Shown in pieces: positions 1-64,000 of a DNA stretch of 64,000 nucleotides (position 1 is its first letter; every line of letters begins with the position of its first letter). The notes beneath the pieces are model-generated. The model saw only the letters and a list, made by a program, of their open reading frames with translations. It ran no database searches and had not been told where the DNA came from. Source of the DNA: Mycobacteriales bacterium (GTDB taxonomy: Bacteria > Actinomycetota > Actinomycetes > Mycobacteriales > QHCD01). The position numbers were made by a program, and so were the translations under genes. The stretch is from contig DASXJE010000226.1 in assembly GCA_036497565.1 (NCBI GenBank), positions 1 to 64,000 of the forward strand, written 5' to 3'.

Positions 1-278
1 GTAGGTGAGGCCGTGGTCGCTGATGCGCGGGAGGGCAGCTGCGAGCTGGGGGACGACCTTGTCGGAGGAGTTGAGGTCGTAGAGCTTCTGGCACATCGCG
101 GTGAAGACGGTGCGGCCGCCCTGTGTGCCGGCGAAGGTGGGATCGAGTTTGTCGGGCGGCTGCGCGAGTGCGACCTCGAGCGTGCGCGACCCGACTCGTG
201 ACGTATGACGGAGCCCGCAACCTGCCACGGCCAATATCAGACAGAGACCTGCGGCAATGCCTACCTGCCTACGCACGC
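1..278 (-). CDS. Family 5 ABC solute-binding lipoprotein, N-terminal part (runs off the left edge)
   Basis: The minus strand codes for the first 92 residues or so of an extracellular solute-binding protein of the SBP_bac_5 (oligopeptide/nickel/sugar) family. It opens with a short basic n-region, a hydrophobic stretch and the lipobox LAVAGC, with the lipidated Cys at residue 20. The family pattern 'ALAQPPDKLDP' follows, then 'TVFTAMCQKLYDL'. The GTG start at 276-278 is preferred because AGGACAGG lies just upstream, and the ATG four bases earlier hits a stop after three codons. It overlaps the stop of the ROK regulator by 10 bases, so the two are co-transcribed. The rest, and the expected permease and ATPase genes, lie outside the window. 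Substrate unknown; ROK linkage suggests a sugar or oligosaccharide. Confidence 0.8.
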
Positions 279-1453
279 ATCCTGTCCTTTCTCCGGTCCG
301 GTGCCGCGAGTGAGAAGGGGATGTGCCCGCCGGGTACCGCCACTCCCCTTCCGAAGACGCGCTCCCGGGCGATCCGCACCGCGGCATGCAGCGCGCCCTG
401 TCGGACGGAGTCGGTCGTCCCGCCCGCAACAGCGACCTGCGGGCGGTGGGCCAGCGTCTCGTGCAGCAGGTTTTCCGTCCTCGCGGCCAACGGTTCGCCG
501 GCGGCTACGGCGACGTCGCCGGCGAGGATCACGAGTTCCGGGTCGAGCAACGCGACTGCTCCTACCGCGGCAGCGGCGACCCGCCCGGCGAGGGCGTCCA
601 CGAACTGCGGGCTTGTCCGGACGGCGCGTCGTACCGTCGACGCGACGGTCGATCCGGATGCCCCGAAACGCTGAGCGAGCGTCGTCACCGCATGGTTGGT
701 CAGGAGGGCGGCGATCGGTTCGGGCGGGCCCGTCCCCGTCGGGATGCGCAGGTGGTCGATCTCGCCGGCGCCGCCGCGGCCGCCGCGAACCAAGCGGCCG
801 TCGACGATCGAAGCCACCGCCACGCCATGGCTCATCCAGAGCAGGATCACGTCGCGACGGTTGCGGCCGCTGCCCGTGGCCACCTCGTCGATCGTCACGA
901 GGTTCACGTCGTTCTCCACAGTCACCGGACCGCCGAGCGCATCGCTGAGATGCTGCTCGACGTCGAAGCCCTGCCACCAAGGCAGGTGCATCGCGTATTC
1001 GAGGTGACCCGTCGACGGGTCGACCGAACCCTGGATGCCGACGACGGTGTGCGCCAGGTCGTCGAGCGAGAGCGCCGCGGTTTCCGCCGCCCTTGTGACC
1101 GCGGCGCGGACGACGTCGACAGGGTCGTGGTGGGTTGCCCGAAGGGGCCGGCGATCCGCGGCCACGACGTCGTCGCCGAGGTCGGCGATCGCGACGGAGA
1201 CGGAGTTGGCGCCGACACTGATCCCGGCGGCGTAGCCGGCTCGAACGTTCGCCGACCAGAGTTGCGCCTGCGGGCCGGGGCCGCTGACCGGCTTCAGCCC
1301 GCTCCGGCAGACCAGGCCGGAGACCTCGAGGCGACGAAGCAGGTCGGCCGCGGCGGGCTTCGACAGGCCGATCGACCGATCGAGTTCGTCCCGCGAGAGC
1401 GGGCCGAGTCGGAGCAGTGTTTCCAGCGCCGCCCGCTCGTTCATCGCTCGCAA
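269..1453 (-). CDS. ROK-family transcriptional regulator (NagC/XylR type)
   Basis: A 394-residue protein with an N-terminal winged helix (about residues 1-60, 'LSRDELDRSIGLSKPAAADLLRRL') followed by a ROK sugar-kinase-like domain from about residue 75. The kinase-fold part keeps 'GGAGEIDHLRIP', matching the ROK GAGEIGH segment, but the usual zinc motif CxCGxxGC just after it is absent, so it probably senses a ligand without that zinc site and without kinase activity. It is the first gene of an operon with the overlapping solute-binding lipoprotein downstream. A strong dyad lies 25-60 bases upstream of the start. Known ROK regulators of this build repress sugar uptake genes; regulation of the downstream ABC transporter is an inference from position. 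Confidence 0.9.
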   Translation of the reverse strand: MRAMNERAALETLLRLGPLSRDELDRSIGLSKPAAADLLRRLEVSGLVCRSGLKPVSGPGPQAQLWSANVRAGYAAGISVGANSVSVAIADLGDDVVAADRRPLRATHHDPVDVVRAAVTRAAETAALSLDDLAHTVVGIQGSVDPSTGHLEYAMHLPWWQGFDVEQHLSDALGGPVTVENDVNLVTIDEVATGSGRNRRDVILLWMSHGVAVASIVDGRLVRGGRGGAGEIDHLRIPTGTGPPEPIAALLTNHAVTTLAQRFGASGSTVASTVRRAVRTSPQFVDALAGRVAAAAVGAVALLDPELVILAGDVAVAAGEPLAARTENLLHETLAHRPQVAVAGGTTDSVRQGALHAAVRIARERVFGRGVAVPGGHIPFSLAAPDRRKDRMRA

Positions 1454-1477
1454 GGCGTGTGGTCCGCCGATGACCGG

Positions 1478-1514
1478 CTCCTAACTGTCTAGGCAGTTCC
1501 CAGAAAGTTAGGAG
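1478..1514. promoter_or_regulatory. Nested dyads upstream of the ROK gene, probable operator
   Basis: Two inverted repeats overlap here. CTCCTAACT at 1478-1486 is the exact reverse complement of AGTTAGGAG at 1506-1514. Nested inside is AACTGTCTAGGCAGTT (1483-1498), palindromic at 14 of 16 positions. The dyads lie 25 bases upstream of the ROK start, where an autoregulatory operator would be expected. Binding by this regulator is inferred. Confidence 0.5.
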
Positions 1515-1576
1515 GCAACTTACCGACGCAGAGTCACCCGTCAAGGGGAGAACGGCAGGTCATCTCTGCATTGCTG

Positions 1577-1656
1577 CAGTTGTGCAGTTCTCCGGTTGTG
1601 CAGTTGTGCAGATGTGCAGTTGTGGCTCGCAGGCCAACCCTGCCAACCCTGCCAAG
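1577..1656. repeat. Short direct repeats (TTGTGCAG and CCAACCCTG)
   Basis: The non-coding stretch holds three exact copies of TTGTGCAG (1580-1587, 1596-1603, 1604-1611) plus one-base variants. These are followed by back-to-back CCAACCCTG-like units from about 1633 to 1656. No ORF with recognisable content covers it. Slippage-generated low-complexity sequence between two genes is the simplest reading. Confidence 0.55.
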
Positions 1657-1718
1657 CCTCATGATCGTGATCGGATTCCGTCGGTGTTTCGCGGCTTCAT
1701 CCGATCACGATCATGAGG
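1657..1718. repeat. Perfect 20-bp inverted repeat, REP-like hairpin
   Basis: The arm at 1657-1676 (CCTCATGATCGTGATCGGAT) is the exact reverse complement of 1699-1718, with a 22-base loop. It lies 21 bases beyond the stop codon of the HtrA-type protease. It has no U-run on either strand, so a classical intrinsic terminator is not shown. The length and perfection of the stem, and the GATC-rich arm, resemble dispersed palindromic intergenic repeats. It could also serve as an mRNA 3'-end stabiliser. Confidence 0.6.
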
Positions 1719-1738
1719 CGGTAAGGCGGGGACTGTAC

Positions 1739-3268
1739 CTAGGCAGGCGGTCCACTGCGGAGGACGACCGTCGCGCTGTGCGACTGACCTGTGGTGTCGG
1801 TCCAGGCGACCGTCATCTTGTCGCCGGGGTGGTGCGCGGCGATCGCGGCGCTCAGCGCTTCGGCGGAGTCGACCGGCTGGCCGTTCACCGAGGTGATCAC
1901 ATCACCGGCGGCGAGACCCGCCTGTGCTGCGGCGCCGCCGGCGAGGACACCGCTGACCTGGGCGCCCGACGTCGCCGACCCGGAACCGTACGGGTTGTCC
2001 GACGGCGCGGAGGTGGTGACGCCGAGGAAGGCGGTCGTGCCGATGTGGATGCTCGACGAGGCCTGACCGGATTCGATCTGGGCCGCAATCGAGGTCGCGT
2101 CGGCGATCGGGATGGCGAAGGCCTGCGAACCACTGGCGCTCGACTGGGCCGTCAGGCTCGACGACGCCGCGGTGTCGATGCCGACCACTTCTCCGGAGGT
2201 GTTGGCGAGCGACCCGCCGGAGTCACCCGGCTCGACGTCGGCGTTGATCTGGATCACGTTGCTCAGCTGTTCGCTGGAGCCGCCGCCCTCATCGCTCGCG
2301 GTGATCGTCTGGTGCAGCGCGATGACCGAACCGCCGGCGCTGCTCGGCGTCCCGCCCGTGCCGCCGGCATTGCCGACCGCCACAACGGGCTGGCCGACGG
2401 AGACCTTCGACGAGTCGCCGATCTTCGCGGTGGTCAGTCCGTGCGCGTTCGTCAACCGCAGTACGGCGATGTCGTGCGACTTGTCGTAGCCGGTCACCGT
2501 CGCGGCGTAGGTCTTGCCGTTGCCGACATCGGTGACGCTGATCTTGGTGGCCCCGTCGATCACGTGGTTGTTGGTGAGGATCTCGCCGTCGGAGGTCAGC
2601 ACGATTCCGGTGCCTGCCGCCCGGCCGCCCTGGTAGCCGAGGCTGGTGTTGATGTCGACCAGCGCCGGGGAGACCTTGCCGGCGATGGCGGACACGTTGG
2701 ACGGTCCGCCGCTGCCCTCGGTGCTTCCGCCGCTCTGGCCGGTGCCGCTCTGGCCGGTGCCGCCCTGGCCGGTGCCGCCCTGGCCGGTGCCGCCGGGCAA
2801 CTGGCCGTAGGGCCCAGCGCCCCCGCCGGAGCCGCCGTTGCCGAGCCCGCCGTTGCCGAGCCCGCCGTTGCCGAGCCCGCCGTTGCCGAGCCCGCCGTTG
2901 CCGAGCCCGCCGTTGCCGAGCCCGCCGTTGCCGAGCCCGCCATTGCCGGTCCCGCCGCCGGACGACCCGCCCGTGGCCGGTGCCGTCGAGGCATTCCCCA
3001 GAGCGGTGGTCGACGATCCGGGCGACTGCCAGACGAGGTGACCGAAACCGGCGCCGGCGGCTACGCCGGCCACGATCAGCGCGGCGGCGCCGAGTGCGAG
3101 CGGACCGCGGACGCGATGACGCCGCTTGGGGGGAGGACCGGGGACCCAGTAGGCCTCGCCGGGGACCCAGTCACCACCGGCCCGGCCGGGTGGTACGACC
3201 CAGGCGCCGGTTTGCGGCCGGCCCGTCCACTGATCCGGTGAACCACCGTGTTGCCCGGCATCGTCCAT
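1739..3268 (-). CDS. Membrane-anchored HtrA/DegP-type serine protease with PDZ domain
   Basis: A 509-residue S1C protease. Residues 1-54 are Pro/Gly-rich and cytoplasmic, and a single transmembrane segment spans about 55-78. A long Gly/Asn linker (about 90-190) follows, then the trypsin-like domain. The catalytic triad is visible: His235 in 'TNNHVIDGA', Asp266 in 'HDIAVLRL' and Ser350 in 'GDSGGSLAN'. A C-terminal PDZ domain covers about 405-505. The topology places the protease outside the cell, anchored by its N terminus, as in actinobacterial HtrA/PepD proteins that deal with misfolded envelope proteins. The linker is built from perfect GNGGL repeats encoded by a 15-bp tandem array, which is unusual. 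Divergent from the ABC exporter at 3504. Natural substrates are unknown. Confidence 0.93.
   Translation of the reverse strand: MDDAGQHGGSPDQWTGRPQTGAWVVPPGRAGGDWVPGEAYWVPGPPPKRRHRVRGPLALGAAALIVAGVAAGAGFGHLVWQSPGSSTTALGNASTAPATGGSSGGGTGNGGLGNGGLGNGGLGNGGLGNGGLGNGGLGNGGLGNGGSGGGAGPYGQLPGGTGQGGTGQGGTGQSGTGQSGGSTEGSGGPSNVSAIAGKVSPALVDINTSLGYQGGRAAGTGIVLTSDGEILTNNHVIDGATKISVTDVGNGKTYAATVTGYDKSHDIAVLRLTNAHGLTTAKIGDSSKVSVGQPVVAVGNAGGTGGTPSSAGGSVIALHQTITASDEGGGSSEQLSNVIQINADVEPGDSGGSLANTSGEVVGIDTAASSSLTAQSSASGSQAFAIPIADATSIAAQIESGQASSSIHIGTTAFLGVTTSAPSDNPYGSGSATSGAQVSGVLAGGAAAQAGLAAGDVITSVNGQPVDSAEALSAAIAAHHPGDKMTVAWTDTTGQSHSATVVLRSGPPA
2834..2953. repeat. 15-bp tandem repeat, seven perfect copies plus one degenerate
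   Basis: The unit GCCGTTGCCGAGCCC runs without change from 2834 to 2938, and a diverged eighth copy ends at 2953. In the protease reading frame (minus strand) it encodes GNGGL repeats in the linker between membrane anchor and protease domain. A second, less regular GTGQGG-type repeat follows in the same linker (about 2735-2800). Copy-number change would alter linker length by five residues without frameshift. Confidence 0.9.
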
Positions 3269-3376
3269 CGCGTCTCACGACCCTTCTATCTGCCCAATCG
3301 TCTCCACCTCAGTAGAGACCGCGTTCCTGTGGAATCCCTGATAGCTGGTTGGGACCTTGCTGAGTATTTGCGGCCT

Positions 3377-3391
3377 CGTCCGAGTCGGACG
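3377..3391. promoter_or_regulatory. 15-base perfect dyad in the divergent htrA/ABC exporter promoter region
   Basis: CGTCCGA at 3377-3383 and TCGGACG at 3385-3391 flank a single central G. The dyad lies in the 235-bp region between the protease start (3268) and the ABC permease start (3504), so it may be an operator. No regulator gene is adjacent, and nothing else of note was seen in this region. Confidence 0.35.
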
Positions 3392-3503
3392 TCGCTCACA
3401 GGAAGCGCACAGAAAGCACTGTGAGACTTCTCGCCGGTCGGGCATTCCGAGGGTCGTCCCCGGGTGCAGAGCCGAAGCAGGTCGGACGGAAAGCAGGAAC
3501 GAC

Positions 3504-4952
3504 ATGTTCTTCACCTACCTCAGACGGGAACTGGGGCGACGTCGCCGCCAGTCACTGGTCGTCTCCATCGGATTGGCCGTGGGGATCGGCCTGGTGCTCA
3601 CCGTCACGTCCCTGGCGAGCGGGGTGCGCACCGCTCAGGCGACCGTGCTGCACTCGCTGTACGGCGTAGGCACGGATGCGACGGTCACTCAGGCCGCAGC
3701 CCAGCCGGGGACCGACGGCCGCTTCGGCTTCGGTGGCCCGCCCGGCGGGCAGAACCGGAACACCCAGCGGCTCAGCCGCGACCGGCTGACGGCTCGGGGG
3801 CTGACGGCGTTGAGCGCCTCGACGGTGACGACGGTGCGCAAGGTGCACGGCGTCGCTGCCGCCTCCGGCGATCTCGCACTGACGGACCTGCAGTTCACCG
3901 GAACGATCCCCAGCCCGAGCCAGCGGGGCACTGGCCCGCCGCAGGGTGGTGCCTCCACCGGCGGGGGCAGTTCGGGACGGAGTTCGTTCAACGTCAACTC
4001 GTTCAGCGTCGAGGGCCTCGATGCGACGTCGAACGCGGTCGGCCCATTGACCTCGGCGACCGCGACATCCGGTCGTCTCCTCACTGCGGCCGACTCCACC
4101 AAGAAGGTAGCTCTGCTGGACAGCAGTTACGCCAAGCAGAAGAGCCTGAAGGTCGGTTCGAAGGTCACCGTCGCCGGGAAGTCGTTCACCGTCGTCGGCG
4201 TCGTCCGCGCGACGTCGAGCGCCACCACCTCGGCGAACGTCTACATACCTCTCCCGCAGGCGCAGGCGCTCGCCGGGATGTCGGGCAAGGTCAACACGGT
4301 CTACGTGCGGGCCGCGGACGCGAGCCAGGTGTCGGGCATCAAGTCCTCGATCCAGCAGGTCCTTCCGAAGGCCACCGTCAGTACGTCCAGCGATCTTGCC
4401 GGACAGGTCTCGGGTTCGTTGTCGAGTGCGTCGGGCCTCGCGAACAATCTCGGCAAGTGGCTCTCGATCGCCGTACTGGTCGTGGTGTTCCTGATGGCCA
4501 GTCTGTTCACCCTGTCCGCGGTCACCCGGCGGACCGCGGAGTTCGGCACGCTCAAGGCGCTCGGCTGGCGCAGTCGGCGCGTGGTCGGCCAGGTCATGGG
4601 CGAGTCGCTCACCCTGTGCATCCTCGGTGGCATCGTCGGTATCGCGCTGGGATTCGGCGGTGCGGCGCTGGTGAAGGCCTTCGCGCCCCCGCTGTCGGCC
4701 ACCGTCGGCAATTCGGCGCTCGGGACTGCCCGGGCCGCCGGCGCAGCTCAGCGCTTCGGTGGGGGCGGGCCCTTCGGTCAGGCGCAACAGGCGCTGCACA
4801 CCGTCGACGTCCACCTCGCTACGCCGATCACTCTCGACGCGCTGCTCCTCGCCGTACTCCTCGCCGTCGCGGGCGGGCTGATCGCCGGCTCGCTCGGTGG
4901 CTGGCGGGCCTCGCGGCTACGCCCGGCCGCCGCATTCCGCACGATCCAATGA
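3504..4952 (+). CDS. ABC transporter permease, MacB/FtsX type
   Basis: A 482-residue permease. The ATG at 3504 is chosen because AGGAAC precedes it and the protein then opens with a typical basic patch and first membrane helix (residues about 18-42). A large extracellular MacB-type periplasmic core domain fills about residues 50-310, with a low-complexity Gly/Ser insertion near 135-160. The FtsX-type helices follow in the C-terminal third: one helix near 'WLSIAVLVVVFLMASLFT', the coupling segment 'AEFGTLKALGWRSRRVV', and two more. Its ATPase follows 31 bases downstream, making a two-gene exporter. Family members export peptides, antibiotics or lipoproteins; the cargo here cannot be told. Confidence 0.9.
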   Translation: MFFTYLRRELGRRRRQSLVVSIGLAVGIGLVLTVTSLASGVRTAQATVLHSLYGVGTDATVTQAAAQPGTDGRFGFGGPPGGQNRNTQRLSRDRLTARGLTALSASTVTTVRKVHGVAAASGDLALTDLQFTGTIPSPSQRGTGPPQGGASTGGGSSGRSSFNVNSFSVEGLDATSNAVGPLTSATATSGRLLTAADSTKKVALLDSSYAKQKSLKVGSKVTVAGKSFTVVGVVRATSSATTSANVYIPLPQAQALAGMSGKVNTVYVRAADASQVSGIKSSIQQVLPKATVSTSSDLAGQVSGSLSSASGLANNLGKWLSIAVLVVVFLMASLFTLSAVTRRTAEFGTLKALGWRSRRVVGQVMGESLTLCILGGIVGIALGFGGAALVKAFAPPLSATVGNSALGTARAAGAAQRFGGGGPFGQAQQALHTVDVHLATPITLDALLLAVLLAVAGGLIAGSLGGWRASRLRPAAAFRTIQ

Positions 4953-4983
4953 CCGCCGTACCACCACCTGCCGGGAGAGGCGC

Positions 4984-5700
4984 ATGTACCAGATCGACGG
5001 CGTGACCAAGCGCTACGAACAACAGCGCCGCAGCATCGACGCCCTGCGCGACGTGCGGCTCGACATCGAGGACGGCGAGAAGGTCGTCATCCAGGGCCCG
5101 ACCGGCGGGGGGAAGTCGACGCTCCTTTCGATCCTCGGCGGGCTCGACCGTCCGACGGCCGGACGGGTGGTGCTCGACGGAGCCGACCTCGCCCAGATGT
5201 CGGAGGGAAAGCTGACCCAGGTTCGGGCCCGCGCCATCGGGTTCGTCTTCCAGAGCTTCAACCTGATCCCGACCCTTACCGCGCTGGAGAACGTCGAGAC
5301 CGCTCTCGTGCCCACCCGCGTCCGCCCGGCCAAGCGGCGTGACCTGGCGACGCAGGCGCTGGCCTCCGTCGGTCTCGTCGACCGGGCGCTGCACCTGCCG
5401 TCCGAGCTCTCCGGCGGTCAACAGCAACGGGTCTCGATCGCGCGGGCGCTGGTGAAGGAGCCGCGGGTCATCCTGGCCGACGAACCCAGCGGAAACCTCG
5501 ACGAGGACACCCGCGACGAGGTCATCGAACTCCTCGACACGTTGTGGCTGGAACGCGGACTGACGCTGGTCATCGTGACGCACGACAGCACGATCGCCCG
5601 GCAGGCGAAGCGGCGACTCACCATCAAGAACGGGCGACTCTCCGACCCGGCCGGAGTCGGTGCCGGGCGGGTCCAGGCGCGGCTCAGTTCCCCGCAGTGA
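4984..5700 (+). CDS. ABC transporter ATP-binding protein, MacB/LolD type
   Basis: A 238-residue ATPase with Walker A 'GPTGGGKST', a Q-loop in 'FVFQSFNLIPTLTALENV', signature 'LSGGQQQRV', Walker B 'VILADEPSG' and the H-loop 'VIVTHDSTIA'. It starts at the ATG at 4984 behind GGGAGAGGCGC. The nucleotide-binding domain fills nearly the whole chain, as usual for MacB/LolD family partners. It pairs with the FtsX-type permease ending at 4952. Its last 17 bases overlap the end of the convergent DUF202 gene. Confidence 0.92.
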   Translation: MYQIDGVTKRYEQQRRSIDALRDVRLDIEDGEKVVIQGPTGGGKSTLLSILGGLDRPTAGRVVLDGADLAQMSEGKLTQVRARAIGFVFQSFNLIPTLTALENVETALVPTRVRPAKRRDLATQALASVGLVDRALHLPSELSGGQQQRVSIARALVKEPRVILADEPSGNLDEDTRDEVIELLDTLWLERGLTLVIVTHDSTIARQAKRRLTIKNGRLSDPAGVGAGRVQARLSSPQ

Positions 5701-6058
5701 CCAGCAGCAGAAGCGCCGCGAAGGTGGCCAGCACCAGGACGACGGAGGCGACGACGGCGGCGTTGCCATGGGTGTCGGTCAGATAGTCGCCGGCTTCGAT
5801 CTGGACGTTGACCTGCCGGTAGCGCCGGGTGCCGTATGCGAGAAAGGCGGCACCCACCACGACGACGATCCCGCCGGCGGCGATCGACGCGGCCTGGTCC
5901 TTGCTCCCGAACTTCGCGATGGCCAACCCGAGCACCATCACGTTCACCGCGGTGCGCAGCCAGGCGAGGTACGTGCGCTCGTTGGCCATGTGATCACGCG
6001 CGCGGCTGCCGCTTCCCGATGCCGGCTTGCTCTGGTCATCGACCACGGCCGCGATCAT
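5684..6058 (-). CDS. DUF202 (YidH-like) small membrane protein
   Basis: A 124-residue protein of the DUF202 family. The hallmark segment 'ANERTYLAWLRTAVNVMVLG' is followed by three hydrophobic helices (about residues 37-50, 60-78 and 100-121). The family is widespread in bacteria and archaea with no firmly assigned function. It is convergent with the ABC ATPase and overlaps its 3' end by 17 bases, so no terminator separates them. The first ATG is used; a start at the internal Met before 'ANERTYLAW' is possible and would remove a charged N-terminal tail. Confidence 0.8.
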   Translation of the reverse strand: MIAAVVDDQSKPASGSGSRARDHMANERTYLAWLRTAVNVMVLGLAIAKFGSKDQAASIAAGGIVVVVGAAFLAYGTRRYRQVNVQIEAGDYLTDTHGNAAVVASVVLVLATFAALLLLVTAGN

Positions 6059-6141
6059 CGCACGCCCGGTGCGTCAGATCGGCGCGCCCGAGGCCGGGTA
6101 GGGTCGAGAAACCGGCTCCGCTCGCCTCAAGGAGGGCAACT

Positions 6142-7647
6142 GTGCCCGAGATCGACCCGGCCTTCCTCGCCCTGCCGATGCGTCGCCTCGCCGAGGCCGC
6201 GCTCGAGCGCGCAGGTCAGCTCGGCGTAGACCATGCCGACTTCCGGTTCGAGCGGATCCGCAACCAGGACATCAGCCTCCGCGACGCCAAGCTGGAGAGC
6301 GCCGGCGACGGTGAGCAGGTCGGCTTCGCCGTCCGGGTCGTGCACAACGGCACCTGGGGCTTCGCCGCCGGAGTCGACCTCACCCCGGAGGCGGCGGTAC
6401 GGGTCGCCGAGCAGGCCGTCGAGGTCGCCCGGGTGAGCACCGCGGTCAACTCCGAGCCGGTGGAACTGGCCGACGAGCCGGTCTATGACGACGTCCGGTG
6501 GATCTCGGCGTACGACGTCGACCCGTTCGCAGTACCCGACAGCGAGAAGATCGGCCGGCTCGCCGAGTGGTCCGAACGACTGCTGGCCTCCGACGGGGTC
6601 GACCACGTCGACGCGCGGCTGTCGCAGGTGCTGGAAGGCAAGTTCTACGCCGACCTCGCCGGCACGGTGACCACCCAGCAGCGGGTGCGGCTGCATCCGG
6701 CCATCACCGCTGTGGCCGTCGACGCCGCCCACGGCACGTTCGAGACGATGCGCACCCTCGCGCCGCCGGTCGGCCGGGGCTATGAATACCTGACCGGGAC
6801 CGGCTGGGACTGGGACGCGGAGCTGGCCGGTATCCCGGAGCTGCTCACCGAGCGCACCAAGGCGCCGTCGGTCGAGGCCGGCACCTACGACCTCGTCGTC
6901 GACCCGTCCAACCTCTGGCTGACCATCCACGAGTCCATCGGGCACGCCACCGAGCTCGATCGCGCGCTCGGTTACGAGGCCGCCTACGCCGGCACGTCGT
7001 TCGCGACCTTCGACAAGCTCGGCAGCCTGCAATACGGGTCGCCGGTGATGAACGTCGTCGGTGACCGCACCACCGAGCACGGCCTGTCGACGATCGGGTG
7101 GGACGACGAGGGGGTCGCCGGTCAACGCTGGGATCTCGTCCACGACGGCATCCTCACGGGCTACCAACTCGACCGCCGGATGGCCAAGCTCAAGGGTCTC
7201 GGGCGTTCCAACGGCTGCGCGTTCGCCGATTCCCCGGGCCACATCCCGGTGCAGCGGATGGCCAACGTCTCGCTGCAGCCGGCGCCCAACGGCCCATCGA
7301 CCAACGAGTTGATCGCCGGCGTCGAGCGCGGGATCTACGTGATCGGCGACAAGTCGTGGTCCATCGACATGCAGCGCTACAACTTCCAGTTCACCGGCCA
7401 GCGGTTCTACCGCATCGAGCACGGCGAACTCGCCGGGCAGCTGCGCGACGTCGCCTACCAGGCCACCACGACGGACTTCTGGGGTGCGATGGAGGCGGTC
7501 GGCGGACCGCAGACCTACGTGCTCGGTGGCGCGTTCAACTGTGGGAAGGCGCAGCCCGGCCAGGTCGCCGCAGTGAGCCATGGCTGCCCCGCCGCACTGT
7601 TCCGGGGCATCAACATCCTCAACACCGTGACGGAGGGCGGCCGATGA
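6142..7647 (+). CDS. tldD: TldD family metalloprotease
   Basis: A 501-residue TldD-type protease subunit. The GTG at 6142 is chosen because AAGGAGGG lies 6 bases upstream. The zinc-binding motif HExxxH is intact (HESIGH, about residues 263-268), which separates active TldD from the inactive partner TldE. TldD/TldE heterodimers process modified peptides such as microcins in Enterobacteria and have a general proteolytic role elsewhere. The partner gene follows after an 18-codon ORF with overlapping start and stop codons on both sides. A -10-like TAGGGT at 6099-6104 precedes the gene. The peptide substrate in this organism is unknown, and no peptide precursor gene was recognised nearby. Confidence 0.93.
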   Translation: MPEIDPAFLALPMRRLAEAALERAGQLGVDHADFRFERIRNQDISLRDAKLESAGDGEQVGFAVRVVHNGTWGFAAGVDLTPEAAVRVAEQAVEVARVSTAVNSEPVELADEPVYDDVRWISAYDVDPFAVPDSEKIGRLAEWSERLLASDGVDHVDARLSQVLEGKFYADLAGTVTTQQRVRLHPAITAVAVDAAHGTFETMRTLAPPVGRGYEYLTGTGWDWDAELAGIPELLTERTKAPSVEAGTYDLVVDPSNLWLTIHESIGHATELDRALGYEAAYAGTSFATFDKLGSLQYGSPVMNVVGDRTTEHGLSTIGWDDEGVAGQRWDLVHDGILTGYQLDRRMAKLKGLGRSNGCAFADSPGHIPVQRMANVSLQPAPNGPSTNELIAGVERGIYVIGDKSWSIDMQRYNFQFTGQRFYRIEHGELAGQLRDVAYQATTTDFWGAMEAVGGPQTYVLGGAFNCGKAQPGQVAAVSHGCPAALFRGINILNTVTEGGR

Positions 7648-7700
7648 GCCGGACCGCCGCGACGAGCCGAGACATCCTTACCGGGGAGGCATCGCGATGA
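7644..7700 (+). CDS. 18-residue ORF coupled between tldD and tldE (uncertain)
   Basis: An ATG at 7644 overlaps the tldD stop (ATGA). The reading frame runs 18 codons (MSRTAATSRDILTGEASR) and ends at 7700 with a TGA that overlaps the tldE start (ATGA). It could be a translational coupling device that carries ribosomes from tldD to tldE, a real small peptide, or chance in GC-rich DNA. The GGGGAGG Shine-Dalgarno sequence for tldE lies inside it. Confidence 0.3.
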   Translation: MSRTAATSRDILTGEASR

Positions 7701-9091
7701 GTGCGCCGCTCACGCCGCAGGACACCGTCGAGCGGGCGCTGGCCGCGTCGAAGGCCGACGGATGCATGGTCGTCGTCGGGGAGCGGTCGGAGACCAACCT
7801 GCGCTGGGCCAACAACACGCTCACCACCAACGGCGAGATGCGGTCGCGCAGCATCGCCGTGCTCAGCGTCATCGACGGAGCCTCCGGTACGGCGGCGGGT
7901 GTGGTCGAGCGCAGCACCGTGACCGCCGACCTGCTCGAGGATCTGGTCCGCGCCTCCGAACAGGCCGCCCGCGACGCCGGCCCGGCCGAAGACGCCCAGC
8001 CGTTGGTCGAGCCGCTGGTCGAGCCGTCGGGGTGGGACGCGCCGCCGGACGAGACGTCGATCCGGGTGTTCGCCGACTTCGCCCCGGCTCTGGGTGAGGC
8101 GTTCGACCGGGCCCGGTCCGACGACCGGTTGCTGTTCGGCTTCGCCGAGCACTCGATCACCTCCCTCTATCTCGGTGTGTCGACCGGGCTGCGCGCTCGC
8201 CACGATCAGCCGACCGGTCGCCTCGAGGTCAACGGCAAGTCGCCGGACTTCAGCCGTTCCGCGTGGGTCGGGCGGGCCACCCGGGACTTCACCGACATCG
8301 ACGTGGCCGGGCTCGACGCCGAGCTGACCCGCCGGCTCGGCTGGGCGCAGCGCCAGATCGATCTGCCGCCGGGTCGCTACGAGACGCTCGTGCCGCCGTC
8401 GGCGGTCGCCGACCTGATGATCTACCTCTACTGGTCGGCCGCGGCCCGGGACGCCGACGAGGGCCGCACGGTCTTCTCGAAGAAGGGCGGCGGCTCGCGC
8501 ATCGGTGAGCGGCTGTCCGACCTCCCGGTGACGCTGCGCAGCAACCCGGCCGAGCCCGGCCTCGAGTGCGCTCCCTTCGTGGCCGCCACGTCGTCGAACG
8601 CTGCCGACTCGATCTTCGACAACGGGCTGCCCGTGGGCCCGACCGACTGGATCCGCGACGGCGTGCTGACCTCCCTGCTGCGGCCCCGGTGGTGGGCGTC
8701 CCGTTCGGGCGGAAACCCGACGCCCGCCGTCGACAACCTCATCCTCGACGGACCGGACGGTGGACGTTCGCTCGAGGAGATGGTCGCCGGTACGGAGCGG
8801 GGACTGCTCCTGACCTGCCTGTGGTACATCCGGGAGGTCGATCCGCAGACCCTCCTGCTCACCGGCCTGACCCGCGACGGTGTCTATCTCGTCGAGAACG
8901 GAGAGGTCACCGGCGCGGTCAACAACTTCCGGTTCAACGAGAGCCCGGTCAGCCTGCTCGGACGCATCGGCGAGGTAGGCAGTTCGGGGATCACCCTGTG
9001 CCGGGAGTGGAACGACTGGTTCACCCGTACGGCGATGCCCGCGCTGCGCATCGGCGACTTCAACATGTCGACGGTCAGCAAGGCGTCCTGA
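7697..9091 (+). CDS. tldE: TldE/PmbA family protein, partner of TldD
   Basis: A 464-residue member of the TldD/PmbA family without an HExxxH motif, as expected for the non-catalytic TldE/PmbA subunit. An N-terminal domain (about residues 1-200) with 'RWANNTLTTNGEMRSRS' precedes the conserved C-terminal beta domain ('GLLLTCLWYIREVDPQT', 'GEVTGAVNNFRFNESPV'). The start is the ATG at 7697 behind GGGGAGGCATCGCG. It sits directly downstream of tldD, consistent with the known heterodimer in which TldE shapes the substrate channel. Confidence 0.92.
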   Translation: MSAPLTPQDTVERALAASKADGCMVVVGERSETNLRWANNTLTTNGEMRSRSIAVLSVIDGASGTAAGVVERSTVTADLLEDLVRASEQAARDAGPAEDAQPLVEPLVEPSGWDAPPDETSIRVFADFAPALGEAFDRARSDDRLLFGFAEHSITSLYLGVSTGLRARHDQPTGRLEVNGKSPDFSRSAWVGRATRDFTDIDVAGLDAELTRRLGWAQRQIDLPPGRYETLVPPSAVADLMIYLYWSAAARDADEGRTVFSKKGGGSRIGERLSDLPVTLRSNPAEPGLECAPFVAATSSNAADSIFDNGLPVGPTDWIRDGVLTSLLRPRWWASRSGGNPTPAVDNLILDGPDGGRSLEEMVAGTERGLLLTCLWYIREVDPQTLLLTGLTRDGVYLVENGEVTGAVNNFRFNESPVSLLGRIGEVGSSGITLCREWNDWFTRTAMPALRIGDFNMSTVSKAS

Positions 9092-9100
9092 CCCGGGCGG

Positions 9101-9553
9101 TCACTGTCGCGCCCGGAGCACCATCTGGGTGCACCGGAAGACCGCGAGCCGCCGGCCGGACTCCTCGTCGCGGACCTGCGCGTCCCATACCTGGGTGCTC
9201 CGTCCGACGTGCACCGGTGTCGCCTCGCCGAGTAGGGCACCGACCCGAAGCGTCCCGAGAAAATTGCTGGTCAACTCGATCGTCGTGAACCCGGTCGCGT
9301 CGGCCGGCAGGTTGACGACGGCGCCGTAGCCGCAGAGCGAGTCGGCGAGGCTCACGACCGTGCCGGCGTGCAGGAAACCGTTGGGCGCGAGCAGATCCGG
9401 GCGCACCGGGATGCGTCCGGTGACGCGTTCCCGGTCGACCGACACGATCTGCAGGCCAAGCAGGCCGGGCAGGTGCCCGGCGCCGAAGTCGGTGAACGCC
9501 TCGGGGTCCATGCCGGCCAGTTCGGGATACAGGCGGTTGTCGTGGGTGTCCAT
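9101..9553 (-). CDS. Hotdog-fold thioesterase (PaaI/YbgC-like)
   Basis: A 150-residue hotdog protein. The PaaI-type motif 'NGFLHAGTVVSLADSLCGYG' carries the usual N-G-x-x-H-A-G pattern and a downstream acidic residue. The start is the ATG at 9551-9553, preceded by GGGGAGACTGCGTCCC; a longer frame upstream is shadow sequence. Members hydrolyse acyl-CoA thioesters in aromatic or fatty-acid pathways. It is convergent with tldE (9 bases apart) and divergent from the RraA-like gene. The exact substrate cannot be read from the sequence. Confidence 0.85.
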   Translation of the reverse strand: MDTHDNRLYPELAGMDPEAFTDFGAGHLPGLLGLQIVSVDRERVTGRIPVRPDLLAPNGFLHAGTVVSLADSLCGYGAVVNLPADATGFTTIELTSNFLGTLRVGALLGEATPVHVGRSTQVWDAQVRDEESGRRLAVFRCTQMVLRARQ

Positions 9554-9623
9554 GGGACGCAGTCTCCCCGGGAGCCGAGCCGTTACCGACGGTGGAGTCG
9601 GCATCGACGGTGACCTTGACCGT

Positions 9624-9635
9624 TCACACATGTGA
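9624..9635. promoter_or_regulatory. Small palindrome TCACACATGTGA in the promoter region of the acid-sugar operon
   Basis: TCACA (9624-9628) and TGTGA (9631-9635) form an inverted repeat with a perfect 8-bp core CACATGTG. It lies 10-20 bases upstream of the RraA-like gene and in the shared upstream region with the hotdog gene. Position suits an operator, but the site is short and could be chance. Confidence 0.25.
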
Positions 9636-9644
9636 GCCATAGCT

Positions 9645-10526
9645 TTGCCGAAACATCTTGGCGAGAAGCTGGAGACCGTGTCGCCCGTGAGCTCGGACCT
9701 GAGGATATCGCCGACACCCGACGACCTGGCGGAGTTGACCGCGTCGTGGAAGGGCGCGCGCGGCCCGGACGGGCGGCCGCACGTCCCCGACGAGGTCCTC
9801 GACGAGATGCGCTCGGTCACCACCGAACAGGCGTGGAGTGTGCTGCTCAAGGAGCGCTTCGAGCGGCAGTTCGCCGGCGAGTGGCGGGAGACCAATCCGG
9901 GGCACATCCTCATCGGCCGGGCGGTGACTGCGCAGTTCGTCCCGCACCGCCCCGACCTCGACGCCGCCGTGGTGGCCGCCGGTGCTCGCGAAAACCATGT
10001 CGAGGCGGACCGGCAGAACTCCTGGATCATCGAACGGCTGCAGCCCGGTGACGTCATGGTCGTCGACATCTTCGGCAAGATCTACGAGGGCACCGTCGTC
10101 GGGGACAACCTGGGTACGGCGGTCATCTCCCGCACCGGTGCCGGCGCGGTGATCGACGGCGGCATCCGCGACTACCAGGGGCTGACCGAACTGCACGACG
10201 GCAACATCTTCTTCCGCGGGGTCGACCCGACGCCGATCCGCGACGTGACCCTCGCCGGGATCAACATCCCGATCCGGATCGGCAATGCGACCGTCCTGCC
10301 CGGAGACGTCGTGCTCGGGACGCCGAGCGGACTGACGTTCATCCCGCCTCATCTCGCCCAGGACGTGGTGAGCAGCAGCGCGGACGTGCGGACCCGGGAC
10401 GTGTTCGGCAAGCTGCGGTTGGCGGAGCGGGTCTACACCAGCGCGGAGATCGACGTGCCCACCTGGGCCACGGCGATCGAGGACGACTTCCAGCGGTGGC
10501 GGTCCCAGCAACATCCCGCCGGCTAG
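9645..10526 (+). CDS. RraA-like aldolase/decarboxylase
   Basis: A 293-residue protein of the RraA family, which includes 4-hydroxy-4-methyl-2-oxoglutarate and oxaloacetate-type aldolases and decarboxylases. The diagnostic D-X20-R-D motif is present: Asp in 'VVGDNLG' followed 20 residues later by Arg-Asp in 'DGGIRDYQG'. It carries an N-terminal extension of about 80 residues compared with the compact RraA proteins. It starts at the ATG at 9645, with a GTG at 9678 as alternative. It is the first gene of a four-gene cluster with two acid-sugar dehydratases and a dehydrogenase, so a C-C bond cleavage of a 2-keto acid intermediate is a reasonable inference. Confidence 0.85.
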   Translation: MPKHLGEKLETVSPVSSDLRISPTPDDLAELTASWKGARGPDGRPHVPDEVLDEMRSVTTEQAWSVLLKERFERQFAGEWRETNPGHILIGRAVTAQFVPHRPDLDAAVVAAGARENHVEADRQNSWIIERLQPGDVMVVDIFGKIYEGTVVGDNLGTAVISRTGAGAVIDGGIRDYQGLTELHDGNIFFRGVDPTPIRDVTLAGINIPIRIGNATVLPGDVVLGTPSGLTFIPPHLAQDVVSSSADVRTRDVFGKLRLAERVYTSAEIDVPTWATAIEDDFQRWRSQQHPAG

Positions 10527-10567
10527 CGGGCACCGACGACGATTGAGAGCAACCGCGAGGAGAGTGC

Positions 10568-11836
10568 GTGCCGGCGAACGTCGAAGACCAGGTCAGCACG
10601 AGTTCGCGATCCCGTGATCTGCGGATCACCGATCTGCGGGTCGCCAACCTCGTCGGCGTACCGTTCCGGTCGAGCATCGTCCGGATCGACACCAACCAGG
10701 GGATATCCGGCTACGGCGAGGTCCGGGATCAGGCCAGCAAGACCTATGCCCTGCTGCTGAAGAGCCGGCTGGTCGGCGAAAACCCCTGCAACGTCGACAA
10801 GCTCTTCCGCAAGATCAAGCAGTTCGGCCATCACGGGCGGCAGGCCGGCGGTGTCTGCGGGGTCGAGATGGCGCTGATGGACCTCGCCGGCAAGGCCTAC
10901 GGAGTGCCGGCGTACGCCCTTGCCGGCGGACGGTTCCGGGACACCGTCCTCTGCTACGCCGACACCCCGTCGTGTCAGAACCCGGACGAGCTCGGGCAAC
11001 GACTGCTCGCCCGCCGGAAAGAGGGCTACCAGTTCCTCAAGATGGACGTCGGCATCAACCTGCTGTGGGATGTTCCGGGTGCACTGATCGCCCCTGCCGA
11101 GGCACGCCGGACGACGACGGTGATGCACAGTTTCACCGGGATCCAGGTGACCGCCGTCGGGGTGAGCTATCTCGCCGACTACGTAGCGGCGGTCCGGTCG
11201 ATCGTCGGCTACGACGTCCCGCTCGCCGCGGACCACTTCGGTCACATCGCGCTGGATTCGTGCATCCGGATCGGCCGCGCCCTCGAGCCGTTCACGCTCG
11301 CCTGGCTCGAGGACCTCATTCCGTGGCAGTTCACCGACCAGTGGCGGCAGTTGACCACGGCGATCGCCACACCGACCTGCACCGGCGAGGACATCTATCT
11401 CGCAGAGAACTTCCGGCCGCTGATCGAGGGTGGGGCGGTCAACGTCATCCATCCCGACCCGGCGACAGCCGGGGGTGTGCTCGAGACGAAGCGGGTCGGA
11501 GACCTCGCCGAGGAGCACGGGATCCCGATGGCGTTGCACATGGCGGCGACGCCCATCGCCACGCTCGCCAGCGTCCACGCCGCTGCGGCGACCCAGAACT
11601 TCCTGGCGCTCGAGCACCACGCGGTCGACGTGCCGCGGTGGAGCGAGTTGGTCGATGGTCTGCCGAATCCGCTCATCGTCGACGGCTCGATCACCGTGCC
11701 CGATGCACCGGGCCTCGGATTCACCGGAATCAACGAGGACCTGTTCCGTGACCACCTCGACCCTGCGGATCCGGTGTTCTTCGAGAGCACCGGGCACTGG
11801 GACGACGAGCGGAGCCACGATCGCCTGTGGAGCTGA
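10568..11836 (+). CDS. Enolase-superfamily acid-sugar dehydratase (mandelate racemase/MLE family)
   Basis: A 422-residue mandelate racemase/muconate lactonizing enzyme family member. Metal ligands are visible in order: Asp in 'LAADHFGHI', Glu in 'WLEDLIPW', Glu in 'CTGEDIY'. The Asp-His dyad of the mandelate racemase subgroup follows in 'IHPDPATAGG' and 'ALHMAATP', and a Lys sits in 'FLKMDVG'. This pattern fits a dehydratase of an aldonic or aldaric acid. The start is GTG 10568 behind GAGGAGAG. It lies between the RraA-like and UxuA-like genes, 14 bases before the latter. The precise acid sugar is not determined; mannonate, gluconate and galactarate-type substrates are all possible. Confidence 0.88.
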   Translation: MPANVEDQVSTSSRSRDLRITDLRVANLVGVPFRSSIVRIDTNQGISGYGEVRDQASKTYALLLKSRLVGENPCNVDKLFRKIKQFGHHGRQAGGVCGVEMALMDLAGKAYGVPAYALAGGRFRDTVLCYADTPSCQNPDELGQRLLARRKEGYQFLKMDVGINLLWDVPGALIAPAEARRTTTVMHSFTGIQVTAVGVSYLADYVAAVRSIVGYDVPLAADHFGHIALDSCIRIGRALEPFTLAWLEDLIPWQFTDQWRQLTTAIATPTCTGEDIYLAENFRPLIEGGAVNVIHPDPATAGGVLETKRVGDLAEEHGIPMALHMAATPIATLASVHAAAATQNFLALEHHAVDVPRWSELVDGLPNPLIVDGSITVPDAPGLGFTGINEDLFRDHLDPADPVFFESTGHWDDERSHDRLWS

Positions 11837-11849
11837 CGAGAGGGAGACC

Positions 11850-12881
11850 TTGATCAAGATCGCCGAGATGCTGCCGCCGGATCCGGCCCACCAACATCTG
11901 TGGCGACTGATGAGGCAGGCCGGCGTGGGATGGGCCGTCGGAGGGCTTCCCGGCGATCACGACCTGTCCCCGGGTGAGGAGCCGTGGGACTACCTCCCGC
12001 TGCTGCGGCTGAAGCAGAAGTACGAGATGGCCGGCTTCTCGCTCGCCGTCATCGAGGCGAGACCGCCGCTGAACAACGCGAAGCGGGGCCTGCCCGGACG
12101 CGACGACGAGATCGACACCGTCTGCACGCTGATCGAGAACATGGGCCGCCTCGGGATCCCGGTGTGGTGCTACGAGTGGATGACCGACTTCAACTGGCTA
12201 CGGACCAGCACGGATGTCCCCTCCCGAGGCGGCTCGCTGGTCAGTGGCTTCGACAGCGCGCTCCTGGAAGATGCGCCACCGACATCGCTCGGACCGATCA
12301 GTGAGGCCGAGCTGTGGACGAATCTCGAGTACTTCCTGCGGCGGGTGATCCCGGTGGCGGAGCGCTGGAACGTCCGGCTCGCAATGCATCCGGACGACCC
12401 GCCGGTCTCCCCGATCCGGGGAGTCGGGCGGATCATGAGAAGCGTCCCGAACTACGAGCGATTGTTCGATCTCGTCGACAGCGAGATGAACGGGGCCACG
12501 CTCTGCCAGGGCAACTTCGCCCTGATGACCGACGACATTCCGGCGGTGATCCGCCGCTTCGGTCCGCGGGTCTTCTTCGTCCACCTGCGGGATGTGCGCG
12601 GGACCGCCGAGCAGTTCGTCGAGACCTGGCACGACGACGGGCAGACCGATCTCCTGGAGTGCCTCCGCGCCTACCGCGACATCGGTTTCGACGGAGTGCT
12701 GCGGCCGGATCATGTGCCGACCGTCGAGGGCGACTCGAACCAGCGGCCGGGTTATTCGGCCTACGGACGGCTCTTTGCCGTCGGCTACATCCGCGGACTG
12801 CAGCGGGCGGTCTACGGCGCTCGCAGTGAACGCGAGCACTCCTCCGACGGGGAGGGCAGCCAGGCATGCGTATCGCGGTGA
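11850..12881 (+). CDS. Mannonate dehydratase-like enzyme (UxuA family)
   Basis: A 343-residue UxuA-family protein with a TIM-barrel metal site pattern: 'LAMHPDDPP', Cys in 'TLCQGNF', 'FFVHLRDVRG' and 'LRPDHVP'. These match the His, Cys, His and Asp/His ligands known for mannonate dehydratase, which converts D-mannonate to 2-keto-3-deoxygluconate. The TTG at 11850 is taken as start because GAGAGGGAG precedes it and the upstream gene stops at 11836; ATG 11868 is the alternative. It overlaps the following SDR gene by 16 bases. Having both an enolase-type and a UxuA-type dehydratase in one operon is notable, since either type can act on mannonate. Confidence 0.85.
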   Translation: MIKIAEMLPPDPAHQHLWRLMRQAGVGWAVGGLPGDHDLSPGEEPWDYLPLLRLKQKYEMAGFSLAVIEARPPLNNAKRGLPGRDDEIDTVCTLIENMGRLGIPVWCYEWMTDFNWLRTSTDVPSRGGSLVSGFDSALLEDAPPTSLGPISEAELWTNLEYFLRRVIPVAERWNVRLAMHPDDPPVSPIRGVGRIMRSVPNYERLFDLVDSEMNGATLCQGNFALMTDDIPAVIRRFGPRVFFVHLRDVRGTAEQFVETWHDDGQTDLLECLRAYRDIGFDGVLRPDHVPTVEGDSNQRPGYSAYGRLFAVGYIRGLQRAVYGARSEREHSSDGEGSQACVSR

Positions 12882-13702
12882 CCGGAGCCCGCGGGCGCGT
12901 CGGGAGGGCGGTGGTCGATGCCGCCCTGCGCGACGGCCACTCGGTCGTCGGCATCGACCGGCCCGAGGCCACCGCCGATCGAGCACACCCGCGACTCGAC
13001 GACGTCGACGCCGATGTGACGTCGTACGACGACTTCGAGCATGCCGTGCAGGACAGCGCCGCGCTCATCCATCTCGCGGCCTATGCATCGCCGAACGGCC
13101 ATCCCGACCACGAGGTGCACAACAACAACGTCGTAGGGAGCTACAACGCGCTGAGCGTCGCGGCCCGGCTCGGGATCGCGAAGGTCTGTCTCGCGTCGAG
13201 CATCAACGCGATCGGCGGCTACTACAGCCGCAATCCCCGCTACGACTACTTCCCGGTCGACGAGTTGCACCCCACCTACAACGAGGATCCGTACAGCCTG
13301 TCCAAACGGATCTGCGAGGAGCAGGCCGACTCCTTCGCGCGGCGCTACGAGTCGATGACGATCTCGACGCTACGGTTCCACGCCGTCGTTCCGGCTCGTG
13401 GTGCTGCCACCCGCACCCGCCAGTTCGAGGGCGAGAGCAAGCAGCTGTGGGGCTACACGACGCTGGATGCCGCGGCGCGTGCCTGCCTGCTCGCCGTGTC
13501 GGCGGACTTCACCGGGCACGAGACCTTCTACGTGGTGGCGCCGCGGACGACGTCGGAGACTCCGTCGCTCGCACTGGCCGGCGAATACTTTCCCGAGGTG
13601 CCGATCGTGGGCGATCTCAGCGGCACCCGGGGATTCTTCGACTGCCGCAAGGCCGAAGTCATGCTCGGCTGGGCACACGACCCGTCGGTCACCGCGCGCT
13701 GA
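12866..13702 (+). CDS. NAD-dependent epimerase/dehydratase, possible uronate dehydrogenase
   Basis: A 278-residue extended SDR. The nucleotide-binding GxxGxxG is in 'VTGARGRVGRA', the catalytic Tyr-Lys pair is in 'YSLSK', and the Ser comes just before it in 'LASSINAIGG'. Length and layout match uronate dehydrogenases, which oxidise glucuronate or galacturonate to the aldarolactone. It is last in the acid-sugar operon and overlaps the UxuA-like gene by 16 bases. The operon context supports a uronate or aldonate substrate, but this is inference; sugar-nucleotide epimerases share the same motifs. Confidence 0.82.
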   Translation: MRIAVTGARGRVGRAVVDAALRDGHSVVGIDRPEATADRAHPRLDDVDADVTSYDDFEHAVQDSAALIHLAAYASPNGHPDHEVHNNNVVGSYNALSVAARLGIAKVCLASSINAIGGYYSRNPRYDYFPVDELHPTYNEDPYSLSKRICEEQADSFARRYESMTISTLRFHAVVPARGAATRTRQFEGESKQLWGYTTLDAAARACLLAVSADFTGHETFYVVAPRTTSETPSLALAGEYFPEVPIVGDLSGTRGFFDCRKAEVMLGWAHDPSVTAR

Positions 13703-13710
13703 CGACGCAG

Positions 13711-14250
13711 TCAGGTACTGCGGTCGAGGTCGTCGAACTGGGTGCGGTAAGCCGGCAGGAGAAGAGCCCAGCGTGAATCCCAGGCGAGCGCATGTGGCGG
13801 CCCGCCGACCTCGGTGTCGAGCTGTTCGAGGTAGGTCTGCCACCCGGCGCCGTAACCGGCGGCTGCGTAATCGGGCAGGCGACGGTGGTCGAGGACGAGC
13901 ACCGTCGCCCCGTCACCCAACGGATACAGGTCGACGGTCACCTGCGACTCTTCCTCATCGGGAAAGAGCCAGGTCACCTGCAGATGGTCAGTGGGTCGGC
14001 AGTCGCGCACGGCGCCGCGCGACTGCTGTTTGGGATCCACATCGTCGAAATACACGACGAAGTCGCCGCCGACCCGCAGGTCGCCCTCGACGCGGGCGAG
14101 CCATCGTGCGAGTCGGGCCGGTTCGGTCAGCGCGGACCACAGGTCGGCGGTGCCGGCGGCGTACGAGCGTTCCAGTCGGACCGCCGGCCGATCGTCGTGC
14201 AGGCGGAGCACGCCGATCAGGTCTTCCTCCGGCGGGTCCCGGCGGCTCAT
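13711..14250 (-). CDS. SRPBCC/AHSA1-domain protein
   Basis: A 179-residue protein of the START/AHSA1-like SRPBCC superfamily. The opening 'VRLERSYAAGTADLWSALTEPARLARWL' pattern lines a hydrophobic helix-grip cavity, and 'GWQTYLEQLDTEV' near the C terminus is typical. The ATG overlaps the stop of the upstream ArsR gene (ATGA), so both are one operon. Such ArsR-SRPBCC pairs are common in actinobacteria; the small hydrophobic ligand and role are usually unknown. It is convergent with the SDR gene, only 8 bases away. A second pair of this kind lies at 29341-30107. Confidence 0.82.
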   Translation of the reverse strand: MSRRDPPEEDLIGVLRLHDDRPAVRLERSYAAGTADLWSALTEPARLARWLARVEGDLRVGGDFVVYFDDVDPKQQSRGAVRDCRPTDHLQVTWLFPDEEESQVTVDLYPLGDGATVLVLDHRRLPDYAAAGYGAGWQTYLEQLDTEVGGPPHALAWDSRWALLLPAYRTQFDDLDRST

Positions 14251-14603
14251 CGCGACTCCCTGGTCCGAGTTGGTGCGGAGGTCCGCCGCTCGGAACGGCG
14301 CCGGCCCCGGACGACCTCTGTCCCGAGTGCGTCCAGTCGTTGGGTCCAGAACGGCCGGTATCTGGCGAGCCAGCTATCGAGTTCGCGCAGCGGCGCGGGG
14401 CGCAGGCTGTAGACCCGCTGTTGACCGCGCGGCTCGGCCTGCACCAGGCCGGCTTCGCGGAGCACGCGCAGATGCCGCGAGATGCCCGGTCGGCTGATGT
14501 CGAACGCCGCCGCGAGCTGGCCCGCGCTCTGCTCGCCAGCAGCGATCAACTCGACCAATCGCCGCCGGGTCGGGTCCGCCAACGCTTCGAGGGCCGCCTG
14601 CAT
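14247..14603 (-). CDS. ArsR-family winged-helix repressor
   Basis: A 118-residue ArsR/SmtB-fold regulator. The winged helix occupies residues about 5-80, with recognition helix '[20 protein letters not shown]' and wing '[11 protein letters not shown]'. No Cys or His metal-binding cluster is visible, so it belongs to the metal-independent group that sits next to SRPBCC genes. Translationally coupled to the downstream SRPBCC gene. A perfect 9-2-9 dyad lies 25 bases upstream of its start, making autorepression likely. The C-terminal tail is Arg/Ser-rich. Confidence 0.88.
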
Positions 14604-14627
14604 GAGACTATGTGTACCAGGGAGGTT

Positions 14628-14647
14628 ACGTAACTGTCCAGTTACGT
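14628..14647. promoter_or_regulatory. Perfect 9-2-9 dyad, probable ArsR operator
   Basis: ACGTAACTG at 14628-14636 and CAGTTACGT at 14639-14647 are exact reverse complements separated by TC. A second, overlapping palindrome GTTACGTAAC spans 14625-14634. The site is 25 bases upstream of the ArsR start, in the divergent region shared with the PEP carboxykinase gene (14604-14841). Assignment to this ArsR protein is by position. Confidence 0.6.
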
Positions 14648-14841
14648 CAAGGGGTGGACGCCGGGCCGGTCGGACGACTGAATCGGTACATATCGGCCAC
14701 TATGTGACCGGTTCGACAGCACGTCACCCTGCAGCCACGTTAGGCTCTGCCAATCTCCAGCAATTCCCGATCTCGGCCACCGACCGGCCGGGGTCATGTC
14801 GGAGTTACGCAGTCAACGACGACCGCGAAGGAGCTCGCACG

Positions 14842-16662
14842 ATGACCGTGACCGTCCCTGGACTCGATTCGGCGCCCACCCGCGACAAGGGAGTGCTCGC
14901 CTGGGTGCAGGAGGTAGCCGAGCTCACCGAGCCCGACCGGGTGCATTGGTGTGACGGCTCGGTCGACGAGTGGGACCGGCTGACCGACGAACTCGTCGAC
15001 GCCGGCACGTTTGTGCGGCTCAACCCGGCGAAGAAGCCCAACTCCTTCTGGTGCGCGTCCGATCCCGCCGATGTCGCGCGGGTCGAGGACCGCACCTTCA
15101 TCTGCTCCCGCGACGAGGCCGACGCCGGTCCGACGAACAATTGGCGGGACCCCGAGGAGATGAAGCAGACCTTGACCGGTCTGTTCCGCGGGTCGATGCG
15201 CGGCCGGACCATGTACGTCGTGCCGTTCTGCATGGGCCCACTGGACGATGAGCACTCCAAGCTCGGGATCGAGATCACCGATTCGGCCTACGTCGCCGTG
15301 TCGATGCGCATCATGACCCGGATGGGCGACGCAGCGCTCGAGAAGATCGACGCCGGACGGCAGTGGGTGCCCTGTCTGCATTCGGTCGGCGCACCGCTCG
15401 AGCCGGGTCAGGCCGACGTCGCATGGCCGTGCAACGACACCAAATACATCGTGCACTTCCCCGACGAGCTGGCGATCTGGTCCTACGGCTCGGGTTACGG
15501 CGGCAATGCCCTACTCGGCAAGAAGTGTTACTCGCTGCGGATCGCCAGTGTGATGGCGCGGGACGAGGGTTGGCTCGCCGAGCACATGCTGATCCTCAAG
15601 CTGATCAGCCCGAGCGGGTCGGTCCACTACATCTGTGCGGCCTTCCCCAGCGCATGCGGCAAGACCAACCTCGCGATGCTCGAGCCGACGATTCCCGGCT
15701 GGCGGGTCGAGACGGTGGGCGACGACATCGCCTGGATGCGCTTCGGTGACGACGGCCGGCTCTACGCGGTCAATCCGGAATACGGCTTCTTCGGTGTCGC
15801 ACCCGGCACCGGCTACGACACCAATGCCAACGCGATGCGCACCATCGTGAAGGGCAACTCGATCTTCACCAACGTCGCGCGCACCGACGACGGTGACGTC
15901 TGGTGGGAGGGCATGACCGAGCAGCCGCCTGCGCACCTGACCAGCTGGAAGCGGCAGGACTGGACCCCGGACTCCGACGAGAAGTCGTCCCACCCCAACA
16001 GCCGGTTCTGCACTCCCGCCGGGCAATGCCCGACCATCGCGCCGGAGTGGGAAAGCCCCGAGGGCGTGCCGATCTCCGCGATCTTCTTCGGCGGGCGCCG
16101 TAAGACGACCGTTCCGTTGGTCACGGAGGCCCGCGACTGGCAACACGGCGTTTTCCTGGGCGCGACGCTGTCCAGCGAGACGACCGCCGCCGCGACCGGA
16201 CAGGTCGGGGTCGTGCGGCGCGACCCGTTCGCGATGCTGCCGTTCCTCGGCTACCACGGCGGCGACTACTTCTCCCACTGGCTCGAGGTCGGCAAGGTGG
16301 CCGATGCCGCAAAGCTGCCCCGGATCTTCTACGTCAACTGGTTCCGCCGCGCAGCCGACGGCCGATTCCTCTGGCCCGGCTTCGGCGAGAACAGCCGGGT
16401 GCTGAAGTGGGCGGTCGAGCGCATCGAGGGTGCCGCGGACGCCGTCGAGACGGCGGTGGGCTACGTACCGGCCCGCGGTCAATTGGACATCGACGGACTC
16501 GAGATGGCCGAGGCCGATCTGACCGCCGCACTGGCCGTGGATCCGGACGAATGGCGGGCCGAACTGCCCATGATCGCCGAGTGGTTCGACACCTTCGGCG
16601 ACCGGCTCCCCTCCTCGCTCCGGGACGAGCTCGACACCCTGGAACGACGTCTCGGGGGTTGA
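14842..16662 (+). CDS. pckG: Phosphoenolpyruvate carboxykinase (GTP)
   Basis: A 606-residue GTP-dependent PEPCK, the usual length for the family. It catalyses oxaloacetate + GTP to PEP + CO2 + GDP, the entry to gluconeogenesis. Visible landmarks are the kinase-1a P-loop '[12 protein letters not shown]' (about residues 266-277), the reactive Cys in that loop, the metal-binding 'VGDDIAWM' segment, the substrate-binding '[16 protein letters not shown]', and the late '[15 protein letters not shown]' block. The ATG at 14842 is chosen with GAAGGAG upstream. It is divergent from the ArsR-SRPBCC operon, and a hairpin follows the stop. Its presence fits a bacterium growing on acids and sugars cut down to C4/C3 units. 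Confidence 0.97.
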
Positions 16663-16688
16663 ACCTCCCCTGCCCCTGTGTTTTCCTG

Positions 16689-16714
16689 ACCGCCGGTCCT
16701 CACGGGCCGGCGGT
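16689..16714 (+). terminator. Hairpin downstream of pckG
   Basis: ACCGCCGG (16689-16696) pairs with CCGGCGGT (16707-16714) around a 10-base loop, 26 bases after the pckG stop. Only a short T-containing tail follows, as is common for actinobacterial terminators. Confidence 0.5.
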
Positions 16715-16866
16715 TATCGGCATCCCTCCCCGACCACTCCGGTGCGCTTTTCCGGCTGTTCGGCAAATATCAACGATTGGGTGTCGAGGGTCGGTTTTTC
16801 GTGTTGAGTGTGGAACGGTTACTGATGGACAGGAAGCAACTGCACTGTGGAGTTGGGGGTGGGTGC

Positions 16867-18099
16867 ATGGGGCAGCGCCGTGTTCACCGGATCCGTTGGC
16901 GTGGACTGGCAGTCCTGCTGGCGGCGCTGTCCATGGCGGCGGCATGCACCCAGGCCGCCGACAACTCCTCACAGGGCGGGTCACCGGGCAAGCTGAAGGC
17001 GTCGTCGTCGCCCAGCACCGGGCACGGCAAGAAGGCCACTCCGAGCCCGAGCCCGAAGCCCCCCAACCCGGCCAATCCGAATGCATTCTTCACGCCGAGG
17101 AAGCTGAAGCCCGGTCAGAAGCCGCCGCAGTTCGTCGTCCTGTCCTTCGACGGCGTCGGCTGGGACCAGAAATGGGCGTTCTGGCACAACATCGCCAAGA
17201 AGGTGCCGTTGCGCTTCACCGGCTTCCTGTCCGGGCTCTACCTCATCGACGAGGCACACAAGGACATCTACAAGGGCCCCGGCCACCTGCGTGGGCACAG
17301 CTCGCTGGGCACCTTCAACACCCAGGCCGAGGTACTTCAGGAGATCAAGGACCTCAACTACGCGTGGAGCGTCGGCGACGAGATCGGGACCCACTTCCTC
17401 GGCCACTTCTGCTCGGACAACCCACCGGGCGGTAACGACTGGTCGACCGCGGACTGGAACAACGAGCTCGACCAGTTCTTCGGGATCGTCCGGCACTACA
17501 AGACCGATGACCAGCTCCCGTCGGCGCCGACGCTGAAGGTGCCGCTCGACACCATCCGCGGCGAGCGCACCCCCTGCCTGGAGGGCCACCCGGAGGCGCT
17601 GTATCCGGCGCTGCGCGCGCATAACTTCTCCTACGACTCGAGCTTCACCCGCCGCGGGCTCTACTGGCCGGTCAAGCAGGATGGCATCTGGGAGATGGGC
17701 ATGCCGGAGTTCCCGCTGGCCGGCACCAACCACTTCCAGATCACGATGGACTACAACTTCTGGTACACCCAGGAGCAGGTCAGCCAGACCGTGACGCCGG
17801 CGAAGTCGGCGCAGGACGCCAAGCAGGTCACGCAGACCTACACGAACATGTACAACGCAGCCTTCCAGGGCAATCGGGCGCCGCTGATCCTCGGTAACCA
17901 CTTCGAGGCTTGGAACAACAACGCCTACACCAACGCGCTCGCGGCGTTCGCCCTGAAGACCTGCGGCAAGCCGGATACCTACTGCGTCCCCTTCCGCGAC
18001 GTCGTGCGGTGGATGGAGCTGCAGAGCCCGGCGACCCTCGCCAACCTGCAGGCGCTGCCTCCGGAGCTGGGGCCGCCGGCAAAGAAGGCGGTCGGCTGA
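16867..18099 (+). CDS. Secreted NodB-like polysaccharide deacetylase family protein
   Basis: A 410-residue exported protein. A basic start, hydrophobic core and 'LSMAAAC' suggest a signal peptide, possibly a lipoprotein with a non-standard lipobox. A Ser/Pro/Lys-rich linker reaches to about residue 75. The catalytic part shows degenerate NodB motifs: 'VVLSFDGVGWD' in place of TFDD, 'EIGTHFLGHFC' with the paired His, and 'RTPCLEGHPE' like the RxPxG motif. This suggests a carbohydrate de-N-acetylase fold with an altered first motif, so catalysis is uncertain. The ATG at 16867 gives the cleanest signal peptide; longer starts lie upstream. Confidence 0.75.
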   Translation: MGQRRVHRIRWRGLAVLLAALSMAAACTQAADNSSQGGSPGKLKASSSPSTGHGKKATPSPSPKPPNPANPNAFFTPRKLKPGQKPPQFVVLSFDGVGWDQKWAFWHNIAKKVPLRFTGFLSGLYLIDEAHKDIYKGPGHLRGHSSLGTFNTQAEVLQEIKDLNYAWSVGDEIGTHFLGHFCSDNPPGGNDWSTADWNNELDQFFGIVRHYKTDDQLPSAPTLKVPLDTIRGERTPCLEGHPEALYPALRAHNFSYDSSFTRRGLYWPVKQDGIWEMGMPEFPLAGTNHFQITMDYNFWYTQEQVSQTVTPAKSAQDAKQVTQTYTNMYNAAFQGNRAPLILGNHFEAWNNNAYTNALAAFALKTCGKPDTYCVPFRDVVRWMELQSPATLANLQALPPELGPPAKKAVG

Positions 18100-18139
18100 C
18101 CGACCATCGGTTCCGGCGCGGTCCACGCTCGTCGGGCGC

Positions 18140-18145
18140 TACCCT
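18140..18145 (+). promoter_or_regulatory. -10-like TACCCT just upstream of the ArsR-CDF operon
   Basis: TACCCT matches the TANNNT actinobacterial -10 element and ends 6 bases before the GTG start at 18152. If used, it would give a leaderless transcript. No good -35 element is visible. Confidence 0.3.
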
Positions 18146-18151
18146 GGTCGT

Positions 18152-18511
18152 GTGAAGAACGGATCACATGTTCAGGCGATGACGGCACCGGGTCCGGACT
18201 CGTTGCTCGATCTCGCCGACGTCTTCGGGCTGCTCGCCGATCCGGGCCGGCTGCGGATGCTGCTGGCCCTGCGCGACGACGAGATGTGCGTGGGCGACCT
18301 GGCTGTAGTCGCCGGGCAGAGCGAATCCAGCGCGTCCCATGCCCTGCGGCTGCTGCGGGCGCATCGGGTGGTCGCGGTCCGGCGGACCGGACGGATGGCG
18401 TACTACCGGCTGGCCGACGCACACGTCCGCATGCTGCTCGACGTCGCCCTCACCCACACCGATCACGCCGGACCGGCCCGGCCGGTCAGGGGCGGAGCGT
18501 CCGATGAGTGA
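18152..18511 (+). CDS. Metal-sensing ArsR/SmtB repressor (CzrA/NmtR-like)
   Basis: A 119-residue ArsR/SmtB regulator. The winged helix is at about residues 20-95 with recognition segment 'QSESSASHALRLLRAHRVV'. The C-terminal helix carries Asp-x-His-(10 residues)-His-x-x-His in 'DAHVRMLLDVALTHTDH', the exact ligand spacing of the alpha5 zinc/cobalt/nickel site of CzrA-type sensors. A Cys in 'EMCVGDLA' matches the SmtB alpha3 position. Its stop overlaps the start of the CDF exporter by 8 bases. It therefore probably derepresses its own operon when zinc, cobalt or nickel is in excess. Confidence 0.92.
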   Translation: MKNGSHVQAMTAPGPDSLLDLADVFGLLADPGRLRMLLALRDDEMCVGDLAVVAGQSESSASHALRLLRAHRVVAVRRTGRMAYYRLADAHVRMLLDVALTHTDHAGPARPVRGGASDE

Positions 18512-19403
18512 TCGTCGCTACCTCAGCATCGCGCTGGCGCTGATCCTCGGCTTCATGGCGGTCGAGGTGGTCGTCGCCGTCTTTTCCGGCTCCCTCGCCC
18601 TGCTGGCCGACGCCGGCCACATGCTCACCGACGCCTTCGCGATCGCAGCGTCGATCGCCGCCGCGGTGCTGGCCGCCCGGCCCGCCCGTGGTGCGTGGAC
18701 GTTCGGGTTCAAGCGGGTGGAGATCCTCTCCGCCGCGGTCAACGGGATCACGTTGCTGGTGGTCGCCGCCTTGCTGGCGTTCGAAGCCATTCAGCGGCTC
18801 ATCAACCCGCCGAGCGTCGCCGGGCTTCCCGTGCTGGTGATCGCGATCGTCGGCATCGCGGTCAACGTGGTCGCGACGTGGGTGCTCTCCAAGGCCAACC
18901 GCAGCTCACTGAATGTCGAGGGTGCGTTCCAGCACATCCTGACCGACCTCTACGGCTTCATCGGCACCGCCGTCGCCGGTGTGGTCATCCTGACGACCGG
19001 CTTCTCCCGGGCCGACTCCATCGCGTCGCTGATCGTGGTCGGGCTCATGGTGCGGGCGGCCGCCCAGCTGTTGGGTGCTTCCGGCCGGGTTCTGCTCGAA
19101 GCCGCCCCCGACAACGTCAACCTGCCCGAGTTGCGCGAGCACCTGCTGGAACTGCCCGAGGTCACCGCAGTGCACGACGTCCACGCGTGGACCGTCACCT
19201 CGGACCTGCCCGCGATCTCGGCGCACATCGTCGTCGCCGACGCCTGCTTCGCCAACGGTGAGGCACCGAAGGTGCTCGACCATCTGCAGGCCTGCCTGAC
19301 CGGGCACTTCGACGTCGAGCACTCCACCTTCCAGCTCGAACCGGCCGGGCATACCGAGCACGAGGCGGGAGCGCATCCGTGGCCGGAGGCCGGGCGGCAC
19401 TGA
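18504..19403 (+). CDS. Cation diffusion facilitator metal efflux protein
   Basis: A 299-residue CDF (ZitB/CzcD-like) transporter with six predicted membrane helices in about residues 8-215 and a cytoplasmic C-terminal domain. The metal site is visible as His39-x-x-x-Asp43 in helix 2 ('DAGHMLTDAF') and a second HxxxD in helix 5 ('FQHILTDLYGF'), a combination typical of zinc-transporting members. The cytoplasmic domain has 'HDVHAWTV', and the tail is His-rich ('GHTEHEAGAH'). It exports divalent metal in exchange for protons. Co-transcribed with, and controlled by, the preceding metal sensor. Confidence 0.94.
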   Translation: MSDRRYLSIALALILGFMAVEVVVAVFSGSLALLADAGHMLTDAFAIAASIAAAVLAARPARGAWTFGFKRVEILSAAVNGITLLVVAALLAFEAIQRLINPPSVAGLPVLVIAIVGIAVNVVATWVLSKANRSSLNVEGAFQHILTDLYGFIGTAVAGVVILTTGFSRADSIASLIVVGLMVRAAAQLLGASGRVLLEAAPDNVNLPELREHLLELPEVTAVHDVHAWTVTSDLPAISAHIVVADACFANGEAPKVLDHLQACLTGHFDVEHSTFQLEPAGHTEHEAGAHPWPEAGRH

Positions 19404-19415
19404 GCGTGCCGCCCG
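19391..19415. terminator. Perfect 10-bp hairpin at the CDF stop codon
   Basis: CGGGCGGCAC (19391-19400) and GTGCCGCCCG (19406-19415) form a perfect stem around TGAGC, which contains the CDF stop. It lies between convergent genes and could terminate both directions. No T-run follows. Confidence 0.5.
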
Positions 19416-19439
19416 ACCCCACGGTCTCTGGGGGCGGGC

Positions 19440-19916
19440 CTACTTCTGACCGCGATCGACGACCGCCCTGGCATCGAGTGCGGTGCCGGCCTTCGTGGCG
19501 AAGACCCCGGCCCGGTCGCCGGTCTTGACGACATTGATCGACTGCTTCCCCTTCTGCCCGCGGACGTGCACCCGGGTCTTCGAGGTCACGGCGTACGTCG
19601 CGGAGTAGCCGTCCCGCGCGGCGACGGTGATGGACGTGGGGCTGACCGCGGTCACCTTCCCGCGCACCATGTCGACGGTCACGTCCTTCCCGCCCTTGCC
19701 GCGTACGACGAAGTCGCCGTGCAGCGCTCGCCGCGCGAGGGGGTGCCGGCGGTGGTGGCGGGAGGACGTCGTGGTTGAGGTCGTGGTGGACCCCTTGGCG
19801 GATGTCGAATGAGTGCTCGACGTCGCGCTGTCCGCGGCAGCCACGCCGCCCACCGTCACGCCGCCGGCGACGACGAGGGCGCCGACTCCGACCGCGATGA
19901 TCCTTTTCGGCAGCAT
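19440..19916 (-). CDS. Secreted small protein with signal peptide (DUF5666-like beta domain)
   Basis: A 158-residue exported protein of unknown function. Signal peptide at about residues 1-28 ending near 'GVAAADS', then a Ser/Thr low-complexity linker with an HHRRH cluster (about 29-65), then a small beta-rich domain. 'VRGKVTAVSPTSITVAARDGYS' and 'YAVTSKTRVHVRG' resemble the repeated beta units of DUF5666 proteins. The start is the ATG at 19914-19916. It is convergent with the CDF gene, separated by a hairpin. No function is assigned. Confidence 0.7.
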   Translation of the reverse strand: MLPKRIIAVGVGALVVAGGVTVGGVAAADSATSSTHSTSAKGSTTTSTTTSSRHHRRHPLARRALHGDFVVRGKGGKDVTVDMVRGKVTAVSPTSITVAARDGYSATYAVTSKTRVHVRGQKGKQSINVVKTGDRAGVFATKAGTALDARAVVDRGQK

Positions 19917-20029
19917 TACCGGTCCTTCCCGTCGGGGGCCGGATCGTGGGTCCGGCCGACCTGCTCATCGTGGGCCTCCGGTGTGTGCGGAAGCCCGGCG
20001 CCGGGTTCGGGTTCTGCAAAGATGACGGC

Positions 20030-20605
20030 ATGGTCGCCGTCAGCCGATTTCCGGTGCCGCGCCTGGCGGAGCTGCCCGACGATATCCGCGCGCGGATCGA
20101 GGCCGTGCAGGAAAAGTCCGGGTTCGTCCCCAACGTGTTCCTGACCCTGGCTCACCGTCCGGCGGAGTTCCGTGCCTTCTTCGCCTATCACGACGCCCTG
20201 ATGGAGCGGGACGGCGGACTCAGCCCGGCGGAGCGGGAGATGATCGTGGTCGCGACGAGCGCGGTGAACGATTGCCTCTACTGCGTGATCGCGCACGGCG
20301 CGGTGCTGCGCATCCGGGCGAAGGACCCGCTGCTCGCCGACTATCTGGCCATCGACTACCGACGGGCCGACCTGACTCCCCGGCAGCGGGCGATCATCGA
20401 ATTCGCCGTCAAGCTGGCCGGGGCACCGCAGACCGTCGAGGAGGCGGACCTCGACCGGCTGCGCGATCACGGGCTCGACGAGGACGACGTCTGGGACGTC
20501 GGCGCGATCACCGCGTTGTTCGCGCTGTCCAACCGGATGGCGCAGGTGACCGGCATGGCGCCTAACGAGGAATTCCACCTGATGGGCAGGCTGCCCCGCG
20601 GCTAG
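20030..20605 (+). CDS. AhpD-like/peroxidase-related carboxymuconolactone decarboxylase family protein
   Basis: A 191-residue AhpD-fold protein. The redox motif C-x-x-C-x-x-x-H is present in 'VNDCLYCVIAHG', which in AhpD reduces partner proteins or peroxides. The pattern 'PNVFLTLAHRP...LSPAEREMIVVATS' matches the alkylhydroperoxidase/peroxidase-related subgroup. The ATG at 20030 is taken as start; a longer frame from 19946 lacks family sequence. It is followed without gap by a convergent small gene whose stop is the next base. Confidence 0.83.
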   Translation: MVAVSRFPVPRLAELPDDIRARIEAVQEKSGFVPNVFLTLAHRPAEFRAFFAYHDALMERDGGLSPAEREMIVVATSAVNDCLYCVIAHGAVLRIRAKDPLLADYLAIDYRRADLTPRQRAIIEFAVKLAGAPQTVEEADLDRLRDHGLDEDDVWDVGAITALFALSNRMAQVTGMAPNEEFHLMGRLPRG

Positions 20606-20953
20606 CTACGCGTCGGCGCTCGGACCGGGTTGTGCCGGCCCCGGCTGACCGGGCCCCGGCTGTCCCGGACCGGTGTCCGGGTGCGCCCCGCTCGATTGCG
20701 CGGTCGGTGTGGTGTCGATCTTTCCGTTCATCGCCACGTGCTGGTCGACCCGCACGAGCGCCGCCTCGACGGCGTCGTGGCTGCCCCCGGTGCGCTGCTC
20801 GGCGTAGTAGGTGGCGCCGACGTCACGCAACAGCGCGTCGGCCTGCCGCTTGGCCTGCATCTCGTCGAGCTTCGCCTGGCCCTGGGCCACTCCCTGCTGT
20901 GCCTTCTGGGCGAGCGCATCGGCCTGCACCTTGACCTTGTCCATAAAGCCCAT
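20606..20953 (-). CDS. Small hypothetical protein with coiled-coil N terminus
   Basis: A 115-residue cytosolic protein. The N-terminal 65 residues are helix-forming and rich in Gln, Ala and Lys ('VQADALAQKAQQGVAQGQAK'), probably a coiled coil. The C-terminal 35 residues are a Gly-Pro-Gln repeat tail. No catalytic motif is present and I do not recognise a named family with certainty. It is 14 bases downstream of the gene at 20968-21450 on the same strand, so probably co-transcribed. Function unknown. Confidence 0.7.
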   Translation of the reverse strand: MGFMDKVKVQADALAQKAQQGVAQGQAKLDEMQAKRQADALLRDVGATYYAEQRTGGSHDAVEAALVRVDQHVAMNGKIDTTPTAQSSGAHPDTGPGQPGPGQPGPAQPGPSADA

Positions 20954-20967
20954 GCCACTCGGCCCCT

Positions 20968-21450
20968 CTATTCGGTGACGGTGATGATCGAGACATCACC
21001 CGTGCGCCCGATGTCGGCCAGGAGTTTTCTCGCGACCGTCTTTTCAGGATAGGACGAGCGCGACGGTTCCCACCCGCCCGGGGCGAGAATGGTTCCGGTA
21101 TCCCGGCGGGGGGCACACGCGGAGACCAGGATCCCGCCCTGGTCGTCCGGCGAGCCGGTGACGTCGGCCACCTCGACGAAGACGACGTTCTCCGCTCCGC
21201 TGAGCGCAAGGTAGTCCCCGGGGTGGGGAACGACCGCCACGCGGATCCGGCGGCTGAGCTGGCGCGGGCGGCGTCCGTCGATGAGGTCACCGGATGCCAT
21301 CAGGTCGATCCGTGCGGTGACCTCGATCGCCGCGGCCGAGCGGTCCTGCGTCGGGAGCAGGTCCTGCTCGAGGGAGACCGCTACCAGCCGGTCGCCGGTT
21401 CGTGCCTCGATGTAACCGAAGTTGCTGACCGATCCGTTCTGAATGTCCAT
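20968..21450 (-). CDS. Hypothetical protein, upstream partner of the coiled-coil gene
   Basis: A 160-residue protein without signal peptide or membrane segment. The middle is beta-rich and hydrophobic ('VVFVEVADVTG', 'GGILVSACAP'), and a C-terminal 'DVSIITVTE' closes the chain. I do not recognise the family. The start is the ATG at 21448-21450. GC usage is like its neighbours. It forms a two-gene unit with the downstream coiled-coil protein. Confidence 0.6.
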   Translation of the reverse strand: MDIQNGSVSNFGYIEARTGDRLVAVSLEQDLLPTQDRSAAAIEVTARIDLMASGDLIDGRRPRQLSRRIRVAVVPHPGDYLALSGAENVVFVEVADVTGSPDDQGGILVSACAPRRDTGTILAPGGWEPSRSSYPEKTVARKLLADIGRTGDVSIITVTE

Positions 21451-21852
21451 GCTTCCCCCCGCCGCTCGCGTCGATCCCGCCCGATCGCCGTGCCCGCAGG
21501 GCCCGCACGACCATATGGACCCGCGAGGGTCCGCCCGTGCACGTGACCGTCGACTGTCGAGCCAAGAGTCGCGTACCGCCTACCGGGGCGTCGTCGGCGG
21601 CCGTGGAGGGGTCGCGTCGTGGTGTTCCCCGGCATTGTTCTAGTCATCGTATGCGCCGGGGAACCGTGACACATCGTGATTGGGTGTCATCGTCGCTCCG
21701 GCTGCTCGATGGTCCCCCGGTATGGGGAAATCAACCATCATCGGAGGTCGGGCCCCGCCGCATCACCCGTCGCGGGTGAACCCCGGTCCCCGAGGAGGAA
21801 CGCACTAGTCTCGGGTGGCGGACGGTTGTCGATGGCGGAAGAGGTCTGCGTC
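21451..21852. other. 400-base intergenic region with several stem-loops
   Basis: No supported gene. Hairpins are: GGACCC/GGGTCC (21517-21532); a perfect 10-bp GTTCCCCGGC (21624-21633) with GCCGGGGAAC (21655-21664); GATGGT/ACCATC (21708-21713, 21734-21739) enclosing CCCC/GGGG; and TCACCCG/CGGGTGA (21763-21779). The last two precede the small lipoprotein gene and could be a structured 5' leader. The core motifs of the ydaO (c-di-AMP) riboswitch were looked for and not found. Divergent promoters for both neighbours must lie here. Confidence 0.4.
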
Positions 21853-22182
21853 GTGAGATCGGCAGGGTGTCGGCGGACCCTGGCCGCCGTTGTACTCGCG
21901 CTCGGCGTCAGCATCAGCGTCGTCGGATGCAGCAGCAGCGGCAGCGCGAGCCACCAACCGGGAGTCGACAAGGCCAAGCTCGTGGTCAAGCTGGAGAACG
22001 ATCCCGAGTTCGCCAATCCGGGCAAGGCGCTCGCCGAGTGTTACGCCGACATCTTCACCAAGTTCGCGCCGGCTGCGGCGATCAACCGCTACGTCGCCGG
22101 TAATGCCGCGGGGGTGCCCATCCCGGCCAAGGACAAGGCGAAGGCGGTCAGCGCGATCGCGAAATGCCGGCAGAACGGGTGA
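21853..22182 (+). CDS. Small lipoprotein of unknown function
   Basis: A 109-residue lipoprotein. The GTG at 21853 is chosen for the GAAGAGG ribosome site 10 bases upstream; the ATG at 21832 has none. A basic n-region, a hydrophobic core and the lipobox 'SVVGC' (Cys about residue 26) give a clear lipid anchor, followed by a Ser-rich spacer. The mature part is helical with two Cys ('LAECYADIF', 'AIAKCRQNG') that may pair. I do not recognise a family. It precedes the dapA-like gene by 56 bases. Confidence 0.7.
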   Translation: MRSAGCRRTLAAVVLALGVSISVVGCSSSGSASHQPGVDKAKLVVKLENDPEFANPGKALAECYADIFTKFAPAAAINRYVAGNAAGVPIPAKDKAKAVSAIAKCRQNG

Positions 22183-22238
22183 GATCCTTCTCGCGCTGAG
22201 CACACTACGCTGATGCGATCCGTCTGATTGGAGACGTC

Positions 22239-23132
22239 GTGCCGCTCGGCCCCCGCGGAATCATCTGCCCGCTCGTCACTCCGCTCGACGACGACGAGAA
22301 GCTCGACGAGCCGGCTCTCGCCCGGCAGGTCGACCGTGTCCTCGGCCGGGTCGACGGCCTGCTGTTGCTCGGCACGACGGGAGAGCTCCCGGTGCTCGAC
22401 GACGGCGTCGCCGATCGCCTGGTCGACGCCGTCGCCGAACAGGTCGCGGGCCGGGCGACCCTCATGGTCGGCGTCGGCGATACCGGCACCGGGCGAGCGC
22501 GACGAAACCTCCGGCGCGCCACCACATCGGTCGACTTCGTCGCAGCGTGCACCCCGTACTACTACCCGGCGCCGGACGAGGCCGCACTGACCCGGCACTT
22601 CGCGGATCTCGCCGACGCGTCGGCCGTGCCGCTGGTGCTCTACAACATCCCGCAGAACACCCACCAGCCGATCGGGTGGAACGTCGTCACCGAGTTGGCC
22701 GGCCACGACAATGTCGTCGGCATCAAGGACAGCAGCGGTGACACCGACTACTTCCGCCGGCTCGTCACGCTGTCCCGGCCCGACTTCACCGTGCTGCAGG
22801 GGACGCAGGAGCGGCGCGCAGCCGAGTTTCTGCGCATGGGCGCGGACGGCTTCGTGTCCGGCCTCGAAAATGTGATTCCGGGCGCACTGCAGGACCTCGT
22901 TCGCGCCGCCGGCGATGGTGAGGACGACGCACTCCACTGGGCCGAGCAGCGCATCGAGACGGCTTTCGAGATCCTGTCGCAAGGTTTCTGGCTGTCTGCG
23001 CTCAAGGTGGCGACGGGGATGCTGGTCGGCGGCGGAGACCGACCGGCCGCGCCGTTGCCGCCTTTGTCGCCGGAACACCGCGCGGCGATTCGCGAGATCC
23101 TCGGCGATCTGGGGCTCCTGCCGGTGTCTTGA
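22239..23132 (+). CDS. DapA/NanA-family aldolase (dihydrodipicolinate synthase family)
   Basis: A 297-residue class I aldolase of the DHDPS/N-acetylneuraminate lyase family. The phosphate- or carboxylate-binding 'LLGTTGEL', the catalytic Tyr in 'LVLYNIP' and the Schiff-base Lys in 'VVGIKDSSGD' are all present. The family covers DapA, sialic-acid lyase, KDG aldolase and related pyruvate aldolases; the substrate is not fixed by these motifs. No lysine-biosynthesis gene is nearby, so a catabolic role is more likely. A -10-like TACGCT at 22206-22211 and TTGGAG precede the GTG start. The next gene is a secreted carbohydrate-active-like protein. Confidence 0.87.
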   Translation: MPLGPRGIICPLVTPLDDDEKLDEPALARQVDRVLGRVDGLLLLGTTGELPVLDDGVADRLVDAVAEQVAGRATLMVGVGDTGTGRARRNLRRATTSVDFVAACTPYYYPAPDEAALTRHFADLADASAVPLVLYNIPQNTHQPIGWNVVTELAGHDNVVGIKDSSGDTDYFRRLVTLSRPDFTVLQGTQERRAAEFLRMGADGFVSGLENVIPGALQDLVRAAGDGEDDALHWAEQRIETAFEILSQGFWLSALKVATGMLVGGGDRPAAPLPPLSPEHRAAIREILGDLGLLPVS

Positions 23133-23229
23133 CACCGGAACGGCCGAGATCTAGGTTCCCTCGGGAATCGGTTTCTCGGCGGTGGGCGAGGGCCGCGGCA
23201 GCGCGATGACACGACCGCGGAGGTCAAGC

Positions 23230-25038
23230 ATGCAGGGCACATCCGGTGATTCAGCGCGGCCTCGGGACGAGACGACCGGCATCTCGCGGCGCCGATTCCT
23301 CGGCAGCACAGCTGTCACGGGGGCCGTCGTCGCCGGAGTAGCACTCGACCCGACCGGTGTCGCCCGCGCAGCCGATACGGACGTGGCTACTGCGGGATCT
23401 TCCGGCGCCGCAGGCGTCGTCGACGAGACCGGTGGTGAGGTCGACAGCACGTTCTTCTCCACGGTGTTCATCGAGGAGGCCGGTTCGGTCGCCGCGACGA
23501 CGAGCGACGGCGACCTGTGGCCCAACTGCTGGGCCGACGACGACAGCGTCTACGCCGCCAACGGCGACGGTCGCGGATTCAGCGACGAGCCCTTCAAGGA
23601 CGTCGTCGTCAACCGGATCGACGGGACGCCCGAGACCGGCCTGACCGGCGAGAAATTGGCCGAGGCCGACGAGGTCGGCACGATCTGGGGCGACCCGAGC
23701 CAGTACAACCGCAAGCCCACCGGCATGGTCTGTGTCGGTGGCGTGCTCTACCTCGCGATCCAGGACCTGAAGTCGGGGACCAACGCCTTTGACGACGTAC
23801 CCAACGCGAGCATCTCACGGTCCGACGACCACGGGCACACGTGGCAGAAGACCAGCGCGCCCATGTTCACCGAGCACCGCTTCACCACCATCTTCTTCCT
23901 CGACTTCGGCAAGAATTCCGAGCACGCCGTGCCCGCGCTCGGCCGCAAGGACGGCAGCTACGTCTACGCCTACGGAATGGACTGGAACTGGCGTACGTCG
24001 GGCGCCGGTACGGTTCCCGACCCGGTCGACCTCTATCTCGCGCGCGTGCCGCAGACGGCGGTGCAGGATCGCAGCAAGTGGGAGTTCTTCACCGGGACCG
24101 ACCGGAACGGCGTACCCGGGTGGAGCCCGCACATCGAGGACAAGGTGGCGACGCTGCACGATCCGCTGCGCCGATACCTCGACCTGCGGCCGGGCAACTC
24201 GGGCAACCTCACGGTCGTCTCGCAGGGCGGGGTGATCTACAGCCCGGCATTCGACCGCTACCTCTACACGTCGTGGACGGACCCGAGCTTCGAGTTCTAC
24301 GAGTCACCGACGCCGTGGGGTCCGTGGAAGCGTTTCCTCTACCAGAACGAGGGCCTGGTCCCGTGGTACCGGATGAACGACACGGAGCACACGCCGAAGA
24401 ACGGCGGATACGGGACGACGATCCCGGCGAAGTTCGTCAGCTCCGACGGACGCGACATGTGGGTGCAGAGCAACTGGTGGAACGCGCCCGTGCCGACGCC
24501 GGCGGACAACTACAACTTCAATCTCCGCCGGTTGCGCCTGACGCCGTACCGGCGACAGACGCCGGCCACGCCGGGCCCCGGCGACAACCTCGCCCGCACC
24601 GGTGCCGACGTCACCACGATCCGCACGTGCGTGCACTTCGCGAACTGGAAGTACCTCAGCGACGGTGACAAGACCAAGAGCGAGGACAGCTTCGACGGCA
24701 CCAACAAGCTGATCGACTTCTGGGGTTACACCTTCTCCCGGCCCTACCGGATCGATCGGGTCGTCTACACGACCGGGACGATGTTCCCCGACGGCGGATG
24801 GTTCTCGCCGTACGACGGCGGCCTGCGGGTGCAGGTACGGCAGAGCTCCCGGTGGGTCGACGTCGACGGGATGAAGATCACGCCCGACTACCCCTACGAC
24901 CCGAGCGCCGGAAATAACACGACCTACACGATGCGCTTTGCCGCCACCTGGGGTGACGGCGTGCGGATCATCGGACAGCCGGGCGGCGACGCCCATTTCA
25001 CGTCGGTCGCCGAACTCGAGGTCTATTTTGGCGGCTGA
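23230..25038 (+). CDS. Tat-exported DUF4185-like beta-propeller protein with C-terminal discoidin-like domain
   Basis: A 602-residue secreted protein. The ATG at 23230 is chosen because GGAGG lies 7 bases upstream. A Tat signal follows, with twin arginines in 'SRRRFLGS' and a hydrophobic run to an 'ARA' cleavage site. The main domain (about residues 70-430) resembles DUF4185, a propeller fold related to glycosidases, and includes an Asp-box-like 'SRSDDHGHTW' as in sialidases and BNR repeats. The last 150 residues ('YTFSRPYRIDRVVYTTG', 'VAELEVYFGG') look like an F5/8-type C carbohydrate-binding domain. A role in binding or cleaving extracellular glycans is likely but unproven. It lies 97 bases after the DapA-family lyase. 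Confidence 0.8.
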   Translation: MQGTSGDSARPRDETTGISRRRFLGSTAVTGAVVAGVALDPTGVARAADTDVATAGSSGAAGVVDETGGEVDSTFFSTVFIEEAGSVAATTSDGDLWPNCWADDDSVYAANGDGRGFSDEPFKDVVVNRIDGTPETGLTGEKLAEADEVGTIWGDPSQYNRKPTGMVCVGGVLYLAIQDLKSGTNAFDDVPNASISRSDDHGHTWQKTSAPMFTEHRFTTIFFLDFGKNSEHAVPALGRKDGSYVYAYGMDWNWRTSGAGTVPDPVDLYLARVPQTAVQDRSKWEFFTGTDRNGVPGWSPHIEDKVATLHDPLRRYLDLRPGNSGNLTVVSQGGVIYSPAFDRYLYTSWTDPSFEFYESPTPWGPWKRFLYQNEGLVPWYRMNDTEHTPKNGGYGTTIPAKFVSSDGRDMWVQSNWWNAPVPTPADNYNFNLRRLRLTPYRRQTPATPGPGDNLARTGADVTTIRTCVHFANWKYLSDGDKTKSEDSFDGTNKLIDFWGYTFSRPYRIDRVVYTTGTMFPDGGWFSPYDGGLRVQVRQSSRWVDVDGMKITPDYPYDPSAGNNTTYTMRFAATWGDGVRIIGQPGGDAHFTSVAELEVYFGG

Positions 25039-25105
25039 GCGCGGCGGATCGCACCCGAATCTGCTCTAGACGAGATCGTCGGGCCGGGCGGCGTACGGTC
25101 GGTAC

Positions 25106-25489
25106 ATGACGCCAGGCGAGCGGCCCTTCGGCGACCTGCGGCTGAAACTGGCGCGGCTCGCCCGGCAGGCGCGGGACCGGGCTGCCCAGGCCAGCGGCCT
25201 GATCGAGCGTCGCGGAGAGCGCCGCCCGCACCAGGAGCTCGCCGAGACCGCCATGGCGCTGCTCACCCTGTGGACGACCTTCGATGACAGCGAGGCCGAC
25301 AGCGTCGCGGCGACCACCCGCTCCCTGCTCGCCGGTCATTCGGCCGAGGAGCTGGGCTACCTGGTGCTCCACCTGGCCGGGCTCTCCCGCGGTCTCACCC
25401 ATGTGCTGGTCGCGCAGTCGCATCCGGACGTCAACGATGCATTGCAGGCTGTCGGCCGGGACGTGCAGGAGCGCCGGGTCAGCGGCTGA
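25106..25489 (+). CDS. Hypothetical helical protein
   Basis: A 127-residue soluble protein of unknown function. The first 50 residues are Arg-rich and helical; the rest is helical and hydrophobic ('ELAETAMALLTLWTTF', 'ELGYLVLHLAGLSRGL'). It lacks recognised motifs. It is 50 bases upstream of the HelD-type helicase on the same strand and may be co-transcribed. The first ATG is used. Confidence 0.6.
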   Translation: MTPGERPFGDLRLKLARLARQARDRAAQASGLIERRGERRPHQELAETAMALLTLWTTFDDSEADSVAATTRSLLAGHSAEELGYLVLHLAGLSRGLTHVLVAQSHPDVNDALQAVGRDVQERRVSG

Positions 25490-25539
25490 GCCGAAATTCG
25501 GTAGGTCGCCCGGCCGCGCACGGGTAACGTCGTCCGACC

Positions 25540-27543
25540 GTGCGCCAAAACGTCGATGACCCAGTCCTGTCCGCCGAACGTCACCACCTCGACCAGGCCC
25601 GCGCCGCCCTCCTCCTGATGCAGGTGGAGGCCGAGCAGATCAGCGATCCGGGCGCCGATTCCTTCAGTAGCGAGAGCCTCGGTGCGTTGCGGGCCCGCCG
25701 GCTCGCGGCCCTGCGCGCCGACCCGACGGCCCCGCCGTTCTTCGGCCGCATCGACACCGCGGCGGAGACCCACCACCTCGGCCGGCGGCACATCAGGGAC
25801 GAACATCGCGAACCGATCGTCGTGGACTGGCGGGCTCCCGTGGCCCGGGCTTTCTACCGCGCCACGTCGGCCGATCCGATGGGTGTGGTCCGTCGTCGGC
25901 GGTACGGGTTCAGCCATGCCGACCTCACGTCGTACGAGGACGAGCTGCTCGACCGGCCCGACGACGGCGATGTCGGCGACATCGTCCGGCAGGAGATCGA
26001 ACGTCCCCGGGTCGGCCCGATGCGCGACATCGTGGCGACCATCCAGCCCGACCAGGACGAGATCGTGCGCGCCGACCTCGACCGGAGCCTCGCCGTGCAG
26101 GGTGCGCCCGGGACCGGTAAAACGGCGGTCGGGCTGCACCGGGCGGCGTACCTGCTCTACACCCATCCCGCGCAGCTGCGCCGGTCCGGCGTACTCGTCG
26201 TCGGCCCCAACCGCGCCTTCCTCGGCTACATCGCCGCCGTGCTGCCCGCGCTGGGCGAGGTCGGGGTCACCCAGGTCACCGTCGACGAACTGGTCGGCGC
26301 GGTGCCGGTGCGCGGCGTCGACCGACCGGATGCCGCCCGTCTGAAGGGCGATGTCCGGATGGCGGCCGTGCTGCGCCGCGCGGTCTACAGCGGGATCCGG
26401 CGGCCCGAGGAGTCGGTGCTCGTGTCGATCGGCTCGCGGCGCTACCGGGTGCCGCCGGAGCGGCTGCGCCGCTACGTCGACGACCTCCGGCGCGGGGATC
26501 TGCGCTACTCCGACGCGCGGGACCGGCTGCGCGCGCTGATCGCGGCCGACGTCCGCCGCCAGCGGGAGGAGGACGGGGGAGCCCCGACCGACCGGGACAC
26601 CGCGCGGGTCGCCCGCTCCGCGCCGGTCCGGGACATGGTCGACACCCTCTGGCCGGTGGTGGAGGCAAAGTCCCTGCTGGCCCGGCTGTTCAGTGACCGT
26701 GACGCGCTGGCCGCCGCGGCCGGCGACCGGCTGGACGCCGAAGAGCAGGCGACGCTGCTCTGGCCGAGCCCACCCCGGTCCCTGGGCCGGGTCCGATGGA
26801 CGGTGGCCGACGCCGTGCTCCTCGACGAGGTGACCGGTCTGCTCGAGCGGGAACCCGGATTCCGGCACGTGGTCGTCGATGAGGCGCAGGACCTGTCGGC
26901 GATGCAGTGCCGGGCGGTGGGCCGGCGGGCGGCGACCGGGTCGATGACCGTGCTCGGCGATCTGGCGCAGGGGACGACGCCGTGGGCGGCGCGCGATTGG
27001 CCGAGCATGCTGGCCGCCCTGGGCAAACCCGAGACCTCGATCGAGATGCTGACCCGCGGCTACCGGGTCCCGGGCGCCGTACTCGAACTTGCCGGCCGGT
27101 TGCTGCCGTACATCGCACCGGGCCTCTCGCCGGCGACGTCGTTGCGCACCGGCCGGGACCCGCTGCACATCCGGCAGGTCGACGGCCCGGTCGCGACGAC
27201 GGTGGCATCGGTCACCGCGGAGCTGCTCGGTTTCGAGGGGTCGGTCGGGATCATCGCTGCACGCCGGGCAATCCCGCCGCTCGCCGCCGCTCTCACCGCC
27301 GCCGGTGTCGGGCACGCCGTCGTCGACGCCGGGAGCGAAGCGCCGGACGAGCGCGTGTCGGTGGTCGGAGCGGATCTGGTGAAGGGGATGGAGTTCGACC
27401 ACGTGCTGCTCGTCGAGCCGGCGCAGATCGCCGCGGGGGACCGCGGCCTGCAGCAGCTCTACGTCGCACTGACCCGGGCCGTCAGCCGGCTCGTCGTACT
27501 CCACCGTGAACCGCTGCCGCCGGCGCTGGTCGGGGGTGAGTGA
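25540..27543 (+). CDS. helD: HelD-like superfamily 1 helicase/RNA polymerase recycling factor
   Basis: A 667-residue UvrD/Rep-fold ATPase. The N-terminal segment (about residues 1-100) with 'HHLDQARAALLLMQVEAEQI' is the helical arm typical of HelD, and 'EPIVVDWRAPVARAFY' is a HelD family hallmark. Walker A 'GAPGTGKTAV' is near residues 188-197, Walker B 'VVVDEAQDLS' near 444-453, and a late motif VI-like 'LQQLYVALTRAVSRL' is present. HelD releases stalled RNA polymerase and in actinobacteria can confer rifampicin tolerance. The GTG at 25540 is the start. Its stop overlaps the next gene's start, coupling it to an APH-fold protein. Confidence 0.88.
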   Translation: MRQNVDDPVLSAERHHLDQARAALLLMQVEAEQISDPGADSFSSESLGALRARRLAALRADPTAPPFFGRIDTAAETHHLGRRHIRDEHREPIVVDWRAPVARAFYRATSADPMGVVRRRRYGFSHADLTSYEDELLDRPDDGDVGDIVRQEIERPRVGPMRDIVATIQPDQDEIVRADLDRSLAVQGAPGTGKTAVGLHRAAYLLYTHPAQLRRSGVLVVGPNRAFLGYIAAVLPALGEVGVTQVTVDELVGAVPVRGVDRPDAARLKGDVRMAAVLRRAVYSGIRRPEESVLVSIGSRRYRVPPERLRRYVDDLRRGDLRYSDARDRLRALIAADVRRQREEDGGAPTDRDTARVARSAPVRDMVDTLWPVVEAKSLLARLFSDRDALAAAAGDRLDAEEQATLLWPSPPRSLGRVRWTVADAVLLDEVTGLLEREPGFRHVVVDEAQDLSAMQCRAVGRRAATGSMTVLGDLAQGTTPWAARDWPSMLAALGKPETSIEMLTRGYRVPGAVLELAGRLLPYIAPGLSPATSLRTGRDPLHIRQVDGPVATTVASVTAELLGFEGSVGIIAARRAIPPLAAALTAAGVGHAVVDAGSEAPDERVSVVGADLVKGMEFDHVLLVEPAQIAAGDRGLQQLYVALTRAVSRLVVLHREPLPPALVGGE

Positions 27544-28544
27544 GCGTGGAGACGCGATCCGACACCGGTGATCGGCTCTCGGCCGCCGTGCATGCGGCCT
27601 TCGGTGCCGACCGTCGAATCGTGGCGACGGAGCGCCTTCGGGGCGGCAGCAAGAAGGGCGTGTATCGGCTCAGCCTCGATACGGGACCGACGGCGATCGC
27701 CTATGTCTGGAGCGCCGCCGAGGACTACTGGCCGACCCGGGCCGATGCCGACAACCACGCCGACCCGTTCTCGCACTCGTCCGGACTCGATTTGTTCGAC
27801 GCCGCTCACCGGCGGCTGGAGGCGCTGGGGATCCGGTCGCCGCGGATCTTCCGTGTCGACGCGGGTGGAGAGCCCGGGCAGGCCGATGTCGCGCTGGTCG
27901 AGGATGTGCCTGGCGGCTCACTGGAGGCGTTGCTGCGGGACGACCCCGAGCATGGGGCCATGTGTCTGGCCCAACTCGCCGATGCGCTCGATGAGATGCA
28001 GCGGTACGCCGGGCCCGGTTTCGGCAAGGTCGCTTTCGTCGATGCCGGCGGGATATCCGACGGCCTGTCGTGCGAGCAGGTGGTGTTCGCTCATGCGCTC
28101 GACGATCTCGCCGACGCAGCCGCGCGCGACGCGCGGGTCGCCGCCGTGCGTGGCCACCTGGCGGATCTTCTTCAGGAGCTGCGCGCCGCGGTGCGTCCGC
28201 GGTCGGCGTACGGCCTGATTCACGGGGAGCTCGGGCCGGACCATGTGCTGGTCGACGGGAACGGTCGGCCGGTACTGATCGACATCGAGGGCCTTTTGTA
28301 CTTCGACGTCGAGTGGGAGCACGTGTTCCTGCGCATCCGCTTCGGCGAGAATTACGACGTGCTCCGCACGAACGGGCTCGATCGGCAGCGGCTCGATCTC
28401 TATCTGCTCGCGATGCGGCTGTCACTCGTCGCTGGACCGCTGCGACTGCTCGAAGGCGACTTCCCGGACCGCGCAGCGATGCAGGGAATCGCCGAGCACA
28501 ACCTTCAGGAGGCGCTTACTCTGCTGGCTTCCGCGCCTCGATGA
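27540..28544 (+). CDS. APH-fold phosphotransferase with altered catalytic loop
   Basis: A 334-residue aminoglycoside phosphotransferase-like protein. The nucleotide-binding N-lobe is followed by a catalytic loop reading 'LIHGELGPDHV', where the canonical HGDxxxxN carries Glu for Asp and His for Asn, and by 'VLIDIEG' in place of the DxD metal motif. The pattern 'YFDVEWEHVFLRIRFG' closes the core. The substitutions look like a subfamily trait rather than decay, since the frame is intact. Substrate unknown; drug phosphorylation cannot be assumed. The GTG start overlaps the HelD stop by 4 bases. Its 3' end overlaps the convergent methyltransferase by 29 bases. Confidence 0.8.
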   Translation: MSVETRSDTGDRLSAAVHAAFGADRRIVATERLRGGSKKGVYRLSLDTGPTAIAYVWSAAEDYWPTRADADNHADPFSHSSGLDLFDAAHRRLEALGIRSPRIFRVDAGGEPGQADVALVEDVPGGSLEALLRDDPEHGAMCLAQLADALDEMQRYAGPGFGKVAFVDAGGISDGLSCEQVVFAHALDDLADAAARDARVAAVRGHLADLLQELRAAVRPRSAYGLIHGELGPDHVLVDGNGRPVLIDIEGLLYFDVEWEHVFLRIRFGENYDVLRTNGLDRQRLDLYLLAMRLSLVAGPLRLLEGDFPDRAAMQGIAEHNLQEALTLLASAPR

Positions 28545-29271
28545 GGAACCGTCGGGAGTAGGCCACGAAGGGACCCTCGTTCTGGATCCGGTCATGCAGC
28601 GCGGCGAGGTGTCGTCGGTATCGGTCGACGGTGAAACCCGGCACGATCCAGATGACCTTCCGGAGGAAGACCACGACGGCGGCGAGGTCGTAGAACTCCA
28701 TCCGGAGGGCGGCCTCCTGCAGGTCGACCACGGCGAGCCCCGCCGACTCGGCGTCAGCGATCGCCCGCGGGACGCTCCGCTCCGGGCCGATCGGCTGCAG
28801 CCCCATCATCGCGTCGGTGAGCTCATGCACCGTGCCCGAACCGACCTGCTGCGAGAGGTAGGTCCCGCCGGGCTGCAGAACGCGCGCGATCTCGTTCCAC
28901 AACACCACCGTGGGATGCCGGCTCACGACGAGGTCGAAGGTGTCCGAGGGGAACGGCAGGTCGGCGGTGTCGGGTACGTCGACCACCGTCGCACCCAGCG
29001 GCGCGAGGATGCGGGTGGCGATGTCGATGTTGGGCGGCCACGACTCGGTTGCGGCCAGCACTGCGGGTGGTGCGGTGACTTTCGCGAGCACCTCACCGCC
29101 GCCGGTCTGGATGTCGAGCGCGGCCGAGGCTTTCGCCATCCGCTCGGCCATGAGCCGGGAGTAGCCCCAGGGCGGACGTTCCTCGGTGGCCCGGCCGTCG
29201 AACCAGGAGAAGTCCCAGCCCTCGACGGGCACGGACTCCCCTTCGGTGAGCAGGTCCTCGAGCGTCGGCAT
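28516..29271 (-). CDS. SAM-dependent methyltransferase (class I)
   Basis: A 251-residue class I methyltransferase. Motif I is the Gly-rich 'LDIQTGGGEVLAK', an acidic segment follows in 'GATVVDVPDTADLPFPSD', and motif IV is 'FDLVVSRHPTVVL' with 'VLQPGGTYLSQQV' after it. The ATG at 29269-29271 is used because GGAG lies upstream and the longer reading frame adds no family sequence. It lies 69 bases downstream of the ArsR gene on the same strand and may share its transcript. The substrate is unknown. Confidence 0.82.
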   Translation of the reverse strand: MPTLEDLLTEGESVPVEGWDFSWFDGRATEERPPWGYSRLMAERMAKASAALDIQTGGGEVLAKVTAPPAVLAATESWPPNIDIATRILAPLGATVVDVPDTADLPFPSDTFDLVVSRHPTVVLWNEIARVLQPGGTYLSQQVGSGTVHELTDAMMGLQPIGPERSVPRAIADAESAGLAVVDLQEAALRMEFYDLAAVVVFLRKVIWIVPGFTVDRYRRHLAALHDRIQNEGPFVAYSRRFLIEARKPAE

Positions 29272-29340
29272 CCGAGGAGTCTCCCGAGCCACCGGAAGAG
29301 TGTGCAATCGAGTTGCTCAGGGCGCGCGTCAGGTCGGGAG

Positions 29341-29667
29341 TCAGTCCCGGGCCGGCGCCTCGGCGCGTTCCTTCAACGCTGCGAGCCGGTCGTCCCAGCT
29401 CGCCGCCAGCGACTGCATCCAGGATGCAGTCGCCAGCAGCTGCTCGGATCGCACTTGGAAGACCACCTCGCGGCCCTTGCGGGTGCTGATGACGAGGTCG
29501 GCGTCCCGCAGCACACTCAGATGCTTGAGGACAGCCTGCCGTGACACCGGGAGCACCCGCGCGAGCTCCGTCGCGCTGCATGCCGCGCGGCGGCCCAACG
29601 CATCGAGTACCTCGCGCCGGGTCGGGTCGGACAGTGCGACGAAGACCCGATCGGTCGCTGCGCTCAC
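29341..29667 (-). CDS. ArsR-family winged-helix regulator (second SRPBCC-linked copy)
   Basis: A 108-residue ArsR-fold regulator with recognition helix 'PVSRQAVLKHLSVLRDADLV' and a wing 'STRKGREVVFQV'. One Cys ('RAACSATEL') is present but no metal cluster. It overlaps the stop of the SRPBCC gene by 4 bases; here the SRPBCC gene comes first, the reverse of the pair at 13711-14603. The two ArsR proteins are clearly of the same type. It probably controls the operon through the dyads upstream of the SRPBCC gene. Confidence 0.87.
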   Translation of the reverse strand: MSAATDRVFVALSDPTRREVLDALGRRAACSATELARVLPVSRQAVLKHLSVLRDADLVISTRKGREVVFQVRSEQLLATASWMQSLAASWDDRLAALKERAEAPARD

Positions 29668-30107
29668 GCCTGGCCGGGCGATTCGGACCGCGTCCGCAGC
29701 GAGGCGAGCTCTTCCTCCCAGCCGCCGGTGTTGCCGGTGAGACCTTCTTGGCGAGCCTGCTCAGGCGCGTCGAGGGTGGCGAACCCGGACTCGACCACGG
29801 TCACCCGGACGGCGGAGTCGAGTGGCTGGACGTGGAACTCGACCAGGGTCGTCCGGCCGTCCCGCAGGTCGTCGCCGGGGAAGAGGCTGGCCCACCGGAA
29901 GGCGGCGTAGGCCTGTGGCGTGATGTCGACGACCTCGACGGGGTAGGCGCCGTACTTCTCGCTCTTGCGCATGGTCACCGCGCCGGGATGGCGGTCGGCG
30001 GGCTGCGGTACGTCGCTCGGCACCCACCAGCCGGGTTCGGTGACGAGCTCCCAGACCCGGTCGAGCGGGGCGTTGATCGTGATTTCTCGTTGGATGCGGT
30101 CGTCCAT
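29664..30107 (-). CDS. SRPBCC/AHSA1-domain protein (second copy type)
   Basis: A 147-residue START/AHSA1-like protein, opening with 'REITINAPLDRVWELVTEP', the classic SRPBCC start, and closing with 'GWEEELASLRTRSES'. It folds round a hydrophobic cavity; family members bind lipids or small aromatics or assist Hsp90-like systems. The ATG at 30105-30107 is the start. It is the first gene of an operon with an overlapping ArsR gene and possibly the methyltransferase. Ligand unknown. Confidence 0.87.
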   Translation of the reverse strand: MDDRIQREITINAPLDRVWELVTEPGWWVPSDVPQPADRHPGAVTMRKSEKYGAYPVEVVDITPQAYAAFRWASLFPGDDLRDGRTTLVEFHVQPLDSAVRVTVVESGFATLDAPEQARQEGLTGNTGGWEEELASLRTRSESPGQA

Positions 30108-30134
30108 GGCGGTGTCCTCTCGGCCGGGGTGCTC

Positions 30135-30186
30135 GCAGGTCTGACCTGCATCCTCAGGGTTGCACGTGCCTGATTGAAGTGCAACC
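30135..30186. promoter_or_regulatory. Two dyads upstream of the SRPBCC-ArsR operon
   Basis: GCAGGT (30135-30140) and ACCTGC (30144-30149) flank CTG. GGTTGCAC (30158-30165) and GTGCAACC (30179-30186) are exact reverse complements 13 bases apart. Both lie 28-80 bases upstream of the SRPBCC start. They are the natural candidates for the ArsR operator. Confidence 0.45.
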
Positions 30187-30276
30187 TCTGGATTGCAGTT
30201 CGTCGGCCGCCAGAGGCCTTGCTGGTGGTTGTCCACAAGGAGGAATTCGGCGCCGCGGGTGGCGGGCGTCGTTCAC

Positions 30277-30297
30277 TAGAATCGAACGCATGTTCGA
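30277..30297 (+). promoter_or_regulatory. LexA (SOS) box on a leaderless start: TAGAAT -10 plus TCGAAC-N4-GTTCGA
   Basis: TCGAAC (30282-30287), four bases, and GTTCGA (30292-30297) match the mycobacterial/actinobacterial SOS box without mismatch. The ATG of the DUF222-HNH gene (30290-30292) sits inside the spacer and right arm. TAGAAT at 30277-30282 is a good -10 element placed 7 bases before the ATG, so the transcript is probably leaderless. LexA bound here would cover the -10 element and start site. No Shine-Dalgarno sequence is visible. Confidence 0.75.
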
Positions 30298-31663
30298 ATC
30301 TTTGCAAGATGTCGATACGTGCGGGGACAAGGTCGCGGCCCTGCGCGCGGCTGCCCCTGGGCCGGCGGTGATGACGGCGCTGCGGTCGATCGATCCGCGG
30401 TCGGTGTCGCCCGGTGCCCAGGTCGACATGCTCGCCGCGTGGGAGAAGGCGGCGGCCTGGGTGGCCGCGGCGCAACAGGATGTGCTCGCGGCGCTCGACG
30501 GCAAGCCGGACGAGGTCCTGTCGGCCGATGACTGGACGCGGGAAGAGGTCGCCGCGGCGCTGCACCTGTCGACCTGCACCGCCGACCGTCGGCTGGAGGT
30601 GGCCCGCATGTTGGTCCGGCGACTGCCCGGGGTGCGCCGGGCATTGGAGGCAGGGTCGGTCGACTATCGAAAGGCCGTGGCGATCGCGGAGGCGACCGAA
30701 AACCTCGACGCCGCCGGCGCCCTGGCCGTGGAGGCCCGTGTCCTCCCGAAGGCGCCCGACCAGACCCTCGCCGAGCTGCGCCGTACCCTCCGGCGGGTCG
30801 TGATCGCCGTCGATCCGCGGGCTGCGGCGGAGGCGCACCGTCAGGCGATAGGCGAACGGTGCGTGCGCATGTGGCCGGTCGAGGACGGGATGGCCGAGCT
30901 CTACGCCAAGCTGCCCGCGGAGGACGCTGCCGTCGTGATGACCGCCCTCGACACAGTGGCTGCGGGAATGGCCGGCGGCGGATCCGGCGGCGTGAGCGAC
31001 AATCCGCCGATCGAGGCCCGGCGGGCCGATGCGCTCACCCGGCTCGCCGCCGCGACCCTTTCCGACCCCGACCTGCCGACCCGCCACGGCCGCCGCCCGC
31101 ACATCCAGGTCACCGTGTCGGCCGAAACCCTGCTGGGTGACGGCGACGAACCCGGTGAGCTGGCGGGCTACGGCCCGGTGACCGCGGAGACGGCCCGCCG
31201 GATCGCCGCGGAGGGGATGTGGCGCCGGCTGCTCCTCGAACCCGGCACCGGACGACTCCTCGACTACGGACGCACGACCTACCGGCCACCGGCGGATCTC
31301 ACCGAGTTCCTGCTCGCCCGCGACCGGGTCTGCGGCTTCCCCGGGTGCAACATCCCGGCGGCCCGCTGCGACCTCGATCACACCGTCCCGTTCGGGAGAG
31401 GATCGACCAGCGCGGCCAACATGGGTGCGCTCTGCCGCCGCCACCACCGGGCCAAACACGAGGGCGGTTGGCGCCTCACTCGGCACGGTGACGAGCGCTG
31501 CACCTGGACCAGCCCCGCCGGCCACAGCTACGACTCCGCGCCCAGCTACCCCGCATCCCCTGGCAATCCCGCACCTCCTGACAGTCCCGCCGCACCCGGC
31601 AATCCCGCGGCACCTGCGCCGGCGGCCGAGCCGCCCGGCGGGGATGCCACCCTGGGGGAATGA
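30290..31663 (+). CDS. DUF222-HNH endonuclease-like protein (13E12 repeat family type)
   Basis: A 457-residue protein. The helical DUF222 domain covers about residues 30-300, and a C-terminal HNH motif follows from about residue 345: 'CGFPGC', 'CDLDHTVPFGRGSTSAANM' and 'LCRRHHRAKHEGGW'. The tail is a Pro/Ala-rich repeat ('GNPA' and 'DSPA' units). In Mycobacterium this family is known as the 13E12 repeat proteins, present in many copies and partly LexA-regulated; the biological role is not settled. The start is the ATG at 30290 inside a perfect SOS box. Its stop overlaps the DUF1684 gene (ATGA). Damage-induced nuclease activity is a reasonable inference. Confidence 0.88.
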   Translation: MFESLQDVDTCGDKVAALRAAAPGPAVMTALRSIDPRSVSPGAQVDMLAAWEKAAAWVAAAQQDVLAALDGKPDEVLSADDWTREEVAAALHLSTCTADRRLEVARMLVRRLPGVRRALEAGSVDYRKAVAIAEATENLDAAGALAVEARVLPKAPDQTLAELRRTLRRVVIAVDPRAAAEAHRQAIGERCVRMWPVEDGMAELYAKLPAEDAAVVMTALDTVAAGMAGGGSGGVSDNPPIEARRADALTRLAAATLSDPDLPTRHGRRPHIQVTVSAETLLGDGDEPGELAGYGPVTAETARRIAAEGMWRRLLLEPGTGRLLDYGRTTYRPPADLTEFLLARDRVCGFPGCNIPAARCDLDHTVPFGRGSTSAANMGALCRRHHRAKHEGGWRLTRHGDERCTWTSPAGHSYDSAPSYPASPGNPAPPDSPAAPGNPAAPAPAAEPPGGDATLGE

Positions 31664-32268
31664 CCACGCTGAGCCTGCTCGACTGGCGCCGCCGGGTGCA
31701 CGACCTCTACGAGGAGGTGCGTGGGTCGGGTGATCCGGCCGCGGCTCATGCGCGGTGGCGGGCGGGGCGCGACGAGTTGTTCGCGGGACACCCGGATTCA
31801 CCGCTGCCGCCGGAGGAGCGGGCCGGGTTCGCTGGGCTGCCCTATGCGCCGTACGACCCGGCGATGCGGTTCGTCGTCGGGGTCGACACCGATCTGCCCG
31901 CGCAGCGCTGGGAGGTGCCGACTGCGACCGATGGTGTCGTGCCGTTCGAACGGATCGGCCGGGTGCTGCTGCCCGATCTCGGTTCGCTCGACGTGTGGTG
32001 GCTGGACTCCTATGGCGGCGGCGTGTTCCTGCCGGTGCGCGACGGGCTGGCGGGGCCGAAGACATACGGCGGCGGGCGGTACCTCCTCGACACCGTCAAG
32101 GGCGCCGATCTGGGTGGCGACGTCCGGGCCGGGAAGCTGGTCGTGGACCTGAATTTCGCCTACAACCCGTCGTGCGCCTACGACCCACGCTGGCAGTGTC
32201 CGCTGGCCCCGCCCGGCAACGTCCTGTCCGCCCCGCTGGCGGTCGGCGAGCTCGTTCGAGCCGGGTGA
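31660..32268 (+). CDS. DUF1684 family protein
   Basis: A 202-residue DUF1684 protein. The signature region runs 'SYGGGVFLPVRDG', 'TYGGGRYLLDTVKG' and then 'LNFAYNPSCAYDPRWQCP', with the two Cys conserved in the family. No function is established. It is translationally coupled to the DUF222-HNH gene by an ATGA overlap, so it may share the SOS-controlled transcript. Confidence 0.88.
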   Translation: MTTLSLLDWRRRVHDLYEEVRGSGDPAAAHARWRAGRDELFAGHPDSPLPPEERAGFAGLPYAPYDPAMRFVVGVDTDLPAQRWEVPTATDGVVPFERIGRVLLPDLGSLDVWWLDSYGGGVFLPVRDGLAGPKTYGGGRYLLDTVKGADLGGDVRAGKLVVDLNFAYNPSCAYDPRWQCPLAPPGNVLSAPLAVGELVRAG

Positions 32269-32363
32269 CCCAGGCTGAAGGGGGCGGGCGCGGTCACAAT
32301 GAGGGCCGTCGTCTGCCACGATGAGGGTGCGTGCCCGACAGCCACGGCGCCCGCCGACCCGGA

Positions 32364-32389
32364 GTCGACACCCGAAACCGGGTGGCGAC
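32364..32389. promoter_or_regulatory. Near-perfect 11-bp dyad upstream of the 2-oxoacid dehydrogenase operon
   Basis: GTCGACACCCG (32364-32374) pairs with CGGGTGGCGAC (32379-32389) with one mismatch and a 4-base loop, about 55 bases before the E1-alpha start. It could be an operator or a leader hairpin; no regulator is adjacent. Confidence 0.3.
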
Positions 32390-32444
32390 GCCTGATCGTC
32401 CGCCGCGGTGATCCCGTAGGCGAGCGAAGAGCGAGGAGAGACGC

Positions 32445-33593
32445 ATGGCCGTAGGCGACAGCTTCGTGACCGCCGGCGATCTCGATGTCGCCGGCCTCAC
32501 CGCCCGCGAGCGCGACCCGGACCTCGTCCAGCTGCTCACGCCTGAGGGCGAGCGGGTGCACCACCCGGATTACGACGTGTCGCTGAGCGACGCCGACTAC
32601 CGCAGTCTCTACCGCGACCTGGCGCTGGTGCGCCGCGTCGACGTCGAGGCCACCGCGTTGCAACGCCAGGGCGAGCTCGGGATCTGGGCCTCGCTGCTCG
32701 GCCAGGAGGCGGCCCAGGTGGGGTCGGGCCGGGCGCTCGCCCCCGACGACATGGTCTTTCCCACCTACCGCGAGCACGGGGTCGCGTGGTGTCGCGGGGT
32801 GGATCCGATGGTGCTGCTCGGCTTGTTCCGCGGCGTGAACCTCGGCGGCTGGGACCCGGCCGTGCACAACTTCGGTCTCTACTCGATCGTCATCGGCGCG
32901 CAGACGCTGCACGCGACCGGCTATGCCATGGGTATGCAGCGCGACGGCGGGGACAAGAACGCCGTGGTCGCCTACTTCGGCGACGGTGCCTCCAGTCAGG
33001 GCGACGTGAACGAGGCGTTCGTCTGGGCAGCGGTCTACAACGCGCCGGTCGTCTTCTTCTGCCAGAACAACCAGTGGGCGATCTCCGAGCCGCTCGAGCG
33101 CCAGACCCGCATCCCGCTGTTCAAGCGGGCGCACGGCTTCGGCTTCCCCGGCATCCGGGTCGACGGCAACGACGTGCTCGCGTCGTACGCCGTCACCAAG
33201 AAGTCCCTCGAGGACGCCCGCTCGGGGCAGGGTCCGACGCTGATCGAGGCGTTCACCTACCGGATGGGCGCGCACACCACCTCCGACGACCCGACCCGCT
33301 ACCGGCTGGCCAGCGAACTCGAGGCCTGGAAGCTCCGTGATCCGCTGGAGCGGATGAAGTCCTTCCTTTACAAGCAGCAAATCGTCGACCAGTCCTTCTT
33401 TACCGCGCTCGATGCCGAAGCCGACGAGCTCGCGCGCCGGCTACGCACGGGGTGCCGCGAGATGCCCGACCCCGAGCCGCTCGCCATCTTCGACCACGTC
33501 TACGCCGACGGCTCGACGCACCTGGATACTCAGCGGGCCGGCTTCGAGTCCTACCTCGACTCGTTCGCCGACACGGCCGAGGAGACGCGGTAA
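32445..33593 (+). CDS. pdhA: 2-oxoacid dehydrogenase E1 component, alpha subunit (pyruvate dehydrogenase type)
   Basis: A 382-residue E1-alpha of the heterotetrameric type. The thiamine-diphosphate motif GDG...N is intact in 'GDGASSQGDVNEAFVW' to 'CQNNQWAIS' (about residues 178-210), and 'YRMGAHTTSDDPTRYR' carries the phosphorylation-loop-like region that binds cofactor and E2. It decarboxylates pyruvate or a branched-chain 2-oxoacid. The start has GAGGAGAG upstream. The TAA stop shares one base with the beta-subunit ATG. Actinobacteria use this operon type for pyruvate or branched-chain substrates, and the sequence alone does not decide between them. Confidence 0.92.
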   Translation: MAVGDSFVTAGDLDVAGLTARERDPDLVQLLTPEGERVHHPDYDVSLSDADYRSLYRDLALVRRVDVEATALQRQGELGIWASLLGQEAAQVGSGRALAPDDMVFPTYREHGVAWCRGVDPMVLLGLFRGVNLGGWDPAVHNFGLYSIVIGAQTLHATGYAMGMQRDGGDKNAVVAYFGDGASSQGDVNEAFVWAAVYNAPVVFFCQNNQWAISEPLERQTRIPLFKRAHGFGFPGIRVDGNDVLASYAVTKKSLEDARSGQGPTLIEAFTYRMGAHTTSDDPTRYRLASELEAWKLRDPLERMKSFLYKQQIVDQSFFTALDAEADELARRLRTGCREMPDPEPLAIFDHVYADGSTHLDTQRAGFESYLDSFADTAEETR

Positions 33594-34567
33594 TGACGAC
33601 GTACACCATGGCCCGGGCGCTCAACGAGGGTCTGCGCAAAGCCATGGAGGCCGATCCCAAGGTGCTTGTGATGGGAGAGGACGTCGGCAAGCTCGGCGGT
33701 GTCTTCCGGGTCACCGACGGCCTGCAGAAGGATTTCGGCGAGGACCGGGTCATCGACACCCCGCTCTCCGAATCCGGCATCGTCGGCACCGCGATCGGTC
33801 TGGCCATGCGGGGGTTCCGTCCGGTCTGCGAGATCCAGTTCGACGGCTTCGTCTTTCCGGCGTTCGACCAGATCGTCAGCCAGTTGGCCAAGCTGCGCTA
33901 CCGGTCTTCCGGCAACGTGCGGATGCCGGTGACGATCCGGATCCCGTTCGGCGGCGGCATCGGCGCCGTCGAGCACCACAGCGAGTCGCCCGAGGCGCTG
34001 TTCTGCCACGTCGCCGGCCTCAAGGTGGTGTCGTGCTCCAACCCCGTCGACGCCTACTTCATGATCCAGCAGTCGATCGCCAGCGACGACCCGGTCATCT
34101 TCTTCGAACCCAAGCGGCGCTACTGGGAGAAGGCGGAGGTCGACCCGGCGATGACGCCCGATCCGATCGACGCCGCGCGGGTCGTCCGCCCCGGCCGCGA
34201 CGTCACCGTCGTCGCCTACGGCCCGATGGTCAAGACGGCCATGGACGCCGCGACCGCCGCCGAGAAGGAGGGCCGCGAGCTCGAGGTGCTCGATCTGCGC
34301 AGCCTCTCCCCGCTCGACGACGCCACGCTGCTGGAGTCGGTGCGCCGCACCGGCCGGTGCGTCGTCGTGCACGAGGCCGCCGGCAACGGTGGCCTCGGTG
34401 CCGAGGTCGCCGCGCGAGTCAGCGAGGCGGCGTTCTACTCGCTCGAGGCGCCGGTGCTGCGGGTGACCGGGCTGGATACGCCCTACCCTCCGTCCCGACT
34501 GGAGGAGACCTACCTACCCGACCTCGATCGGGTGCTCGACGCCGTTGACCGCGTGTTGGCCTGGTAG
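33593..34567 (+). CDS. 2-oxoacid dehydrogenase E1 component, beta subunit
   Basis: A 324-residue E1-beta. Family marks are 'GEDVGKLGGVFRVTDGL', the Glu-bearing 'DTPLSESGIVGTAIGLAMRG', 'QFDGFVFPAFDQIVSQLAK' and the C-terminal transketolase domain with 'VLDLRSLSPLD'. With E1-alpha it forms the alpha2beta2 thiamine-dependent decarboxylase that acylates the E2 lipoyl arm. GAGGAG lies in the end of the alpha gene and the start overlaps the upstream stop by one base, giving tight coupling. Confidence 0.93.
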   Translation: MTTYTMARALNEGLRKAMEADPKVLVMGEDVGKLGGVFRVTDGLQKDFGEDRVIDTPLSESGIVGTAIGLAMRGFRPVCEIQFDGFVFPAFDQIVSQLAKLRYRSSGNVRMPVTIRIPFGGGIGAVEHHSESPEALFCHVAGLKVVSCSNPVDAYFMIQQSIASDDPVIFFEPKRRYWEKAEVDPAMTPDPIDAARVVRPGRDVTVVAYGPMVKTAMDAATAAEKEGRELEVLDLRSLSPLDDATLLESVRRTGRCVVVHEAAGNGGLGAEVAARVSEAAFYSLEAPVLRVTGLDTPYPPSRLEETYLPDLDRVLDAVDRVLAW

Positions 34568-34576
34568 GAGGCGAAG

Positions 34577-35926
34577 GTGCCGCAGCTCAAACAGTTCACT
34601 CTTCCCGACGTCGGTGAAGGCCTGACCGAGGGCGAGATCCTGCACTGGTTCGTCAAGCCCGGCGATCCGGTCACCGACGGCCAGACGATCGTCGAGATCG
34701 AGACGGCCAAGGCAGCGGTCGAGTTGCCCTGCCCGTTCGACGGTGTCGTCACGGAGTTGAACTATCCCGAAGGCGCGACGGTCAACGTCGGTACACCGAT
34801 CATCACAGTCGACGTCGCGCCCAACACCGACGCCGGCGAAGCGACGCCCAGCCCAGGGACGACCGGCATGACCGACGACCTGGTACCCGACATCCCCAGG
34901 CCGTCGGCCGACGAGCCGGTCGAACCCGGCATGATCGGCGGCCCGGCTCCGGGCGGGCGCACCTCGGTCCTGGTGGGTTACGGCCCGCGGTCGACCGTCG
35001 CCGTACGCCGGCCACGAAAGAGCACCGCGCCGGCAACTGCGCCGGCGGCGACGCCGCCACCCGCCGACGGTCCCGCTCTTGCAAAGCCCCCGGTCCGCAA
35101 GCTGGCCAAGGACCTCGGCGTCGACCTGGCCGGGTTGACCGGCTCGGGTCCGCAGGGCGCGATCACGCGGGCGGACATCGAGGGCGCCGCGGCGACCGGT
35201 CCGGTCGCATCGGCGAGCGCCGGCTCGCGCGAGCAGCGCATCCCCGTCAAGGGAGTGCGCAAGCACACGGCGACCGCCATGGTCACGAGCGCCTTCACCG
35301 CGCCGCACGTCACCGAGTTCCTCACCATCGACATCACGCCGACGATGGAGCTGCGTCGTAAGGTCGCGGCGCTGCCGCAGTACGCCGACGTCAAGGTCAG
35401 CCCGCTGCTCTTCGTCGCCAAGGCGCTGCTGCTCGCGGCCCGTCGGCACCCGATGGTCAACTCCACCTGGGACGAGGAACGCCAGGAGATCGTCGTCAAG
35501 GACTACGTCAACCTCGGTATCGCCGCCGCCACCGACCGCGGCCTGATCGTGCCCAACATCAAGGACGCGGAACGACTGACCCTCCGCGAACTCGCGGGCG
35601 CACTGGTCGAGCTGACCGACGTCGCACGGTCGGGGAAAACGACCCCCGCCGACCTCGCCGGCGGCACCATCTCCATCACCAACGTCGGGGTGTTCGGCAT
35701 CGACACCGGCACACCGATCCTGCCGCCCGGTGAGGCAGCCATTCTCGCCTTCGGTGCCGTTCGGGAGATGCCGTGGGTCGTTGACGGCGCAATCGTGCCC
35801 CGGCAGGTCACCCAGCTCGCCGTCTCCTTCGACCACCGAATCATCGACGGTCAGCTCGGTGCGGAGTTCCTCGCCGATGTCGGTGCGATGCTGGCCGATC
35901 CGGCGACGTTGGTCGCCTTCACCTGA
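34577..35926 (+). CDS. Dihydrolipoamide acyltransferase (E2)
   Basis: A 449-residue E2. One N-terminal lipoyl domain (residues 1-80) carries the modified Lys45 in 'IETAKAAVEL'. A Pro/Ala linker leads to the peripheral subunit-binding domain (about 168-203, 'PVRKLAKDLGVDLAGL'). The catalytic domain fills the rest, with the active site 'DHRIIDG' near residue 420. It transfers the acyl group to CoA. The GTG start follows AGGAGG. No E3 gene follows, so dihydrolipoamide dehydrogenase must be encoded elsewhere; the transhydrogenase at 49284 is not an E3. Confidence 0.93.
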   Translation: MPQLKQFTLPDVGEGLTEGEILHWFVKPGDPVTDGQTIVEIETAKAAVELPCPFDGVVTELNYPEGATVNVGTPIITVDVAPNTDAGEATPSPGTTGMTDDLVPDIPRPSADEPVEPGMIGGPAPGGRTSVLVGYGPRSTVAVRRPRKSTAPATAPAATPPPADGPALAKPPVRKLAKDLGVDLAGLTGSGPQGAITRADIEGAAATGPVASASAGSREQRIPVKGVRKHTATAMVTSAFTAPHVTEFLTIDITPTMELRRKVAALPQYADVKVSPLLFVAKALLLAARRHPMVNSTWDEERQEIVVKDYVNLGIAAATDRGLIVPNIKDAERLTLRELAGALVELTDVARSGKTTPADLAGGTISITNVGVFGIDTGTPILPPGEAAILAFGAVREMPWVVDGAIVPRQVTQLAVSFDHRIIDGQLGAEFLADVGAMLADPATLVAFT

Positions 35927-36124
35927 GCAGGAGTGAAACCGCCCGGCCGGGGTACAACGATGCGGTCATCGTCACGCCGGCTGCGGCTGGAAACGCCGCG
36001 CGAGGAGTCTGAGAAGGGGTGGGGAAAGCCGGATTCCGGCCGCAATAAAGGCGTGACAAAAGCAACGGGGTTCCATTCAGGTCGCTTTATCGGCGGCCCA
36101 GGAATGTTCTTCTGGAGGTCTGTT

Positions 36125-36280
36125 GTGATCATCATAGGCATCGTGTTGATGCTGATCGGTTTCATCGTCGGCATCCCGGTGTTGTGGACGCTGGGGATCA
36201 TCTCGCTGGTCGTCGGACTGGTGCTCATGGCACTCGGTTCCGCGGGCCGCGCGATCGGTGGCCGCCGGCACTACTGGTAG
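36125..36280 (+). CDS. DUF6131 small two-helix membrane protein
   Basis: A 51-residue membrane miniprotein. It starts at GTG 36125 with TGGAGG 7 bases upstream; an in-frame ATG at 36104 is less likely. Two hydrophobic helices ('IGIVLMLIGFIVGIPVLW' and 'IISLVVGLVLMALGS') are joined by a tight turn. The tail 'GRAIGGRRHYW' is the hallmark of the DUF6131 family of actinobacteria, for which no function is known. A strong hairpin follows. Confidence 0.8.
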   Translation: MIIIGIVLMLIGFIVGIPVLWTLGIISLVVGLVLMALGSAGRAIGGRRHYW

Positions 36281-36322
36281 ATCTGCCGCGACCGACCGGC
36301 AGGTCTCTTTTCGCTCAAACGT

Positions 36323-36357
36323 GACGATCCCGCCGTCCCTCGGACGGCGGGATCGTC
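36323..36357. terminator. Strong 16-bp hairpin after the DUF6131 gene
   Basis: GACGATCCCGCCGTCC (36323-36338) pairs perfectly with GGACGGCGGGATCGTC (36342-36357) around a 3-base loop. It lies 42 bases after the DUF6131 stop. It lacks a T-run, as is common in GC-rich actinobacteria. Confidence 0.65.
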
Positions 36358-36471
36358 GGGTGAATCCCGGTCGGCCGACGTGTTCGTCGGCCCCGAACCG
36401 TTGACCGGCCGCCTTTCGTCGGGTAAGACGGCTGTTTGACATTGGAGGTTTTGTGGTCGACGGAGCACAGT

Positions 36472-36511
36472 ACGACCCGCTGTGGCGCGGGTACGCCGAG
36501 CAGCGGGTCGT
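36472..36511. promoter_or_regulatory. Perfect 11-bp inverted repeat in the leader of the sugar ABC/GH36 operon
   Basis: ACGACCCGCTG (36472-36482) and CAGCGGGTCGT (36501-36511) are exact reverse complements with an 18-base spacer, 33 bases upstream of the permease start. They may form an operator or an mRNA hairpin near the ribosome site. A TTGACA-like hexamer lies at 36436-36441, without a convincing -10. No regulator gene is linked. Confidence 0.4.
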
Positions 36512-36544
36512 GGTACGGCTGCACTCGCGTATGCGTTCACGGAC

Positions 36545-37483
36545 ATGACGACCATCGCGCCACCGGCCGCGGCCGGGACCGCCACCAGCGACCGCCCGGC
36601 TGGTAGCGGACCACAGCGCAAGACCGGGCTCGCGATGTTGTTCCTCGCACCCAGCCTGATCGGCGTGATCTTTTTTCTGCTGATCCCCGTGGTGCTGGTG
36701 ATCATCCTCAGCTTCGTCAAGTGGGATTTGCTCCGCCCGGCGAAGTTCGTGGGTTTTTCCAACTACCTGAACATCTTCAAGTACGACCACATGGCGCACT
36801 CGCTGCTCGTGACGCTGTACTACGTCGTGCTGAACATCCCGATCCAGACCGCCATTGCGCTCGGGTTGGCGATACTGCTCAACCGGCACCTGCCGGCCAC
36901 CGGTCTGCTGCGCGTCATCTGCGTGCTTCCGTTCCTCGCCACGCCGGTCGCGATGGCAGTCGTGTGGAACTGGTTCTTCGACCCCAACACGGGCGCGATC
37001 AACACGCTGCTCTCCCTCGTCGGCATCCACGGTCCGGCCTGGCTGGCCTCCACGGCCACCGCGATGCCGGTCATCGCCTTCGCCAACATCTGGCAGTACG
37101 CCGGCTACAACATGCTCTTCTTCCTCGCCGGGTTACAGGCGATACCCAACCACCTCTACGAGGCGGCGCGGGTCGACGGCGCGAGCAAGATCCAGCAATT
37201 CACCAGGATCACCTTGCCGCTGCTTCGGCCGACGATGCTGTTCGTGTTGGTGACCGGGGTGATCGGCTCGTTCCAGGTCTTCGACATGGTCTTCGTGCTG
37301 ACCCAGGGTGGCCCGGGTTATGCGACCCAGGTCGTCAACCTGCAGATCTATCAGTCGGCCTTCGTGGCCTTCAACATCGGTGATGCGTCGGCGATGTCGG
37401 TGATCCTGTTCCTCATCATCCTCGCGTTCACTGTCGCGCAATTCGCCTACTTCAGGCGCCGGACCGTCTACGAGATGACCTGA
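36545..37483 (+). CDS. Sugar ABC transporter permease (MalF-type)
   Basis: A 312-residue permease with six predicted membrane helices. The EAA loop that docks the ATPase is visible as 'EAARVDGASKIQQFTRITLP'. An N-terminal hydrophilic stretch of about 30 residues precedes the first helix. The ATG at 36545 is preferred over a longer frame from 36482, whose first 21 residues are not family-like. It is the first gene of an operon with a second permease, a binding protein and an alpha-galactosidase, so galactosides (raffinose, melibiose type) are the likely cargo. No ATPase is encoded here; a shared MsiK-type ATPase elsewhere would be needed. Confidence 0.92.
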   Translation: MTTIAPPAAAGTATSDRPAGSGPQRKTGLAMLFLAPSLIGVIFFLLIPVVLVIILSFVKWDLLRPAKFVGFSNYLNIFKYDHMAHSLLVTLYYVVLNIPIQTAIALGLAILLNRHLPATGLLRVICVLPFLATPVAMAVVWNWFFDPNTGAINTLLSLVGIHGPAWLASTATAMPVIAFANIWQYAGYNMLFFLAGLQAIPNHLYEAARVDGASKIQQFTRITLPLLRPTMLFVLVTGVIGSFQVFDMVFVLTQGGPGYATQVVNLQIYQSAFVAFNIGDASAMSVILFLIILAFTVAQFAYFRRRTVYEMT

Positions 37484-37487
37484 GGCG

Positions 37488-38387
37488 ATGGCTACCCAGA
37501 CTGCGACCGCTGTTGGCACACCCGCGAGGCAGAAGGGCGCGACCGGTGGCGCGCCCTCCACGGCATCTCGTGTGGTGCGTCTCACCTTGTACTACATCGC
37601 GCTGCTCATCGTCGCCGCGATCTTCATCTGCCCCTACCTGTTCGCGGTATTCGCCTCGTTCAAGCCGCTATCCGGCGTGCTCGGCGAGCGACCGTGGATC
37701 CCGCCGACGAGCCTGAGCACGACCAACTTCAGCCAGGTGCTCTTCGACCAGCACTTCACGACCTACCTGTTGAACACGCTGGTGGTGACGGTCATCCTCA
37801 CCGTCGGGCAGGTCGTCTTCTCGATGCTCGCCGCCTATGCCTTCGCCCGGATGCACTTTCCGGGCCGGGACGCGTTGTTCTGGGTCTATCTGGCGACGCT
37901 GATGGTTCCGGGCGCGGTGACGATGATTCCGCTCTACGTGATCATGGACAACATCCACCTGCTCAACACGTACTGGGCGCTGTTCCTGCCCTACGTCCTG
38001 GGTGTGCCGTACATGATCTTCCTGATGCGGCAGTACCTGTTGACGATCCCCGAAGAGCTCATCGAAGCGGCCCGGATCGACGGGTGCAGCGAGGTGCGCA
38101 TCCTCTGGACGATGATCGTGCCGCTGTCACGGCCGATCCTCATCACGGGAAGCCTGATCGCGTTCGTGTTCGGTTGGAACAACTTCCTCTGGCCGCTCAT
38201 CGCCACCAACTCGACCGCCCTGCGGGTCAACACGGTCGGCATCGCCGACCTGCAGTCCAACTTCGGCACCCAGTGGAACCTCGTGCTGGCCGGGTCGCTG
38301 CTGGCGCTGATCCCGATGGTGATCCTCTTCATGATCTTCCAGAAGCAGATCGTCCGCTCGATCTCGCTCGGTGGGGTAAGCCGATGA
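37488..38387 (+). CDS. Sugar ABC transporter permease (MalG-type)
   Basis: A 299-residue permease, the second membrane subunit. Six helices and the EAA loop 'EAARIDGCSEVRILWTMIVP' are visible. It starts 5 bases after the first permease and its stop overlaps the start of the binding-protein gene. A Thr/Ala-rich N-terminal tail of about 28 residues precedes the first helix, as in many actinobacterial MalG homologues. It moves sugar together with the preceding permease. Confidence 0.93.
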   Translation: MATQTATAVGTPARQKGATGGAPSTASRVVRLTLYYIALLIVAAIFICPYLFAVFASFKPLSGVLGERPWIPPTSLSTTNFSQVLFDQHFTTYLLNTLVVTVILTVGQVVFSMLAAYAFARMHFPGRDALFWVYLATLMVPGAVTMIPLYVIMDNIHLLNTYWALFLPYVLGVPYMIFLMRQYLLTIPEELIEAARIDGCSEVRILWTMIVPLSRPILITGSLIAFVFGWNNFLWPLIATNSTALRVNTVGIADLQSNFGTQWNLVLAGSLLALIPMVILFMIFQKQIVRSISLGGVSR

Positions 38388-39748
38388 GACAGCGCCTGCG
38401 TCGTCGCGGAGCCGTCGCGACCCTGATCGCGGCAGCACTGCTCGTGCTCGCGGCCTGCGGACAGGGGTGGGGGACCTCGGACGTCGGGGCCGGCGACGGC
38501 AAGACCGTCAACCTGACCTACGCGCTGTGGGACGCCACCCAGCAGGTCGGCTACCAGAAGTCCATCGACATCTTCGAGAAGCAGCACCCCAACATCCACG
38601 TCACGATCGAGCAGATCCCCTACGGCAACTACCCGCAGAAACTGACCTCGGAATACGTCTCCCACGACGCACCCGACCTGTTCTGGGTCAACACGCCGTT
38701 CCTGGCCAACTGGATCCAGGACGGGATGGTCAAGGACATCGGCCCGCTGATCAAGCGCGACCACGTCAACATGTCGCAGTACTACCCGGCCCTGGTCAAG
38801 CTGCACCAGCACGCCGGCAAGATCTACGGGCTGCCCAAGGACTGGGACACGATCGCGCTCTACTACAACAAGGACTACTTCGCCCAGCACCACGTGAAGA
38901 TCCCGAAGAACCTGACCTGGAACCCCGACGGCGGCGGCACCTTCACGCCGATGCTGAAGCAAGCCACGACCGACGACAAGGGCCGGTCGATGGGCGCGCC
39001 GGGCTTCGACGCCGGCAACATCAAGACCTACGCGCTCACGGTGGCCAACGACCCGCAGTCCGGCTACGGAAGCTTCCTCGCGATGAACGGCGCCGGGGTC
39101 CTGCCGAAGCCCTACTCGAAGAAGATCTCGCTCGCCCAACCGGCGGCGCAGCAGGCGTTCCAGTACTACACCGGGCTGATGAACAAGGACCACGTCGGCG
39201 TTCCGGCGGGCGAGATGGGGCCGGAGGTCGCCGGATCGACGGCCACCCAGCTCTTCGCCGAAGGCCGCGTGGCGATCTATCAGGCCGGTGACTGGAACAC
39301 CAGCACGATCGCCTCGTCGGTGAAGTTCAAGGTCGGCGTCCTCCCGCTGCCCGCGGGCCCGCAGGGCCGGGTCAGCGTCTTCAACGGACTGGTCGACGCG
39401 ATCAACACCGCAAGCCCGCACCCGAAGGAGGCGTGGGAGCTGGAGAAGTGGCTCGGCAGCCCGGCCTCGGAGAAGATCATGGGTGAGGGCGGCTACATCT
39501 GGCCCGGCATCAAGAGCCTCGACCCGCTCTTCCTGCAGCACTGGAAGAAGGAGGGGATCGACCTGCAGCCGTTCCTCGACGAGGCCCGCGGCAAGGTGGT
39601 CAACTTCCCGGTGAGTCCGGGAATCGCGGTCGGCCTGGTCGACATGGCCAACGAGCTCGGGCCGATGTTCCTCGGATCGACGTCGGTCGCGGACGGGACC
39701 CGTAACGCCACGATCGCGGGCAACCACGATCTCGTATCGTTCTACTGA
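38384..39748 (+). CDS. Sugar-binding lipoprotein of the ABC transporter
   Basis: A 454-residue family 1 solute-binding protein. The basic start, hydrophobic core and lipobox 'LVLAAC' (Cys about 25) anchor it in the membrane. Mature-domain features include 'FEKQHPNIHVTIEQIPY', 'DAPDLFWVNTPFL', 'KIYGLPKDWDTIALYYNKDYF' and 'FAEGRVAIYQAGDWN', typical for oligosaccharide binders. The ATG overlaps the permease stop (ATGA) and its own stop overlaps the alpha-galactosidase ATG (TGATG). It gives the transporter its specificity, probably for alpha-galactosides, judging by the coupled enzyme. Confidence 0.93.
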   Translation: MRQRLRRRGAVATLIAAALLVLAACGQGWGTSDVGAGDGKTVNLTYALWDATQQVGYQKSIDIFEKQHPNIHVTIEQIPYGNYPQKLTSEYVSHDAPDLFWVNTPFLANWIQDGMVKDIGPLIKRDHVNMSQYYPALVKLHQHAGKIYGLPKDWDTIALYYNKDYFAQHHVKIPKNLTWNPDGGGTFTPMLKQATTDDKGRSMGAPGFDAGNIKTYALTVANDPQSGYGSFLAMNGAGVLPKPYSKKISLAQPAAQQAFQYYTGLMNKDHVGVPAGEMGPEVAGSTATQLFAEGRVAIYQAGDWNTSTIASSVKFKVGVLPLPAGPQGRVSVFNGLVDAINTASPHPKEAWELEKWLGSPASEKIMGEGGYIWPGIKSLDPLFLQHWKKEGIDLQPFLDEARGKVVNFPVSPGIAVGLVDMANELGPMFLGSTSVADGTRNATIAGNHDLVSFY

Positions 39749-41847
39749 TGCAGTTCCCGTCGACATCGGCCAGCGGTCCCACGACAGGAGTGGTGCTTAC
39801 CACGGCCGACGGTGGCTTGCCACGGATCGACTGGGTGGGGCTGCTCCCCGATGCCGACCGGAGCGCTGAGCAGATCGAGGCAGCGGTCCCCGAGTCGCAG
39901 GCATGCGCGCTGCTGCCGGAGCACTCGAGAGGCTGGTACGGCCGACCGGGGCTGTCCGGCTACCGGCTGGGTGGCGACGACCCGGTGGCCGGTCGGGACT
40001 GGTCCACCGCATTCGAGACGACCGGGCTGTCCGACAGCGGACCCCGGCTGCGGGTCGAAGCGGAGGACCGGGTCGCCGGCCTCCGGCTCGCTACCGACAT
40101 GGAGACGTTGCCGGGGGGAGCCATCCGTACCCGGCACACGCTGACCAACACCGCTCCGGGTGGCTACGTCGTGCAGGCGCTCGACGTCGTCTTCCCGCTA
40201 CCGCGGCGCGCCGCCGAGACCCTCGACTTCACCGGTGGCTGGGGCCGCGAGCGGGTCCCGCAGCGGCGACCGATCGCCGATGGCCTCTGGGTGCGCGAAG
40301 GACGCCGGGGCAAGACCGGGCACGACGCGGCGACCGTGCTCGTCGCCGGGACGAGTGACTTCGGGTTCGGCGACGGCGACGTATGGGGCGTGCACGTCGG
40401 GTGGAGCGGCAACCACGTCCACCGGGTCGAGCGGCTCCCCTCCGGGCTGACCACGATCGGCGGGGGAGAGTTGCTGCTCCCCGGCGAGGTGGTCCTGGGG
40501 CCCGACGAGTCCTATACGACGCCGTGGGTCTACCTCGTCGCCGCCGACGACGGTCTCGACGGCCTCGCCGCGGCCTTCCACGGTTTCCTGCGCTCCCTGC
40601 CCGCCCACCCGCGCAATCCGCGGCCGGTCAACCTCAACGTCTGGGAAGCGGTCTACTTCGACCACGACCTGGACCGGTTGCTGACGTTGGCCGACCTCGC
40701 CGCCGAGGTCGGCGTCGGACGTTACGTGCTCGACGACGGGTGGTTCCGCTACCGGCGCCACGACCACGCCGGCCTCGGCGACTGGTGGGTCGACGAAGCG
40801 GTCTGGCCGAAGGGCCTCTCGCCGCTCATCGAGCGGGTCCGCGAGCGGGGCATGGAATTCGGCCTGTGGTTCGAGCCGGAGATGGTCAATCCCGACTCCG
40901 ACCTCTACCGCGCACACCCGGACTGGATCCTCTCGACCGGCGGCCGGGTACCGCCGCTGCAGCGCAACCAACTGGTCCTCGACCTGTCCCGATCGGAGGT
41001 GCGCGACTACCTGCTCGAGCGGCTCGACGCACTGCTGGGTGAGTACGACATCTCCTACGTCAAGTGGGATCACAACCGCGACCTGATCGACGCCGGTTCG
41101 CAGACCCGGGCCGGCGGCGCGGTCGTGCACGCCCACACGCTCGGCTTCTACGCCCTCCTGGACGAGTTGCGTCGTCGTCACCCGAAGGTGGAATGGGAGT
41201 CGTGCGCCGGCGGCGGCGGGCGGGTCGACCTCGGCATCCTCGAGCGGACCGAGCGCATCTGGACCTCGGACATGACCGACGCCCTCGCCCGTCAGGCGAT
41301 CCAGCGGTGGACCGGTCAGCTGGTGCCATCGGAATACATGGGTGCGCACATCTCCGCGCCGGTCTCCCACCAGACCGGGCGGGCCATCCCGCTGGCCTTC
41401 CGGGCCGCGACCGCGCTGTTCGGCCAGTTCGGGATCGAATGGGATCTCACCGCCGCGACCGCGGACGAGCGCGCGGAACTCGCCCGCTGGGTGGCGCTCT
41501 ACCGGGAGCATCAGGCCCTCGTGCACACCGGGCGGGTGGTGCGGGTCGAGACATCCGACGACAGCGCACTGAGCCATGGGGTGGTCGCCGCCGACCGCTC
41601 GTCCGCGCTGATGGCCTGGGTGCAGGTCGACCTGGCCGATCGCGGCGCCGCCCGCACGATGACGGTGCCCGGACTCGACCCCGGTGCGCGCTACCGGGTG
41701 ACGCAGGTCGGGCCGCGCGGGCCGGGCGCTGCGGCCTGGCCGGTCGACGGAGCCGAGTTCTCCGGGGCCGTTCTGGCCACGGTGGGGTTGCCGGTGCCCG
41801 CTGCCCGCCCGCTGACCATTTTCCTGGTCGCGCTCCAGCAGGTGTGA
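39748..41847 (+). CDS. GH36 alpha-galactosidase
   Basis: A 699-residue glycoside hydrolase of family 36 (clan GH-D). An N-terminal beta-sandwich (about 1-300) is followed by the catalytic barrel. The nucleophile Asp441 is in 'YVKWDHNRD' and the acid/base Asp508 is in 'IWTSDMTDA'; 'VLDDGWF' and 'SCAGGGGRVDLG' are further active-site blocks. It removes terminal alpha-galactose from melibiose, raffinose or similar sugars. There is no signal peptide, so it works inside the cell on imported oligosaccharide. Fused by start-stop overlap to the binding-protein gene, it completes a three-component uptake unit plus hydrolase. Confidence 0.95.
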   Translation: MQFPSTSASGPTTGVVLTTADGGLPRIDWVGLLPDADRSAEQIEAAVPESQACALLPEHSRGWYGRPGLSGYRLGGDDPVAGRDWSTAFETTGLSDSGPRLRVEAEDRVAGLRLATDMETLPGGAIRTRHTLTNTAPGGYVVQALDVVFPLPRRAAETLDFTGGWGRERVPQRRPIADGLWVREGRRGKTGHDAATVLVAGTSDFGFGDGDVWGVHVGWSGNHVHRVERLPSGLTTIGGGELLLPGEVVLGPDESYTTPWVYLVAADDGLDGLAAAFHGFLRSLPAHPRNPRPVNLNVWEAVYFDHDLDRLLTLADLAAEVGVGRYVLDDGWFRYRRHDHAGLGDWWVDEAVWPKGLSPLIERVRERGMEFGLWFEPEMVNPDSDLYRAHPDWILSTGGRVPPLQRNQLVLDLSRSEVRDYLLERLDALLGEYDISYVKWDHNRDLIDAGSQTRAGGAVVHAHTLGFYALLDELRRRHPKVEWESCAGGGGRVDLGILERTERIWTSDMTDALARQAIQRWTGQLVPSEYMGAHISAPVSHQTGRAIPLAFRAATALFGQFGIEWDLTAATADERAELARWVALYREHQALVHTGRVVRVETSDDSALSHGVVAADRSSALMAWVQVDLADRGAARTMTVPGLDPGARYRVTQVGPRGPGAAAWPVDGAEFSGAVLATVGLPVPAARPLTIFLVALQQV

Positions 41848-41853
41848 CTCCGC

Positions 41854-42438
41854 TCAGCGCAGCGGGATGCAGCGGCCGTTCGGTGCCGCAGGTGCGGGCG
41901 CGTTGATCGGAAGTCCGCTCGGCTCGTGGTCGCCGTGCAGGCAGATGCGGGCGGCGTGCGCCGACTCCGGGAGCTCGAACCACACCTGGAGCAGGATCCG
42001 GTCCTGCGACCCGAGCGAGAGGCTGCTCGGTTGCCGCTTGATGTTCATCGGGTCGTCGGCGGGCAGATAGCGCCGCCCGGTCCGGTCGACGAGTTGCTGG
42101 CGTCCGACCGACACGGTGTGGAAGCTCACGTCCCGGTTGTAGATCTCCAGGGTCACCCGGCAGTACTGGCCGCGCGCATTGAGCTCACCGTGGGTGCCGA
42201 TCACGGACGGGATGTCGCAGGTCAGGCCGAGCGGGGTGAAGGCCAGGTTGCCGTCGTTGACGGTGCGCGCCGCGAGTGCATGTTCGCCCGGGAGCAGCGC
42301 GACCGCCGGGATCGGCAGCCGGCTCGGCGCGGCCGGCGCCGGCGGGGACGAATCACACCCGCCGAGGGTCGCGACGAGGACGCCGACCGTCGCGATGGCG
42401 GCGGCAGCGGCGATCCGGGCCCTGAGCATGATCGACAC
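41854..42438 (-). CDS. Lipoprotein with DUF4352-like domain
   Basis: A 194-residue lipoprotein with lipobox 'ATLGGC' (Cys about residue 28) and a Pro/Ala spacer. The mature part is a beta-sandwich with 'CRVTLEIYNRDVSFHTVSVGRQQLVDRTGRRYLP' split over two strands, resembling DUF4352 immunoglobulin-like domains of cell-surface proteins. Four Cys could form two disulfides. The GTG at 42438 is the longest start; ATG 42429 is equally possible. It follows the DUF4097 gene by 21 bases on the same strand and may belong to its operon. Confidence 0.72.
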   Translation of the reverse strand: MSIMLRARIAAAAAIATVGVLVATLGGCDSSPPAPAAPSRLPIPAVALLPGEHALAARTVNDGNLAFTPLGLTCDIPSVIGTHGELNARGQYCRVTLEIYNRDVSFHTVSVGRQQLVDRTGRRYLPADDPMNIKRQPSSLSLGSQDRILLQVWFELPESAHAARICLHGDHEPSGLPINAPAPAAPNGRCIPLR

Positions 42439-42459
42439 GATGCCACGTCGTACGGGCGT

Positions 42460-43308
42460 TCAGCGGTAGGCGACCGAGGCGTCGCCGGAGGACGTGACCT
42501 CGTCGATATGCCGGTTCGACGACGGGTCGGTCCGCACGGCGGCGGTCGCCCCGCCGGATCCGGTGCGCTGTGCGACGTCGTACAGCTGCGGTCCGTGCGG
42601 CACCGTCACGGCCACGCCGCCGGACGAGGTCGTCGCGGTCACGGCCGTCGGTGACACGGAGAAGGCCAGCCCGACGTCGCCCGACGATGTCACCGCCGAC
42701 ACGCGTCCGGCGCGGACGTCGGAGGCGTCGATCGACCCGGACGATGTGTGCAGCCGCAGCGGTCCGCCGGCGATGCCGGTGGCGGTGATGTCACCCGAGC
42801 CCGTCTGCAGGGTGAGCGCACCGGACACGCCGGTGGCGACGACGTCGCCGGAGCCGGAGCGCAGATCGACCGCGCCGTCGAGCCCACTGGCACTTGCGTT
42901 CCCGGACCCGGTCCGGACGGTCACCGACATCCCCGCGGGGGTGTGGATGACGTACGACGCGTCGCAGCGGCCAGCCCCGGCCAATCCCGCGCAGTGGCTG
43001 CGGAGCTGGAGCAGGCCGCCGGTCTGCACGGCCGTGGGTTCAGGGGCGGAGAGCGACGAGGTGGTCCGCCGGTCGACGGTGAGCTCACCGTTCGGACCGC
43101 GGACGACGACGACGTCGCCGTTGGCCGTGTCGATCTGCAGCCGGTTCGGGGGGTCGCGGTAGACGAGGTGGTCGGTGTGGTGAACGACGCCGGCGGTGGC
43201 GCCGACGATCTGAAGCCCGCTGAATCCCACCAGCGCCGCCGCGAGGACCGCTCCGGCGCCGATCGACAGCACCTGCCCGGGTGTCCGGGACGGCCGATGG
43301 TCGGTCAT
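42460..43308 (-). CDS. DUF4097 (adhesin-like beta-helix) membrane-anchored protein
   Basis: A 282-residue protein with one N-terminal membrane helix (about residues 14-36) and an extracellular right-handed beta-helix of repeated 'TGSGDITATG'- and 'TSSGSIDASD'-like units, the DUF4097 pattern. Its ATG overlaps the stop of the response-regulator gene by 4 bases, so it is made together with the two-component system. DUF4097 proteins often accompany envelope-stress systems of LiaFSR or similar type; the exact role is unclear. Confidence 0.85.
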   Translation of the reverse strand: MTDHRPSRTPGQVLSIGAGAVLAAALVGFSGLQIVGATAGVVHHTDHLVYRDPPNRLQIDTANGDVVVVRGPNGELTVDRRTTSSLSAPEPTAVQTGGLLQLRSHCAGLAGAGRCDASYVIHTPAGMSVTVRTGSGNASASGLDGAVDLRSGSGDVVATGVSGALTLQTGSGDITATGIAGGPLRLHTSSGSIDASDVRAGRVSAVTSSGDVGLAFSVSPTAVTATTSSGGVAVTVPHGPQLYDVAQRTGSGGATAAVRTDPSSNRHIDEVTSSGDASVAYR

Positions 43309-43982
43309 CGGGCGCCTCCGGAGCCCGCGACCGGATCGGCAGACTCGAGGAACCGCAGTACGGCGAGCACCCGACGGTGGTCCTGTTCGGCCGGGGGGAG
43401 TGCGAGCTTGGCGAAGATGCTGCTCACGTGCTTCTCCACCGCGCCCTCGGAGACGACGAGATGGGCCGCGATCGCCCCGTTGGATCGGCCCTCCGCCATG
43501 GCCGAGAGCACCTCGCGCTCCCGTGGTGTCAGCGAGTCGAGCGGGTCCCGGCGACGGCTGCGGGTGAGCAGTTGCGACACCACCTCCGGGTCGAGCGCGG
43601 TCCCGCCCGACCCGACCCGGCGCAGCGCCTCGAGGAATTCCGCGACGTCGGCGACCCGGTCCTTCAGCAGGTAGCCCACGCCGCGGGTGTCGCCGGCGAT
43701 GAGATCGACGGCGTAGCGCTCCTCGACGTACTGGGACAGCACGAGTACGGCGACATCAGGCCACTGGCGCCGGAGGACGAGCGCGGCCCGCACGCCCTCG
43801 TCGGTGAAGGTCGGCGGCATCCGGACGTCGGCGACGCACACATCCGGTTGATGCCGCTCGACCGCGCGCAGCAACTCCTCGCCGTCGGCCACCGCGGCAA
43901 CCACCGACATGCCGTCCTCCTCGAGCAGGCGGGTGATGCCCTCCCGCAGCAGGACGGCATCCTCCGCGATCACGACTCGCAT
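43305..43982 (-). CDS. LuxR/NarL-family response regulator
   Basis: A 225-residue regulator. The receiver domain (1-120) has the acidic pocket in 'IAEDAVLLREG', the phosphoacceptor Asp52 in 'VCVADVRMP', and the Lys in 'YLLKDRV'. The C-terminal LuxR HTH (about 150-210) reads 'LTPREREVLSAMAEGRSN' and 'VEKHVSSIFAKL'. It overlaps the histidine kinase gene by 13 bases and the DUF4097 gene by 4, making a compact operon. Targets are unknown; the linked DUF4097 gene is one candidate. Confidence 0.94.
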   Translation of the reverse strand: MRVVIAEDAVLLREGITRLLEEDGMSVVAAVADGEELLRAVERHQPDVCVADVRMPPTFTDEGVRAALVLRRQWPDVAVLVLSQYVEERYAVDLIAGDTRGVGYLLKDRVADVAEFLEALRRVGSGGTALDPEVVSQLLTRSRRRDPLDSLTPREREVLSAMAEGRSNGAIAAHLVVSEGAVEKHVSSIFAKLALPPAEQDHRRVLAVLRFLESADPVAGSGGAR

Positions 43983-45256
43983 GGCAGGTCTACTCCGATC
44001 GTGGTGGGCCCGCCGGACGGGCTGGTGAGGACGAAGGTGCCGTCGACCGCGCGGACCCGGTCGCGCAGGCCGGCCAGACCGGAGCCGGTGTCGAGGTTGC
44101 CGCCGCCGCGGCCGTCATCGGTGATCGTGAGCCGCAGCACGTCGCCGTGCCGGACCGCGTCGACCCGGGCCCGGTCGGCCAGGGAGTGCTTGGCGACGTT
44201 GGTCAGCGCCTCGGCGACGACGAAGTAGGCGACCGCCTCGATGCCGGGCGCGGCCCGCCGCGGCACGTCCACCCGGACCTCCACCGGGACCGGGCAGCGC
44301 GCGGCGAGTGCTGACAACGCGGCGTCCAGACCGCGGTCGGTGAGCACGCTCGGGTGGATGCCGCGGGCGAGATCGCGTAGCTCGGCGAGGGCCTGCTTCG
44401 CCTCCCCGTGCGCCTCGTCGACCAGGGCGCGGACGGACTCCGGGTCGTCGCCCAGCTTCGTCCGCGCCCGGCCGAGCGTCATCGCCAGTGCGACGAGCCG
44501 CTGCTGGGCGCCGTCGTGCAGATCACGTTCGAACCGGCGCCGCTCGCTGTCCGCGGCAGCCACCATCCGGGAGCGGGTGTCCTGCAGCGTCTCCACCCGG
44601 GTGGTGAGCGCCTCCTGCTTCCCGGGTGCGAGCAACATCCGGGCCAGCGCGACCTGGCCCAGGGCGACGCCGCGGGCGAGCCAGGGCGCGGCCAGCAGGA
44701 GGGCGGCCCCGGCGACGACGTGCACGGCCACCGACGCGGGGTAGCCCAGGTTCCAGCCCGGCAGCGAACCGGGTGATGCGGTCGCCCACCCGTAGGCGGG
44801 GAACAGCAGGAAACCGAGGCCGGCTCCCCAGACGGCCCAGACCACGACACCGCCGACCCATCCGGTCACCGGGAGGACGAGCCCTGCGTAGAGGAGCTCC
44901 AGCCAGGTGCCGCGGGTCTTGGTGCGGGCCCACATCCGGGCCGGCAGCCACCCGTCGAGCTTCGGCGGCGGCCGCAGCGCGATCCGCTTCCCGAGGAACG
45001 TCGACGCGCGGCGGGTCTCCAGCCGGGCCACGCCGCGGGAGAGGCCGAACGCGAGCCACAGCACGAGCAGCCCGACCAGCGCCAGGATCATCAGCCCGGC
45101 GGACAGCGACACCAGCGTGACCAACACCGTGAACGTCGCCGTACCGATCAGAGCGCTGAGCGCGAGATAGCTCATCGCGAGCCATGCCCACGCCGAGAAC
45201 GGCGCCCGCAGCACCGCGCCGAGCGCGCTGCCCGGCCGTGCCGCGGCGTCGGTCAT
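43970..45256 (-). CDS. Sensor histidine kinase (HisKA_3 type)
   Basis: A 428-residue kinase. The ATG at 45254-45256 is chosen with GGAGAGG upstream. An N-terminal membrane sensor region with about five helices (residues 20-200) resembles the putative sensor domain of actinobacterial NarL-type kinases. The phosphoacceptor His247 lies in 'RRFERDLHDGAQQRL', followed by HATPase_c with 'EALTNVAKHS' and 'DDGRGGG...GSGLAGLRDRV'. It phosphorylates the overlapping response regulator. Almost no extracytoplasmic loop is visible, pointing to an intramembrane sensor. Confidence 0.93.
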   Translation of the reverse strand: MTDAAARPGSALGAVLRAPFSAWAWLAMSYLALSALIGTATFTVLVTLVSLSAGLMILALVGLLVLWLAFGLSRGVARLETRRASTFLGKRIALRPPPKLDGWLPARMWARTKTRGTWLELLYAGLVLPVTGWVGGVVVWAVWGAGLGFLLFPAYGWATASPGSLPGWNLGYPASVAVHVVAGAALLLAAPWLARGVALGQVALARMLLAPGKQEALTTRVETLQDTRSRMVAAADSERRRFERDLHDGAQQRLVALAMTLGRARTKLGDDPESVRALVDEAHGEAKQALAELRDLARGIHPSVLTDRGLDAALSALAARCPVPVEVRVDVPRRAAPGIEAVAYFVVAEALTNVAKHSLADRARVDAVRHGDVLRLTITDDGRGGGNLDTGSGLAGLRDRVRAVDGTFVLTSPSGGPTTIGVDLPCES

Positions 45257-45399
45257 GGCGGAGCCTCTCCGTAGTGGCGTTATGACGCAACGGTAGGGGG
45301 AACGGGTGGCCGCCAACCATCAGGAAACCCGGCCAATCCGTCCGGGGGCTAGCCCCACCGGCCCGTGTACGCTGACCGGCCAGACTTAGGGAGTGTGCG

Positions 45400-45591
45400 G
45401 TGGGTGTCAGTATCGGGCTGGTGGTGGTGGCGGTGATCGCCCTGCTGATCGCCGTCAAGGTCGCCAAGACCCTCGTCAAGGCCGTGTTGATCGTCGTCGC
45501 GGTGGTGCTGGCCGTCGGAGCCTGGCAGACACACGCGCGGGCGGCGACGCCCAGCCCGGCGCACACCCACTCCCGGTCGGTCAGCGCTTGA
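45400..45591 (+). CDS. Small membrane protein
   Basis: A 63-residue protein with one long or two adjacent hydrophobic helices (about residues 3-42, 'IGLVVVAVIALLIAVKVAK' and 'AVLIVVAVVLAVGAW') and a hydrophilic Thr/Ser/His tail. The GTG start has GGGAG 9 bases upstream, and a TACGCT -10-like hexamer lies at 45368-45373. It is divergent from the two-component operon and ends inside the 3' end of the next convergent gene (11-base overlap). No known family is recognised. Confidence 0.6.
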   Translation: MGVSIGLVVVAVIALLIAVKVAKTLVKAVLIVVAVVLAVGAWQTHARAATPSPAHTHSRSVSA

Positions 45592-47374
45592 GAAAGAAGT
45601 CGCGCACGTTGGCGAGCAGCAGGACGACTGCCGACAGGACGAGTACGGCGGCCACGGCCCACCGCCAGTTCCCGATCGCGGCCTGAGCGGCCGTCCAGAT
45701 CACGGCCGCCAGGCCGGCGACCGCAAGCAACCCGCCGACGAACCGCAGCAGGTGCCCGCGGGCGAAGGCCTCCACGCAGAGCATGAGCACCGCCAGGAAA
45801 ACCAGCGCCGGCACCACATCTCCGCGGTTGTCGACGACGATCAGGGCGAGGCCGACGAGCAGCACCGACGCCGAGACCGTCGACCACACCCGCAGCACCC
45901 GGTGCCGGGTCCGGACCGGATCGACGTTGGGTACGGCGCGGTGCCGCAGGTGGGCGTGCGGATCCCCGGGCGGCAGGCCGGCCGCGGCGGCGCGGGCCAG
46001 CGCCTCGCGCTCCTCGCCGAGCGCGAGCCGGCGTACCCGCACCTGGTCCACCGCCTCCTCCGGCGCGGCGAGGGCGGTGCGGTCGGCGCGGGTGCCGGCG
46101 CTGTCGAGCGCCCGGATCCCGGCCTGGATCCGGCGCAGTTCGTCGCCGCGGGTGTCCAGCTCGGCGTCGGCCGCGACGATCAGGTCGTCCAGCTCGGCGA
46201 TGCGCTCCTCGACCGCCCGCCGCTCGACTTCCGGCGACGGCGTCTCCTTGTCGAGGCCGGCCCAGCCCACCGGATCAGACCAGCAGCGGCGTACCGATCC
46301 GGTGCGCTCGTAGCGCGGTCCAGAAGGGGCTCGTTCCCCACCGAAGGGATCGCCGGTGTCGAGCCCCCACAGGCCGCGGTAGTCGCGCACCCAGGGAGTC
46401 TCGTCGTCGACCAGCACTGCGTTCCAGGGCCGCTCCGCTCCGGGGCCGATGCCGGCCCCGTCGCCGCGGCGGTAGTCGATGAAGGGGATGCCGAGGGCGG
46501 TGCCCTCGCGATCGCGGGTCCAGGGCAGGAACACCCGGGCCAGCCGACGCGTGCCGGCGAGCAGCCGGCGGAGCGCCGGTGGCTCGACCGTGACGAGGTA
46601 GTCGCCCGGCAGGTATCCCCCCGAGTGCGAGCCGCCGCCGGCGTAGACGACCGGGTGGGTGCCCTGCCAGTCGATGTCGGGGTCGTCCTGCCGGCGGCGG
46701 AGGTCGTCGCCGGCCTCGTCGTGGGAGGAGAACGCGACCCACGCCGGACGCGCATCCGGCTCCGGCGGGTCGGCAAGGAAGATGGTGACCTGTTCCCAGT
46801 CGGCCTCGTGGTCGTTGACGCCGCCGAACGTGGACCGCCAGTCGTTCATCGCGTAGAAGAACCAGTACTGCAGTGCGACGAAGCCGCGATCGTGGGTGAC
46901 GTGGCCGTAGTAGGGGCAGGCGTCGGGCTGAGGTCCGGAGCGGTAGCGCTGCTCGGCGGCCGCCGTGGTACCGCCCGGTACCCGCCCGCGCAGCAACAGC
47001 GACAGCCGCATGACCGCATCGATCAGCCGGCCGAGAAGGCCGACCGTGGCGAACCGGCTGTTGCCCGCGACGAAGCGCGTCCGCCCCGATTCCCGGCGCC
47101 ATCTGCGCAGCTCCCGCCGAGTCAGCGGGCGCTCCACGAACTGCAGCGACAGGTCGTCGGCCACGGCTGCCGCACCCGCCTCGGCCAGGCACGTCGCGGT
47201 GATGTCACCCGGCGCCCGGAGCTGCTGTCCGGTCGCGCGCCACAGCCCGCACGAGCGCAGGTAGCTCTCGACCGACATCGGCAGGAACAGTTCACCCCGG
47301 GTGTAGCGCAGGACCGGCTCATAGCGACGCAGCAACGCGAGATCCTCGGCCTGCCGTGTGCCCGACACCGTCAC
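45581..47374 (-). CDS. Vps62-like domain protein with coiled coil and C-terminal membrane helices
   Basis: A 597-residue protein of unknown function. The N-terminal 370 residues contain a Vps62-related pattern: 'VALQYWFFYAMNDWRS', 'NDHEADWEQVTIFL', 'HPVVYAGGGSHSGGY' and 'PWVRDYRGLWGLDTGDPFGGERAPSG' broken across blocks. A coiled coil follows (about 395-460, 'ERRAVEERIAELDDLIVAADA'). The last 100 residues hold four membrane helices. Vps62-like domains occur in eukaryotic and bacterial proteins with no settled activity. The fusion to a membrane anchor through a coiled coil is unusual. No signal peptide, so the domain is probably cytoplasmic. Confidence 0.78.
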   Translation of the reverse strand: MTVSGTRQAEDLALLRRYEPVLRYTRGELFLPMSVESYLRSCGLWRATGQQLRAPGDITATCLAEAGAAAVADDLSLQFVERPLTRRELRRWRRESGRTRFVAGNSRFATVGLLGRLIDAVMRLSLLLRGRVPGGTTAAAEQRYRSGPQPDACPYYGHVTHDRGFVALQYWFFYAMNDWRSTFGGVNDHEADWEQVTIFLADPPEPDARPAWVAFSSHDEAGDDLRRRQDDPDIDWQGTHPVVYAGGGSHSGGYLPGDYLVTVEPPALRRLLAGTRRLARVFLPWTRDREGTALGIPFIDYRRGDGAGIGPGAERPWNAVLVDDETPWVRDYRGLWGLDTGDPFGGERAPSGPRYERTGSVRRCWSDPVGWAGLDKETPSPEVERRAVEERIAELDDLIVAADAELDTRGDELRRIQAGIRALDSAGTRADRTALAAPEEAVDQVRVRRLALGEEREALARAAAAGLPPGDPHAHLRHRAVPNVDPVRTRHRVLRVWSTVSASVLLVGLALIVVDNRGDVVPALVFLAVLMLCVEAFARGHLLRFVGGLLAVAGLAAVIWTAAQAAIGNWRWAVAAVLVLSAVVLLLANVRDFFLKR

Positions 47375-47389
47375 CGCCTCAGTGTGCAG

Positions 47390-48280
47390 TCACCGGGACC
47401 GGTAGTCCCGCGGCGGCATGCCGAACTGGTCCCGGAACGCGCGGCTGAAATGGAATGCGCTCGCGAAGCCGGATGCCCGGGCCACCCGGCCGACATCGAG
47501 ATCGGTCGCGTCGAGCAGCTGCGCGGCATGCTCCAACCGCGCCCGGCGGAGGGCCTCCATCGGGGCCCGGCCGGTCTGCGCCGCGAACAGGTGGGCGAAC
47601 CGCGAAGGTGACAGCGCGGCGTTCGCCGCCAGCGACGCCACCGTGTGCGGTGACGCCGGGTCGGCGCGCAGCAGCGATACCGTGCGCCGGACCCGCGGGT
47701 CCAGCGGGTCGCCGACGGCGGCCGGCTCACGCCCGGCGGCCGTGACCAGCGCCAGCACCGCCTCCACGCCGTTGAGGACGAGGTCGCGGGCCGCGGGAGC
47801 CGTCGCGGCGGTCGGCCGGGCCGTGCGGGTGCCGGCCGGGAGCGGATCGGGCGGCGTGCCGTGCCCGGACCAGCGGGCGTCGGCGTGTGCCCGGGCGAAG
47901 ATCCCCTCGATCCGGCCCCGCAGCCCGGCCGGCACCCCGCGGACGGCGTGCAGCCCCGGTCCCACCTGGTACGGCGCGAGCCAGTCCTGCCAGCGGGTGG
48001 GGAGCTGGACATGCACCCACCAGAAGCCCCACCCGTCCGCGTCCGGCGCCACCCCGTAGTCGTGCCCGATCGAGGCACCCAGCAGGACGGCATCCCCCGG
48101 CCCCGCATCCACGGTCACGTCTCCCTGACGCAGCCGCCCGCCGCCGGAGACGGTCCAGGTCAGCAGCGAGTTCTTGGCACCCGCGGTCCGGTGTACGGCG
48201 TAGCCGGGACGCTCGTCGAAGCACCCGACCAGCGGCACATGCGCCGGCGGTGCCGGGGTCTCGGCAGCAGTCTCAGGCAT
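47390..48280 (-). CDS. AraC-family transcriptional regulator
   Basis: A 296-residue regulator with an N-terminal cupin ligand domain ('GDVTVDAGPGDAVLLGASIGHDYG', about residues 50-130, here in two halves) and a C-terminal double HTH (about 195-292) ending with the AraC signature 'ASGFASAFHFSRAFRDQFG'. It is divergent from a PhyH-type dioxygenase gene with a 76-bp shared promoter region, the usual layout for a regulator and its target. The ligand is probably a sugar or a small metabolite, judging by the family; not shown here. Confidence 0.9.
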   Translation of the reverse strand: MPETAAETPAPPAHVPLVGCFDERPGYAVHRTAGAKNSLLTWTVSGGGRLRQGDVTVDAGPGDAVLLGASIGHDYGVAPDADGWGFWWVHVQLPTRWQDWLAPYQVGPGLHAVRGVPAGLRGRIEGIFARAHADARWSGHGTPPDPLPAGTRTARPTAATAPAARDLVLNGVEAVLALVTAAGREPAAVGDPLDPRVRRTVSLLRADPASPHTVASLAANAALSPSRFAHLFAAQTGRAPMEALRRARLEHAAQLLDATDLDVGRVARASGFASAFHFSRAFRDQFGMPPRDYRSR

Positions 48281-48356
48281 GTCCTCGACACTCCTGGGTA
48301 TCGCGTCACGGGGCGCTCGCGCCTATCGTCGACGCGACTGAGGAAAGAGGGATGAG

Positions 48357-49187
48357 ATGACGACCGCCGCAAGCGTACCGACCGTCGTACCTGACCGCGA
48401 TCAGGTCGCCCGCTTCGACGACGACGGGTTCATCGTGCTGCCCGGAGTGTTGTCCGGCGACGAGATCGACCTACTGCGCAAGGAGTTCGCCGCTCTGCAG
48501 GCCGGCGGACCGATCCCTGGACACTTCGAGCCCAAGCCCGCCGACGAGGCCGATGCGGCCGCCGCCACCGACCCGCTGCACGCCTATCCGCGGGTGATGA
48601 ACCCGCACCGGATCAACCCGACCGCGCGGCGGTATCTGCTCGACGCCCGGTTCCGGGCGGTCGTCGCGGCGCTGCTCCGGGAGGAGCCGCTGGCAGCACA
48701 GAGCATGTTCTACTTCAAGCCGCCGGGGGCCAGGGGGCAGGCGCTGCATCAGGACAACTTCTACCTGCGGGTCGAGCCGGGCACGTGTATCGCCGCATGG
48801 GTGGCGATCGACGAGATCGACCGCGCCAACGGCGGCCTCGAGGTCGTCCCGGGGACGCATCGGATGGACGTGTTCTGCCCGGAGGACGCCGACCCGGACG
48901 TCTCCTTCACCCGGGAGTTCGTCCCGCCGCCGGCCGGCCTCGCCACCGTCCCGGTCGACATGTCGCCCGGCGACGTGCTGTTCTTCAACGGCAGCCTGGT
49001 GCACGGGTCGGAGCCGAATCAGACGGCCGACCGGTTCCGGCGCTCGTTCATCTGCCACTACATCGGGACCTCCTCGGAGCGCATGTCCACCTGGTATCAG
49101 CCGCTCACCATGAGCGGGGACCCGGTGGAACTCGCGGCGACCCTCGGCGGTGGACCGTGCGGCACGGAGGTCGGCGGGCCACACTGA
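48357..49187 (+). CDS. Phytanoyl-CoA dioxygenase (PhyH) family Fe(II)/2-oxoglutarate enzyme
   Basis: A 276-residue 2-oxoglutarate-dependent dioxygenase. The iron ligands are visible as His and Asp in 'ALHQDNFYL' and a distal His in 'SLVHGSEPN', with the 2-oxoglutarate-binding Arg following in 'DRFRRSF'. PhyH-family enzymes hydroxylate CoA esters, ectoine, or small metabolites; the substrate here is open. The start codon follows AAAGAGGG. Divergent from the AraC regulator, which probably controls it. Confidence 0.88.
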   Translation: MTTAASVPTVVPDRDQVARFDDDGFIVLPGVLSGDEIDLLRKEFAALQAGGPIPGHFEPKPADEADAAAATDPLHAYPRVMNPHRINPTARRYLLDARFRAVVAALLREEPLAAQSMFYFKPPGARGQALHQDNFYLRVEPGTCIAAWVAIDEIDRANGGLEVVPGTHRMDVFCPEDADPDVSFTREFVPPPAGLATVPVDMSPGDVLFFNGSLVHGSEPNQTADRFRRSFICHYIGTSSERMSTWYQPLTMSGDPVELAATLGGGPCGTEVGGPH

Positions 49188-49283
49188 TCGCGCGACGCGC
49201 TCATCGACCTGGGATGCGCGGGCCTTCCCGGCCGGGCAGGATGAGAGCGACGGGCACGATCGGCGTACCGATGAGGCGGTCTG

Positions 49284-50696
49284 ATGTACGACTTCGACCT
49301 GCTGGTGCTCGGCTCCGGCCCGGGCGGGCAGAAGGCCGCGATCGCGGGAGCCAAGCTCGGGCGGAGATCGGCCGTCGTCGAGCGCAGGTCGATGGTCGGC
49401 GGTGTCTGCATCAACACCGGCACCATCCCGTCGAAGACGCTGCGGGAGGCGGTGCTCTACCTCACCGGGCACAGCCAGCACGAGTTCTACGGGCAGAGCT
49501 ACCGGCTCAAGGAAGAGATCGCCATCTCCGACCTGACCGCGCGCACCCACCATGTGGTCGAGCGGGAGATCGACGTCATCCGCAGCCAGCTCGCGCGCAA
49601 CCACGTCGCGATGCTCACCGGCATGGGCCGTTTCGTCGACGACCACACCGTCGCCGTCGTCAACGAGGTCGGTGACGAGCACCGGGTCACCGCGGACAAG
49701 ATCGTGATCGCCGTCGGCACCACGCCGGCCCGTCCGTCCACCGTCGACTTCGACGGCGAGACGGTCGTCGACTCCGACCAGATCCTGCTGATGAACCGGA
49801 TCCCGAACTCGATGGTCGTCGTGGGCGCCGGCGTCATCGGTATCGAGTACGCCTCGATGTTCGCGGCGCTGGGGACCAAGGTGACCGTCGTCGAGCGGCG
49901 CGAACGGATGCTCGATTTCTGCGACCTCGAGATCGTGGAGGCCCTGAAATATCAGCTGCGCGATCTCGCGGTCACCTTCCGGTTCCGCGAGACCGTGTCC
50001 CGGGTGGAGCGCCACGACACCGGCACGCTGACCATCCTGGAGAGCGGCAAGCGGATCCCCGCCGACACCGTCATGTATTCGGCGGGCCGCCAGGGCGTCA
50101 CCGAACCTCTCGAGCTGGGCAACGCCGGGCTGCAGGCCGATCCGCGCGGCCGGATCGAGGTCGACGAGCACTACCGGACCAAGGTCGACCACATCTACGC
50201 GGTCGGCGACGTGATCGGATTCCCTGCCCTCGCGGCGACCTCGATGGAGCAGGGCCGGCGGGCGGCGTACCACGCCTTCGGCGAGAAACTGGACGGGCAG
50301 CTCTCGACGCTGCAGCCGATCGGGATCTACACGATCCCGGAGATCAGCTACGTCGGCGCCACCGAGGACGAGCTGACCGAGACGTCGGTGCCGTTCGAGG
50401 TCGGCATCTCCCGCTACCGCGAGCTCGCCCGCGGCGCGATCATCGGCGACTCCTACGGAATGCTGAAGCTGCTCGTGCACTCCGAGACGCGCGAGCTGCT
50501 CGGCGTACACGTGTTCGGCACCGGCGCGACCGAGCTCGTCCACATCGGACAGACCCTGATGGGCTGCCGGGGGACCATCGAGTATTTGGTCGACACCGTC
50601 TTCAACTACCCGACGCTCGCCGAGTCCTACAAGGTCGCCGCGCTCGATGCGATGAACAAGATGCGGGCCGTCGCCCGGTTCGACGAGCCGCTCTAG
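49284..50696 (+). CDS. sthA: Soluble (Si-specific) NAD(P)+ transhydrogenase
   Basis: A 470-residue flavoprotein of the pyridine nucleotide-disulfide family. The FAD motif is '[19 protein letters not shown]', and the redox-loop reads '[14 protein letters not shown]', with one Cys only. Loss of the second Cys is the diagnostic feature of SthA/UdhA, which moves hydride between NADPH and NAD+, and separates it from dihydrolipoamide dehydrogenase. The NAD-binding motif '[20 protein letters not shown]' and the C-terminal dimerisation domain are intact. It balances NADPH made by catabolism. Its stop overlaps the convergent flavoprotein gene by 4 bases. Confidence 0.94.
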
Positions 50697-51850
50697 CCGT
50701 CGCCCGTCCCGCGTACGACGCCCCGACGTCCGAGGCTCAGCACGAGGTTCGCCGCCAACCGCGGCGTGATGACCCCCTCGGCGAGCGACAACTCGGCGAT
50801 GTCGTCGAAGACCCGTTGACTTCCGGCCGCCGCGGACAGTGCCGCGTCCACGACCGCACGCCAGCCGGTGAGCCCGGCCAGCAGGGTGACGTGGCGGTGA
50901 TGACGGGCGAACCGCCGTCGTAGCGCGGTCCGGTACTGCGCGGCGACCCGATTCGGCTCGAGCACCGCCGCGGCACCGGCGGCCAGGCCGGAGCTGATCG
51001 CGTAGGAGATGCCCTCCCCCGAGACGGGGTTGACGAGGCTGGCGGCGTCCCCGGCGAGCACGATACGACCACGGGCGGTGACCGGCCGGCTGGACGACAG
51101 CGGCAGCCGATGCGCCCGCACGGTATGCGGGTCGACGTCGAGGCCGGGGAGCAGCGCGTGCATCGTCGACAGCAGCAGCCGGCGATTGGCGGATTCGCCC
51201 GGCCGCAACAGGTGCCCGTACCCCACGTTCGCGGGGCCTGACGTCGTCGGGAACCGCCAGGCGTAGGCCATGCCGGAATGATGGTTGAGCACGATGCGCG
51301 ACGCCGGTTCGCCGGCACTGGAGTCGTAGCCGCGGATCGCCACCGCGATGTCGCGCCGACCGCCGTCGCCGACGGCGCGCCGTACCGCGGACTCGACGCC
51401 GTCGGCACCGATGCAGACCCGGGCGTTCGCGATGTCGTCGACCTCGACGTGTGAGCCCCGGTCGCGGACCTGACGCACTGTGTGCCGGCGGAACACCGCG
51501 CCGAGCGCTCTCGCCTCGGCGAGCAGCCGGGCGTCGAACACTTCGCGCGGCACGATCAGCATCGAGCGCGGCAGGATGCGGGTCACGGACCGGCCGGCGG
51601 CGGACTGCAGGGTGAGGACGTTCGATGGTGCGTACCCGTCCATCAGCCGGCCCTGCGGGACGCCGTGGGCGGCGAGTTCGTCCAGCGCCCCCTCCAGCAC
51701 CGCGTCCCCGCAGCATTTGTCGCGCGGGAAGTCGCTGCGGTCGAGCACCAGCACCGATGCCGACGGCTCGGCGTGCAGCGCGGCGATCGCTGCCGATGCC
51801 CCCGCCGGTCCGCCGCCGACGATGACGATGTCCCACGTTGTCGGCGTCAT
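50693..51850 (-). CDS. Geranylgeranyl reductase-like FAD-dependent oxidoreductase
   Basis: A 385-residue flavoprotein of the GGR/p-hydroxybenzoate hydroxylase superfamily. Marks are the Rossmann '[15 protein letters not shown]', the GGR-type '[12 protein letters not shown]', and the second FAD motif '[17 protein letters not shown]'. Such enzymes reduce isoprenoid chains of lipids and quinones, or act as halogenase-like monooxygenases. The ATG at 51848-51850 is the start; the longer frame adds a low-complexity tail. The isoprenoid substrate is an inference from the family. Confidence 0.88.
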
Positions 51851-51896
51851 GAACGCATATGATCCACCTCGTCGGCCGTCTGTCCGGCCGGAATCG

Positions 51897-52307
51897 CTAC
51901 TGTGCGGTCGGCGGATCGATGACGGGGGTCCCCTGCGCCGAGAGCAGGCGCCAGCCGTCGGCGTCATGTGTGTAGACGTGGGTGTAGCGGCTTTCCACGG
52001 TGGATTCGCTGTCGAGGAAGCGCATCGTCATCCGGGTGCGTCCGACGACCACCGCGGTGCCGCGGCGGTGGCGTACCGAGGCCTGCGTCGGATCCCGCAC
52101 GACCTCCCGGAACTTCAGGGCTCCTGATTCGACGGCGCCGAGGATCGCGGCGCGGTCGGCGACCTGGCCACTCATCACGTCGACGATGAGGAAGTCGTCG
52201 GCGAGAACGGCGGCGAGTGCGCCCGGGTCGGCGGCGAGCAGCGCCGCGAAGAAGGATTCCTCGGCGCGGAGCACCTCTGCGGTGTCGGCGTCGGTGGCGG
52301 TGGTCAT
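51897..52307 (-). CDS. SnoaL/DUF4440-like NTF2-fold protein
   Basis: A 136-residue NTF2-fold protein. 'EESFFAALLAADPGALAAVLADDFLIVD' opens with the usual helix pair and 'RYTHVYTHDADGWRLLSAQGT' closes with the curved sheet, as in DUF4440/SnoaL proteins. They bind or isomerise small molecules, or have no known activity. It lies between the methyltransferase (19 bases upstream) and the GGR-like gene on the same strand and may be in one operon with them. Confidence 0.83.
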   Translation of the reverse strand: MTTATDADTAEVLRAEESFFAALLAADPGALAAVLADDFLIVDVMSGQVADRAAILGAVESGALKFREVVRDPTQASVRHRRGTAVVVGRTRMTMRFLDSESTVESRYTHVYTHDADGWRLLSAQGTPVIDPPTAQ

Positions 52308-52326
52308 GGCGCGATCTCCTCTTTCG

Positions 52327-52920
52327 CTAGCTCCGGCTCACCAGCAGGTATCGCTCGTCATCGATCGGGTGTCCCCACAGGGCCGGGTCGTCGAGGCGGG
52401 TAACTGATACGTCTTTGCGCACATTCCCGACCAGACTCGCGCACTCGGACCCCGTGAGCCCGGCTCCGGTCGACCACCGGCCCTCGACGAGGACGAGTCG
52501 GCCGCCGGGCCGGAGCAGGCCGATCCACCGCTCGAGGGCCGCCGTCGGGTCGGGCAGCATGAAGAGCATGTGCCGGGCCAGGACGACGTCGGCGGAGGCC
52601 GGCGCGAACGGTGGCTCGGCCGCGTCACCCGGCCGGAAGTCGATCGGTACGTCGGCCGCCGCGGCCTTCGCCCGTGCGGCGGCCACCATCCGCTCGGACA
52701 GGTCCAGCCCGCGCACGAGGTAGTCGTTCTGGGCCAGGAGTACGGCGAGCGTTCCCGTCCCGCTGCCGAGGTCGATCACGTCGGCAGGAGCCGGTGGCAG
52801 CACCGGCACGAGGAGATCGGCCCAGGCCGCGCGGACCGCCGGGTCGAGCAGCCCATGGTCGGGCTCGTCGTCGAAGGTCGCCGCCTCCGCGTTCCAGAAG
52901 TCCCTGACCTGATCCGTCAC
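52327..52920 (-). CDS. SAM-dependent methyltransferase (class I, UbiE/BioC-like)
   Basis: A 197-residue class I methyltransferase. Motif I 'VIDLGSGTGTLAVLLA', acidic motif II in 'VRGLDLSERMV', motif III 'FRPGDAAEPPF' and 'LLRPGGRLVLVEGRW' are all clear. The substrate is unknown. It is the first of a short minus-strand run with the SnoaL-like and GGR-like genes, which could suggest tailoring of an isoprenoid or polyketide-like small molecule; this is conjecture. The acyl-CoA dehydrogenase ends 22 bases upstream. Confidence 0.88.
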   Translation of the reverse strand: MTDQVRDFWNAEAATFDDEPDHGLLDPAVRAAWADLLVPVLPPAPADVIDLGSGTGTLAVLLAQNDYLVRGLDLSERMVAAARAKAAAADVPIDFRPGDAAEPPFAPASADVVLARHMLFMLPDPTAALERWIGLLRPGGRLVLVEGRWSTGAGLTGSECASLVGNVRKDVSVTRLDDPALWGHPIDDERYLLVSRS

Positions 52921-52942
52921 GTCGCCATCCTGCCGGAGCCGG

Positions 52943-54784
52943 CTAGAAGGCGGCGTCCGGTATCTCCATCAGGGAGTTGTCGACGTTTTCGGCAACCTTG
53001 CGCCGGGCGGCGAGCTCCGGCAGGACCGTGGTGGCGAAGAACCGCGCCGCGGCGACCTTGCCCTCGTAGAAGGCCTGGTCACGGGTGCCGGTGTCGCGAC
53101 CCAGTGCAGCGAGCGCGGTCTCGCTCTGCCGGAGCAGCAACCAGGCGATGACCAGGTCGCCGACGCTCATCAGCAGGCTCGTCGTGTTCTGCCCGACCTT
53201 GTAGATGTCGGTGGCGTTCTCCTGCGCGGACAGGAGATCGCCGACGATCGCGGCGAGCATGGCCTGCACGTCGTCGAGTGCTGTGCCCAGCAGCAGGCGT
53301 TCCTCCTTGAGTCGGCCGTTGCCCGCCTCACTGTCGGCGAAGGCCTGGATGTCGTGACAGAGTTCGGTGAACGCCGTCCCGTTGTCGCGCACGATCTTGC
53401 GGAAGAACAGATCCTGCGCCTGGATTCCGGTCGTGCCTTCGTAGAGCGTGTCGATCTTCGCGTCCCGCAGGTACTGCTCGATGGGGTAGTCCTGCAGGTA
53501 TCCCGAACCGCCGAGCGTCTGCAAGGAGAGGGCGAGCAGCTCGTAGGAACGCTCGGACCCCACGCCCTTCACGATCGGCAGCAGCAGGTCGTTGCGCGCG
53601 GCGGCCTCGTCGTCGACCGTGCCTTGCGCGGTCGCCTCCTGGATGGCGTCCTGCTGCGCGGCGGTGTAGAGCACCAGTGCCCGCATGCCCTCGGCGTAGG
53701 ACTTCTGCAGCATGAGCATCCGGCGTACGTCGGGATGCCGGATGATCGGCACCCGCGGCGCGGTCTTGTCGGCCAGCTTGGTCATGTCGGCGCCCTGCAC
53801 CCGGGTCCGGGCGAAGTCGAGTGCGTTGAGGTAGCCCGAGGACAGCGTCGCGATCGCCTTGCTGCCGACCATCATCCGGGCGTACTCGATGATCTGGAAC
53901 ATCTGCGCGATGCCCTCGTGCGTGTCGCCGACCAGCCATCCGACGGCCGGGCGCTCGCCACCGAAGGTGAGCTCGCAGGTCGTCGAGACCTTCAGGCCCA
54001 TCTTGTGCTCGACGTTGGTGACGTAGGCGCCGTTGCGCTCGCCGAGCTCACCGGTGTCGTGGTCGAAGAGGAACTTCGGTACGACGAAGAGCGACAGGCC
54101 TTTCGTCCCGGGGCGGTGCGGCACGCCGGGCCCCTCGGGACGGGCCAGCACGAGATGCACGATGTTCTCCGGCCAGTCCCACTCTGCCGACGTGATGAAC
54201 CGCTTGACGCCCTCGAGGTGCCAGCTGCCGTCCGGCTGGGCGATCGCCTTGGTCCGCGCCGCCCCGACATCGGACCCGGCATCGGGCTCGGTGAGCACCA
54301 TGGTCGAGCCCCACCGGCGGTCGACGATCTGCCGCGCGATCTTCTTCTGGTCGTCGTTTCCGAGTTCGTAGAGCGTGCCGGCGAAGGTCGGGCCGGCGGC
54401 GTAGATGAACGCGGCCGGATTGGCGCCGAGGATCAGCTCCGCGATCGCCCAGACCAGCGTGCGGGGGACGATTGTGCCGCCGAGCTCGACCGGGATGCCG
54501 AGCCGGAACCATTCGGCGTCCATCAACGCGGAGAACGCCGTCAGGAACGACTCGGGCAGGCGCACCGTGTGGGTGGCGGGGTCGAAGACGGGCGGGTTGC
54601 GGTCGGAGTCGGCGAAACACTCCGCCAGCGGGCCGGTCGCCAGCCGGTCGACCTCGGCGAGCATCGCCCGGGCGGTGTCGAGATCGACCTCGCCGAAAGG
54701 CCCGTGGCCGAGCCGCCGGTCGGTGCCCAGCACCTCGAAGAGGGTGAACTCCAGATCGCGGAGGTTGCTCCGGTAGTGCCCCAT
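52943..54784 (-). CDS. Acyl-CoA dehydrogenase (large, FadE5-like)
   Basis: A 613-residue acyl-CoA dehydrogenase. Length and the motifs '[15 protein letters not shown]', '[13 protein letters not shown]' and '[21 protein letters not shown]' with the catalytic-site block '[12 protein letters not shown]' place it in the long FadE5/AidB-type group, which oxidises medium- to long-chain acyl-CoAs. An N-terminal '[20 protein letters not shown]' segment is typical of this group. The ATG at 54782-54784 is chosen, with AGGGAG upstream. A striking double operator lies upstream of the start, so expression is probably controlled by a TetR-type fatty acyl-CoA sensor encoded elsewhere. Confidence 0.93.
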
Positions 54785-54814
54785 CTGCCCAGCTCCCTGC
54801 ACGTGCCGCCCCAC

Positions 54815-54859
54815 GGGTTACTCGCGGGTAACAAACACGATATTACCCGCGAGTAACCC
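54815..54859. promoter_or_regulatory. Perfect 17-bp inverted repeat, two TTACYCGCGRGTAA operator copies
   Basis: GGGTTACTCGCGGGTAA (54815-54831) is the exact reverse complement of TTACCCGCGAGTAACCC (54843-54859). Each half is itself a near-perfect 14-bp palindrome of form TTAC(C/T)CGCG(A/G)GTAA. The two centres are 25 bases apart, and the block starts 31 bases before the acyl-CoA dehydrogenase ATG. TetR-type repressors of fatty-acid degradation bind dyads of this size; the actual regulator is not in the window. Confidence 0.7.
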
Positions 54860-54887
54860 CGGCAACAGGGACTTCCGAAGGCTGGGT

Positions 54888-56537
54888 TCAGCCGGTGGGA
54901 AGGGTGGGGAGGAAGTGCGGCGCCCGACGGGCGTGGGTGTGCTGCTCGAAGGAGTAGGCCAGACCGAGCAGCTGCGGCTCGGACCACTTCGTCCCGATGA
55001 ACGACAGCCCGACCGGGAGGCCGAAGGCGTTGCCCATCGGCACCGTCACGCTCGGGTAGCCGGACACGGCCGCCGGGGTGGAGCTGCCCAGCAGGAAGTG
55101 GTCGCCGTTGACCAGATCGGTCGTCCAGGCCGGGCTGTTGGTCGGCGCGATGATGGCATCGAGCTTGTCCTTCGCCAGCGTCTCGTCGATCGAACGCCGG
55201 GCCAGCGACGTCGCCGTACGACGGGCCTTGAGGTAGGCCGGGTCGGTGAGGTCGCCGTTGGTCGCCTGCGCCTGCTCGAAGATCTCCTGGCCGAAGTAGG
55301 GCATCTCCTGCTTGGCGTGGGCCTTGTCGAACGCGATGAGTCCGGCGAGGTCCTTCGGGTGCCGGCCCGGCGTCGCGGCGAGGTAGGCGTTGATGTCGTG
55401 CTTGAACTCGACGTTGAGCGCGGTCCCCTCGTTGGTGCCGATCTTGTCCTGGAACGGCAGGTTGGTGGGGTCGACGACGGTCGCGCCGAGGCTCTTGAGC
55501 TTGGCGACCGTGCGGTCGTAGATCGCGTCGGTCTCGTTGCTCACGCCGGTGAGCCCTTCGCGCCATACGCCGATGCGGGCACCGCGCAGCGCGTCGGACT
55601 TCAGGAACTTGGTGTAGTCGGGGTGCGAGTGGCCCTTGCTCGCCGCCGTCGCCGGGTCGGCCGGGTCGACGCCGGTGAGGGCGCCGAGGGTCACCGCGGC
55701 GTCGGTGCTGTTGCGGGCGATCGGCCCGGCGGTGTCCTGCTCGTGAGAGATCGGGACGACTCCGGTGCGGCTCACCAGGCCGAGAGTCGGCTTGATGCCG
55801 ACGTCGCCGTTCTGGCCCGACGGGCAGACGATCGAGCCGTCGGTCTCGCTTCCGATCGCAACCGTGGCGAGGTTCGCCGCGACTCCCGCCGCGGATCCGG
55901 AACTCGACCCGCACGGGTTGCGGTCGAGCACGTAGGGGTTGTTCGTCTGACCGCCGACCCCGCTCCAGCCGCTCGAGGCCTGGGTCGACCGGAAGTTCGC
56001 CCACTCCGAGAGGTTGGCCTTACCGATCACGACCGCACCGGCGGCGCGCAGCCGCTGGACCAGGAACGCGTCACTCGCCGGTCGCGAGTGGGCGAGCGCC
56101 AGTGACCCCGCGGTGGTGCCCTCCTGGTCGTGCGTGTCGATGTTGTCCTTGAGCAGGACGGCGACGCCCTCCAGCGGCCCGCGCACCTGGTGCGCCGCAC
56201 GGCGCCTGTCGCTCGCCGTCGCTTCGCGGACCGCGTCGGGGTTGGTCGTGATCACCGCGTGCAGCTTCGGATTCAGCCGGCGGATGCGGGCGAGATAGAA
56301 ACGGGTGAGCTGCACCGAGGTGAGCCGGCCCGCGTCCATCGCCTTCTCCAGTTGCGGGATCGTCGTGACCTCGAGGTTGAGTCCGCCCGGAGTCCGGCTC
56401 GACGCGCTGGAGGACTGCGCCGACGATGCGGTCATCGCGATCATCATGCCTGCCGCCACGGCGGACGCGACGACGAGGGCGGATGCTCGGGTCAGCCGAC
56501 GGGTGAGGCGTCCCGCGCACGGGTTCGTGATTCTCAT
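54888..56537 (-). CDS. Secreted amidase (amidase signature family)
   Basis: A 549-residue amidase with a signal peptide of about 40 residues. The Ser-cisSer-Lys triad is complete: Lys130 in 'LLKDNIDTH', cis-Ser211 in 'GSSSGSAAG' and nucleophile Ser235 in 'ETDGSIV', with the family spacing. The enzyme hydrolyses an amide, possibly a peptide amide or an N-acyl compound, outside the cell. The start is the ATG at 56535-56537; the longer frame is not signal-like. The C-terminal substrate domain ends with 'GLSFIGTKWSEPQLLGLAYSFEQ'. Gene order gives no substrate hint. Confidence 0.92.
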   Translation of the reverse strand: MRITNPCAGRLTRRLTRASALVVASAVAAGMMIAMTASSAQSSSASSRTPGGLNLEVTTIPQLEKAMDAGRLTSVQLTRFYLARIRRLNPKLHAVITTNPDAVREATASDRRRAAHQVRGPLEGVAVLLKDNIDTHDQEGTTAGSLALAHSRPASDAFLVQRLRAAGAVVIGKANLSEWANFRSTQASSGWSGVGGQTNNPYVLDRNPCGSSSGSAAGVAANLATVAIGSETDGSIVCPSGQNGDVGIKPTLGLVSRTGVVPISHEQDTAGPIARNSTDAAVTLGALTGVDPADPATAASKGHSHPDYTKFLKSDALRGARIGVWREGLTGVSNETDAIYDRTVAKLKSLGATVVDPTNLPFQDKIGTNEGTALNVEFKHDINAYLAATPGRHPKDLAGLIAFDKAHAKQEMPYFGQEIFEQAQATNGDLTDPAYLKARRTATSLARRSIDETLAKDKLDAIIAPTNSPAWTTDLVNGDHFLLGSSTPAAVSGYPSVTVPMGNAFGLPVGLSFIGTKWSEPQLLGLAYSFEQHTHARRAPHFLPTLPTG

Positions 56538-56681
56538 GGCGGGAGAGAACCCGCAGATCGTTGCGTTGTCAAGCGGTGCGGTCACGTCGTCCTGCACCGA
56601 AGCGCCGATGCGAAGGAGTCGGGCTGCATGCTGGTCGAAAGCCGTTCGTTCCTGCAGCGTGTCTGACCCGTCGGCCGGGTC

Positions 56682-58778
56682 TCAGTGGACGCCGTTCAAC
56701 CGGTCGATCGCGCGGAACACGTCGCCCTCGTTGTAGTAGTTGACGGCGACGTAGTTCGGGATCATGCCGCGTTCCCTCCGGCACTTCTCCAGATAGGGCC
56801 ACAGCACGTCGTACGCGTTGATCTTGCGGGCATCCGTGACCACCTGGTGCAGGTTGCTCAGCCAGTAGTTGAGCAGGAGCAGCGGGCTGCCGGCCGAGCC
56901 GCGATTGCGCACGCACGACAGGTCGGCGGCCGTCGGATTCGTGAACGGGGTGTCCTGGACGACGTCGAATCCCGGTAGCAGCCCCGGGTACTTCTTCCCG
57001 CCGCCGTGCCGCTCCATCAACACGACGAGTCGACGGCCGGAGTCGATCATCTGGCCGAGAGTCGGCCACGGCTGTCCGCGCTGCTGGGTGTGCAGGTAGG
57101 GACCCAGCCCGGCCTGATCCAGTGCGGCGGCGGTGTCGGCCGGCGTCACCGAGTCCTCGATGAACAGCGTGACGACCTCGCGTGGATGAGCGGCGAGCCA
57201 GGCGCGCACCTGCACCATCGCCGGCTCGAACTCGGTGGCGCCGATCTCGCACAGCCCGTGGCAGAGGTAGGGGCGCACCGGCCCGGTCGGCGTCGTGGTG
57301 ATGGCGTCGCGCAGCCGCAACGCGCTCGTCACCGCGGCGTCGCCGTAGAGGCGTTTCGCCTCGGCCAGGGCAGCGGCGTGGCTGCGCGGTGCGGTCGCGA
57401 TCACGCCGGGCCGCTGGGTGGTCTGCCCGTACCAGGTGTCGATCAGGAGCACCCGGACGCCGGCGTCCAGCTGACCCACGAGCCCGGTCGGCTGCTCCGG
57501 GATGAACCAGCCCGGCTCGTCCGCCGCCGACATCGCATTGTGCGTCGCCGGGAAGGCGACGTCGTTGTAGCGGCGGTCGCACAACTCGACATGCCCGTTG
57601 CAGCCGGTCGTGTTCGCCGCCACCGTGCTGATCCGGCGCTCGGCCGGTGCGGCGTCGACCGCGACGAGGGCGACCACCAGCGCGACGGCGACACCTACCG
57701 CGGTGGCCGGTCCCCGCATTGCCCGCCACGACCGGGCACCACCCGGTACGCCCTTCGACCGGATGGCCGTGGCGATCTCGCCGACACCGACGAGAACGAG
57801 CACGATCCCGGCGACGCCGGCGAGTACACCGAACACCAGTGCCGGCCGGAGAATCACGCCGACGCCGACGGCGACGAATACCGCGCCCCGGGCGATCCCG
57901 GGCCACCGCCGGTCGGGTCGCCGCCGCAGCCAGGTCCAGATCCGGCGGGACTCCGCGGCGAGGTCGACCTGCGCGATCCGGGCCTTCGCCGTCAGGACGA
58001 TCAGGCCGCCGGCCGCCGCGGTGATTCCGGCGGCCCACCACAACGGTCCGCCGTACACCCGGAGGGTCGCGGCGGTGAGGGCACCACGCAGGGTGCCTTC
58101 GTCGAGCACCGACGCGAGGATCGTTGCGGTCAGGGCAAGGACACCCACGACCACGGCGCCCGCGGTGACTCCCCACCCGGTCCGTACCGCCGCCCGCATC
58201 CGGTCCGGCGCGATCACGATGCCGGCCCCGAGCACCAGCAGGCCCGTCAGCGGCAGCAGCCACGAAAACAGCCCGACGAGCCGGGTCAGGTGGATGGTCT
58301 GCGCGGCATAGCTGCGTCGACCGATCTGCGCCAGCGTGACGTCGAGGTCGGCCGGAACCCGCGCCGCCGCCTGCGGCGAAAGTGCCGGCAGGACGCCGGC
58401 GAGGACGGCGCCGACGTCCACGAGGCGTAAGACGATCTGGCCCGGGTTCTCGTCGGTGAAGGCTCCGTGCAGCTGTCGCGCAGCCGCCCGGACCACCGGG
58501 CTGAAGACCGGGCTACCGACGAGAGAGGTCGATACCGATTCGATCAGCGGGCGTACCGCGATCAGGTTGGGGTCGGCGGCCAGCACGCGGCGGGTGATCG
58601 CCTGACCGACCTGCCGCGAGACCGCGGGGTCGCGACGTACGGCGTCGACATGTGCGGCGAACCGCGGGCCGTCCAATACGTTGTGGTTGACCAGTCCGGC
58701 GAGGATCCCGACCAGGAGCAGCACCGAGCCGAGCGCGGTGCATACGACCGACCAACCCCGCGCAGTCAGGTCATTCAC
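56682..58778 (-). CDS. Polytopic membrane protein fused to a PI-PLC X-like domain
   Basis: A 698-residue fusion. The N-terminal 380 residues have an opening helix (about 10-30), an extracytoplasmic helical domain, and then about six more membrane helices. The C-terminal 300 residues are a phosphatidylinositol-specific phospholipase C X-like domain with 'FPATHNAMS' and 'PYLCHGLCEIG', carrying the two His expected at the active site, plus 'LDAGVRVLLIDTW'. The topology suggests that the phospholipase domain faces outward. Four or more Cys in this domain could pair. In-frame fusion of this kind is known in actinobacterial genomes but the function is not. Start as drawn is the first ATG. Confidence 0.83.
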   Translation of the reverse strand: MNDLTARGWSVVCTALGSVLLLVGILAGLVNHNVLDGPRFAAHVDAVRRDPAVSRQVGQAITRRVLAADPNLIAVRPLIESVSTSLVGSPVFSPVVRAAARQLHGAFTDENPGQIVLRLVDVGAVLAGVLPALSPQAAARVPADLDVTLAQIGRRSYAAQTIHLTRLVGLFSWLLPLTGLLVLGAGIVIAPDRMRAAVRTGWGVTAGAVVVGVLALTATILASVLDEGTLRGALTAATLRVYGGPLWWAAGITAAAGGLIVLTAKARIAQVDLAAESRRIWTWLRRRPDRRWPGIARGAVFVAVGVGVILRPALVFGVLAGVAGIVLVLVGVGEIATAIRSKGVPGGARSWRAMRGPATAVGVAVALVVALVAVDAAPAERRISTVAANTTGCNGHVELCDRRYNDVAFPATHNAMSAADEPGWFIPEQPTGLVGQLDAGVRVLLIDTWYGQTTQRPGVIATAPRSHAAALAEAKRLYGDAAVTSALRLRDAITTTPTGPVRPYLCHGLCEIGATEFEPAMVQVRAWLAAHPREVVTLFIEDSVTPADTAAALDQAGLGPYLHTQQRGQPWPTLGQMIDSGRRLVVLMERHGGGKKYPGLLPGFDVVQDTPFTNPTAADLSCVRNRGSAGSPLLLLNYWLSNLHQVVTDARKINAYDVLWPYLEKCRRERGMIPNYVAVNYYNEGDVFRAIDRLNGVH

Positions 58779-58848
58779 CCCCGACGTGGACGCTAGGGCA
58801 TCGTGCCTGTCCCGGCCACCGAATCGGACGCCCCGCTCGGGCGTGGCC

Positions 58849-59358
58849 TTACCGGGACAGTGCCGGCGACTCGACGGTCTTCGCCGGCTCCCGGCGGACC
58901 GCGGCGAGGTGGCTGAGCACCGCTTCGCTGATCGCCCCGAGCTGCCGCACCTGGTCGGGGGTCAACTGGTCGAGCAGGTGGGTGCGGACGCCCTCGACGT
59001 GCCCCGGGGCGGCGGCGGCGAGCGCGGCGAACCCCTCGTCGGTGAGGACCGCGATCGACCCGCGGGCGTCGCTCGGGTCGCAGTCGCGGCGGACCCATCC
59101 GGCCTCCTCGAGCCGGGCCACCGCGTGGGAGATCCGGCTGCGCGAGGACAGTGAACAGTGCGCGAGCTCGCTCATTCGGAGCCGTCGGCCAGGGGATTCC
59201 GACAGCCGGACGAGGATCTCGTAGTACCCGTGCGGGATGCCCCCGTCGCGCTGCAACTCCCGGTCCAGCTGGTCGAAGAGCAGCTGGGCGGCGGTCAGGT
59301 AGGCGCGCCAGGCGCGTTGCTCGTCCTCATCGAGCCAGCGGGCCCCCGTCTCGCTCAT
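58849..59358 (-). CDS. MarR-family transcriptional regulator
   Basis: A 169-residue MarR protein. The winged helix has 'MSELAHCSLSSRSRISHAVARL' as its recognition part and 'RRDCDPSDARGSIAVLTDEG' as its wing. Two Cys (in the recognition helix and before the wing) could make it redox-responsive. It is divergent from the YceI gene with an 87-bp intergenic region that carries two matched sites, so it almost certainly represses both. Confidence 0.9.
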   Translation of the reverse strand: MSETGARWLDEDEQRAWRAYLTAAQLLFDQLDRELQRDGGIPHGYYEILVRLSESPGRRLRMSELAHCSLSSRSRISHAVARLEEAGWVRRDCDPSDARGSIAVLTDEGFAALAAAAPGHVEGVRTHLLDQLTPDQVRQLGAISEAVLSHLAAVRREPAKTVESPALSR

Positions 59359-59379
59359 GCCCTGCCTGCCCCTCGGAAT

Positions 59380-59434
59380 AGTTGAACTCGCAATCTCCTT
59401 GGTCTAGAGTACACGAAAGTTGAACTCTCAATCA
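59380..59434. promoter_or_regulatory. Twin direct repeats AGTTGAACTC, probable MarR operators
   Basis: AGTTGAACTCGCAATCT (59380-59396) and AGTTGAACTCTCAATCA (59418-59434) differ at two positions and are spaced 38 bases apart. The second contains the dyad TTGA-N4-TCAA. They lie between the divergent marR and yceI starts, one near each gene. The second ends just before the AAAGGAG ribosome site of yceI. Confidence 0.65.
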
Positions 59435-59445
59435 AAGGAGTTGCC

Positions 59446-60012
59446 ATGGCGACCACCACCGTCGAGATCCCGGGCTACCTGGCCGGGACCTGGACCATCG
59501 ACCCCGTGCACACCGACATCTCGTTCAGTGTGCGCCACATGATGGTGAGCAAGGTCCGGGGTCATTTCCAGACATTTGAGGGCGAAATCGTCACCGCGGA
59601 GGACCCGCTGCAGTCGCGGGCGACCGCCAGCATCGACCTGCGTTCGCTGGACACCAACAACAGCCAGCGCGACGACCACATCCGCTCCGCGGACTTCTTC
59701 GAGGTCGACACCTACCCGACGATGACCTACCGGTCGACCGGGATCCACCGCGACCGCGGTGACCTCTTCGTCGACGGCGAACTCAGCCTGCACGGCGTCA
59801 CCCGCAACGTGACGCTCGAGATCGAGCCGAACGGCTTCACCAAGGACCCCTTCGGCGGCACCCGGACCGGCTTCTCGGTCAAGGGTGAGATCAACCGCAA
59901 GGACTTCGGCATCGACATCGACCTGCCGATGGACGGTGGCGGCGTGGTCGTGGGCGACAAGATCTCGATCGCCATCGAGGTCGAGGCCGTCCTCGCCAAC
60001 CCGGAGGCGTAA
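59446..60012 (+). CDS. YceI-family lipid-binding-like protein
   Basis: A 188-residue YceI protein. The typical segments are 'AGTWTIDPVHTDISFSVRHMMV', read in two parts, 'SIDLRSLDTNNSQRDDHIRSADFFEV' likewise, and 'LSLHGVTRNVTLEIEPNG'. The fold is a lipocalin-like barrel that binds isoprenoids or amides. No signal peptide, so it is cytoplasmic here. AAAGGAG lies 7 bases before the ATG. Controlled, by inference, by the divergent MarR regulator through two operator-like repeats. Confidence 0.93.
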   Translation: MATTTVEIPGYLAGTWTIDPVHTDISFSVRHMMVSKVRGHFQTFEGEIVTAEDPLQSRATASIDLRSLDTNNSQRDDHIRSADFFEVDTYPTMTYRSTGIHRDRGDLFVDGELSLHGVTRNVTLEIEPNGFTKDPFGGTRTGFSVKGEINRKDFGIDIDLPMDGGGVVVGDKISIAIEVEAVLANPEA

Positions 60013-60107
60013 GGCTCTTCGACGCGACGGCCGGTGGAGGCGCAGACTGACCCCGAGCGGGGTGGCGCCCCACCGGCCATTTCGCGCTCTCGGCGAAAGG
60101 ACTCATC

Positions 60108-60611
60108 GTGCCGATCACCCGACTCAATCATGCGGTGCTCTACGTCCGTGACGTGGCGCGCAGCGTCGAGTTCTACACGCAGGCGCTGGGTTTCCGGGTC
60201 ATCCCGATGACCCCGGACGGGTTCACCGGCGCCGCGTTCCTGCAGGCTCCCGGCTCGAACAACGACCATGACCTCGGGCTCTTCGAAATCGGCTCGGGGG
60301 CCGGGCCCTCGCCGGCCGGCCGCTCGACCGTGGGTCTCTACCACCTGGCCTGGGAGGTCGACACCCTCTCCGAGTTGGAGCGGTTGTACGACGTGCTGTC
60401 CGCGCGTGGCGCACTGGTGGGCACCAGCGACCACGGCACCACCAAGAGCCTCTACGGGCACGACCCGGACGGCCTCGAGTTCGAGATCGCCTGGCTGGTC
60501 CCGGCCGGTGCGCTCGACGAGGCCGCGCTGTCCGCCCGCACCCGTATCGGCCGGCTGGACCTGGACCGCGAGAAGGAGCGCTACGGCGCGTCCACGACCG
60601 GCGGCGTCTGA
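60108..60611 (+). CDS. VOC-superfamily glyoxalase/dioxygenase-like protein
   Basis: A 167-residue vicinal-oxygen-chelate protein with two beta-alpha-beta modules. Metal ligands are consistent with His in 'RLNHAVLYVRD', His in 'GLYHLAWEV' and Glu in 'DGLEFEIAW'. The fold covers extradiol dioxygenases, glyoxalases and resistance proteins. The GTG at 60108 is the start, preceded by GAAAGGA. The following methyltransferase begins 2 bases after its stop, so they form an operon. Confidence 0.88.
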   Translation: MPITRLNHAVLYVRDVARSVEFYTQALGFRVIPMTPDGFTGAAFLQAPGSNNDHDLGLFEIGSGAGPSPAGRSTVGLYHLAWEVDTLSELERLYDVLSARGALVGTSDHGTTKSLYGHDPDGLEFEIAWLVPAGALDEAALSARTRIGRLDLDREKERYGASTTGGV

Positions 60612-60612
60612 G

Positions 60613-61629
60613 GTGGGCCGACGGCCGTGGACGACGGCCGACATCGGCCGGACCGCGCTGCGTCCGACGTACCGCATGGACCTGCGTCGCAGCGACCGCG
60701 ACGTCTTCGCCGACGCCCCGGCCGCCGACTTCGCCCGGTTGGGCTGGGCCGAGGTCGGCCGCCCCTACCGGGTCGAGAACTGGTCGGCGGACAAGCGGTC
60801 CTGGGAGGACGCGAACGGAGCGGACCTCCCGGTCCCCCGCGCGTGGCGGATGTTCAACGAGCGGTTCCAGTCACTCTTCGACGCCGATCCGGTGCAGGCC
60901 CGGATCGATGCGCTGCGGAAGGCCGGACGGGCCCTGTCGAAGGTCGAGTTGCTCGCCGCGCGGGCGGCGGCCACCGAGGTCGTGCAGTGGACCGTCTGGA
61001 ATCAGGCCCAGCGCGTCGAGGACACGATCTGGGATCCGCGCGCGAAGCGGGCCCTCTTCGAGGGACTCGAACTCCGGCGCCCACGGATCCTCTTTCTCGG
61101 TGCGGCCGACGGCTACGAGGCGATGCTGCTCTCGGCGATGTACCCCGGCGGCGAGGCCGTCCTCGTCGACTACGACGACTATTGCGTCGAGGGTCGGTTC
61201 GGCGCGTTCCCCGAGGAGTACCCGTTCCTCGGGATCGACCCGGGCACCGGGCACGACCGGGTCTGGTACCGCGACGACATGGACATCTCCTACGTCGTCT
61301 CCGACATCCGGGACCTCGACTTCGGGGCCGAGTTCGACCTGGTCGTGTCCATTGGGCTGGTCGAGCATTTTCCGGACGACTACAAGCCGCTCGCCTTCGA
61401 CTGGCACCGGCGCTTTCTGCGGCCCGGCGGCCTCGCAGTGCTCACCACCCCGCGGATCTCGTGGCGGACCCGGATGTTCTACACGCTGTTCGGCGACGTC
61501 ATGAACTTCTCCTACCGCGAGTTGATGGACGTGCGGCAACTCGGCCTCTACGCCTACGAGAACGGGTTCGACGTCCTGCGCCACGGTCAGATCAAGACCC
61601 ACAACGGGATCGTCTGCCGCCCCCGATAG
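60613..61629 (+). CDS. SAM-dependent methyltransferase
   Basis: A 338-residue class I methyltransferase. Motif I is 'ILFLGAADGYEAMLLSAMYP' (about residues 157-176), an acidic residue follows in 'VLVDYDDY', and motif IV is 'FDLVVSIGLVEHFPDDY' with 'FLRPGGLAVLTTPR' after it. An N-terminal helical extension of about 150 residues precedes the core. The GTG at 60613, 2 bases after the VOC stop, is chosen; an ATG at 60676 would shorten it by 21 residues. The substrate is unknown. Confidence 0.82.
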   Translation: MGRRPWTTADIGRTALRPTYRMDLRRSDRDVFADAPAADFARLGWAEVGRPYRVENWSADKRSWEDANGADLPVPRAWRMFNERFQSLFDADPVQARIDALRKAGRALSKVELLAARAAATEVVQWTVWNQAQRVEDTIWDPRAKRALFEGLELRRPRILFLGAADGYEAMLLSAMYPGGEAVLVDYDDYCVEGRFGAFPEEYPFLGIDPGTGHDRVWYRDDMDISYVVSDIRDLDFGAEFDLVVSIGLVEHFPDDYKPLAFDWHRRFLRPGGLAVLTTPRISWRTRMFYTLFGDVMNFSYRELMDVRQLGLYAYENGFDVLRHGQIKTHNGIVCRPR

Positions 61630-61638
61630 CGGGTCCGC

Positions 61639-62862
61639 TCAGATCAGCTGCAGGGCACGGTGCCCGGTCATCGCGAAGACGTCGTCCACCCAGTCGAACA
61701 TCCGCTGGTCGACCAGCGCCCGGGCCATCGGCTCGCCATGGAGGTCGGCGCCTTCGGCCGCCCGGAAGGGGAGCAGCTCGGCGTAGTCGGGCAATGCGTC
61801 GACCAGCCGCCGGGCCTGCCCCGGCCAGAACTGCTCGCCGTCGGGGTCGCAGACGAGCAGCGGTGTCCTGATCTTGTCGACGACGTCGTCGAGGCGATAG
61901 CGCTCGGTCTCGCGGAAGAGGTCGTAGTAGGAGGTCTGCTGGTAGGGCCGGCCGCGGAACTGCAGTTCCCGCCTGCTCTTCGGCATGACCCGCAGCACCT
62001 TCATGCTCCGCTCGAATCCGGCCCGGTCGCGGTTCGCGAGCTGCTTGCGCACGTACGCCGGGAGCTTGTCGGTGAAGGCGGTCGACACGTCGAACACCCC
62101 CGGGTCCGCGACGGCAGCGGTGAAGCGGTGCTCGAAGGCCAGGGCCCTCGGCACCCAGTAGCCGCCCTGGCTGATGCCGTAGAGCGCGAGCCGGTCGGGG
62201 TCGACGTCCGCCCGGGTGAGCAGTACGTCGACGAGCGGGGTGAGTACGGCCTCCCAGTCCGGCCGGAACGGCACCCCGTCGTCGAAGAGCATGGTCTGTT
62301 GACCGGGACCGTCGTACATCACGACGTTGTAGCCACGGTCGAGCGCCCCGGCCCCACCGGTGGCCCAGAGCGAGCTGACCGGGCCGTCGCTGCCGTTGGT
62401 CAGGACCAGGGTCGGGCGCGGCCGAACCCGCCCGGGCGGCCGGAAGAACCAGCCCGGCAGCGCGTGTTCCCGGTGGGCGATCGCGATCCGCTCGACCGGC
62501 GGGTCGAGCAGGTCGGTGAAGGCCTCCCAGCAGCTGCGGTGTTCGGCGAAGATCGGTGCGAACGCCGCGCCGTCGTGCAGTCCGTCGGCGCCGTTCAGCG
62601 CCAGCGCCAGGTAGTTGCTCGCCCGCAGGTACGCCGACCGCGCACTCACCGGGTGGCCGGTCGCGAGCGACGTCTCCGCGATCCGGTGCAGCCGACGACC
62701 GGTGGCGACCCAGCTGGTGAACCAACTCGTGGGGTCGCCGTCCTTGATCGTGTCAACCGCCGCGAAGACCTCACCGACGTCCGCGCCGCCCGAGACGGCC
62801 CAGCCCAGCGCGATGCGGGTGTCGAAGTCGAAGCCGTCGTCCTTGAAGAAGCGCCGGACCAT
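61639..62862 (-). CDS. Alpha/beta hydrolase (FrsA/DUF1100-like)
   Basis: A 407-residue hydrolase. A helical N-terminal domain of about 150 residues, rich in Trp and Arg, precedes the alpha/beta core. The nucleophile elbow is 'YGISQGGYWV' with the catalytic Ser, 'TLVLTNGSDG' is the oxyanion-side strand, and 'VCDPDGEQFWPGQ' and 'GADLHGEP' supply the acid and His candidates. Layout resembles 2,6-dihydroxypseudooxynicotine hydrolase and FrsA-like esterases. It is convergent with the methyltransferase gene (9 bases apart). Its upstream region (62863-62973) carries the palindrome GGTCGACC and no other gene. Confidence 0.87.
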   Translation of the reverse strand: MVRRFFKDDGFDFDTRIALGWAVSGGADVGEVFAAVDTIKDGDPTSWFTSWVATGRRLHRIAETSLATGHPVSARSAYLRASNYLALALNGADGLHDGAAFAPIFAEHRSCWEAFTDLLDPPVERIAIAHREHALPGWFFRPPGRVRPRPTLVLTNGSDGPVSSLWATGGAGALDRGYNVVMYDGPGQQTMLFDDGVPFRPDWEAVLTPLVDVLLTRADVDPDRLALYGISQGGYWVPRALAFEHRFTAAVADPGVFDVSTAFTDKLPAYVRKQLANRDRAGFERSMKVLRVMPKSRRELQFRGRPYQQTSYYDLFRETERYRLDDVVDKIRTPLLVCDPDGEQFWPGQARRLVDALPDYAELLPFRAAEGADLHGEPMARALVDQRMFDWVDDVFAMTGHRALQLI

Positions 62863-62973
62863 GTCGGACCCCCTCGGTTCCGGTCGTCACGCTACCGGCC
62901 GCCGACCCGCCCTGTGGCTCTTCGTAGTGAGTTAATCGCTCCTTGTGGTCGACCGTGGACTAAATCGGGCGAA

Positions 62974-64000
62974 TCACACTTCGGTCCGTAGCCCGGATGC
63001 CGCCGCGGCGACCGCCGCATAGGTGAGGCCGATGCTGGGGAGGTTGTCCCGGCCCGAGGTCTCCGGCTCGCGGCCGTCCCGGATCGCCGTGACGAACTCG
63101 GTGAGGCTGCCCGCCCGGTCGGTGCGGGTCACGGTTGGCAGCTCGATCTGCCGCCGGCGGCCGTCCCGGCGTACCCACACCTCGTCGGACTCCTGGGCCG
63201 CCCGGCCGTCGAGGCCATCGCCCCGGCTGGTCCACCAGACCTCGCCGTGTTCGAAGTCCATGCGCCATTCGCCGGCCCACGCCGTCGGCGGGCCGTGGCT
63301 GACCCAGCTGCCGCGATAGCTCACCGTGAGATCGTCCGGGAACTCGATCATGGCCGAGCCCTCAGGCGGGCCGTCGAAGAGCGTCCACTTGGGATTGTTG
63401 GTGTGGGCGCTGACGGCAAGGGCATCACGGCCGAGCACCGCCCGCAACAGGTCGAAGTGGTGGATCGACATGTCGACGAGGAGCGGCTCGTCGAGCAGAT
63501 GGTGCGCACCGCGCCGGCCCCCGGCGCCGGAGAACCGGCGGAAGTCGATGCCGACCGCGTGCGGCTCGCCCAGCGAACCCTCGGCGACGAGTGCCTGCAC
63601 CGCCCGGGGGGCCGGGAAGAACCGGTAGTTCTGACTCACCATCAACGTGAGCCCGGACTTCTCGGCCTGCTCGACGAGGGCTCGGCCCTCGGCGACCGTC
63701 GGGGCGAACGGCTTCTCGACCAGCACGTGCCGGCCGGCGTCGAGCGCCGCCCGGACGGCAGGCACGTGGCCGACGAGGCTCGCGGTGACGAGTACGGCGT
63801 CCGGGTCGGTCGCCGCGATCGCCTCCTCGGCGGTGGCGTAGCAGCGGTCCGCCGGGATGATGCCCTGCTTGACCGCCGCGGCGCGGGCTTCCGGGACGGG
63901 GTCGGCGCAGGCGACCAGGTCGACCTCGGTGACCTGGGGGATCATCTCCTTCGCCCAGTTGCGGCCGAAGCCGCCCATCCCTACCTGTACGACGCGAGTC
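62974..64000 (-). CDS. Gfo/Idh/MocA-family oxidoreductase, start just outside the window
   Basis: A Gfo/Idh/MocA dehydrogenase. The frame continues upstream of the internal ATG at 63976-63978 to the window edge and reads 'TRVVQVGMGGFG', which contains the Rossmann glycine motif, so the true start must lie immediately beyond base 64000. The family EKP motif is 'HVLVEKPFAPT', the catalytic-domain motif is 'DMSIHHFDLLR', and the chain ends with 'YAAVAAAASGLRTEV'. It uses NAD(P) on a sugar or cyclitol. An upstream operon outside the window cannot be judged. Confidence 0.9.
   Translation of the reverse strand, partial: TRVVQVGMGGFGRNWAKEMIPQVTEVDLVACADPVPEARAAAVKQGIIPADRCYATAEEAIAATDPDAVLVTASLVGHVPAVRAALDAGRHVLVEKPFAPTVAEGRALVEQAEKSGLTLMVSQNYRFFPAPRAVQALVAEGSLGEPHAVGIDFRRFSGAGGRRGAHHLLDEPLLVDMSIHHFDLLRAVLGRDALAVSAHTNNPKWTLFDGPPEGSAMIEFPDDLTVSYRGSWVSHGPPTAWAGEWRMDFEHGEVWWTSRGDGLDGRAAQESDEVWVRRDGRRRQIELPTVTRTDRAGSLTEFVTAIRDGREPETSGRDNLPSIGLTYAAVAAAASGLRTEV

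What the first reader, a model, noticed from the sequence alone, without database searches (positions are those of the whole stretch)
30277..30297. A perfect LexA box sits on the leaderless start codon of a DUF222-HNH gene
TCGAAC-N4-GTTCGA matches the mycobacterial SOS box exactly. The ATG lies inside the box, and TAGAAT ends 7 bases before it, so transcription and translation probably start at the same point. LexA bound here would block both. DUF222-HNH (13E12) proteins are linked to LexA control in Mycobacterium, and here the overlapping DUF1684 gene would be drawn into the same response. This suggests a damage-inducible nuclease plus partner unit.
Basis: partly seen in the sequence, partly recalled or inferred. 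Interest (0 to 1): 0.6.

Follow-up and report, generated by a model that had tools for sequence, protein, structure and literature searches.

The report
LexA box embedded in start codon
A bacterial DNA-damage switch site sits exactly on the promoter and first codon of a probable DNA-cutting enzyme gene, a layout that recurs on the same gene family across many Actinomycetes and fits the known SOS control of that family, so it is well supported but largely ordinary.

Summary
Window 30282-30297 reads TCGAACGCATGTTCGA, a perfect mycobacterial-type SOS box. The ATG of a DUF222-HNH (13E12-type) gene lies inside it (30290), and TAGAAT (30277-30282) shares its last base with the box. Chance expectation is about 0.01 per window. 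The same composite (TANNNTCGAACNNATGTTCGA) occurs in 65 of 299 genomes of the order and 54 of 297 of the class, never in the reversed control; in 46 of 63 readable loci the ATG opens a DUF222 gene. Six DUF222 copies in this genome have the layout. The genome encodes a normal LexA. Best explanation: a LexA-repressed, leaderless promoter in which operator, transcription start and start codon coincide. LexA control of 13E12/HNH genes is published for M. tuberculosis, whose refined box motif already contains the start codon, so this is a new member of a known kind. The partner idea fails as a conserved unit: DUF1684 overlaps (ATGA) and may be co-transcribed here, but none of 20 DUF1684 relatives has DUF222 or a LexA box beside it. 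LexA binding, transcript start, induction and nuclease activity are inferred, not shown. Side lead: actinobacterial phages use the same layout on small genes, including ImmA/IrrE-like proteases.

The parts
30277..30282 (+). TAGAAT, -10 hexamer (TANNNT), sharing its last T with the LexA box; 7 nt before the ATG
30282..30297 (+). perfect LexA/SOS box TCGAACGCATGTTCGA
30290..30292 (+). ATG start codon inside the box; predicted transcription start (+1)
   Evidence: comparative position
30290..31663 (+). DUF222-HNH (13E12-type) gene, 457 aa
   Evidence: Pfam DUF222 E=2.2e-36
31331..31456 (+). HNH motif CGFPGC...DLDH...N...CRRHHRAK (residues 348-389)
   Evidence: conserved columns
31660..32268 (+). 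DUF1684 gene, 202 aa, overlapping the DUF222 stop by ATGA; probable passenger on the same transcript
   Evidence: pairing not conserved

Best explanation
This is a LexA-repressed leaderless promoter of a DUF222-HNH gene. In undamaged cells a LexA dimer covers the end of the -10 element, the transcription start and the first eight bases of the gene, so RNA polymerase cannot start. After DNA damage RecA triggers LexA self-cleavage. Transcription then starts at the A of the ATG, the ribosome initiates on the 5'-terminal AUG without a leader, and the DUF222-HNH protein is made. DUF1684 is probably read from the same mRNA by coupling at ATGA. The start codon can sit in the box without cost because the preferred box centre (RNRY followed by G) already contains an RYG triplet. 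Shown: the sequence anatomy, recurrence of the layout, a LexA gene in the genome. Inferred: binding, start point, induction, nuclease action.
For: Perfect box, 0.01 expected per window. The composite TANNNTCGAACNNATGTTCGA is in 65/299 genomes of the order and 54/297 of the class; control 0. In 46 of 63 readable loci the ATG opens a DUF222 ORF. Among 34 DUF222 genes chosen without regard to the box, 16 have a box with at most 1 mismatch upstream against 0 of 34 in-gene controls. Of the 15 of those with an ATG in the box, 12 have it in frame and 12 have TANNNT ending 6-8 nt before it. Own genome: 12 perfect boxes, 9 with NNATG in one orientation (p about 1e-6). LexA present (TIGR00498 E=1.7e-75) with two boxes upstream of its gene. 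Box centres of 30 unselected boxes: RNRY 23, RYRY 14. Literature: HNH 13E12 genes in the M. tuberculosis LexA regulon and refined motif MKWMTCGAAMRYWTGTTCGA (PMC4181829); five HNH genes RecA-dependent under mitomycin C (PMC8151990); [quoted passage not shown]
Against: No clear -35 in the window copy and no sigma-70-type match. The reading frame stays open 70 codons upstream, with one in-frame GTG at 30179. Not every DUF222 gene has a box: 14 of the 34 had only 3 or more mismatches. No expression or binding data exist for this organism.
Confidence: 0.82

Rival explanations
1. The gene is leadered and starts upstream (for example GTG 30179); the box is then inside the coding region or only an operator for a distant promoter.
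For: Open frame 70 codons upstream with one in-frame GTG; no -35 next to the TAGAAT.
Against: No Shine-Dalgarno string in the 29 nt before the box ATG. GTG 30179 lies in an inverted repeat of the divergent ArsR/AHSA1 intergenic region. In relatives the -10-to-ATG spacing of 6-8 nt and the frame are kept, and several have in-frame stops within 7-15 codons upstream.
Confidence: 0.08
2. The DUF222-HNH and DUF1684 proteins form a co-evolved damage-inducible functional unit.
For: ATGA overlap and same strand, so shared transcription is likely.
Against: None of 20 DUF1684 relatives (E<1e-37) in other genomes has DUF222 next to it, and none has a LexA box within 400 nt. Only one genome shows the pair.
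Confidence: 0.07
3. The palindrome is a chance match without function.
For: One short site; no experiment.
Against: 0.01 expected; repeated at the same position on paralogues and in many genera.
Confidence: 0.02
4. Another repressor, such as an ArsR-family protein, acts at this box instead of LexA.
For: An ArsR gene is close by; the authors of PMC8151990 speculate that ArsR proteins may occlude SOS boxes.
Against: The perfect match is to LexA's site; the ArsR/AHSA1 promoter region has its own perfect inverted repeat 30158-30186.
Confidence: 0.03

Closest known systems
LexA-controlled 13E12 (REP13E12, DUF222-HNH) genes of Mycobacterium tuberculosis
   Same: Same domain family, same box, multi-copy; the refined Mtb motif MKWMTCGAAMRYWTGTTCGA (PMC4181829) contains the WTG at the same place.
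   Different: Different lineage; the window gene is followed by an overlapping DUF1684 gene, which is not part of the known pattern.
Leaderless lexA transcript of M. tuberculosis (PMC2897130)
   Same: Transcription and translation start coincide on an SOS gene.
   Different: That is lexA itself; here the start codon lies inside the operator. The paper does not discuss HNH genes.
Bacillus-type LexA box CGAACRNRYGTTCG (from memory, not checked here)
   Same: RNRY centre, found here in 23 of 30 unselected boxes.
   Different: From another phylum; start-codon use is not part of that definition.

Membership tests
Mycobacterial-type SOS box / LexA regulon | TCGAAC-N4-GTTCGA palindrome near the transcription start | tested here: met
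   12/12 match at 30282-30297
Mycobacterial-type SOS box / LexA regulon | host encodes LexA | tested here: met
   PF01726 E=5.9e-29; TIGR00498 E=1.7e-75
Mycobacterial-type SOS box / LexA regulon | LexA binding and RecA-dependent induction | not testable with these tools
   needs gel shift, ChIP, expression data
13E12 / DUF222-HNH family | DUF222 domain | tested here: met
   126 bits against a cut-off of 24.4
13E12 / DUF222-HNH family | C-terminal HNH motif | tested here: met
   motif at residues 348-389; conserved H and N columns in relatives. The Pfam HNH model itself does not reach E 0.001 on this protein
13E12 / DUF222-HNH family | several copies per genome | tested here: met
   14 DUF222 matches in this genome
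13E12 / DUF222-HNH family | nuclease activity | not testable with these tools
   no solved relative; single-sequence model unusable, pLDDT 41
Leaderless genes | -10 hexamer 6-8 nt before RTG and no Shine-Dalgarno | tested here: met
   7 nt, none found
Leaderless genes | mapped 5' end at the start codon | not testable with these tools
   no transcript data
DUF222-HNH plus DUF1684 unit | pair conserved in other genomes | tested here: not met
   0 of 20 relatives

The most novel reading that the evidence does not exclude
One DNA word serves three jobs at once: operator, transcription start and leaderless start codon. Selection keeps it on DUF222-HNH genes across Actinomycetes, and phages have adopted it for small genes, among them ImmA/IrrE-like proteases, tying prophage switching to host LexA.
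Probability: 0.45. Interest if true: 0.5.

Novelty: new member of a known kind. Interest (0 to 1): 0.33.

Why it matters
If true, the start codons of many poorly annotated DUF222-HNH and prophage genes can be fixed from the DNA alone, and the damage response of uncultured Actinomycetes becomes readable. It also points to a shared SOS trigger for a large, multi-copy nuclease-like family of unknown function, and for prophage genes. For this one gene the finding itself is expected from M. tuberculosis.

Tried and rejected
Single-sequence AlphaFold of the DUF222 protein gave pLDDT 41 and was not used. No PDB relative by sequence. PADLOC and NCBIfam gave nothing for the two window proteins. The MFE/MFD N-terminus of all 46 composite loci was not counted as evidence, because the pattern ATGTTCGA forces it. 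Among 30 unselected boxes only 8 hold an ATG, so the layout is not a general property of SOS boxes. Davis 2002 and Smollett 2012 are not held, so an earlier explicit description there cannot be excluded. Carriage by mobile elements was considered: DUF222 is rare in phage and plasmid records and only partial matches were found.

Full report
OBSERVATION. The window reads ...GTTCACTAGAATCGAACGCATGTTCGAATC.... TAGAAT is 30277-30282, the box TCGAACGCATGTTCGA is 30282-30297, and the ATG is 30290-30292. The box is perfect and is the only perfect one in 64 kb; shuffles give 0.01. The ATG opens a 457-residue DUF222 protein with an HNH motif near its C-terminus. A DUF1684 gene follows with an ATGA overlap.

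OWN GENOME. Fourteen DUF222 matches are found, many on contigs that end inside the gene. Twelve perfect boxes exist; 9 hold NNATG in one orientation. Six of these are DUF222 starts (window, C12, C230, C125, C29, C146), four with TAGAAT and two with CATAAT in the same place. A seventh DUF222 copy (C215) has the ATG two bases earlier in its box, out of frame with the gene in my reading. Other boxes lie at lexA (two boxes), near an ImuB-like gene, and on the start of a HEPN_SAV_6107 gene. The ImuB-like assignment is from reading its sequence only. The genome therefore appears to have an ordinary SOS regulon with a full LexA.

OTHER GENOMES. TANNNTCGAACNNATGTTCGA is in 65 of 299 genomes of the order (23 of 76 genera) and 54 of 297 of the class, with none for the reversed pattern; the reversed pattern has a different CpG content, so it is only a rough control. 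Of 65 distinct loci read, 2 are cut off; 46 of the other 63 open a DUF222 ORF exactly at the ATG. The rest include two DNA polymerase IV genes and a PcrA/UvrD-like helicase, so other repair genes share the layout; ten open only short frames. Starting from DUF222 genes instead, 16 of 34 have a box with at most one mismatch upstream, and 0 of 34 in a control stretch inside the gene. Where the box holds an ATG, it is in frame in 12 of 15 (p about 3e-4 for independent genes; these are partly related copies) and TANNNT ends 6-8 nt before it in 12 of 15. Two registers occur: ATG at box position 9 (as here) and at position 7.

WHY IT FITS. In 30 boxes taken without regard to start codons, one per genome, the four central bases are RNRY in 23 and RYRY in 14. 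RNRY followed by the fixed G contains RYG, so ATG or GTG can sit in the box without loss to LexA. Only 8 of the 30 actually hold an ATG; the layout is thus typical of DUF222 genes, not of SOS boxes in general. In the 46 DUF222 loci the two free bases before the ATG are purine (43 of 46) then pyrimidine (46 of 46), which suits both LexA and a pyrimidine/purine transcription start.

MECHANISM. LexA on the box covers the end of the -10 element through +8 and should exclude RNA polymerase. Damage, RecA and LexA self-cleavage open it. The transcript would begin with AUG; [quoted passage not shown] All steps after the sequence anatomy are inference from these families. LexA does not block translation itself. 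The window copy lacks a recognisable -35, so the promoter may be weak.

PARTNER. DUF1684 would be read from the same message here, but 20 clear relatives in other genomes, including the same-family genome G011, have no DUF222 within 1.5 kb and no box within 400 nt. It is best called a passenger.

KNOWN WORK. PMC4181829 places HNH 13E12 genes in the M. tuberculosis LexA regulon and gives the motif MKWMTCGAAMRYWTGTTCGA, which already contains the start codon position. PMC8151990 shows RecA-dependent induction of five HNH genes. PMC2897130 shows a leaderless lexA transcript. I therefore file this as a new member of a known kind. I found no paper in the held library that states the start-codon overlap as a family-wide rule, but two key papers are not held.

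PHAGES. The same composite is in 101 stretches of the viral collection; some are chance. Recurrent ones open phrog_37605 (81 aa) and phrog_37248 genes in Mycobacterium abscessus prophages, and Peptidase_M78 (ImmA/IrrE-like) genes. In Glutamicibacter phage BIM BV-113 the protease, with a one-mismatch box on its ATG, lies between a helix-turn-helix gene and the integrase. This is the most interesting lead from the session.

Noticed in passing
L202, L212, L233, L249, L257, L298 (4993), L299 (2993): Phages and prophages of Actinomycetes carry the same -10/LexA box/ATG layout on small genes: phrog_37605, phrog_37248 and ImmA/IrrE-like proteases, the last beside repressor-like and integrase genes in one phage. 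GenBank starts phiGD22-1 gene 100 upstream of the box ATG.
   Followed up: partly
window 30158-30186: Perfect inverted repeat GGTTGCAC-N13-GTGCAACC (0.03 expected) in the intergenic region of the divergent AHSA1/ArsR genes; probable ArsR operator.
   Followed up: partly
own genome, contigs C12, C29, C47, C117, C121, C125, C139, C146, C171, C201, C210, C230, C299: DUF222 copies are up to 95-97% identical over hundreds of bases and many contigs end inside one, which suggests recent gene conversion or duplication, as reported for REP13E12 in M. tuberculosis (PMC13061034).
   Followed up: partly
L017 1501-1516 (own genome C18:33249): A SAV_6107-type HEPN gene also has its ATG inside a perfect LexA box.
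   Followed up: no
L030, L040-L042, L048, L144-L146, L150, L161: Some composite sites open only very short frames (3-67 codons); L041 and L042 are alike in two genomes. Possible small SOS peptides or starts of other genes.
   Followed up: no
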